NCBI GenBank assembly: GCA_014377525.1
Contig: JACMPL010000027.1
Span: 1 to 33,053, forward strand
Origin: Candidatus Saccharimonadota bacterium
GTDB taxonomy: Bacteria; Patescibacteriota; Saccharimonadia; Saccharimonadales; UBA4665
Length of the DNA: 33,053 nt
Reading direction: 5' to 3'
The notes under the pieces are model-generated. The model saw only the letters and a program-made list of their open reading frames with translations, ran no database searches and was not told where the DNA came from. Positions 1-33,053 of this stretch are shown one piece after another. Within the stretch, counting starts at the first letter, position 1, and every line of letters begins with the position of its first letter. The translations under genes were made by a program, and so were the position numbers.

Positions 1-1
1 C

Positions 2-346
2 AACAATTTACAGGCCCAACTGGCCAGTGTCAACGCTAATCCACAACAAGCCGTCGACCGCCAAACTAAGTCGTTGATTGCGACTGTCGGCAGTATTATT
101 CAGCTTCCTACCAACGAAACACCAACCGTTGCCGAAGTCAGCGACGCCGCTCAAGCTAAAACACAGTCTAACTTTTTTGCCAGTGCCGAAAACGGTGATA
201 AAGCATTACTGTACGTCAATGCTAAACAGGCTATTTTATATCGTCCTTCGACTAACAAAGTTATTTTGCAAGCACCCCTGACGTTCTCGAGCCAAGCCGC
301 TACCGGTAGCCCTGCGACACCTGGTACAACCACCACAAAGCGGTAA
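2..346 (+). CDS. C-terminal end of an unknown protein (5' truncated)
   Basis: The reading frame is open from the left edge (base 2) to TAA at 344-346, so only the last 114 residues are visible. A TTG at 74 is in frame, but the open frame upstream suggests the gene begins outside the window. The visible part starts with a Gln/Asn-rich, possibly coiled stretch. It then has a small ordered region with the motif NGDKALLYVNAKQAILYRPS, and ends in a Ser/Thr/Pro-rich tail closing with KR. From memory, similar modules occur at the ends of membrane-anchored CPR proteins of unknown function. No catalytic motif is visible. No clear terminator follows before the next gene. Confidence 0.7.
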   Translation, partial: NNLQAQLASVNANPQQAVDRQTKSLIATVGSIIQLPTNETPTVAEVSDAAQAKTQSNFFASAENGDKALLYVNAKQAILYRPSTNKVILQAPLTFSSQAATGSPATPGTTTTKR

Positions 347-477
347 TGCTAAATATCTTACAGCCGAGCGTAAGCATGACGGCGTATTGTATTGATATGT
401 TCGGAGCACGGGTATACACCTGACAGCAGTCCATTAGGATATGCGAAGATAACACGCTTTTCGAATAGGAGGTCATC

Positions 478-675
478 ATGGCAGGAACAGCAAAAGGTGG
501 TCGTTTGGCGGCTAGTCAGAACAAGAAGAAGTACGGCAGCGATTTTTACTCTCGTATCGGTAAAATGGGCGGCCAGCGCGGTACGACCGGTGGTTTCGCC
601 GCCGGCGAAGAGGGTCGCAAGCGCGCCAGCCAGTACGGAGCGGTAGGTGGATCGAAGAGTCGACGGAGGAGTTAG
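478..675 (+). CDS. KGG-motif small stress-type protein (copy 1)
   Basis: A 65-residue, strongly basic, glycine-rich protein. It has the KGG/con-10 type pattern: KGGR near the N-terminus, then KKKYGSDFYSRIGKMGG, a second TGGF block, and a basic SRRRS end. The start is set by an AGGAGG Shine-Dalgarno at 467-472, five bases before ATG 478. The family is linked to general stress responses in several bacteria (established for relatives such as GsiB and con-10), but its biochemistry is poorly known. Copy 2 lies about 220 bases downstream with the same core, so this is a tandem paralog pair. A perfect hairpin terminator ends the unit. Confidence 0.85.
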   Translation: MAGTAKGGRLAASQNKKKYGSDFYSRIGKMGGQRGTTGGFAAGEEGRKRASQYGAVGGSKSRRRS

Positions 676-706
676 TTATAACTCGTTAGCTCAATTACTG
701 TTGAGT

Positions 707-742
707 CAACAAAAATGGAGGGATAACCCTCCATTTTTGTTG
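707..742. terminator. Perfect 16-bp hairpin terminator, usable on both strands
   Basis: Arms at 707-722 and 727-742 are exact reverse complements with an ATAA loop. The outer part of the stem is A-rich on one side and T-rich on the other (ATTTTTGTTG). It can therefore act as an intrinsic terminator in either direction. It separates the two KGG genes into independent transcripts. Confidence 0.9.
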
Positions 743-765
743 TAAATATTCTAAGTACAAGCTTA

Positions 766-794
766 TTGACATTTAAACAATAGCGTGATATTAT
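766..794 (+). promoter_or_regulatory. Strong sigma70-type promoter of KGG copy 2
   Basis: TTGACA at 766-771 and TATTAT at 789-794 with a 17-base spacer is near consensus. Transcription should start near 801, about 92 bases before the KGG copy 2 start codon. This leaves room for the structured leader described next. Confidence 0.85.
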
Positions 795-801
795 TTAGTA
801 G

Positions 802-856
802 ATTTCGAAAGAAATAACGAGGGTTTTGCCGTAACAGGCAAAGCCCTTTTTGTTTT
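802..856 (+). terminator. Leader attenuator or small-RNA terminator upstream of KGG copy 2
   Basis: The predicted transcript opens with a short hairpin (ATTTC 802-806, GAAA loop, GAAAT 811-815). This is followed by an intrinsic terminator: AGGGTTTTGCC 820-830, loop GTAACA, GGCAAAGCCCT 837-847, then T5-G-T5. It lies between the promoter and the gene. Either it attenuates transcription into the KGG gene, or it ends a separate RNA of about 56 bases. No antiterminator pairing is obvious to me. Confidence 0.75.
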
Positions 857-892
857 TACGAGAGGTTTATAAAAGTAGTGGAGACTATAACA

Positions 893-1096
893 ATGGCTGG
901 AACAAAAGCAGGCGGCGAAGCCGCAGCGGCAACGAACAAGAAGAAGTACGGCACCGATTTTTACGCTAAAATCGGTGCTAAGGGCGGTAAGCTCGGCAAA
1001 ACCGGTGGCTTTTACGCTAACCGTGAACTAGCTCGCGCAGCTGGCGCTCGTGGCGGACGTGTTTCACGTCGCACCAAGAAAACCGAAGAAGCCTAA
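893..1096 (+). CDS. KGG-motif small stress-type protein (copy 2)
   Basis: A 67-residue basic, Gly/Lys/Arg-rich protein, paralogous to the gene at 478. It shares the MAG-T-K-GG start, the core KKKYGTDFYAKIGAKGGKLG, a TGGFYANRE block, and an arginine-rich GGRVSRRTKK end. An in-frame GTG at 878 would add five residues. I chose ATG 893 because it aligns with copy 1 and has a GTGGAG Shine-Dalgarno about 10 bases upstream. It has its own promoter with an attenuator-like leader and its own terminator, unlike copy 1. This suggests the two paralogs are regulated separately. The function is inferred only from the KGG motif family. Confidence 0.85.
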   Translation: MAGTKAGGEAAAATNKKKYGTDFYAKIGAKGGKLGKTGGFYANRELARAAGARGGRVSRRTKKTEEA

Positions 1097-1113
1097 GTCT
1101 TCATAGCTCATAT

Positions 1114-1146
1114 AAAGATCTCCGCAATACTGCGGAGATCTTTTAT
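1114..1146 (+). terminator. Intrinsic terminator after KGG copy 2
   Basis: A 13-bp perfect stem (AAAGATCTCCGCA at 1114-1126, loop ATAC, complementary arm 1131-1143) runs into a T-rich end. It closes the transcript 18 bases after the stop codon. Confidence 0.88.
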
Positions 1147-1165
1147 GGCTCGTAAAGTGTCCGTG

Positions 1166-1194
1166 TTGACTAAATTAAACTATTATGATAATAT
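1166..1194 (+). promoter_or_regulatory. Promoter giving a leaderless start at 1201
   Basis: TTGACT at 1166-1171 and TAATAT at 1189-1194 are spaced by 17. Six bases (1195-1200) then separate the -10 box from ATG 1201, so the expected first transcribed base is the A of the start codon. No Shine-Dalgarno is present. Confidence 0.7.
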
Positions 1195-1200
1195 AGATAA

Positions 1201-1578
1201 ATGAATACATTCGAACAATCACAAGTTCTACCAGTACAAGAACCAATCGTAGACGTACACTTAGTTTTGAACAAACCAGAATTTATAGAGGCAGTCCAAG
1301 AACTGGGTCATATCGATAGTTTTGGCGGTCGACTATTCCATATACTTGAGCGTGAAGGTTATAGAGCTGGGGGGAGTACCAATCTTCCTGAATCTGAACA
1401 ATTACGATACACTATTGTTAATCGTGCCGGTGTCGAAGAAAGTGTCATATCAGTTACCAATGCTGCTAATCAGATCGACAAACATTTACCAGATGCTCGC
1501 GGCGTCGGTAATCATACGCTGAGCGTCATCAAAGCGATGTCCGATAGTAACAGCGTAAAACAACTAAGACTCTTTTAA
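1201..1578 (+). CDS. Unknown 125-aa protein
   Basis: I do not recognise this acidic to neutral soluble protein. It has no signal peptide, membrane segment, cysteine pair or catalytic motif that I can see. A mixed alpha/beta pattern is suggested around residues 20-45 (a VHLVLNKPEFIEAVQELG stretch) and 65-95. The start is ATG 1201, directly behind a good promoter with no Shine-Dalgarno (predicted leaderless). The gene stands alone between two intrinsic terminators, so it is a monocistronic unit. It ends convergent with the minus-strand pair at 1638-2940. The clean promoter, terminator and open frame make a real gene likely. Confidence 0.7.
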   Translation: MNTFEQSQVLPVQEPIVDVHLVLNKPEFIEAVQELGHIDSFGGRLFHILEREGYRAGGSTNLPESEQLRYTIVNRAGVEESVISVTNAANQIDKHLPDARGVGNHTLSVIKAMSDSNSVKQLRLF

Positions 1579-1599
1579 ACAGAACGTATTGAACATACT

Positions 1600-1628
1600 A
1601 TAACCGGCCGTCATGGCCGGTTATTTTT
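1600..1628 (+). terminator. Intrinsic terminator after the 125-aa gene
   Basis: ATAACCGGCC (1600-1609), loop GTCAT, GGCCGGTTAT (1615-1624), then a run of T to 1628. This is a strong GC-rich stem with a U-tail on the plus strand only. It faces the minus-strand gene ending at 1638. Confidence 0.9.
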
Positions 1629-1637
1629 ACAGTAAAA

Positions 1638-2135
1638 CTAGCGAGGATTAAACAAGTGGAATACCGCCGGCTGCTTAACATTTTTAGTACTGCGGTACGA
1701 CCGGCAGAACCGCGACGGCGAAACGCCCCAAACAGTATGACAATTAAAGCAGCGGTACTGCGTGTAATTACTTTGCTGCAAGCATTTCGTGCTACAGGTA
1801 GGGCAGATACTGCGGCTGTATAGCCAGTCGCGGTAGCTGTCCAGACAGTCCTGAATATGCTCATCGTCGATAATGACGCCGTAACTTTTAGCAATATCGC
1901 TGGCTTTATCCCAGGCACAGATCTCAAGTTTGAGTAATTCGAAGTCGCCACTGTAGGTTTTGTGAGCTAGCAGAGCATGACCCGTTTCGTGCAGTAATGA
2001 CCACTCGGCGCGGGAACCGGTAGCGGTAGTGTTATAAAAGATTTCGCCCGTTTCCGGCGACCAACAAAATTGTTTGCCTGGCGCGTACGTCAGGCTAGGG
2101 AAGTCAGCGGCAAGTTTACTAAGCAGTTGTTCCAT
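1638..2135 (-). CDS. HExxH zinc metallopeptidase-like protein with C-terminal zinc ribbon
   Basis: A 165-residue protein from ATG 2135. The HExxH signature HETGH at residues 49-53 and a downstream Glu (E71, in LEICAWD) match the ImmA/IrrE-type gluzincin arrangement. A four-cysteine zinc ribbon follows (C111-x2-C114 and C129-x2-C132). ImmA-like enzymes often cleave repressors or antitoxins, but no partner repressor is adjacent here. The gene overlaps the 3' end of the ROK kinase gene by 17 bases, so the two are probably co-transcribed and translationally coupled. The open frame extends upstream to 2231, but that part lies inside the kinase gene. ATG 2135 gives the usual domain start. The substrate is unknown. 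Confidence 0.75.
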   Translation of the reverse strand: MEQLLSKLAADFPSLTYAPGKQFCWSPETGEIFYNTTATGSRAEWSLLHETGHALLAHKTYSGDFELLKLEICAWDKASDIAKSYGVIIDDEHIQDCLDSYRDWLYSRSICPTCSTKCLQQSNYTQYRCFNCHTVWGVSPSRFCRSYRSTKNVKQPAVFHLFNPR

Positions 2136-2940
2136 AATGTTGTTTCGCAAGGTCATAGCAACCATATACCACTGCCTCTTCAGGGCGCTGAGCACCGCGG
2201 ATATCCGGAATGCCGATAAGCGGTAATTCATAATGTTTTAGTTCGGCAATTAACAGATGGCCGTAGCGTTCAAAGTATGTGCCAACACTGCCGCCAATCA
2301 CGATAACTTCCGGCTGCATAATGGCGATAAGTTGCAATATTCCCGGAACTAAATCGCGCACGATTTTGCTCCACGTTTCTTCATCGGTGATTTCCATAGC
2401 CATTTTACCGTAGCGATCAACGATTGCGCGGCCCGATGCAAAACTTTCCCAAGGAGTCAGTTTGCCTTTGTGCTCAAACAGCATGCTACGGCCGCCACCG
2501 TCACCGAAGTTTTCATCAATCACGCCGTCTTCGACGAACGATAGCCCGATGCCGGTGCTAACCGTGATATACATAACTTTGCTGAACTCAGCTTTAAGCA
2601 TCAACGCCTCGGACAGACCACCAAGCTTCGCGTCGTTGTCGATAACTACCGGACAACCAGTTATTTTTTCGACATCAGTGTGAATCGGAACATTTTGCCA
2701 AGGCAAATTACCGAAGTTAACGCCGATGCCATTTTTACGGTCGAACACCGTGACCGGCATAGCCAGGCCGCAAGCCGTGAAATCTTGGATAGCGAACCCT
2801 CGAATCGCCGCAGCGAGTTCGACTAAGAATTGTTCATAGTCGTGATTCGTTGGAAATTTGAGTTTTTCTTGGATAACGCCACTGTCATCAAGCACGGCTG
2901 CTAGCGTTTTTGTGCCCCCAATATCTATACCCAAATACAT
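2119..2940 (-). CDS. ROK-family sugar kinase (glucokinase-like) lacking the zinc motif
   Basis: A 273-residue ASKHA-fold protein of the ROK family, which phosphorylates hexoses or N-acetyl sugars. The phosphate-1 loop is DIGGTKT at residues 6-12. The catalytic Asp lies in the DNDAK segment (101-105). An adenosine-side STGIG loop is at 128-132, and ESFASGRAI at 165-173 matches the end of the ROK signature. The usual cysteine cluster (CxCGxxGC) just before that point is absent, and only a histidine at 157 remains. Metal binding is therefore lost or changed. The start is ATG 2940, because upstream in-frame codons lie before the promoter. TACAAT ends six bases before the ATG, so the mRNA is predicted to be leaderless. 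The sugar substrate cannot be read from sequence. Confidence 0.85.
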   Translation of the reverse strand: MYLGIDIGGTKTLAAVLDDSGVIQEKLKFPTNHDYEQFLVELAAAIRGFAIQDFTACGLAMPVTVFDRKNGIGVNFGNLPWQNVPIHTDVEKITGCPVVIDNDAKLGGLSEALMLKAEFSKVMYITVSTGIGLSFVEDGVIDENFGDGGGRSMLFEHKGKLTPWESFASGRAIVDRYGKMAMEITDEETWSKIVRDLVPGILQLIAIMQPEVIVIGGSVGTYFERYGHLLIAELKHYELPLIGIPDIRGAQRPEEAVVYGCYDLAKQHYGTTA

Positions 2941-2946
2941 GTCACA

Positions 2947-2952
2947 ATTGTA
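2947..2952 (-). promoter_or_regulatory. -10 box of the ROK kinase gene, leaderless spacing
   Basis: Read on the minus strand, TACAAT ends exactly six bases before ATG 2940. The -35 region is weak. There is no Shine-Dalgarno. It is divergent from the S1 promoter at 3003-3031. Confidence 0.6.
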
Positions 2953-3002
2953 GCATTTGCGCCGCCCCAAATAAAAACATTTTCTAAAGCGTTGACCGCG
3001 CT

Positions 3003-3031
3003 TTGACCACAGAGGTCGCGTAGGGTATAAT
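3003..3031 (+). promoter_or_regulatory. Promoter of the ribosomal protein S1 gene
   Basis: TTGACC at 3003-3008, a 17-base spacer, and TATAAT at 3026-3031. The start is expected near 3038, giving a leader of about 93 bases. That leader ends in an AAGGAGG Shine-Dalgarno (3112-3118). It contains the octamer AATCTTGT twice. Confidence 0.85.
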
Positions 3032-3130
3032 TGCAGGTAATCTTGTGTATCAACGTAATGGGAATCTTGTAAAGGCAACCGCTACCGCGATATACCGGAA
3101 ATACACCACAGAAGGAGGCATAGTAGAATC

Positions 3131-4192
3131 ATGCCAAGTAATATGACAATGGATGAGCTGCTCGCGAGCAGTGAAATCAAACAATTAGTAACCGGAGACG
3201 TCGTCGAAGGAGTAATTACCTCGGTTCGTAAGAACGAGTTATGGATCGATCTCGGCGCCCGCGGCGTCGGAGTCGTCATGCGCCGCGAAATCGGCCACGG
3301 CCAAGTTTTGGACGTCGGGACGAGTATCACGGTCAGTGTTATCGGCCCCGAAATGGAAGAGGGCCACGCCCTCCTCAGTATGAAGCGGGCTGTCAAAGAC
3401 CGCGGCTGGGACGAAGTCCAACGCCTGTTCGATGGCCAAGAAATCGTCGATATCTCTCCATACGATGCTAACCGGGGCGGCCTGTTGGTCGAGCTCGAAG
3501 GTATCCGTGGATTCCTGCCTGTTAGCCAATTGGCAGCTGGGCATTACCCACGCGTTTCTGGCGCTGATAAAGACGAGATCTTGCAGAAGCTCAACGCGCT
3601 CACTAGTGAGACGTTACGCGTTCGCATTCTCGATGTTAGTCGCAAAGACAACAAGCTGATCTTCTCCGAAAAAGAAGCAGTCAAAGACGATATGCAAGCC
3701 CGCTTTGCCAAGCTCAAAGTCGGTGACGCCGTCGAAGGTATCGTGACCGGTGTCATTGATTTCGGTGCATTCGTCAATGTCGACGGTATCGAAGGCCTGA
3801 TCCACATTTCCGAGATTTCTTGGGAACGGGTCGACAACCCTCGTAACTACGTCAAAGTCGGCGATACAGTGACCGCAAAAATCATCGCTATCGACAAAGA
3901 CCGCCTCAGCCTCAGCCTTAAGCAAATGTCTGAGGATCCATGGCTTTCCGAAGTCAAGGAGTTCAAAAAAGGTGACGTCGTAGAAGGTAAAGTCACGCGA
4001 ATCACCCCATTTGGTGCCTTCGTGCAGATCAGCCCAAGCGTCGAAGCTCTCGTCCACGTATCAGAAATGAGCGACGATGAGACCGTTGATCCGGAGCAGC
4101 TGTTCCAGCTCAATGAGAAGAAGCAATTTAAGGTCCTGGACATCGATACGGATAACCGAAAAATTGCACTTAGCCTCAAAGACGCTAAGTAA
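3131..4192 (+). CDS. rpsA: 30S ribosomal protein S1, four S1 domains
   Basis: A 353-residue protein built of four OB-fold S1 domains at about residues 19-86, 102-182, 195-265 and 278-351. The last two carry the classic pattern (GxVxxxxxFGAFVxV...GLIHISE). The first two are more divergent, as in the ribosome-binding domains of S1. S1 binds mRNA on the 30S subunit and helps initiation. The E. coli form has six domains, so this is the short form common in Gram-positive and CPR lineages. The start is ATG 3131, with AAGGAGG 12 bases upstream. The gene has a strong own promoter and is followed by infB on the same strand. Confidence 0.9.
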   Translation: MPSNMTMDELLASSEIKQLVTGDVVEGVITSVRKNELWIDLGARGVGVVMRREIGHGQVLDVGTSITVSVIGPEMEEGHALLSMKRAVKDRGWDEVQRLFDGQEIVDISPYDANRGGLLVELEGIRGFLPVSQLAAGHYPRVSGADKDEILQKLNALTSETLRVRILDVSRKDNKLIFSEKEAVKDDMQARFAKLKVGDAVEGIVTGVIDFGAFVNVDGIEGLIHISEISWERVDNPRNYVKVGDTVTAKIIAIDKDRLSLSLKQMSEDPWLSEVKEFKKGDVVEGKVTRITPFGAFVQISPSVEALVHVSEMSDDETVDPEQLFQLNEKKQFKVLDIDTDNRKIALSLKDAK

Positions 4193-4217
4193 AGTACTTT
4201 AAAATACTGCACATTGC

Positions 4218-4286
4218 GGCGTTCCCGGTTACAGTCCGCACTCACCGTACTCTTAGTACGGATTGTCTGCGGGCTTCGCCGGCGCC
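4218..4286 (+). repeat. Structured hairpin element between rpsA and infB
   Basis: The inner stem is CCGTACT (4245-4251), loop CTT, AGTACGG (4255-4261). It is enclosed by CCGCA (4236-4240) pairing with TGCGG (4268-4272). GC-rich flanks include the palindrome GGCGCC at 4281-4286. There is no T-run, so it is not a classical terminator. It could be a REP-like dispersed element, an RNA processing site, or part of the infB leader. Confidence 0.55.
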
Positions 4287-4420
4287 TTGCACTGCACAGC
4301 ATCTGGCAGGTCACTCGGAGAGTTTAGCTGCAGTACCCGAAGACCTTAGCTCAGAGCCCGCAGCTCCACACAAAATTATTATGAACATTATTGAGCCTGA
4401 GAGGGCCGGAAAGGTTAACG

Positions 4421-6208
4421 ATGGCAGATGTTGAACAACCAGTCGTGAATTCCACAATCGAAATTGAAGATATGATCACCGTCGGTACCTTGGCCGAGCG
4501 CCTGTCGATTCCGGTGACTCGCCTCATCGGTGAACTTATGAAGAACGGAATTATGGCGACCGTCAACGAGCGGATCGATTTCGATACCGCCGAAATCATC
4601 GTCGAAGAGCTCAAACTTGGCATCGGCATAACTCGCCGCAAGGCCGAAGAAGAAACTACTGCCCGCGTCAAGGCAGTTGCCAGCGCCACCGCCGCTTCGC
4701 GGCCACCAGTTGTTGCCGTTATGGGGCATGTCGACCACGGAAAAACTAGCTTACTGGACGCTATCCGCAGCGCCAATGTCGTTAAGGGCGAAGCCGGCGG
4801 CATCACCCAGCATATTTCGGCCTACCAAATTATCCATAACGACCGAAGCATCACGTTCCTCGATACTCCCGGCCACGAAGCCTTCGCCGCAATCCGCGAA
4901 CACGGCGCGCTCCTGACTGACATCGTCGTTATAGTCGTCGCCGCCGATGATGGCATTAAACCTCAAACCATCGAAGCAATCCGATTTGCCCGCAAAGCTG
5001 GTGTCAAAATTATCGTTGCTGCCAACAAAATAGACAAAGAAGGCGCTGATGTGAACCGCCTCAAGAGCCAATTAGGCGAATACGACCTAATTTGGGACGG
5101 CTGGAAGGGTGGAGACACGCCCGTCCAAGAAGTTTCCGCCAAAACCAAGCAGGGAATTCCCGAACTCCTGGATATGATCCTGCTCGTCACTGACGTTGAG
5201 GATCTTAAAGCCGATACCGATATTCCTGCTCGTGGTCTGATCATCGAGGCTCACGTCGAACAGGGCCGCGGCCCGGTTGCCCACGCCCTTGTCGAAGCTG
5301 GTACGCTTAAGCCTGGTGATTTTATCGTCGCCGGCAGCAGCTACGCCAAAATCCGAAATCTGGAAACCACCGATGGCAAACCACTCAAAATTGCTACACC
5401 GTCCATGCCAGTAGCTATTACCGGTTTCAAGACCTTACCAGAATTCGGTGACGAGTTCAGTTACGTCGCCAATGAAAAACTGGCCCGTGCTCAAACCGAA
5501 GCCGCTGCCAACGGTAAACAGGCCAAGGGTGCTCGAGGCGGTGTCGGCTCCAGTGAGCTTATCCGGATGATCAACCGCAATAACGAAGTTCAAGAGCTCA
5601 ACATCATTATTAAAGCCGATGTTCAAGGCTCACTGACCTCAGTTATCGACAGCCTTAAAGCGCTTGACACCGCCGAGGTCGCCGTGCGAATCGTCAGCTC
5701 TGGCATCGGTGCCGTCGGCGAAAACGACCTGCACCTTGCCCAAACCAGTAAGGCGATCGTCTACGGTTTTAACGTCGATATTCCAACCAGCAGTAAGCAA
5801 CAAGCCTCCCGCGACAAGGTCGTCGTTAGAATGTACAAAGTCATATACGAACTCATAGATGACGTCAAAAGTGGATTGAGTGATTTACTCAGGCCTGAGA
5901 TAAAAGAAACCGAAGTCGGCCGGCTGGTCGTCCGTGGTATATTCAACACTACTAAGTCTGCCGTTATCTGTGGCGGTGAAGTCACCAAAGGCAAGTTAGT
6001 ATCGCCAGCGCTAGCCCGTGTCCTACGCGGCAAAGAAGAGCTCGGCGAAGTCGAGATTACTGGTCTTAAGCGTGGTCCAGCCGAGGCCAAAGAAGTATTC
6101 GAAGGCGAAATGTGTGGACTTAGTTTCAGTACGTCGCACCGAATCGATCTCCAAGACGGCGATCACATCGAACTCTTCACCCGCGAAGCCATTCAGCGCA
6201 CCCTGTAA
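4421..6208 (+). CDS. infB: Translation initiation factor IF-2 (short form)
   Basis: A 595-residue GTPase that delivers formyl-Met-tRNA to the 30S subunit. A short N-terminal IF2-N domain (about residues 20-66) is followed directly by the G domain: GHVDHGKT 102-109, GGITQH 126-131, DTPGHE 148-153, NKID 202-205. The beta-barrel domain II, the IF-2 domain 3 and the C-terminal fMet-tRNA-binding barrel follow. It lacks the long variable N-terminus of E. coli IF-2 (890 aa). An in-frame TTG at 4391 is possible, but ATG 4421 has GGAAAGG six bases upstream. fmt and def in the same window complete the formyl-Met cycle. Confidence 0.95.
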
Positions 6209-6217
6209 GCGAATCAC

Positions 6218-6248
6218 TTGCAAGTCTACCAGCCGCTAATGGTACAAT
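6218..6248 (+). promoter_or_regulatory. Probable promoter of the DUF5663-like gene
   Basis: TTGCAA at 6218-6223 and TACAAT at 6243-6248 with a somewhat long 19-base spacer. The short leader that follows has TAAGGA (6256-6261) before ATG 6268. This lets the gene be transcribed independently of infB. Confidence 0.5.
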
Positions 6249-6267
6249 ACTGACATAAGGAAAAATA

Positions 6268-6891
6268 ATGCTCAAAATCGACAATAATCTATTGCAAGAA
6301 CTCGGGCTCGGACAACTTCCTGACGCCGAAAAGAACAGTCTCCTCAAGCACGTGTACGAAACGCTAGAAATGCGAGTCGGCATGCGTCTAGCAGACCAAA
6401 TGTCGAACGAACAGCTCGATGAATTTGAACGTTATTTCGAAGCAAAAGACGATGCCGGTGCTTTCAAGTGGCTCGAAAGCAACTTTCCAAACTATAAAGA
6501 GATCGTTCAAGAAGAGTTTGATAAGCTCAAAATCGAAGTAGGGCAGTCCGCCCCCCAGATACTAGGCGCCGCCCAAGCCCAAATGGCTGCCGGCAGCCAG
6601 CCGTTAGCCGAGGATCCTCAGCCGCAACCATCGCCTCAAACACAGCCGACCATACAACAGCCGCTGCAGTCACCTCCAGCTCCACAAGCTCCAGCCCAAT
6701 ATGCACAGGCGCAGCCAATTCAACAACCCGCCCAGGTGCAGCCCACCCAGCAACCGACTGCACCTCAACAGCAGTATGCTCAACCGCAGCCAATGCAAAT
6801 GCCGCAGCAGCAACAGCCACAGCAGTATATTCCGCAACCAGATCAGCCGCAGTATCCACAGCAACAGCCACCAGCTGGTCCAGCTGCCTGA
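6268..6891 (+). CDS. DUF5663-like protein with Gln/Pro-rich tail
   Basis: A 207-residue protein. The N-terminal about 90 residues are helical and acidic, with the sequence LLQELGLGQLPDAEK followed by a helix ending in LADQMSNEQLDEF. I associate this with DUF5663, a domain common in CPR genomes and of unknown function (from memory, not searched). From about residue 110 to the end the protein is low-complexity Gln/Pro/Ala, probably disordered. No signal peptide or membrane segment is present. The start is ATG 6268 with AAGGA seven bases upstream. It follows infB by 59 bases but has a likely own promoter. The tail may be a flexible linker or interaction segment; that is inference. Confidence 0.75.
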   Translation: MLKIDNNLLQELGLGQLPDAEKNSLLKHVYETLEMRVGMRLADQMSNEQLDEFERYFEAKDDAGAFKWLESNFPNYKEIVQEEFDKLKIEVGQSAPQILGAAQAQMAAGSQPLAEDPQPQPSPQTQPTIQQPLQSPPAPQAPAQYAQAQPIQQPAQVQPTQQPTAPQQQYAQPQPMQMPQQQQPQQYIPQPDQPQYPQQQPPAGPAA

Positions 6892-7210
6892 ACCAGCTGC
6901 TTAAGGACAAGGAAGCTTATAACTGCGCTTATCTATATTTCATCAGCTCAAAAAACCTTATCTGGAGTTTTTATTGCCAAATCAATCACAGATAAATGTT
7001 TTATGTTTATACAACTTAGAAGTACCATCGCTAGTAATCAATCCAAGAGTAATTTGTAAACAGGCAAATACCTAAACACAATAGTGATTTATCGTTAAAT
7101 ACTAGTGGTCTAGAAAAGATCGCACCCGTTGGACGGTAATATATTACCAAGTAAAGGAGTAATCAAATATAGGTCTTTCATTTTAACAAGATTTATGGTA
7201 TTATAGTTAA
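6892..7210 (+). other. AT-rich intergenic region with the promoter of the 832-aa gene
   Basis: 319 bases without a convincing gene, tRNA or strong terminator. At its right end TATTAT (7199-7204) ends exactly six bases before ATG 7211, the leaderless spacing seen elsewhere in the window. The -35 is poor (TTTCAT at 7176-7181, spacer 17). Confidence 0.6.
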
Positions 7211-9709
7211 ATGAATAATCCATCTGATGCGTTTCCGTTAGTAGGTCCAACAGAAAGGGTGAATCAATCTATCCCAACTGCTGAATCAGTTATTGACTGG
7301 GATCGTTATTCTGGACTTGATGCTGCGCTGCAAGCCGACAATGGGTTGATAGCTACGGCCAAATCAGCCGAAAATGGTCGGCGAAGTGCGGCTCAACAAT
7401 TGCTTGAAAGTATATCTGACGGTTTTGACGACAGTACAATTTTTAAGAATGTTACTGAGGCCCAAGAGTTCATGCAGTCTAAAATACAAGACGCTGCTAA
7501 CGAGCAGGGTGGATTACCAGAATTTCAAGGCTTCAGCGGCGCCTTGCCCTGCAAAATAGGTCGATCTACGAAACTCGTGATGTTCGCATATGGTTGTAGT
7601 GCGGTTGCAAAGTCTAATGGCGGCGAAAAACCCCTAACTGTTTTAGAGCATAAAGAAGTCTACAAACCGATTACGATAGGCAAAGACGGCCTTGCCGTCC
7701 AAGCCGACGATAAGAAACCTGATGTACGCGTGCAAGTTGTATCACTCAAGGCAGGCGAACGGTATGTTACCAGCTCAACTAACGACATACTGGTTTCTTT
7801 GCATGGAGCCTTTGGCGCGCACCAGTTCCAGAACAAGGCGCTACTGCTTCCCCGCTTGCAAGACGTCGTTGACACACTAAAGCATAATAAATCTGTGACG
7901 AACGAACCCCTAGATGGTTCTGTTGCAGTGACTGAGTTCTCTCCAGTTCCATCGGCTGGATATCGGGAGCAAGCAAGCCGATTGGGCAGACAGGCAGTGA
8001 GCAGCGTTGTCGATGGCGCGCTTAAGATTACACAACGAACACCTAGCAAAAAGCCGAGTGAGCCAACATCACGACCAACAGCGGAGTCTGAACTAGTCGA
8101 AATAAATGATACTGACATGCCTGTTTATGAATCGGCTGTGACATCTATTGCAGGGGTAACTGAACGCGGTGCTTCAGTTAAACCGGCCGAAGCGGTCGAG
8201 CCAATTGTGGTTGAGCCCATCGTTGTAGCGACTGAACAAAAGCCGGTAAGCAGTGTCTTATCGCTTGGTGTTGGGCCTGTCCCGGACCGTAATCGTAGAG
8301 ATTCCGAACCGGCCAGTCGATACGTTGACCTGGTAGATAGACTTAAAGCTAAAGGAACCGTAAGAGCTGCTCGGGCGGCAAAAGCAGGTTCCACCGAAGA
8401 CGGGAATATTATTAGTTTGGGTGTAAATGCTTTGACTGGTTTAGGCAATGATGCCGACGCTGACCTGCGTCTATTAACGGATGGGGAATTACTTGATGCA
8501 TCCGAAAAGGCATTAGAAGCTTACACGAAGTTAGTGGTACGTAAGCGTACAAAAGCAATTATGATTTTATCTAAAGAATATGAAGATGCCAAAGCTAATT
8601 ATCAGGACCTTGCCAATGAAGAATTGCGTCGGCTTGGCGATAATCCTGAAAGTATCAAACAATATCTGTTAGATGAGGCAATATTTGTTCAGGATGGAAT
8701 CAAAAAGGCTATCAATGCCCGAAAATCTGGTCGGTTCAACACGGCTTGGGCAAACTGGAACAGCCAGAAATTCCTGCACCGCTACACAGCCTATAAGGCA
8801 ATGGTTGTTGCCGGAGCTGGTTTTGTGCCAGGAGTTATTGCTGGAGCTGTAACTGCAGCAACAGTATCGGCAGTTGCTGGCCCGGTTGTCGGCGCAATTG
8901 CTGGTTTTGGAGTAGGGAGTAGAGTTGCAAAGGGTATGATCGGAGCCAAAATTCGTAACACTGGCAAGTCGCTGAGTGTTGGCGATGTCCAGAGTGACAA
9001 GCACCTAAATAAGCACATTGGGAAAAATGTAGAGCAGCTGGGACACATAAAACTTATAGAGAAGGCAGCTCTGATAGAGAACGTAGCTCTGAAAAAGTTA
9101 TCAATTGAGCTACTTACTGACAATATTGAGCTGGCAACCAAAAATCAGCAACGACGTAACTTGCGACGGATGGTTGGATCGACGGCAATCGGTGCAGTGT
9201 TGGGTACAGTCGGCGCCGAAGCAGGTGCTACTTGGATAGCGCCTCATGTTTCGGGATGGATCGCTGATCATTTTGGTGGTGGTTCTAATGCAAGATCTGC
9301 GCCATCAGTCGGTTCGGTAAGCTCTACGGTAGCGCCGTCACCGAGTGCGACACCTAACACGTTGCCAGTAGTGCCGTCTGCGCCACCTGCTCCCGGAGTG
9401 TTAGCTCCCAGTACTCTGCCGAGCATTGCAATACCGAGCGAAGTAACGATTGCACCTGGTAGCGGTATCGACCAGATGATTTATGATATCGGTCAAAATG
9501 CGAATCCACGGTTTAGTGGGGCAGACGCTCACCGAGCGGGTCTGGCTTTACTGGAAAAGACCAATGGTAACCTGTTTGACGGCAGTAGTAGTATCGCCAC
9601 TTATGGCAACGGTATGATAAACCAGCCTGGGACGGGTCATTTCTCGGCAGCAGTGCAGGCGATGATCGCCGAGCAGATACAGCGCCAACTACTTGAAGAT
9701 ACAAATTAA
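7211..9709 (+). CDS. Unknown 832-aa protein with two hydrophobic segments
   Basis: No confident family. Residues about 100-240 faintly resemble a PP2C-type phosphatase core. They contain VQVVSLKAGERYVTSSTNDI where PP2C proteins have a pattern like L-x-GDR-LLCSDG, but the metal-binding aspartates are not recognisable, so any such fold would be inactive. The middle (about 240-520) is polar and helical. Residues 531-570 are a long Gly/Ala/Val-rich hydrophobic stretch and 654-684 a second one, typical of glycine-zipper membrane segments. A Pro/Ser-rich linker (about 697-745) leads to a compact C-terminal domain of about 85 residues. This suggests a membrane-associated protein with an exported or cytosolic C-terminal domain. 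The start is ATG 7211, predicted leaderless. Confidence 0.75.
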   Translation: MNNPSDAFPLVGPTERVNQSIPTAESVIDWDRYSGLDAALQADNGLIATAKSAENGRRSAAQQLLESISDGFDDSTIFKNVTEAQEFMQSKIQDAANEQGGLPEFQGFSGALPCKIGRSTKLVMFAYGCSAVAKSNGGEKPLTVLEHKEVYKPITIGKDGLAVQADDKKPDVRVQVVSLKAGERYVTSSTNDILVSLHGAFGAHQFQNKALLLPRLQDVVDTLKHNKSVTNEPLDGSVAVTEFSPVPSAGYREQASRLGRQAVSSVVDGALKITQRTPSKKPSEPTSRPTAESELVEINDTDMPVYESAVTSIAGVTERGASVKPAEAVEPIVVEPIVVATEQKPVSSVLSLGVGPVPDRNRRDSEPASRYVDLVDRLKAKGTVRAARAAKAGSTEDGNIISLGVNALTGLGNDADADLRLLTDGELLDASEKALEAYTKLVVRKRTKAIMILSKEYEDAKANYQDLANEELRRLGDNPESIKQYLLDEAIFVQDGIKKAINARKSGRFNTAWANWNSQKFLHRYTAYKAMVVAGAGFVPGVIAGAVTAATVSAVAGPVVGAIAGFGVGSRVAKGMIGAKIRNTGKSLSVGDVQSDKHLNKHIGKNVEQLGHIKLIEKAALIENVALKKLSIELLTDNIELATKNQQRRNLRRMVGSTAIGAVLGTVGAEAGATWIAPHVSGWIADHFGGGSNARSAPSVGSVSSTVAPSPSATPNTLPVVPSAPPAPGVLAPSTLPSIAIPSEVTIAPGSGIDQMIYDIGQNANPRFSGADAHRAGLALLEKTNGNLFDGSSSIATYGNGMINQPGTGHFSAAVQAMIAEQIQRQLLEDTN

Positions 9710-9769
9710 CAGTTCAATGCGCAGAAGCCAGTTAGTACTAGCCGTATAATACTTAAACAAATTATTATG

Positions 9770-10744
9770 TTAAGTGGAGGGTTTATAACCGGCGATGAAA
9801 GCGCTGCCGGTCATTTCTTTTTTGCCGAGCGGCAAAAGCTTATCGATAACTAACACGCCGTCGGCGGTGTAAATGCCGAGGTTATGGTTTTGTAGCCATA
9901 TTGAGCCGGGTACTCCAGAGCCTATTTCTGCATGACTAGCGGTGATAATAACATCGGTAGCACCAATGCGCGTCCGGACGCGGGGCCAGCCAGCATAAGC
10001 TCGGACCATCCGCTCGATCGTTGCGGCGGGCTGATCCCAATCGCACTGGCCGAGTGTACCGGCATGCTTGGCTATGCGAGCATCGTAGGTGGCACGGCTA
10101 TCATCTTGCTGGCTTGGTTGGCAGCCGCCACTGATAATTTTGGGTAGGGTTTGCAGCAACATGCCGCCGCCGAGCTGTAGTAATTTGTCGGCGAGGGCTT
10201 GTTTGGTTTCGTTGCCGTTTAAAACTACGGTTTGCTGGGCGTACACTGGGCCAGCGTCCATTTTGGAAACGAGTCCCATCAGTGACACGCCGGTGGTTTT
10301 GTCGCCGTGCAATAGGGCGCTCTCTAATGGCATGGAGCCGCGGTGTTGCGGCAGTAGGGACGGGTGAATATTAATAATTCCGGCGGGGAACAGGTCGATG
10401 ATGCTCTGTGGCACGAGTTTGCCGAAGGCGACGAGGACGCCGACTTCGGCCTGATAACTAGCGAGTTGCTCGGCTATTTCGGCTAATTTGGTCGGTGTGG
10501 CTACGGGAATATTATGCTGTTCGGCTAGTTCGAGGACTTCTAGCTTGCGGGCTTTGCGGGAGTGGCCGATATCGCCCTGCGCAATGACGATAGCGGCAAT
10601 GTTGTAGCCAGCTGCTAGCAAAGCTTTGAGCGTCGGTACCGTGGTTGTAACGCCTGTGGCGATGCGCTCATTACCAAAAAATACGATGGTTGGCATGTCA
10701 CTGGCACTGCTATTGCCACTGCTGTTATTAGTAGCGCCCGTCAC
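9770..10744 (-). CDS. fmt: Methionyl-tRNA formyltransferase
   Basis: A 324-residue enzyme that transfers a formyl group from 10-formyl-THF to Met-tRNA(fMet). The formyltransferase core holds the catalytic set N125 and H127 (in IINIHPSLLP) and D163 (in KMDAGPVYA). A C-terminal OB-like tRNA-binding domain follows. The start is GTG 10744, because GGGAGGA lies eight bases upstream at the end of def. The alternative ATG 10696 has no Shine-Dalgarno. The GTG start adds a 16-residue Ser/Asn-rich extension before the normal MPTIVFFG beginning. It lies 3 bases downstream of def and is almost certainly co-transcribed with it, a common pairing. It converges on the 832-aa gene with no visible terminator between. 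Confidence 0.93.
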   Translation of the reverse strand: MTGATNNSSGNSSASDMPTIVFFGNERIATGVTTTVPTLKALLAAGYNIAAIVIAQGDIGHSRKARKLEVLELAEQHNIPVATPTKLAEIAEQLASYQAEVGVLVAFGKLVPQSIIDLFPAGIINIHPSLLPQHRGSMPLESALLHGDKTTGVSLMGLVSKMDAGPVYAQQTVVLNGNETKQALADKLLQLGGGMLLQTLPKIISGGCQPSQQDDSRATYDARIAKHAGTLGQCDWDQPAATIERMVRAYAGWPRVRTRIGATDVIITASHAEIGSGVPGSIWLQNHNLGIYTADGVLVIDKLLPLGKKEMTGSAFIAGYKPST

Positions 10745-10747
10745 GGA

Positions 10748-11326
10748 TTAGTCCTCCCAGAGTTGCTGGTTGTCGCGAATTTCGTCGGCGTAACTGAGCT
10801 TGGCTAATTGGCCATCTTCTTGGAGGCGATAAAACGCTTCGGGGTCGTCACGGATGAGGTCGATAAAAACGATTCCGTTGGTGTGGTCGATTTCGTGTTG
10901 GAAAATTCGCGCGAGGAAACCTTGGGCGGTGACGCGGAATTCTTGGCCGTCTTCGTCGAGCGCTTTGACTTTTACTTTGTCGTGACACGGCACTTTGCCG
11001 TAAACGTTCGGGACGCTCAAACAGCCCTCATAATCGGCAATAATGCGGCCTTCGCGCTTGGTGATTTCGGGGTTTATGAATGTCGTGAAAGTGTGATCGC
11101 TCTTATCATCGTAATTATTGCGGAGCACGACAATGCGATACAGCTGGTCGATTTGGATGGCGGCCAGCGCCACGCCGACCTCATGCTCGCGGGATTCGTC
11201 CCAGTTGATAGTGGCGTCCTTCATGTCTTGGACAATTTTTTTGATGTCGTCCGTAATGATTCCGACGCGTTCGGACTTCCGCCGTAGGCGGGTGTTAGGC
11301 AGGGCAATGATGTCGTCTTTGGTCAT
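10748..11326 (-). CDS. def: Peptide deformylase
   Basis: A 192-residue metalloenzyme that removes the formyl group from nascent proteins. All three motifs are present: GVALAAIQ at residues 51-58, EGCLSVP at 100-106 (metal ligand C102), and HEIDH at 144-148 (two His ligands and the catalytic Glu). The first motif departs slightly from GxGLAAxQ, with Val-Ala in place of Gly-Leu. ATG 11326 is preferred over an upstream TTG at 11338, which would overlap the -10 box. First gene of a def-fmt operon. Confidence 0.94.
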   Translation of the reverse strand: MTKDDIIALPNTRLRRKSERVGIITDDIKKIVQDMKDATINWDESREHEVGVALAAIQIDQLYRIVVLRNNYDDKSDHTFTTFINPEITKREGRIIADYEGCLSVPNVYGKVPCHDKVKVKALDEDGQEFRVTAQGFLARIFQHEIDHTNGIVFIDLIRDDPEAFYRLQEDGQLAKLSYADEIRDNQQLWED

Positions 11327-11337
11327 AATTCTAGACA

Positions 11338-11366
11338 AGTATAGCCTATGTCACCCTGTTAGTCAC
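11338..11366 (-). promoter_or_regulatory. Promoter of def-fmt
   Basis: On the minus strand, GTGACT (11366-11361), spacer 17, TATACT (11343-11338). The expected start is near 11331, only about five bases before ATG 11326, so there is little or no leader. The -35 region contains a direct repeat of GTCACCC (plus-strand reading). Confidence 0.65.
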
Positions 11367-11436
11367 CCCTTGACCATAGTGATATCGTTGCAAAATTACA
11401 GATGAGACGAGTTGGGCGGTGCAGATTAGTATGCGA

Positions 11437-11814
11437 TTAATGGTTTCGTAGCCAGGCGGCGATCTCGATTGTACTCGGCCGGCCGGTGGCAACGTGAGCA
11501 ACGAAGCTTTCCAGCTCGATTGGTCGGGCAGTCAGAGGCCTGCCATAGCGGGCCAGGAACATGGCACAAACGCAGGTGGCGGTCGCTTGGCCAGCGTCGA
11601 CAAAAACGTGTTCAGCCATGATGGTTTTAAGGTAGGCGGCGGCTTGCTCGTGCAGGGTGGGGTATAAACGCTCGCCGTCAACGGTTTGGAGCGGTGTATT
11701 GACGACTTGCTGCAAGCCGGCGACGCTACCGACACCGTGCCGTCCACCAAATTCGGTAATGACCTGGTAGTGGACGCGTAGTAAGTCCTCGGCACTGAAG
11801 TAGCGAATTTTCAT
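11437..11814 (-). CDS. Doc/Fic-family toxin-like protein with degenerate catalytic motif
   Basis: A 125-residue protein with the layout of death-on-curing (Doc) toxins. A GGRHGVGSVAGLQQVVNTPL segment lies at residues 23-42, and the Fic helix starts at H69. Active Doc proteins carry HxFxDxNKR, and Doc kinases use it to phosphorylate EF-Tu. Here the motif reads HVFVDAGQAT. His, Phe and Asp are kept, but the Asn, Lys and Arg positions are Gly, Gln and Ala. The nucleotide-binding residues are therefore missing and normal catalysis is unlikely. The start codon overlaps the antitoxin stop (ATGA), the usual antitoxin-first toxin-antitoxin layout. It may be an inactivated toxin or a repurposed Fic fold. 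Confidence 0.8.
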   Translation of the reverse strand: MKIRYFSAEDLLRVHYQVITEFGGRHGVGSVAGLQQVVNTPLQTVDGERLYPTLHEQAAAYLKTIMAEHVFVDAGQATATCVCAMFLARYGRPLTARPIELESFVAHVATGRPSTIEIAAWLRNH

Positions 11815-12029
11815 TTCTGGGCAAGGCTGGTGAGCGTGGCGCTGTACTCGTTAACGAAGGCGTTGTATTCGCGGAGCAGCTTGGCGTGCTTGTCCGGGCC
11901 TTCGGCAAGTTCAGCACTGATATTAAGCGAATCACCCCGTTTGGCGCCCAGCTTTCCTAACTCCTGCTTAGACAGGGTGACGCCAAGACTTGAGCCAATC
12001 TGTATTATTTTTTTGGTTGTTTTGATCAT
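11811..12029 (-). CDS. AbrB/MazE-type (SpoVT-AbrB) antitoxin
   Basis: A 72-residue protein. Residues 5-40 match the swapped-hairpin AbrB DNA-binding fold: KKIIQIGSSLGVTLSKQELG followed by a GDSLNIS strand. The C-terminal half is a charged helix likely to bind the toxin. It is the first gene of a pair with the Doc-like gene, overlapping by four bases. Such antitoxins usually repress their own promoter. That promoter is well placed here: TTGTAG and TATAAT spaced by 17, ending six bases before ATG 12029, with no Shine-Dalgarno. Confidence 0.85.
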   Translation of the reverse strand: MIKTTKKIIQIGSSLGVTLSKQELGKLGAKRGDSLNISAELAEGPDKHAKLLREYNAFVNEYSATLTSLAQK

Positions 12030-12035
12030 ATTGCT

Positions 12036-12064
12036 ATTATAATTCTATTATAAAATATCTACAA
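12036..12064 (-). promoter_or_regulatory. Promoter of the antitoxin-toxin pair, leaderless spacing
   Basis: On the minus strand, TTGTAG (12064-12059), 17-base spacer, TATAAT (12041-12036). Exactly six bases then precede ATG 12029. The region is very AT-rich and is a plausible site for AbrB-type autoregulation. Confidence 0.75.
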
Positions 12065-12126
12065 GCTAAATGAGCTAATTGCTGACGTTAACATTTTTAA
12101 TTGTCATAATATATTTCTTATATAGT

Positions 12127-12297
12127 ATGTGTCCTTGCGATCAAATGCCTACACCTTTCGAGCAGTGTGAGGCAAATTTTATTTTAATTGGCGAAGAGCA
12201 AGTGACTGCCGCAGTGTTATTAATAAGCCAGCAAGATGCGCAATTGCAGCATCATGAATTGACTGGCTCAATTAATCCCGATGCGATCGAATTTTAA
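12127..12297 (+). CDS. Small unknown ORF (56 aa), possibly a gene remnant
   Basis: An unrecognised acidic peptide, starting MCPCDQMPTPFEQCEANF. A promoter-like pair (TTAACA 12088-12093, TATATT 12110-12115, spacer 16) lies just upstream, leaving almost no leader. After its TAA the frame stays open and reaches ATG 12304, the next small gene, without leaving frame. The two pieces may therefore once have been a single gene now split by a stop. It sits between the divergent antitoxin promoter and convergent priA. Function unknown. Confidence 0.4.
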   Translation: MCPCDQMPTPFEQCEANFILIGEEQVTAAVLLISQQDAQLQHHELTGSINPDAIEF

Positions 12298-12303
12298 CTG
12301 GAT

Positions 12304-12653
12304 ATGGCCACAAACAGAATTTATAGTGTGCTTGATGACGCTGTAGCGAAGATTGATAAAAAATAGCAGAATTTGAGTCCGTCGATGCGGCAGTTGTGCT
12401 TCAAGATAACAAAGTAACCGTTAACGACTATGGCCTAACTGCTCCAGAAGTTCTTTACTGCGTTAGGCGCGAGCCAAAAGAAAGTCTCGCGCTTGATGAA
12501 TTGATAGCAGCGCGCACGAATGCGGCGCAGCCCAGTGGTACTGAGTTCGATGCTTCGCCTCAAACTGTTCGCTATGGTATGACAGGCGAGTACATTAGTA
12601 AGTTGTTGGCTCAAAAAGCTTCCATAGACGAAGAAAACGCCGCTGAACATTAG
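12304..12653 (+). pseudogene. Small unknown gene with a frameshift at an A6 run
   Basis: From ATG 12304 the frame encodes 20 residues, ending DDAVAKIDKK, and stops at TAG 12364-12366 just after six A bases (12358-12363). The -1 frame entered at this run is open from there to 12653. It continues with IAEFESVDAAVVLQDNKV and about 80 more residues of soluble, acidic sequence. Reading through with one extra A would give a single protein of about 116 residues. This is a typical homopolymer frameshift: a decayed gene, a sequencing error, or a gene rescued by polymerase slippage. No homologous family was recognised. A GTG at 12396 could start the second part alone. Confidence 0.55.
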
Positions 12654-12677
12654 CGTAGATTGCGAACTAGCCAAAAT

Positions 12678-14612
12678 TTATAGCAAATCGGTCGGGTCAA
12701 TATCGTAAGACCAATTGGCTGGCAAATCATTGATAATTTTGATCAGCTCGCTGCGGTCGACGGATTTTATGACTAGTTGCCATTGATACTTGCCCTGGAA
12801 GCGTTCGTGGAAGGCCGGAGCCGGGCCTTCTACGCGGATTTTTCGGTCGCCGTGTTCGAGCGCCGCTCGCAGCTTCTCGGCGGCCGCTTCGGCACTTTTG
12901 CTGCTGGCTCGTCGGGCGGTGAGCTTGAGCATGAAGCAAAATGGCGGGAATAAAAAGGTCTGGCGCTCTTGGATTTCTTGGTCGTAGAAACTTTTGTAAT
13001 CGCCAGCGATCGCCTGAGTAAGAATCGGGTGTTCGGGGTGATAGGTTTGGATAATGGCATGGCCAGCAACATGGCCGCGGCCGATGCGGCCGAGCACTTG
13101 GTTCAATAGCTGGAAGGTCCGTTCGGTGGCTGAATAATCGGGGAGATACAGGCTGGTATCGGCGAGTAAAATTCCGAGTACGCTCAGCTTGGGAAGGTCG
13201 AGGCCTTTGGCCAGTAACTGAGTGCCAACCAGGATGTCAACCTCGCCGTTTTTGACGGCCTCATAGTGCTGTTCGAAGCGTTCAGCCTTCCGGTTATCGG
13301 TGTCGAACCGGGCTACCCGGGCGCCGGGAAAGAGTCGCTCGACAGCTTCGACAATCGCCTTAGTACCAGCCGTTTTAAACATGATAGATGGATGACCACA
13401 GCTTGGGCAGGAGCTCGGTGATTTTTCGTGGAAATCACAGCTGTGACAACGTAGGCTGTGGCTATCGCCGTGGTATGTCAGCGGTAGATCACAGTGTGGG
13501 CAAGCTGCCTGCCAGCCGCAGTGTTCGCACATAATTATCCGGGCCGTACCGCGGCGGTTAAGGTACAGCAGCGACTGTTCGCCGCGGCTTAGTGCCGCGC
13601 TCACGGCCGCAACTAGGGCCTGGCTAAAATGCGGTGACCGGCTAAAGTGTTCACGCTGTTTCATGTCGACAATGGTGACGGTTGTTTTGACTTCGATTGG
13701 TTTGGCCGGGTTATTCAGTTCGATAACCGGCTTCTGTTTCTGAAGCGAAAGGTAGTAGTCGCTGACGCTTGGCGTGGCTGAGCCGAGAATCAGCGTGGCC
13801 CGGATGCTGTGGGCTAGAAAGGCCGCGACGCGACCAGTTTGGTACTGCGGCGCCTGCTCCTGCTTGTAAGCAGCTTCGTGTGATTCATCGAGAATAATTA
13901 GGCCAAGTTTGGCGACGGGCGTGTACAACGCCGAACGCGGACCGACGACGATAATCGGTACGGTGGTTTGTAGAATCGATAGCCAGGCTTTGCGGCGCTC
14001 GGCTGGGGCTTGCTGAGAATGTAGGACGATGACACGGCCGCCAAAGACTTTCCGAAAGTTGTCAGCGAGCTGCGAGGTCAAACTTATTTCGGGCGTCAGC
14101 ACGATGACTGACTCACCGCTCGTAATGGTTTTTTGGGCCATGGCTATATAAAGTCTGGTTTTGCCACTACCGGTGCGACCGTGTAGTAAGTAGCTATTGG
14201 TGCGCTGCATGGCGCCGTAAGCGGCTTGCTGATCGGCGGTTAACGTCGGTAAGTCGGTGGTTGCCAGCGGTGACTCGGAAATCGCGGGAATATTTTCCAG
14301 CTGTTTTTCGGTAAATTCCGCTGGCAAAATCTGCTGAGCGATGACGCCGAGCGGAGCGGGGTAGTACTGCCGCAGCCAGTCAGCGGTCTTTATGAGGTGC
14401 GGCGGTACGGGAGCCAGATCATATGCCCGAGTAATCTGCTTGGTTTTAAAACGCGGCTCGCCGACCGAACCGGTAACGACCCCGAGCACCAGCTGTTTTT
14501 GGAGCTCGACTTGGACAATGGCGCCAGTGGTGAGCGTTAACTCCGAGGCGTAAGTCAGCGCCTCGCTACCGTGGTAGCGGGCACTTCTCACCCAAACTAA
14601 GTAGTACTTCAT
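12678..14612 (-). CDS. priA: Primosomal protein N' (PriA helicase)
   Basis: A 644-residue superfamily 2 DNA helicase that restarts stalled replication forks. The N-terminal DNA-binding domain covers about residues 1-110. Walker A is GRTGSGKT at 145-152. Walker B is DESH at 242-245. An eight-cysteine zinc-binding region holds C362, C365, C371, C374, C389, C392, C402 and C405. The helicase C-domain and a C-terminal domain follow. Length is slightly below the usual 700-730. The start is ATG 14612. There is no Shine-Dalgarno, and TATACT lies eight bases upstream, so the mRNA is probably leaderless. Confidence 0.95.
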   Translation of the reverse strand: MKYYLVWVRSARYHGSEALTYASELTLTTGAIVQVELQKQLVLGVVTGSVGEPRFKTKQITRAYDLAPVPPHLIKTADWLRQYYPAPLGVIAQQILPAEFTEKQLENIPAISESPLATTDLPTLTADQQAAYGAMQRTNSYLLHGRTGSGKTRLYIAMAQKTITSGESVIVLTPEISLTSQLADNFRKVFGGRVIVLHSQQAPAERRKAWLSILQTTVPIIVVGPRSALYTPVAKLGLIILDESHEAAYKQEQAPQYQTGRVAAFLAHSIRATLILGSATPSVSDYYLSLQKQKPVIELNNPAKPIEVKTTVTIVDMKQREHFSRSPHFSQALVAAVSAALSRGEQSLLYLNRRGTARIIMCEHCGWQAACPHCDLPLTYHGDSHSLRCHSCDFHEKSPSSCPSCGHPSIMFKTAGTKAIVEAVERLFPGARVARFDTDNRKAERFEQHYEAVKNGEVDILVGTQLLAKGLDLPKLSVLGILLADTSLYLPDYSATERTFQLLNQVLGRIGRGHVAGHAIIQTYHPEHPILTQAIAGDYKSFYDQEIQERQTFLFPPFCFMLKLTARRASSKSAEAAAEKLRAALEHGDRKIRVEGPAPAFHERFQGKYQWQLVIKSVDRSELIKIINDLPANWSYDIDPTDLL

Positions 14613-14620
14613 ATACAGAC

Positions 14621-14626
14621 AGTATA
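14621..14626 (-). promoter_or_regulatory. -10 box of priA, near-leaderless spacing
   Basis: On the minus strand TATACT ends eight bases before ATG 14612. No convincing -35 or Shine-Dalgarno is visible. Confidence 0.5.
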
Positions 14627-14699
14627 GGCTACGACGGCGTATTAAAAATTCTTACAAATGAGGTTGAATAAGCGTCGGCTATAAGTTTCAATTAAATGG

Positions 14700-14728
14700 T
14701 TGAAAAACAAACTGCAGGCAGCTATACT
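14700..14728 (+). promoter_or_regulatory. Promoter of the winged-helix regulator gene
   Basis: TTGAAA (14700-14705), spacer 17, TATACT (14723-14728). The expected start is near 14735, with a leader of about 43 bases that includes AAAGGAAA. Confidence 0.75.
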
Positions 14729-14777
14729 AACTTATACGTTGTTTGAATAACAATGCAAAGGAAACTGCACAACCACT

Positions 14778-15065
14778 ATGCTAGACATATTTATCACCTC
14801 ACGAGTACGCCGTAAAATCATCGTAATTTACGCCAAGTACCCCGATTTTAAGACGCACGTACGCGGACTGGCCAAGCTCATCAAAGAAGACGCTGGTAAC
14901 ATCCAACGCGAACTCAAGCGCTTAGAAAAAGTTGGCTTTCTCATCAGCGAACGCCAAGGCAATACAAAAGTCTACTCGACGAACAAGCAGTTCCCGATCT
15001 TCAAAGAATTACAAAGCATCGTCCTAAAATCGCAACGCACTAACCAGAAAAGGGTAACTGGCTAA
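14778..15065 (+). CDS. Winged helix-turn-helix transcriptional regulator
   Basis: A 95-residue basic protein consisting almost only of a winged helix domain. The first helices are ITSRVRRKIIVIYAKYPD, the recognition region is around GNIQRELKRLEKVGFLISER (residues 40-60), and the wing is NTKVYSTN. The layout resembles ArsR/MarR-like single-domain regulators that appear near nucleotidyltransferase or transposition genes in other genomes. No effector cysteines or ligand domain are visible. The start is ATG 14778, with a weak AAGGAAA 13 bases upstream. It has its own promoter. It precedes rpsU but is separated from it by a further promoter. Target genes are unknown. Confidence 0.75.
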   Translation: MLDIFITSRVRRKIIVIYAKYPDFKTHVRGLAKLIKEDAGNIQRELKRLEKVGFLISERQGNTKVYSTNKQFPIFKELQSIVLKSQRTNQKRVTG

Positions 15066-15092
15066 GTTATGTTAAATTCCTCATCTGAGGGG

Positions 15093-15121
15093 TTGCATAA
15101 TTAACTTCTCTCAGCTACAAT
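15093..15121 (+). promoter_or_regulatory. Promoter of the rpsU-yqeY-adk-map operon
   Basis: TTGCAT (15093-15098), spacer 17, TACAAT (15116-15121). Only nine bases follow before ATG 15131, so the leader is about three bases. No Shine-Dalgarno is possible for rpsU. Confidence 0.75.
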
Positions 15122-15130
15122 AAATTCCTG

Positions 15131-15346
15131 ATGATACAAGTAACACGCAAAGACTCTAAAGAGTCATTAGAAAATCTCCTCCGCCGCTTTAACCGCAAGG
15201 TTCAGCAGTCTGGTGCGATCGCCGTCGTTAAGGCAGGCCAATACTTCGAAAAGCCGATTAGCAAGCGCGAGCGCCGTGCCAAAGCGATTATTCGCCAAGA
15301 GCGCAAGGCAATCAAACTACGCAAGATCAAACTGGGACAGCGCTAG
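15131..15346 (+). CDS. rpsU: 30S ribosomal protein S21
   Basis: A 71-residue, very basic protein with the S21 pattern: an N-terminal beta strand and a long helix, LLRRFNRKVQQSG around residues 17-29. A basic YFEKPISKRERRAKA segment and a Lys/Arg-rich tail follow. S21 sits near the anti-Shine-Dalgarno end of 16S rRNA. First gene of an apparent operon with yqeY, adk and map. ATG 15131 lies almost at the predicted transcription start, so it would be translated leaderless. This is notable because S21 itself affects Shine-Dalgarno-dependent initiation. Confidence 0.92.
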   Translation: MIQVTRKDSKESLENLLRRFNRKVQQSGAIAVVKAGQYFEKPISKRERRAKAIIRQERKAIKLRKIKLGQR

Positions 15347-15357
15347 GTAATTTGCTC

Positions 15358-15798
15358 ATGATTGAGCAGCGCTTGGAGCAGGACCTCAAGACTGCAATGC
15401 TAGCCCGTGAGAGTTTTACGGTCACGACACTTCGTGGCCTTAAAAGTACTATTTTGAATGTTAAGGTTGCTGCCGGTACCCGCGATAAGCCACTACCCGA
15501 CAACGAAGTGATTGCGCTTTTTAGCAAAGAAGCCAAAAAGCGACAAGAGGCTGCCAGCATGTATGTGCAAGGCGGTAGTATAGAGCGTGCCGATGCTGAG
15601 CTAGCCGAAAAAGCCATTATTGAAGCATACTTGCCAGCTCAATTATCAGAACGTGAAGTTGCAACCATAATTGAAGCTACCATCGCCGACGAGCCAGATG
15701 CAGCATTCGGCCAAATCATTTCGATTGTTCGTCAAAAAACGAATGGTTCCGCTGATGGAGCTGTCATCGCCCGTCTGGTAAAGGAAAAGTTGCAGTGA
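15358..15798 (+). CDS. yqeY: GatB/YqeY domain protein
   Basis: A 146-residue helical protein of the YqeY family, related to the tail domain of GatB (Asp/Glu-tRNA amidotransferase). The N-terminal TLRGLKSTILN helix and the EAYLPAQLSE motif mid-protein are typical. Its role is not settled; a tRNA-related function is inferred from the GatB homology. Pairing with rpsU is conserved in many bacteria. ATG 15358 is preferred over a TTG at 15352. AGG of the rpsU stop region gives a modest ribosome site. Its stop overlaps the GTG start of adk. Confidence 0.9.
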   Translation: MIEQRLEQDLKTAMLARESFTVTTLRGLKSTILNVKVAAGTRDKPLPDNEVIALFSKEAKKRQEAASMYVQGGSIERADAELAEKAIIEAYLPAQLSEREVATIIEATIADEPDAAFGQIISIVRQKTNGSADGAVIARLVKEKLQ

Positions 15799-16334
15799 TT
15801 CTACTTATGGGAATTGCCGGATCCGGCAAGGGTACGCAAGGAAAAATGTTAGCAGATCAGAACGGATATCATCTGTTCTCGATGGGCGAAGTGCTCCGCA
15901 TGTATGTTACTGGAGCTCAACGCGAGCGTATGTTGGCCGGTGGATTGCTCGATGATCAAGAAATAATCAAAATCGTCGATAAAGTATTGATGACAATTCC
16001 GCCGGAGGACGAAGTTATCCTCGATGGTTTTCCGCGGACTATCCCGCAAGCCGAGTGGTTGCTCAATGAAATTAGTAAAAATCGTTGGCAGTTGACCTGT
16101 GTGTTTCACCTGGTGGCTTCGCACGAAGCAGTCCGAGCCCGCTTGATGACCCGCGGCCGCATTGATGATAAAGAGAAGGTGATTGAAGCTAGGTTTAGCG
16201 AGTACGAACGATCGACTGCGCCTCTATTAACCTGGTTTGGCGAGCATGACGTGACAGTTCTCGACGTCAATGCCGAGCGCTCGATGTATGATGTTAATGA
16301 CGACCTTATCGAATATCTAAAAAGTAACTCTTAG
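15795..16334 (+). CDS. adk: Adenylate kinase (short, lid-less form)
   Basis: A 179-residue nucleoside monophosphate kinase that interconverts ATP, AMP and ADP. The P-loop GIAGSGKGT is at residues 6-14 and the DGFPRT AMP-site motif at 77-82. The lid is a short loop after RLMTRGRID, with no four-cysteine zinc site, so it is shorter than the common 210-220 residue form. UMP/CMP kinase activity cannot be excluded. The start is GTG 15795, overlapping the yqeY stop as GTGA, with AAGGAAAAG upstream. Translationally coupled within the rpsU operon. The adk-map pairing is widely conserved. Confidence 0.9.
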   Translation: MILLMGIAGSGKGTQGKMLADQNGYHLFSMGEVLRMYVTGAQRERMLAGGLLDDQEIIKIVDKVLMTIPPEDEVILDGFPRTIPQAEWLLNEISKNRWQLTCVFHLVASHEAVRARLMTRGRIDDKEKVIEARFSEYERSTAPLLTWFGEHDVTVLDVNAERSMYDVNDDLIEYLKSNS

Positions 16335-16342
16335 GAGTACTC

Positions 16343-17098
16343 GTGCAAACAAAAGTCAAAACAGCTAGTGAAATTTTGGCCATGCGCGAAAGCGGTAAGC
16401 TGTTGGCGACCGTGCTCGAAGTTCTGAAAGCTAAAGTAGCGCCTGGTATGTCGACGCAAGACCTGGCCGATATTGCAGCTCTCGAACTACACGGCTTGGG
16501 CGGCGAGCCGAGCTTTCTTGGCTATCAGGGCTTTCCTGATGTAATTTGCTTATCACTTAACAGCGAAGTGGTGCATGGAATCCCAAGTAAGGAACGAATC
16601 ATTAACGACGGCGATATGCTCGGCATGGATTTCGGCGTCACCTACAAAGGTATGATCACCGACAGCGCTCGCACCGTCATCGTCGGTACCGCTAAACAAA
16701 AACGACATGTTGAACTGGTTCGCTACACTCTCGAATCATTGCTCGCTGGCATCCAAGCTGTTCACGATCAAGTTCGGACTGGTGACATCGGCGCTAGTGT
16801 TCAGAGAGTACTCGATAAACACAAGTATGGCATCGTGCGTGACCTAGTCGGCCACGGCGTCGGGCATCACTTGCATGAGGATCCAAATGTTCCAAATTAT
16901 GGACGAGCCAACACTGGCCCATGGCTACAGGCTGGCATGACGATCGCAATTGAGCCAATGGCGACACTCGGTGGCGACAATGTATACGTGGCTGACGATG
17001 GTTGGACTATTCTGACAGCCGATGATTCTTGGTCGGCTCATTTTGAGCACACCATTTTAATTACTGAAACTGGCGCCGAAATACTGACCGACGTCTAG
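16343..17098 (+). CDS. map: Type I methionine aminopeptidase
   Basis: A 251-residue metalloprotease that removes the initiator Met after deformylation. The metal ligands D96, D107, H171, E204 and E235 are all recognisable, with substrate-side H78 in EVVHGIP and the GHGVGHHLHEDP segment at 170-181. There is no N-terminal zinc finger, as in ordinary bacterial enzymes. The start is GTG 16343, with TTAGGAG five bases upstream, nine bases after the adk stop. It acts downstream of Def (10748-11326) in the same window. Last gene of the rpsU operon. Confidence 0.95.
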   Translation: MQTKVKTASEILAMRESGKLLATVLEVLKAKVAPGMSTQDLADIAALELHGLGGEPSFLGYQGFPDVICLSLNSEVVHGIPSKERIINDGDMLGMDFGVTYKGMITDSARTVIVGTAKQKRHVELVRYTLESLLAGIQAVHDQVRTGDIGASVQRVLDKHKYGIVRDLVGHGVGHHLHEDPNVPNYGRANTGPWLQAGMTIAIEPMATLGGDNVYVADDGWTILTADDSWSAHFEHTILITETGAEILTDV

Positions 17099-17116
17099 CC
17101 ATTTGGCGCTCAATCT

Positions 17117-17156
17117 GATAGCCGACTTGCTATCGGGGAAACAATAGCGGTATACT
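17117..17156 (+). promoter_or_regulatory. ftsA promoter overlapping an inverted repeat
   Basis: TTGCTA (17127-17132), spacer 18, TATACT (17151-17156). Eight bases follow before ATG 17165, so the leader is one to two bases. The -35 box lies inside GATAGC (17117-17122)-N6-GCTATC (17129-17134), which could be an operator or the end of the map transcript. Confidence 0.65.
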
Positions 17157-17164
17157 ACAACGTA

Positions 17165-18385
17165 ATGAAGCCTGAACATTTTATTGGACTCGATATCGGC
17201 ACGAGCGCAGTTCGCTGTGTAGTGGGTATGTATGATCCGAATGGCAGCAACGGCCCCTCTATCATCGGTCACGGCTCAGCCCCCAACCAGGGAATGCGCC
17301 GCGGAGCAGTTGTCCATGTCGATGACGTCGCCGAGGCGATCGTTCGAGCCGTTACCGAGGCTGAGCGGATTTCTGGTGTAGCGATCAAGCGGGCGACCGT
17401 TAATATTAACGGCGGTCACGTCGAAGGAATTAACTCCCAGGGAGTCATTGCTATCAGTACAGCCAACCGCGAAATTATCACTGACGACCGTCTCCGGGTC
17501 GAAGAGGCCGCCACTATCGTCAATTTGCCGCCAAACCGCGAAATCGTCCAATTTTTTGCAAAGAACTACAGTTTGGACGGCCAACGCAATATTAAAGATC
17601 CCGTCGGCATGCACGGCGTCCGCTTGGAAGTCGACGCCCATATCGTCACTGCTTCGTCGCCAAACCTGCGTAATCTCGATATGGCACTCGAAAAAGCCGA
17701 AGTAACTCCGTCGCACCACACGGTATCGAGCTTAGCGGCTGCCGAAGCAGCTTTGACGCGTCAGCAAAAAGAAGCTGGTACAGCCCTGGTTGATATCGGT
17801 GCCGGTACAACCAACCTGATCGTTTTCGAGGACGGGGAAGTCCAGCACGTCGCCGTTATCCCAATGGGTGGCCAGCATATCACTAACGATCTAGCAATTG
17901 GCCTCAAAACTGATCTAGACGTGGCAGAAGCTGTAAAATTACAGCACGCCGACCTGCGCCGAAATCCCAAGAAGATGAACGCCATGGTAAAAGTCGGCGA
18001 TAAAGCCCATAATTTCCAGTTCGAAGAGATCGAACTGATCATTGAAGCCCGCGTTGATGAGTTATTTGAGTATATTGACAAAGAATTCCAGAAAGTTAAG
18101 CGCTCGCGCAAGCTGCCCGGTGGCATCGTCCTAACCGGTGGCACTGCAAAAATTCCAGGTATCGAAGAGTTTGCCCGCGAAAAACTGCAACTATCGGCCC
18201 GCGTTAGCAGCCTGCAGAACATTGGTGGCCTCGTTGACACTGTCGAAGACCCGCGTTTTACGGTCGTGGTTGGCCTGATGCTACTCGATATGCTACTATT
18301 ACCGGCGTTGCCACCAATGGGAACTTCTCACGCTGACCAAGCTCGCGGCCTTTTTGACTCAGTCATGAAGCGCTTCCGCGGCTAA
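17165..18385 (+). CDS. ftsA: Cell division protein FtsA
   Basis: A 406-residue actin-like ATPase that tethers FtsZ filaments to the membrane. The phosphate-1 motif is DIGTSAVRCVVG at about 10-21. The 1C (SHS2-like) domain is around 85-165. Phosphate-2 is DIGAGTTNLIVF at about 210-221, and an adenosine motif GGIVLTGGTAKIPGIEE follows. The final GLFDSVMKRFRG (395-406) is an amphipathic membrane-targeting helix. The start is ATG 17165, nearly leaderless, without Shine-Dalgarno. It is followed by ftsZ, but an interrupted gene and a separate promoter lie between, so the two division genes are probably not one transcript. Confidence 0.94.
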   Translation: MKPEHFIGLDIGTSAVRCVVGMYDPNGSNGPSIIGHGSAPNQGMRRGAVVHVDDVAEAIVRAVTEAERISGVAIKRATVNINGGHVEGINSQGVIAISTANREIITDDRLRVEEAATIVNLPPNREIVQFFAKNYSLDGQRNIKDPVGMHGVRLEVDAHIVTASSPNLRNLDMALEKAEVTPSHHTVSSLAAAEAALTRQQKEAGTALVDIGAGTTNLIVFEDGEVQHVAVIPMGGQHITNDLAIGLKTDLDVAEAVKLQHADLRRNPKKMNAMVKVGDKAHNFQFEEIELIIEARVDELFEYIDKEFQKVKRSRKLPGGIVLTGGTAKIPGIEEFAREKLQLSARVSSLQNIGGLVDTVEDPRFTVVVGLMLLDMLLLPALPPMGTSHADQARGLFDSVMKRFRG

Positions 18386-18473
18386 ACTGTATAGCCAAAG
18401 TATCCAGTTTACATTTATAAGTAAGGTCCTACCTATGATAACCACCGCTCTCTGTATCGAGCCTATAATTCAG

Positions 18474-18479
18474 TACAAT
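18474..18479 (+). promoter_or_regulatory. -10 box with leaderless spacing before the interrupted gene
   Basis: TACAAT ends exactly six bases before ATG 18486. A second candidate, TATAAT, is at 18464-18469. The -35 is weak. There is no Shine-Dalgarno. Confidence 0.5.
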
Positions 18480-18485
18480 TACTAC

Positions 18486-18857
18486 ATGCACAGAGCGACT
18501 GCGCAGTCGTTGGTCGCCGTTGAGCAGCGGACGGAAGCTCGCATTAAAGCCGCCAAGATACTGCAGGCTATTATCTCCGCGAAGCGCGATCAGTCAGTGC
18601 CGGGCATTGCTGGTCTGGTTGATTATCTTGGTGCCGACACTACAAACGGCGATACTGCTATTGAGGACAAAATCTGAGGCGAGTCCGAAATCGACATCGC
18701 TAAACAAAATACGCTGCTCACAGCCAGCATAGAAAATGGAAAAATTATGTATAAAGAATATGGGGAATTGATTCTCGAGAACGCATACAATGAGGACGCA
18801 GCTCGCACTTTGGCTAGTCGTCCACCGCTCTACATAGTCAAAAATGACGCAATTTAA
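18486..18857 (+). pseudogene. Unknown gene interrupted by an in-frame TGA
   Basis: From ATG 18486 the frame encodes 63 residues (MHRATAQSLVAVEQRTEARI onward, helical, charged) and meets TGA at 18675-18677. The same frame continues open for 59 more codons, starting GESEIDIAKQNTLL and ending PPLYIVKNDAI, to TAA 18855-18857. The downstream half keeps ordinary protein-like composition. This points to a recent nonsense change (for example from TGG) rather than a chance ORF. TGA is a true stop elsewhere in the window. Suppression or readthrough is possible but unsupported. An in-frame ATG at 18747 could restart translation. Function unknown. It lies between ftsA and ftsZ. Confidence 0.6.
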
Positions 18858-19001
18858 TTGAGCTACAAGTACCCGGTAACTGATGAAAATATTAGTTGAA
18901 TACAAAATTTGTGCTACGGGATACATCCAAACGGATAGATCACTATATTAAGATAATTTAGTTTATATTATGGGTGCCGATCTACTAGCAAATTGGTTAT
19001 G

Positions 19002-19030
19002 TTGTAGACCCGACATAAGACGTGTATACT
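19002..19030 (+). promoter_or_regulatory. ftsZ promoter
   Basis: TTGTAG (19002-19007), spacer 17, TATACT (19025-19030). A second -10-like TATAAT is at 19039-19044. The leader is about 36 bases and carries GAGGGAAC before ATG 19073. Confidence 0.7.
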
Positions 19031-19072
19031 TTTATGCATATAATGACAGAGTGAATGATGAGGGAACCGTAA

Positions 19073-20398
19073 ATGCCACAAGTTATTGAACCAGCGATCG
19101 AAACCTTTGCGCAGATTAAAGTTATTGGTGTTGGCGGCGCCGGCGGCGCCGCTATTAACCGTATGGTCGAGTCCGGTATCGAAGGGGTTGAATTCATTGC
19201 GATCAACACTGACGCGCAGGCCCTCCATCATTCGAAAGCTGTTCGTAAAATTCATATTGGTAAGGACACGACGCGTGGACTTGGTGCTGGCGCTGATCCT
19301 AGTGTTGGCGAGCTGGCTGCCCGCGAATCTGGCGACGAGATTCGCAGTGCAATCGAAGGTGCTGATATGATCTTCGTTACTATTGGCGCTGGTGGCGGCA
19401 CCGGTAGTGGTGCTGGACACGTCGTTGCTCAAATCGCTAAGGATATGGGAATCCTAGTCGTCGGTTTTGCGACCAAGCCATTTGCTTTCGAAGGTGAGAA
19501 ACGCCGTAAAAACGCCGATTTGGCTATCAATCAATTACGCCAATCGGTCGACACGCTTATTATTATTCCAAACGATCGCTTGCTGCAGACCATCGATCGC
19601 CAGACGCCACTTATGGAAGCCTTCAAGGTGGCCGATGATGTGCTCCGCCAGGGTGTCCAAGGTATATCCGACCTTATTACCGTTCACGGTCTGATCAACC
19701 TCGACTTTGCCGACGTCAAAACGGTGATGAGTAACGCCGGTTCAGCACTGATGGGTATTGGCCGGGCCAGCGGTGAGAACCGCGCGGTTGCGGCGGCACA
19801 GCAGGCAATCGAATCGCCATTGCTAGAAGTCTCAATCGACGGTGCCCGCGGCATTTTGTTTAATGTTATAGGTGGCAATGACCTTTCGATGCACGAAATT
19901 AATGCGGCCGCCGAAACCATTACCACGGCTGCCGACCCGGACGCAAACATCATCTTTGGTGCAACCATCAGTCCAGATCTTGACGGAGAAGTGATTATTA
20001 CCGTGGTCGCGACTGGCTTCGATGCCTCCTACTATGCCAAACGTGACGACGAAGCATCGCCATCGCCGTTCGCGGCACCAGCGCCATTGGTCGCTCCGGT
20101 AACTACTGGTAGCGATGATCAAAATATGGCCAGCATCGACATGTCGCTCGATACCAAAACACCGGCTGATTTTAGCAGTGAAACGCCAATGCCAAACATC
20201 TGGACAATCGAAGAAGATAAGACGGATCTCGACCTTGACAGAGATCGAACGCATGCCAGTAATGACGACATTGATGTTAACCGTAGTTCAACGATTGCGG
20301 GTAGCGGACTCGGACTAGACGACGACTTAGAGAAGCCATCATTCCTGCGCCGCTTGGCAAATCGCCGCAAAGAAGATAAAGCGGACGACGATAAATAA
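19073..20398 (+). CDS. ftsZ: Cell division protein FtsZ
   Basis: A 441-residue tubulin-like GTPase that forms the division ring. The N-terminal GTP-binding start is [16 protein letters not shown]. The tubulin signature [11 protein letters not shown] is at 105-115. The T7 catalytic loop is NLDFAD at 209-214. After the core (to about residue 320) comes an acidic, Asp/Ser/Pro-rich linker of about 100 residues and a short basic end with [11 protein letters not shown]. That end takes the place of the usual conserved FtsA-binding tail and looks divergent. The start is ATG 19073 with GAGGGAAC upstream. Confidence 0.96.
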
Positions 20399-20471
20399 GT
20401 TATAGCTGTAACGCTGCTCGATGGTCTACATACATCGGTCGGACGTACTAAATAATACAGCGCTTACCTAC

Positions 20472-20500
20472 TTGCAAACCGCTACTGCTAGGGCTATAGT
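20472..20500 (+). promoter_or_regulatory. nrdR promoter
   Basis: TTGCAA (20472-20477), spacer 17, TATAGT (20495-20500). The start is expected near 20507, giving a leader of about 90 bases ending in GGGGAGGG just before ATG 20598. Confidence 0.7.
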
Positions 20501-20597
20501 TATGTGTCTAGACGCTACATACAGGGAATAGAGGGTGTTCGTACATTAAAACTAAAAAGATTTTGGGATCGTAAATTCCATAGCTAGGGGAGGGCGC

Positions 20598-21113
20598 ATG
20601 AAGTGCAACCATTGCCAGAGTGATGACATCAAAGTCATAGAATCACGCGATGTAGCAGATGGCCAGGCAATTCGCCGCCGTCGGATGTGTGTTGCTTGTG
20701 GCTCAAGGTTTACAACCTATGAGCGCATCGAACGTCCGCAGCTCATCATCGTCAAAAATGATGGTACGCGGCAGCTTTTCAACCGCGACAAATTACTAGG
20801 CGGATTGTACCGGGCTTGCGAAAAAACGCCGGTGACGAGTATGCAATTAGAGCGAGTAGTATCGGCTATCGAACAAGATTTGTATGCCTGCGGCGACCAA
20901 GAAACTAAATCATCTAAAGTCGGTGAAATGGTTATGGATCAGCTGGCGCAGTTAAACGAAGTCGCCTATGTCCGGTTCGCCAGCGTCTATCGTCGATTTT
21001 CTGATATTGCCAGTTTTGAACGTGAGTTATCGATCGTTCGCCAAGGCAAACATATTACGGTCGTCGAAGTGGTCAATACGGCTGGCACAAAAGCGGTAAA
21101 CGCTGGAAAGTAG
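20598..21113 (+). CDS. nrdR: Ribonucleotide reductase repressor NrdR
   Basis: A 171-residue regulator. The N-terminal zinc ribbon uses C3, C6, C31 and C34, with the typical RRRRMCVACGSRFTTYER segment. The ATP-cone domain covers about residues 48-138 and includes KLLGGLYRACEKTPV. NrdR senses ATP/dATP and represses reductase genes at paired NrdR boxes. It lies directly upstream of nrdJ, its expected target. I saw no clear NrdR box in the 100 bases before nrdJ. The start is ATG 20598 behind a strong GGGGAGG site. Confidence 0.96.
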   Translation: MKCNHCQSDDIKVIESRDVADGQAIRRRRMCVACGSRFTTYERIERPQLIIVKNDGTRQLFNRDKLLGGLYRACEKTPVTSMQLERVVSAIEQDLYACGDQETKSSKVGEMVMDQLAQLNEVAYVRFASVYRRFSDIASFERELSIVRQGKHITVVEVVNTAGTKAVNAGK

Positions 21114-21213
21114 TGAGCAATCAGAGCTACAGTCCAAAAGCAATCAAAACAATAATTATATAAGCATGCATGAGTAGCAAACTATTTGAGTGCATGTTAA
21201 CGAGGAGAAAAAT

Positions 21214-24030
21214 ATGGGACAGACAACAAATCAAGGTTTTATGCGTCTATTTACACCTAAAAAAAGTAAAGCTTACGACCAGATTAAATGGACGAGCCGA
21301 GATTCAGTTATCATTAATCCGATGACGCAGAAGCCGGTTTTTGAGCAACTTGGTACAGAGTTTCCAGAAGGCTGGTCACTCAACTCAGTTAATATAGTCG
21401 CTCAGAAATACTTTACTGGCACGCCAGGTGCGGCTGACCGTGAAAACTCGCTGAAGCATCTGATTGATCGGGTTGTCGACACTATCACCCGCCAAGGTAG
21501 CCAAGAAGGTTATTTTAGTTCTGATGTTGAAGCCGAAGTATTCCGTGAGGAACTTAAGTACATTCTTGCGACGCAACGAGCCGCATTCAACTCACCAGTT
21601 TGGTTTAACATTGGCGCACCAGATCGTTCCCAGCAAGCTAGTGCTTGTTTTATTCTTGGTATAGAAGACACTATGCCAGCAATTCTCAATTGGTATGTTC
21701 AAGAAGGTATGATCTTCAAGGGCGGTTCGGGGTCAGGTATCAATATATCTCCAATTCGTTCTTCTAAAGAAACACTTGGCAAAAGTGCTGGAACTGCCTC
21801 TGGGCCTTTAAGCTTTATGCGTGGTGCTGATGCCAGCGCCGGCGCTATTAAGAGTGGTGGTAAAACCCGCCGAGCTGCTAAAATGGTGATTCTTAACGCT
21901 AGTCACCCCGATATCGAAGAGTTTATTTGGAGTAAGGCCATCGAAGAGCGCAAAGCCCGTGATCTTATGTCACTCGGCTGGGATATGTCGCTTAATGGCA
22001 AAGATGCGTTCAGCGTTCAATACCAAAATGCTAACAATTCGATGCGCGTGACCGACGAATTTATGCAGGCTGTCGAAGATGGTAGCGACTGGAATTTGAC
22101 GTCAGTTACTGATGGTAGCGTTGTCGAGACTATTAAAGCTCGCAAGCTATTCCGCCAGTTTGCCGAAGCTGCGTGGGAATGTGCTGACCCTGGCATGCAG
22201 TTCGATACAACAATTAACAAATGGCACACAACACCCAAGGCTGGTCGCATTAACGGCTCGAACCCTTGTAGCGAATATATGCACCTCGATAACTCAGCCT
22301 GTAATTTAGCAAGTCTTAACCTGCTGAAGTACCTCAACGATGACGGTAGCTTCGACATAAAGTCATTCGTTCACACAGTTGAGTTAATTTTTACGGCTCA
22401 AGAAATCTTGGTTGGTTACAGTGAGTATCCAGTAGAGAGTATTGGCAAAAATGCTCGAGCTTACCGCGAACTTGGGATTGGCTACGCGAACCTCGGTGCA
22501 CTTCTGATGGCTCAAGGATTAGCTTACGATAGCGAAGAGGGTCGAGCCCAAGCTGGTGCGATTACCGCGCTATTAACCGGTCAGTCGTACGCAACCAGTG
22601 CCAAAATTGCTGCTCGTGTCGGCGCTTTCAGTGGTTTCCAAAAAGACCGCGAAGGTATGATCAATGTGCTAAAGATGCACCGGAACGCCCTTTCAGGGAT
22701 TGATGCCAGCCTCGTCAGCGAAGAATTACTTGATGCGGCAGCAGCGGCTTGGGACGAAGCAGTTGAGCTCGGCCAGCAGTACGGCGTTCGCAATTCGCAA
22801 GCCAGCGTACTAGCTCCGACTGGCACGATCGGTTTGATGATGGATTGCGATACGACTGGTATCGAACCGGATCTTGGTCTTGTTAAGGTAAAAAAGTTAG
22901 TTGGTGGTGGCACGATGCATATCGTCAACCAAACCGTTCCGCGGGCGTTGCGATCGCTCGGCTACAACGATGCGCAGGTGATTGATATTGTTGCCTACAT
23001 CGATGTCGAAAAGACAATAGTCGGTGCCCCGCACCTCAAGGAAAAACATCTTCCAGTATTTGCTTGTTCGATGGGTGACAACGTCATTCATCACACCGGT
23101 CATGTCAAAATGATGGCGGCGGTTCAGCCGTTTCTATCCGGTGCGATCAGCAAAACGGTTAATATGCCCGAGGACGCTACGGTCGAAGATATTGAGCAGA
23201 TTCACATTGATTCATGGAAGATGGGACTTAAGGCTGTCGCTATTTACCGCGATAACTGTAAAGTTGCCCAGCCACTGAGTATGGCCAAAAAAGACGGTGC
23301 CGAAGAAAAGCCAGCGGCTACTCCACTAACTGTTGCATCAGCGGTAGTTGCTGACGACCGAATCGTGCTCAAAGGAGCCGTTCGCCGGAAGTTACCACGA
23401 GTTCGCAGTTCACGAACTTACAAGTTCAACATCGCCGATCTCAAGGGCTACTTCACGGTTGGTCAGTACGAAGACGGTACACCCGGTGAAATGTTCATCT
23501 CGGTAAGCAAGCAGGGAAGCACGCTGTCTGGCCTGATGGATTCGTTTGCGATCAGCGTCAGCCATGGCTTGCAGTATGGCGTCCCGCTTAAAAGCTACGT
23601 CAAGACACTCCGTGGCACTAGTTTTGCGCCAAGCGGTATTACCGACGACAGCGAAATTCGAACTGCAAGCTCAATTACGGACTACATTGTTAGGCGATTA
23701 GCGCTTGATTATCTTAGTTTTGATGATCGACTTGAACTTGGTCTAGCTTCGCTCGACGATATGCTGACCGATGCCCAAACGACGCTCATCACCGAAGAGG
23801 TAGCTGAGACTACGACTACCACTCCGGTAGCGCGTAGCACTGATGCGCATAGTAATCCCGTCGCATCGGTCGTGGCAACAGCCGAAGCGCCAGCTATGCC
23901 AACCGCTATCGCTAAAGTTACAACCGGTGATAGTACGGCGCCACTTTGCTATAACTGCGGCAACCAAACGCAGCGGGCTGGTAGTTGCTATGTCTGTGGC
24001 TCCTGTGGCTCGACGACTGGCTGTTCATAA
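21214..24030 (+). CDS. nrdJ: Class II (adenosylcobalamin-dependent) ribonucleotide reductase
   Basis: A 938-residue enzyme reducing ribonucleotides to deoxyribonucleotides with B12 as radical source. By alignment to the family, C352 (in NPCSE) is the thiyl cysteine, and C145 and C363 are the redox pair. A finger-loop segment APTGTIGLMMDCDTTGIEPD is present. A Ser/Thr/Ala linker leads to the C-terminal zinc-ribbon/redox tail at 912-938 (CYNCGNQTQ and SCYVCGSCG). No N-terminal ATP-cone is obvious. The start is ATG 21214, with GAGGAG six bases upstream; an in-frame GTG at 21190 would bypass this site. The enzyme needs oxygen neither for nor against its activity, which suits host-attached or anoxic life. 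Cobalamin must come from outside if no synthesis genes exist. Confidence 0.94.
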   Translation: MGQTTNQGFMRLFTPKKSKAYDQIKWTSRDSVIINPMTQKPVFEQLGTEFPEGWSLNSVNIVAQKYFTGTPGAADRENSLKHLIDRVVDTITRQGSQEGYFSSDVEAEVFREELKYILATQRAAFNSPVWFNIGAPDRSQQASACFILGIEDTMPAILNWYVQEGMIFKGGSGSGINISPIRSSKETLGKSAGTASGPLSFMRGADASAGAIKSGGKTRRAAKMVILNASHPDIEEFIWSKAIEERKARDLMSLGWDMSLNGKDAFSVQYQNANNSMRVTDEFMQAVEDGSDWNLTSVTDGSVVETIKARKLFRQFAEAAWECADPGMQFDTTINKWHTTPKAGRINGSNPCSEYMHLDNSACNLASLNLLKYLNDDGSFDIKSFVHTVELIFTAQEILVGYSEYPVESIGKNARAYRELGIGYANLGALLMAQGLAYDSEEGRAQAGAITALLTGQSYATSAKIAARVGAFSGFQKDREGMINVLKMHRNALSGIDASLVSEELLDAAAAAWDEAVELGQQYGVRNSQASVLAPTGTIGLMMDCDTTGIEPDLGLVKVKKLVGGGTMHIVNQTVPRALRSLGYNDAQVIDIVAYIDVEKTIVGAPHLKEKHLPVFACSMGDNVIHHTGHVKMMAAVQPFLSGAISKTVNMPEDATVEDIEQIHIDSWKMGLKAVAIYRDNCKVAQPLSMAKKDGAEEKPAATPLTVASAVVADDRIVLKGAVRRKLPRVRSSRTYKFNIADLKGYFTVGQYEDGTPGEMFISVSKQGSTLSGLMDSFAISVSHGLQYGVPLKSYVKTLRGTSFAPSGITDDSEIRTASSITDYIVRRLALDYLSFDDRLELGLASLDDMLTDAQTTLITEEVAETTTTTPVARSTDAHSNPVASVVATAEAPAMPTAIAKVTTGDSTAPLCYNCGNQTQRAGSCYVCGSCGSTTGCS

Positions 24031-24067
24031 GAACTAATCGTTGGCGGTAGGTCAGCGTCAAGGTAGT

Positions 24068-24096
24068 AAAAGAGGCCCATACAAGGGTCTCTTTTA
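24068..24096 (+). terminator. Intrinsic terminator after nrdJ
   Basis: AAAAGAGGCCC (24068-24078), loop ATACAA, GGGTCTCTTTT (24085-24095) with one G-T pair and a T-rich end. Confidence 0.88.
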
Positions 24097-24139
24097 ATTG
24101 CCTGAGTTGTTTTGATTATTGCGCACCGGCGCTAGATGA

Positions 24140-24145
24140 TACAAT
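24140..24145 (+). promoter_or_regulatory. -10 box with leaderless spacing before the thioredoxin-like gene
   Basis: TACAAT ends exactly six bases before ATG 24152, and an earlier ATG at 24146 abuts the box itself. This spacing favours ATG 24152 as start. The -35 is weak. Confidence 0.6.
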
Positions 24146-24151
24146 ATGTTT

Positions 24152-24418
24152 ATGAAACTAGTTATCCTTTACCGCCCATTATCGGAACACGGAAGTAAAA
24201 CTGAAGAGTTTATGCGTGAATATCGACGCATCTATCCAGAAAGTAAAATCGAAGTTATTGAGATTGATACCCGCGAGGGTATGGCAATGGCCAGTCTATA
24301 TGACGTCGTGCAATATCCGGCGATTTTAGCGCTTCGCACCGATGGTTCAGTCGCAGACATTTGGCAGGGCGATAATTTCCCACTCATGCAAGAAGTGCTG
24401 GCCACGACTCGGACCTAG
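24152..24418 (+). CDS. Thioredoxin-fold protein without any cysteine
   Basis: An 88-residue protein with the small thioredoxin/glutaredoxin layout. The first strand is KLVILYRPLS, followed by helix 1, a second strand KIEVIEIDT (33-41), and a cis-proline motif VVQYPAILAL (P56). A final strand and a helix complete it. The active-site CxxC position reads SEHG (about 11-14), and there is no cysteine in the whole protein. It therefore cannot act as a disulfide reductase. It follows nrdJ after a terminator, where a reductase electron donor might be expected, but it has its own leaderless-type promoter. A structural or binding role is inferred. Start ATG 24152. Confidence 0.75.
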   Translation: MKLVILYRPLSEHGSKTEEFMREYRRIYPESKIEVIEIDTREGMAMASLYDVVQYPAILALRTDGSVADIWQGDNFPLMQEVLATTRT

Positions 24419-24429
24419 TAGCAGGGCAT

Positions 24430-24468
24430 TTGATGATCGTTGTTTGGGTGGTATAATAGAGATACAAT
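24430..24468 (+). promoter_or_regulatory. Overlapping promoters for the ileS T-box transcript
   Basis: Two candidates. TTGATG (24430-24435) with TATAAT (24452-24457), spacer 16, starts near 24464. TTGTTT (24440-24445) with TACAAT (24463-24468), spacer 17, starts near 24475. Either gives a leader of about 210-220 bases before ileS. Confidence 0.65.
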
Positions 24469-24474
24469 TTAGAG

Positions 24475-24656
24475 AATCCGTTTGAGTGGTTATCCGCCAC
24501 GAGGAGTAGAAAGAACCGACTTAGTCACAGTAGACTCTACCGGCTGCGCGTCCGTTATCGCATAATCAAGTGTCGAAAGAAATATCTCTTTTGAAATCTG
24601 GATGGTACCATCTCCGCTCGCGCGGGGATTCCAGTTCAACAGAGATATTTTTTATT
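24475..24656 (+). promoter_or_regulatory. T-box riboswitch leader of ileS
   Basis: T-box leaders sense uncharged tRNA. The antiterminator is clear: CTGGA (24598-24602), a 7-base bulge TGGTACC, ATCTCCGC pairing with GCGGGGAT across a TCGC loop, then TCCAG. TGGT in the bulge can pair with a tRNA ACCA end, which fits tRNA-Ile. A candidate isoleucine specifier ATC (24491-24493) sits in the loop of GTGG...CCAC, but this placement is tentative. AGTA (24505-24508) and a GAAAGAACC stretch resemble stem I elements. An outer stem AAATATCTCT (24580-24589) with AGAGATATTT (24641-24650), followed by T6, looks like a terminator that encloses the antiterminator. Confidence 0.8.
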
Positions 24657-24685
24657 ACCCAAAAATAACTATAGAGGAGCTCGTT

Positions 24686-27625
24686 ATGAAATTTGAGAAA
24701 AACAGTCGCCGCCGCGCTAAAGATTATGAAGCAGATTTAGTTGCGCAGTGGAAGACTAATAAAACGTTTGAAAAATCGGTGGCGGCTCGGCCAGCCGACA
24801 ACAGCTATGTTTTTTACGATGGCCCACCGTTCATCACGGGTGTGCCACATACGGGCACGCTGCTATCAAGTTTTACGAAAGATGTCGTGCCGCGCTACTG
24901 GACCATGAAAGGCAAACGCGTCGAGCGTCGCTGGGGCTGGGATTGTCACGGCCTGCCAGCCGAAGTTTTTACTGAAAAAAAATTAGGTATTCACGATAAG
25001 CGCGATATCGGTACTAAAATAAGCCTCGAAGATTACATCAACACCTGCCATGCTAATATGGTGCAGACAGGTGACTTATGGGAAAGTACCATCGACCGGA
25101 TTGGTCGCTGGGTTGATTTTGAAGGTGCCTACAAAACTATGGATAAAGATTACATGGAGTCAGTTTGGTGGGCATTTAAGGAATTATATGATAAGCAGAA
25201 AATTTATGAAGGCGAGAAGGTGTTGTTGTACTGTGTACGGGATGCTACGCCGATCAGCAAGTCCGAGGTGGCCATGGACAACTCATACCAGGATGTCACC
25301 GATCCGTCAGTCTATGTAAAATTCAAGTTAGTTGATGAGAAAAAATATTTGTTAGCTTGGACGACGACGCCCTGGACACTACCGGCCAATACTGCAGTCG
25401 CCGTCAACAAAGCTGAGAAATATATTGAAGTTCAGGTCGGAGACGATGTTTTAATCATTGCCGAAGCATTGTTGTCAAAAGCCCTACAAGATGAGAAACA
25501 CAACGTTGTCGAGCATACAATACTACGTACCTTTAACGGAGAAGAACTGGTTGGAAAGAGTTACGAACCGTTGTTCGAGAACCGTGGCGCCAAAGCTCAC
25601 AAAATTTGGCATGCTGACTACGTAACCATGGAAGATGGCAGTGGCATCGTCCACTTAGCACCCGCTTATGGGGAGGAAGACTACGCGTTGTCAAAAGAAT
25701 ACGGTTTCCCGTTTGTAATAGATATTGACGACAACGGCTTTTATAACCAGGGTGAGTGGAAGGGGCAATACGTTTGGGATTCTAACAAGCTGATTGCCAA
25801 AGAATTACACGCCCGCGGGGTAGTTTGGCGTATTGATTACATCACTCACAGTTATCCGCACTGCCACCGCTGCGGCACAAAGCTGATGTACCGGGCTCAC
25901 CCGAGTTGGTTCATGGACATTGCTGGCCAGCGCACCGATATGATCGATCATAACGCCGATATAAATTGGTTTCCAGGGCATCTCAAGAACGGTCGCTTCA
26001 AAAAAACTATCGAATCAGCACCGGACTGGAATTTGAGCCGTGACCGGTTTTGGGCAACGGCGATGCCGGTTTGGAAAGGAACCGATGCTAGCGGTAAGAC
26101 GCTCGTCAAGGTTATTGGCAGCTATGCGGAGCTTAAAGAATTATCCGGCCTGGAATTAGAAGATTACCACCGTCCTTGGATTGATGACGTAACCTTTACA
26201 ATAGACTCAGTCGAATACCAGAGAATAGATAAAGTTTTGGACTGTTGGTTCGAGAGTGGCAGCATGCCGTTTGCTCAGTTCCACTACCCGTTCGAGAACG
26301 TCGAAAAGTTCGAAGCTAATTTCCCCGGTGATTTTATCGTCGAGTATGTCGGCCAGGTGCGGGCATGGTTCTATTATGTACACGCCATTTCGACAGGGCT
26401 GTTTGGTAAGAATGCCTTCCGTAATGTCATCACAACTGGTGTTGTGGCTGGCAATGACGGCCGTAAGATGAGTAAGAGTCTCGGTAACTTCACCGATCCG
26501 AATGTTTTGATGGACGAGTATAGCGCCGATTCCTTACGCTTCCTTTTGATGTCTTCGCCACTGATGAACGGAGAAGACTATAGCTTGAAAGATAAAGATG
26601 TCGCCGATGTTGCCCGCAAACTCAGTATGGTCTGGAACATGTACGATTTCTTTACGCTGTACGCCGATGTCGATGGGTGGGAGTGGGATGGTTCATTGGG
26701 TGACCCCAGTGCTACGCTTAGCAACCCGCTGGACACCTGGATCGTCTCGCGGGTACACCAACTTAATGTTGAAGTTGACGAGGCTATGCAACGTTATGAC
26801 CTGCCAAGTGCGTTAAAACCAGTCCTGCCGCTGCTCGATGATGCTAGTAACTGGTACGTCCGCCGCAGCCGTAAGCGTTTCTGGAAAAGCGATAGCGACA
26901 CCGATAAAAATGATGCCTACCGGACGCTCCATTATGTGCTGACGCAGTTGAGTTTGATAATGGCGCCGTTCACACCATTTCTAGCCGAAGAGCTATACCA
27001 GAAACTGACCGGTGGCGAAAGCGTCCATTTACTCGATTGGCCGGAAGTCGGCGCTGTTAACGCTAAGGTAGTTTCCGACATGGCCTTTGCTCGGGAAGTC
27101 ATCAATGAGGGCTTATCGCAGCGCGCCAAAGCTAAGGTCAAGGCTCGCCAGCCGTTACAATCGGTTAGTGTTTATGATGCACGAGGCCAGCTGGATAGTG
27201 AGTTGCAATCAGTTGTGGCCGAAGAATTGAACGTCAAACAAGTATTAGTTCGTCAGAATCCGAAATTTGATCCCGAAGCTTCATTTGTTGATGCCTGGCT
27301 GGAACAGGTCGACAAGTGGCCTGCGACAGTCATCGACTTTAGAATGAGTGACGAACTGAAACGCGAGGGCTACGCCCGAGAAATTATTCGTAATGTCCAA
27401 AGTGCTCGAAAGCAAGCTGGTTTGGAAGTTGATGACCACATCGAGCTGCAACTCGGTAGCGACCACGCTGATATTTTGTCAGTATTCACAACACCTGAAT
27501 TAGCTGATTTGATCCAGCAAGAGACGCTGGCTAACTCACTCAACAAGGGTGAACTACAAGATGCATACGCTATTGTTGTAAAAATTGAATCCGCTGAGCT
27601 GGGCATCAAGCTTAAAAAAGCTTAG
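24686..27625 (+). CDS. ileS: Isoleucyl-tRNA synthetase
   Basis: A 979-residue class I synthetase charging tRNA-Ile. The HIGH-type motif is PHTGTL at about 54-59. A large CP1 editing domain follows, with TTTPWTLPANTAVAV and later the HRCGTKLMYR zinc-like segment. The KMSKS loop is at 594-598. The anticodon-binding domain and a long C-terminal domain complete it. The length and WGWDCHGLPAE sequence match the eukaryote-like type 2 IleS, often less sensitive to mupirocin (family knowledge). The start is ATG 24686 behind AGAGGAG. The in-frame upstream TGG/ATG region belongs to the T-box leader. Transcription is controlled by that leader. Confidence 0.96.
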   Translation: MKFEKNSRRRAKDYEADLVAQWKTNKTFEKSVAARPADNSYVFYDGPPFITGVPHTGTLLSSFTKDVVPRYWTMKGKRVERRWGWDCHGLPAEVFTEKKLGIHDKRDIGTKISLEDYINTCHANMVQTGDLWESTIDRIGRWVDFEGAYKTMDKDYMESVWWAFKELYDKQKIYEGEKVLLYCVRDATPISKSEVAMDNSYQDVTDPSVYVKFKLVDEKKYLLAWTTTPWTLPANTAVAVNKAEKYIEVQVGDDVLIIAEALLSKALQDEKHNVVEHTILRTFNGEELVGKSYEPLFENRGAKAHKIWHADYVTMEDGSGIVHLAPAYGEEDYALSKEYGFPFVIDIDDNGFYNQGEWKGQYVWDSNKLIAKELHARGVVWRIDYITHSYPHCHRCGTKLMYRAHPSWFMDIAGQRTDMIDHNADINWFPGHLKNGRFKKTIESAPDWNLSRDRFWATAMPVWKGTDASGKTLVKVIGSYAELKELSGLELEDYHRPWIDDVTFTIDSVEYQRIDKVLDCWFESGSMPFAQFHYPFENVEKFEANFPGDFIVEYVGQVRAWFYYVHAISTGLFGKNAFRNVITTGVVAGNDGRKMSKSLGNFTDPNVLMDEYSADSLRFLLMSSPLMNGEDYSLKDKDVADVARKLSMVWNMYDFFTLYADVDGWEWDGSLGDPSATLSNPLDTWIVSRVHQLNVEVDEAMQRYDLPSALKPVLPLLDDASNWYVRRSRKRFWKSDSDTDKNDAYRTLHYVLTQLSLIMAPFTPFLAEELYQKLTGGESVHLLDWPEVGAVNAKVVSDMAFAREVINEGLSQRAKAKVKARQPLQSVSVYDARGQLDSELQSVVAEELNVKQVLVRQNPKFDPEASFVDAWLEQVDKWPATVIDFRMSDELKREGYAREIIRNVQSARKQAGLEVDDHIELQLGSDHADILSVFTTPELADLIQQETLANSLNKGELQDAYAIVVKIESAELGIKLKKA

Positions 27626-27653
27626 CTACGCAAGAAGAACGTTGAGAGCTAAA

Positions 27654-27671
27654 TCCCAAATTCTTTTGGGA
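27654..27671 (+). other. Small hairpin after ileS
   Basis: TCCCAAA (27654-27660), loop TTCT, TTTGGGA (27665-27671), with no T-run. It may mark the 3' end of the ileS mRNA or a processing site. The remaining bases to 27843 show no gene, tRNA or clear motif. Confidence 0.4.
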
Positions 27672-27843
27672 GGGAGTAATCCCCGTGCTATCAATGTGTG
27701 GAGCCTGACTGTAGTGCTGAGACCAGTTTTAGCGGATTGCATGCTACGCGTGAACACTTACTTTCAAAAGACATTTGGAGTTCAGTGTTATTGGTTATCA
27801 TTGCTAATGTTGAGCTGCATTGGTGTATCTGATAGTGGCGGCC

Positions 27844-27872
27844 TTTACAGATGGTGTAATATTTGGTAAAAT
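27844..27872 (+). promoter_or_regulatory. rplU promoter
   Basis: TTTACA (27844-27849), spacer 17, TAAAAT (27867-27872). The start is expected near 27879, with a leader of about 35 bases. Confidence 0.75.
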
Positions 27873-27913
27873 TATCCGAGTAATTATTTTCTAATGACAA
27901 GGTTGAGAACGAA

Positions 27914-28222
27914 ATGAAAAAAGCAGTCATTCTAACTGGTGGTAAGCAGTATGTTGTCTCCGAAGGTGATAACCTCAGCGTTGAGCTTATCAAAACAGCA
28001 GACAAGACCGTCACTTTTGAACCTTTGCTCGTCATAAGCGACAAAGATGTCCAGGTTGGCGCCCCAACCGTCGCTAAAGCTATGGTAACTGCCGAAATTG
28101 TCGAACTTGATATCCAGGCTGATAAAGTTACGAGCATTCGCTACAAAGCCAAGAAACGCGTTCACACCGTTAAGGGTCACCGTCAACATCAAACTATCCT
28201 CAAGATTACTAAGATAGCCTAA
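27914..28222 (+). CDS. rplU: 50S ribosomal protein L21
   Basis: A 102-residue 23S rRNA-binding protein with the normal L21 length and layout. The beta-barrel begins with AVILTGGKQYVVSEGD, and the basic signature RYKAKKRVHTVKGHRQHQT (about 77-95) is followed by LKIT. In most bacteria rplU is followed at once by rpmA (L27). Here a terminator comes next, so L27 must be encoded elsewhere or be missing. A weak AAGG lies upstream of ATG 27914. It has its own promoter and is probably monocistronic. Confidence 0.95.
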   Translation: MKKAVILTGGKQYVVSEGDNLSVELIKTADKTVTFEPLLVISDKDVQVGAPTVAKAMVTAEIVELDIQADKVTSIRYKAKKRVHTVKGHRQHQTILKITKIA

Positions 28223-28273
28223 GCTACTTATTAAAAGTCGCCTGGCAAACACTGCCAGCCGAACCGCTTGATT

Positions 28274-28301
28274 AAAAAGCATCCGTAACCGGGTGTTTTT
28301 T
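28274..28301 (+). terminator. Intrinsic terminator after rplU
   Basis: AAAAAGCATCC (28274-28284), loop GTAACC, GGGTGTTTTTT (28291-28301). The stem has two G-T pairs and a T6 end. Confidence 0.85.
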
Positions 28302-28524
28302 ACGTCTGGTATTGATTTAGTGCTTCATGAGCTGTCGTGCCAGAATTAATTATTCTGTTTTAAGCGACCCAAGCACCGTGCAAATACGTAAGGATGATTG
28401 GCGTCGGCCAAAATATGGGTATTTAGAGATACGAGACTATTTACGTCTATTAGTGCAGCATCTAAACGGCGGCGGACGAATACAGTAGTTTTTAAGGACG
28501 TGTAAGATAATTTACTATACTGCT

Positions 28525-28533
28525 TGTGGATAA
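28525..28533 (-). promoter_or_regulatory. Perfect DnaA-box match
   Basis: The minus strand reads TTATCCACA, the strong consensus DnaA box, next to the AT-rich stretch. Only one perfect copy was seen here, so a regulatory or chance site is as likely as an origin. Confidence 0.45.
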
Positions 28534-28550
28534 ATATCGGGGTTAAATAT

Positions 28551-28575
28551 TATAGTAGTAAATATTGCTACGATA
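28551..28575 (+). repeat. Dyad 1: TATAGTAG-N9-CTACGATA
   Basis: An imperfect inverted repeat with 8-base arms matching at 7 of 8 positions and a 9-base spacer. It matches dyad 2 in layout and sequence. Likely a binding site for a dimeric protein. Confidence 0.65.
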
Positions 28576-28636
28576 TTTGCATCATGATGTTGTAGGAATT
28601 AACAGATAATAACACCTTAAACAGTATCAAATAGTT

Positions 28637-28661
28637 AATAGTAGTAAAATACTCTACGATA
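28637..28661 (+). repeat. Dyad 2: AATAGTAG-N9-CTACGATA
   Basis: A second copy, offset by 86 bases from dyad 1. The left and right arms are nearly identical to those of dyad 1, while the spacers differ apart from a shared TAAA. Conserved arms with a diverged centre suggest selection for protein binding. Confidence 0.65.
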
Positions 28662-28825
28662 TCTAGTAAAAAATATACAAAAAAACGTTGAAAAATTGTA
28701 TATGTTTTTTATTCAGAAAAGTCTTGTTTACATCTGTTCTGAGAGGGATACTAGTTGCATAGGGTTGGAGCCAAAAGCGGAACTGGCCCTTACCAACAAA
28801 CATTGGTCAAAACCCAAAACCAAAA

Positions 28826-28864
28826 GGGATTTCCAGAGTACAACACGAAAGCTCTGGAAATCCC
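28826..28864 (+). promoter_or_regulatory. Stable 13-bp leader hairpin before the surface protein
   Basis: GGGATTTCCAGAG (28826-28838) and its exact reverse complement at 28852-28864 with a 13-base loop. It has no T-run on the plus strand. On the minus strand it is followed by T-rich sequence and could block antisense transcription. It lies about 46 bases before ATG 28911. Confidence 0.7.
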
Positions 28865-28910
28865 ACCAAAATTGGATAACGGTAAAACCAATACAAAAAC
28901 CCTCTAACAA

Positions 28911-31900
28911 ATGTTTTCAAAACTCAAACTAAAACTCCTAAAGCAGATATGCACCCTACAACGGATTGTTGGCAGGGTGATTTCTCGTTTAGGTGGTTTT
29001 GACATCCTGGCTCATTCGAGATTACGTCTGAGCACCGTTGCTAACAGCGGTGAACGAGTTGATAGCACAGTATTGCCAGCTATCGTCTCGTTTTTTGCTT
29101 TTAGCGCAGTAATTTTAGCTCCAATCTTAACCCCTGTTATTTCTTATACGCGCGTGAGCGTACGCGCGCTGCGCATGCACGGCGCCCGCGCTGCCCGTTG
29201 CTGCGCAACCCTCCGAACGGCAGTTATCCTGGTGCTAGCACTCAGCATCTGCGGCATCGGCATCTCGATCTTTGGTAGTGCGACTGTCACTGCTGCTACT
29301 GCCAACACTGTCAACTTCCAAGCTCGACTGCAATCCGGTGCTGGTTCGATCGCTCCAGATGGTAACTACAACGTTCAGTTCAATCTCTACAACGCCCTGA
29401 CTGGTGGAACTGCACTATGGACTGAATCACGAACGTACATCAGCGCCGGTAACGATAATCGCGTCCGAGTTGCTAACGGCTACCTGACGGTTAACCTCGG
29501 CTCAGTCACCGCTTTCCCGGCGATTAACTGGAGCCAAGACTTGTACTTGACGATGAATATCGGTGGTACTACCACGACAGCCAGTTACGACGGAGAAATG
29601 AACCCTAGGCTCAAACTGACGGCGGTGCCGTACGCCTTCAGTGCTGGACAGCTTTCGACAACCAATGGTGCAAATAGCACCACTTTGACGTTTACGCCCC
29701 CAACCAGTACCAACAGTATCTTGCTGCCAGACGCCTCAGGCGTTGTCTGTTTAGCCAGCAGCTCAGCCTGTGGTTTTGCGAGTTCGGCCGGTAGTGGTGC
29801 CTACATCCAGAACGGCACGGCGCTCCAAACGACGGCTAACTTCAACATCCAAAGCACTAATGCTAGCAGTGTTACGGGTACGCTGCGAGCTATCACCGGC
29901 CAGACGGCGGATTTGTTACAATTCCGTAACGCCTCTGGTACAGCGCCATTGAGCGGCTTTAACGCTAGTGGTCAGTTGTATTACCAGAGCGGTAGCTTCA
30001 CCGGTACTCTTGTTCAGGCAACACTTGGCCAGAATACTACCTACACGCTGCCTGACCCTGGTGCGAGTGGTACGGCAACCATCTGTTTGACGACTGGAAA
30101 CTGTGCCGGTACCGGTGGTGGTATTACTGGAACTGGTAACACGAACTACATTGCTCGCTTCAACTCTGCCAGCACACTGAACGCCTCGACGCTGTTGTAC
30201 GATAATGGCAGCTTTGTCGGCGTTAACACCACCACGAACAGTGGTGTTTTGAGCGTTTCAAGTACTAATGCTAGCCAATCCGGTGCATTCGTCAGTGGCG
30301 TGGCTAGTGCAACGGTTCCAGTCGTCGTTGTACGCAGCGGTGCGACACCAGGCGTTGGCGCTGACCTTATCAACTTCCAAGATTCAACCGGAACAACGGT
30401 CGCTAAGATCGCATCTAACGGTAGTATTAGCGGCAATAACCAGATATTAGCCGGAACACTGACGGTTAGTGGAACCGGTGCCAGTTCGGTAGCTGGTCAA
30501 CTGAACATCACTGCCACCGCACCGCTTGGTTTGAGCGTCAGCACTGGTGGCCAGTTCGGTGGCGGACTGAGTGTACTCGGTGCTAACGGTATTGGCTTGG
30601 GCGTTGCCGGCTCAGTCGCTGGAAAGATAAGTTTTGCCAATACCACCAATGCCAATGTCAGCGTGCTGCAAAGCAATGCCCCAGTCGGCGCCGGTAACGC
30701 GACCTACGTCCTGCCAAGTGTCAACAGCAATACATCCGATCAGATCTGTTTGCAGACGCTTGCCAACTGTACCGGTACCGGCGGTGGTATCGCTGGAAGT
30801 GGTACACAGTACTACTTAGCTAAGTTCAACAGCCTCGGCGGTAACAGTATCGGCAACAGCTCGATCTACGATGATGGTACGTTCGTTGGCGTGAACACAT
30901 CGACCAACGCTGGCCTAATCAGCGCCGTTGGCGCAGCTGCTTCTCAGAGTACATTATTTATCCAAGGTGCCAGTAACGCGACCGTACCCGTAGAAATTAT
31001 TAAGGGTGGATCATCGCCAGCTGCCAATGCCGATTTATTGCAATTGCAGAATATTAGCGGAACTGTTTTGGCTAAGATCGATAAAGCTGGAAACTTCACG
31101 GCGCAGACGGGCACGTTGACTGGCCTCAGCGTTTCGGGTGCCAGTAACCTGGCTGGTACGGTTACGGCCACCGGTAGTATCAGCCAAACCGGCACCGGTA
31201 CTCTTAGCACTGGCACGGGCGCTATCAGCCTAAACGGTGCTACCAGCGTGACCGGTACGAACACCTTGAATGTCGGCACCGGTGCAACGATACTTGGCGG
31301 CACTCTTAACGTAGCTGGACTTACAACACTAACAAACGGTTTAACGGTTTCAAATGGCCTCACGGTCGCTGGCGTAACTAGCCTGACAGGGAACACAAAT
31401 ATCAACACGACCGGTCCCGCCAATACGGCCATCGGCAACGCCACCGGCAGCTTTAGCTTACTATCGTCGGGCCTCAATATTGCAACGACCGGCGCAGTCA
31501 GTGGCGTCTCAACCCTAGTTGCTAGTGGCGCCATTACGGCTGCTACAACCGGCAATACCATTAATGGCCTAATCGTTAACGGTGGCGCGCTCAGCGGCGT
31601 CACTGGTTACGCGCAGAGTAGTGGTAACTTCGCTATCAGCGGTACCGGTACGCTCACTACTGGCACCGGCGCGATCAGCCTAAACGGTGCTACCAGCGTG
31701 ACCGGTACGAATAGCTTTAGCATCGGCACGGGCGCAGTAACCTTTGGTAGTCTCGGCGCTGGGCTGGTGCAGAGCAGTGCCGCCGGCCTACTAACCAGCG
31801 GCGCTGTCGATCGCAATAATTCGGCCTTCTTCTCGGGCTCATTGAGCGCCGCCAACGGTGGCACGGGTGCTAGCAGCTTTACAGCGAATGGCGTATTATT

Positions 31901-33053
31901 CGGCAATGGCACCGCCGCAATCCAAGCAAGTGCCGCTGGTACGTCTGGCCAAATCTTGCAATCTAATGCTTCGGGTGTTCCTACATTCACAACGCTCAGT
32001 GGCGACATCGCTATCTCGGCAACCGGTGTCACCAGTGTTAATAGCTTGCAAGGTAATACGCTTACGATTACGACACCAACAACTGGTCAATTCGTCCGCT
32101 ACAACGGCACTGGTTTCGTCAACGCCAGCATTCAAGCCTCCGATGTACCGGACCTCGGCGCTACCTACATAAAGAATGGTACTGTTTCCCAAACTGGTAA
32201 CTTCAACGTTACGGGTAATGGTATCATCGGTGGTACTGCAACAATTGCAACTCTTGGTGTGACTGGTAATGCTACAGTTGCTGGCACGCTAGCCGTCACC
32301 GGCACAACAACCTTAACCGGTCTACTAACAGCAAACGGTGGGGTCACTACAACCAATGGCAGCTTTACCGGCAATGTCTCACAAACCGGTACCGGCACCT
32401 TCAGCACCGGTACCGGTGCAATAAACCTCAACGGTAACGTCACAATTGCTTCTGGCTCTACTCTCAGCGCAGTAGGTACAGTAGGTACAATTAGTACAAC
32501 AACAAGTGGTAACAACCTAAACTTCAGTCGTGGAGCAGCTAACTATATCACGGCGACCAATGCGGCCGGCGCTCTTTACCTCGGCGTTGCCGCAAACGTC
32601 ACTGCTTTTAGTATAGATATCGCTGGTCAGAGTAACTTCAGCGGTAATGTAATCTTGGCGGCTGGAAAAACCTTGACTGTCGGCACTGGTGCAACAACAC
32701 TCGGCGGCACGCTTACCACAACCGGCCTAGCAACCCTAAACGGCGGCGCCACAGTCAACGGTACAACGGCAGTTACCGGTGCAACCACCATCAACACCAC
32801 CGGTACGGCTACCACTACTATTGGTAATGCCAGCTCCAGTACCATAGTCGGTGGTACCATCACTGTACAGGGAACTGGCAGCTCCAGCATCACCGGCAAC
32901 CTCGGCATCGGCGTAGCCGCTCCAACCCAAAAACTACAAGTAGCCGGTAACATCCGTCTCGACCAAGTAGCAGCACCAACCGCACCAACCGCCGCCATTA
33001 ACGCTACCGCCGGTACCCTAACTGGTGCTTACTCCTACCGAGTCAGCTACGTA
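28911..33053 (+). CDS. Giant secreted Thr/Gly/Ser/Asn-rich repeat protein (3' truncated)
   Basis: Open from ATG 28911 to the right edge, 1381 residues so far. The N-terminus is basic and has two hydrophobic segments (54-78 and 102-129). The second ends in an Ala-rich, signal-peptidase-like site, TVTAATA, followed by NTVNFQARLQSG. Residues about 133-240 form a domain with the pattern DGNYNVQFNLYNALTGG, which I recall from CPR surface proteins. After that come beta-rich repeats almost without charged residues. These include modules repeating every 222 residues and many short TGTGAISLNG-like units. Near the edge GNLGIGVAAPTQKLQVAGN resembles phage tail-fibre-type repeats. A cell-surface adhesin or fibre is inferred. 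There is no Shine-Dalgarno. An in-frame stop at 28905 fixes the upstream limit. Confidence 0.85.
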   Translation, partial: MFSKLKLKLLKQICTLQRIVGRVISRLGGFDILAHSRLRLSTVANSGERVDSTVLPAIVSFFAFSAVILAPILTPVISYTRVSVRALRMHGARAARCCATLRTAVILVLALSICGIGISIFGSATVTAATANTVNFQARLQSGAGSIAPDGNYNVQFNLYNALTGGTALWTESRTYISAGNDNRVRVANGYLTVNLGSVTAFPAINWSQDLYLTMNIGGTTTTASYDGEMNPRLKLTAVPYAFSAGQLSTTNGANSTTLTFTPPTSTNSILLPDASGVVCLASSSACGFASSAGSGAYIQNGTALQTTANFNIQSTNASSVTGTLRAITGQTADLLQFRNASGTAPLSGFNASGQLYYQSGSFTGTLVQATLGQNTTYTLPDPGASGTATICLTTGNCAGTGGGITGTGNTNYIARFNSASTLNASTLLYDNGSFVGVNTTTNSGVLSVSSTNASQSGAFVSGVASATVPVVVVRSGATPGVGADLINFQDSTGTTVAKIASNGSISGNNQILAGTLTVSGTGASSVAGQLNITATAPLGLSVSTGGQFGGGLSVLGANGIGLGVAGSVAGKISFANTTNANVSVLQSNAPVGAGNATYVLPSVNSNTSDQICLQTLANCTGTGGGIAGSGTQYYLAKFNSLGGNSIGNSSIYDDGTFVGVNTSTNAGLISAVGAAASQSTLFIQGASNATVPVEIIKGGSSPAANADLLQLQNISGTVLAKIDKAGNFTAQTGTLTGLSVSGASNLAGTVTATGSISQTGTGTLSTGTGAISLNGATSVTGTNTLNVGTGATILGGTLNVAGLTTLTNGLTVSNGLTVAGVTSLTGNTNINTTGPANTAIGNATGSFSLLSSGLNIATTGAVSGVSTLVASGAITAATTGNTINGLIVNGGALSGVTGYAQSSGNFAISGTGTLTTGTGAISLNGATSVTGTNSFSIGTGAVTFGSLGAGLVQSSAAGLLTSGAVDRNNSAFFSGSLSAANGGTGASSFTANGVLFGNGTAAIQASAAGTSGQILQSNASGVPTFTTLSGDIAISATGVTSVNSLQGNTLTITTPTTGQFVRYNGTGFVNASIQASDVPDLGATYIKNGTVSQTGNFNVTGNGIIGGTATIATLGVTGNATVAGTLAVTGTTTLTGLLTANGGVTTTNGSFTGNVSQTGTGTFSTGTGAINLNGNVTIASGSTLSAVGTVGTISTTTSGNNLNFSRGAANYITATNAAGALYLGVAANVTAFSIDIAGQSNFSGNVILAAGKTLTVGTGATTLGGTLTTTGLATLNGGATVNGTTAVTGATTINTTGTATTTIGNASSSTIVGGTITVQGTGSSSITGNLGIGVAAPTQKLQVAGNIRLDQVAAPTAPTAAINATAGTLTGAYSYRVSYV
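30111..31092 (+). repeat. Two copies of a 222-residue-period module in the surface protein
   Basis: Copy 1 begins at 30111 (residue 401) with TGGGITGTGNTNYIARFNS and copy 2 at 30777 (residue 623) with TGGGIAGSGTQYYLAKFNS, 666 bases apart. Each is preceded by a cysteine-containing TY-LP...ICL segment and contains a D-G-FVGVNT motif. DNA identity is only partial, so the duplication is old. Confidence 0.75.
31224..31711 (+). repeat. Exact 38-base direct repeat in the surface gene
   Basis: Bases 31224-31261 and 31674-31711 are identical and in the same frame, 450 bases (150 residues) apart. They encode ISLNGATSVTGTN. A weaker third copy of the surrounding unit is near 32390-32445. Exact repeats in a repeat gene can recombine and change protein length. 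Confidence 0.8.

Follow-up and report, generated by a model that had tools for sequence, protein, structure and literature searches.

A predicted T-box leader upstream of ileS in Saccharibacteria may be switched by capture of Stem III around a folded antiterminator

RESULTS

A leader with an ultrashort Stem I precedes ileS

The window (the whole 33,053-nt stretch that was analyzed) is one contig of a draft "Candidatus Saccharibacteria" genome. It carries ileS, whose product contains the Pfam domains tRNA-synt_1, Anticodon_1, and DUF5915, and a leader whose features are collected in Table 1. Upstream of this leader lies a promoter-like site, TTGATG-16-TGGTATAAT, with 10 of 12 consensus matches and a TG before the second hexamer; shuffled sequences average 0.7 such sites. 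If the site is used, transcription of the leader would start near 24464. A ACAATTTGG-like word, found at 24464-24472 in the window, is conserved just past the -10 box in many ileS leaders. A small open reading frame upstream of the leader (24152-24418) appears thioredoxin-like by eye, with no Pfam match at an E value of 0.001, and an 832-amino-acid open reading frame (7211-9709) downstream of the IF-2 gene (4391-6208) likewise had no Pfam match at this threshold.

TABLE 1 Features of the ileS locus in the window
Feature	Coordinates	Strand	Basis or remarks
Sigma-70-like promoter-like site, TTGATG-16-(TGG)TATAAT	24430..24457	+	Suggestive only
Stem I, ultrashort	24477..24505	+	UCC/GGA base; apical helix 24486-24489/24497-24500
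Specifier codon AUC (Ile)	24492..24494	+	In 7-nt Stem I apical loop, 24490-24496
Stem II, S-turn strands AAGAA (24511-24515) and AGUAGA (24529-24534)	24506..24540	+	Covarying helix, invariant UAGA
Stem IIA/B pseudoknot region with CCGUUAU (24552-24558)	24541..24565	+	CCCGUNA conserved in relatives; pairing putative
Purine string AAGUG (RRRxG) before Stem III	24568..24572	+	AAG invariant in relatives
Stem III, UCGAAAGA (24573-24580)/UCUUUUGA (24587-24594)	24573..24594	+	Covariation
AA after Stem III	24595-24596	+	Invariant in relatives
Outer (terminator) stem, 5' arm	24577..24595	+	Pairing strands 24577-24589 and 24591-24595
Antiterminator core	24598..24634	+	Near-perfect covarying helices
A1 helix	24598-24602/24630-24634	+	Covariation
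Bulge UGGUACC	24603-24609	+	Invariant
A2 helix	24610-24617/24622-24629	+	Covariation
Outer stem, 3' arm with U6 (24648-24653)	24635..24653	+	Predicted intrinsic terminator; strands 24635-24639 and 24641-24653
Shine-Dalgarno sequence (SD) AGAGGAG of ileS	24673..24679	+	Read from sequence
ileS, isoleucyl-tRNA synthetase	24686..27625	+	Pfam PF00133, PF08264, PF19302; relatives

When the leader was compared with Rfam at the gathering threshold, no family matched. At a relaxed threshold, the T-box model RF00230 aligned end to end with positions 24472-24636 at 36.1 bits (E = 1.3e-6; gathering score, 93), and a low score is expected given that the model expects a long Stem I and the leader lacks most of it. 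The whole leader folds 2.3 standard deviations below shuffled sequences, and the RNAalifold consensus of an alignment of 42 Saccharibacteria ileS leaders contains compensatory changes in 24 of its 27 predicted pairs. This consensus consists of the apical helix of Stem I, Stem II with its S-turn, Stem III, and the antiterminator helices A1 and A2.

The apical helix of Stem I (GUGG/CCAC in the window) covaries, and the base of this stem and a GA/GA kink-turn-like step (24484-24485 and 24501-24502) were read from the sequence. The AUC specifier encodes Ile, matching the regulated synthetase; it is invariant in the 42-leader alignment, and a stem-loop of the same form is found in 76 of 81 leaders. 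Many relatives (L034, L021, L116, and others) carry an extra hairpin on the bulge side of the kink-turn; at this site, 5' of the apical helix, the window carries GUUU alone.

Further downstream, the arrangement AAGUG-Stem III-AA is nearly invariant across relatives, with covariation in Stem III, and corresponds to the purine motif RRRxG-StemIII-AA described previously (PMC7583486). The UGGUACC bulge between A1 and A2 is invariant as well. Since the tRNA loci examined in the draft genome of the window yielded no tRNA-Ile, we used a one-contig relative (G008), whose tRNA-Ile(GAU) gene encodes a 3' ACCA, the exact partner of UGGU.

Judged by these sequence features, the leader is a T-box of the short-Stem-I class, with the class III architecture described in PMC10482949. 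An earlier note made from the sequence of the window had read the leader as a T-box of ileS whose Stem I is short, and both points hold. All of the strands that it described lie where it placed them, the AUC specifier sits in the terminal loop of the short stem, and the specifier, S-turn, purine string, and bulge are invariant in relatives.

The antiterminator core is nested within an 18-bp outer stem

An intact A1/A2 core lies within an 18-bp outer stem that ends in U6, and the full nested hairpin comprises 31 predicted pairs with a folding energy of -34.3 kcal/mol. The outer-stem hairpin and the T run behind it are conserved among relatives, and about 70 of 78 Saccharibacteria ileS leaders (72, or 69 with a stricter classifier) share the nested arrangement, which the earlier note had pointed out for the window. 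In part, the U run is itself paired to the A-rich outer 5' arm, a point that weighs against the switching model given below. A simple terminator scan with a loop limit of 8 nt found nothing at the leader; the nested hairpin is beyond this limit.

The perfect palindrome GATGGTACCATC, for which a role by self-pairing had also been considered, was rejected as a functional element: only 4 of 81 leaders contain it, and as a hairpin it contributes about -2.5 kcal/mol. The palindrome is incidental.

Stem III and the outer stem are predicted to be mutually exclusive

Within the outer 5' arm lie the end of the Stem III 5' strand, the Stem III loop (AAUAUC, 24581-24586), and the entire Stem III 3' strand. 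The strand that competes for this arm is the 5' strand of Stem III, which the outer 3' arm mimics and beyond which it extends into the Stem III loop. This likeness is visible by eye in the relative L126, where Stem III is CUAAAAAG-AAUC-UCUUUUUAG and the 3' arm is CUAAAAAGGGAUUUUUU. Stem III alone folds with -6.8 kcal/mol. The competing upstream pairing that the earlier note had suspected thus exists and is Stem III. That note had held that a conserved strand competing with AAATATCTCT would mark a normal switch; the strand was found, but the switch is not of the normal type, since the exclusive pair is Stem III and the terminator rather than A1/A2 and the terminator.

A single alignment of 49 leaders served to score the two structures. 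Stem III plus the core had 92.4% of cells paired and a covariation score of 0.564 (0.248 in shuffles), and the outer stem plus the core had 87.9% of cells paired and a score of 0.590 (0.254 in shuffles); in each case, 0 of 500 shuffles reached the observed value. Sliding the outer-stem partner by 1 to 3 columns lowered the covariation score to 0.09 to 0.19. Since these shuffles leave relatedness uncontrolled and the scored structures derive from one member of the alignment, we added an arm-swap test on 34 nonredundant leaders (<70% alike). Native arm pairs averaged -16.2 kcal/mol, compared with -8.9 kcal/mol for swapped arms, and the window's own 3' arm outperformed all 33 foreign arms in pairing with its 5' arm.

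When the 3' arm was added in silico to the segment containing Stem III and the core, 65 of 76 leaders lost 100% of their Stem III pairs and kept 99% of their core pairs, and in the window all 13 of 13 core pairs were kept in the full-length OFF fold. Among 16 previously unused leaders of the class, 13 were nested, 2 were canonical, and 1 was of another kind. In these predicted folds, Stem III and the terminator exclude each other and A1/A2 survives in both states. The earlier view that a single hairpin is common to both states therefore gives way to a two-state switch between Stem III and the terminator. In bare RNA, the ON fold is less stable than the OFF fold by about 10 kcal/mol, so that the tRNA complex would have to win in time, a need that has been stated for other T-boxes too (PMC7583486).

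The expression platform appears to act on transcription

For the class III T-boxes known to date, control at the level of translation is usual but not universal, and the ileS T-boxes of Nocardia farcinica and Mycobacterium tuberculosis control translation by sequestration of the SD (PMC10482949). These leaders share with the window a short Stem I, an apical Ile specifier, a Stem II S-turn, the Stem III purine string, a UGGN bulge, and a position before ileS. A translational T-box of the actinobacterial kind would use the free pyrimidine strand AUCUCUUUU (24583-24591) to pair with the SD AGAGGAG, with the outer stem serving as antisequestrator. We consider this reading unlikely, although most known short-Stem-I T-boxes are translational and AUCUCUUUU is, by inspection, complementary to the SD when G-U pairs are allowed. 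The pyrimidine strand pairs with its own SD at -6.4, hardly better than the -5.7 obtained with the SDs of other species, whereas the terminator arms coevolve strongly. Moreover, the distance from the core to the start codon varies widely among leaders, and the T run is conserved: behind the core, the longest T run has a mean length of 5.2, compared with 3.0 in shuffles. Given the conserved T run, the near-equal pairing with foreign SDs, and the variable distance, termination is favored. SD sequestration by the pyrimidine strand was accordingly rejected for lack of coevolution with the SD, and the platform looks transcriptional, in agreement with the output that the earlier note had proposed. 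Unlike the class III ileS T-boxes above, the window has a U-run hairpin that pairs with Stem III and shows no sign of SD coevolution. These data suggest that short-Stem-I T-boxes can act on transcription.

One relative (leader L050, genome G011) has an ileS T-box with neither outer stem nor T run. By eye, there seems to be complementarity between its A2 5' strand, CUCCAUUAAU, and the SD region, AUUAAUAGGAG, which would resemble a translational T-box.

A model for switching by Stem III capture

In the standard account of T-boxes, tRNA chooses between mutually exclusive antiterminator and terminator hairpins, and Stem III has only recently been recognized as essential for tRNA sensing. The arrangement in the window, with the antiterminator present in both predicted states and the choice made at Stem III, departs from this account. 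We propose, with a probability of roughly three in four, that the leader is a transcriptional T-box that is ON with uncharged tRNA-Ile and is switched by Stem III capture. As the leader is synthesized, Stem III would form first and the A1/A2 core next. The anticodon of uncharged tRNA-Ile would then pair with the AUC of the Stem I loop, and the ACCA end of the tRNA with UGGU in the bulge. The purines flanking Stem III (AAGUG...AA) would latch the tRNA complex and keep Stem III closed, allowing read-through; uncharged tRNA would in this way favor Stem III. With charged tRNA or no tRNA, the latch would fail, and the 3' arm UUCAACAGAGAUAUUU would capture the Stem III 3' strand and loop, with invasion presumably beginning at the A1 side. 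The captured strand would complete the 18-bp terminator around the intact A1/A2 core, and the U run at its end would terminate transcription.

According to published structures, binding of the tRNA 3' end requires Stem III together with its purines (PMC7583486). A terminator that opens Stem III and takes up the strand lying between the two purine elements should therefore exclude the tRNA complex as the canonical terminator does. The A1/A2 bulge is nevertheless present in the predicted OFF hairpin and may retain some tRNA contact. A switch of inverse sign, in which uncharged tRNA held in the bulge of the nested hairpin stabilizes the terminator and starvation lowers ileS expression, would make use of the bulge and both core helices, which are unchanged in that hairpin. 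We regard it as very improbable: a covarying Stem III with invariant flanking purines would be of no use in such a state, published work detected no appreciable tRNA binding without Stem III (PMC7583486), and the sign would be opposite to that of every T-box studied.

It is similarly hard to believe that the hairpin and U run act in mRNA processing or decay rather than in transcription. A long, stable hairpin does lie just upstream of ileS, and the simple terminator scan came out empty, with its loop limit of 8 nt, but nearly all relatives carry a T run behind the arm, even L044, whose hairpin is canonical. Nothing was found for the role in RNA decay that the earlier note had raised.

Comparison with canonical T-boxes

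Ordinary transcriptional T-boxes build the 5' strand of their terminator from the 3' strands of A1 and A2 (PMC7583486, PMC10907184), a feature that is absent from the window. As controls, we used a small set of four ordinary T-boxes from viral contigs, retrieved by the motif AGGGTGG(A/T)ACCGCG, and all 4 of 4 rearranged A1/A2 when the terminator arm was added. The B. subtilis tyrS and glyQS T-boxes (class I/II) have A1, the bulge, A2, Stem III, and a U-run terminator hairpin; the window has the same parts, its terminator being a predicted one. They differ in having a long Stem I with a tRNA-elbow motif, which the window lacks, whereas the window keeps A1/A2 folded and uses a Stem III strand for its predicted terminator.

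Canonical behavior also occurs among the relatives. Upon addition of the 3' arm, L044, L015, and L041 lost the core and kept Stem III. In L044, the leader of a congener (genome G001), the A1/A2 3' strand pairs downstream to form a canonical terminator hairpin of -22.8 kcal/mol with T7. The predicted folds thus indicate that the expression platform of the ileS T-box differs within one genus. That the window itself is an ordinary T-box of this type, which is found in L044, L015, L041, and L151, and was merely misread as nested is scarcely credible, because it has no downstream strand that pairs with the A1/A2 3' strands and its full-length fold retains 13 of 13 core pairs.

The conservation of the nested design across Saccharibacteria suggests a new working mode for an old type of switch, and these leaders provide a natural setting in which to ask whether Stem III with its purine latch suffices to decide the outcome.

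T-boxes and their nested variants across Patescibacteria

Patescibacteria are host-dependent bacteria with few known regulators. We searched 380 Patescibacteria genomes with an aptamer model (R2) and found T-boxes in 144 of them (33 of 37 inside the Saccharibacteria class and 111 of 343 outside). The genome of the window has a single match, the ileS leader. The genes downstream of the matches are aminoacyl-tRNA synthetase genes, including those for IleRS, ValRS, LeuRS, and AspRS (assigned by eye from translations), such that T-boxes precede synthetase genes in roughly one in three of the Patescibacteria sampled. A second model (R1), built on the discriminator and outer stem, matched 47 of 287 genomes, but these include some canonical leaders and do not represent a clean count. 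In the literature searched, in which subscription papers were poorly covered, we found neither a mention of T-boxes for Patescibacteria or Saccharibacteria nor a description of T-box switching by Stem III capture.

The T-boxes of other Patescibacteria match the same R2 model and lie before synthetase genes, and several are nested like the window. Unlike the window, they have mixed platforms: Stem III-less, canonical, or with a separate downstream hairpin. Outside Saccharibacteria, a classifier based on duplex energy had a 25% background at -9 kcal/mol, and its "nested" labels there were not counted; nesting was judged instead from leaders whose AAG string itself serves as the 5' arm. In this recurring Stem III-less kind, AAGNNNN directly before A1 pairs with the arm before the T run, and the partners are exchanged between lineages (TCCC/GGGA, CACC/GGTG, AGCC/GGCT, CGCA/TGCG, and TCCA/TGGA). 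It was found outside the class in L162, L163, L176, L183, L185, L188, L202, and L204 and within the ileS set in L012 and L049.

Common to the nested variants is a terminator that takes the latch and spares A1/A2. We give even odds to the broader proposal that a Patescibacteria-wide T-box variant exists in which the terminator captures the latch, the antiterminator stays folded, the latch rather than A1/A2 decides, and the platform is exchanged with the canonical one within a genus. The latch of such a variant may be Stem III or, in leaders without it, the AAG purine string by itself.

Two further arrangements were seen. In L037 (genome G042), inspection by eye suggests that the arm preceding the T run pairs with a CCCC that lies 5' of Stem III and leaves this stem intact, and its terminator would thus enclose both Stem III and the antiterminator. 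In L165, L180, L196, L198, and L208, a terminator-like hairpin lies entirely downstream of A1 and overlaps neither A1/A2 nor Stem III.
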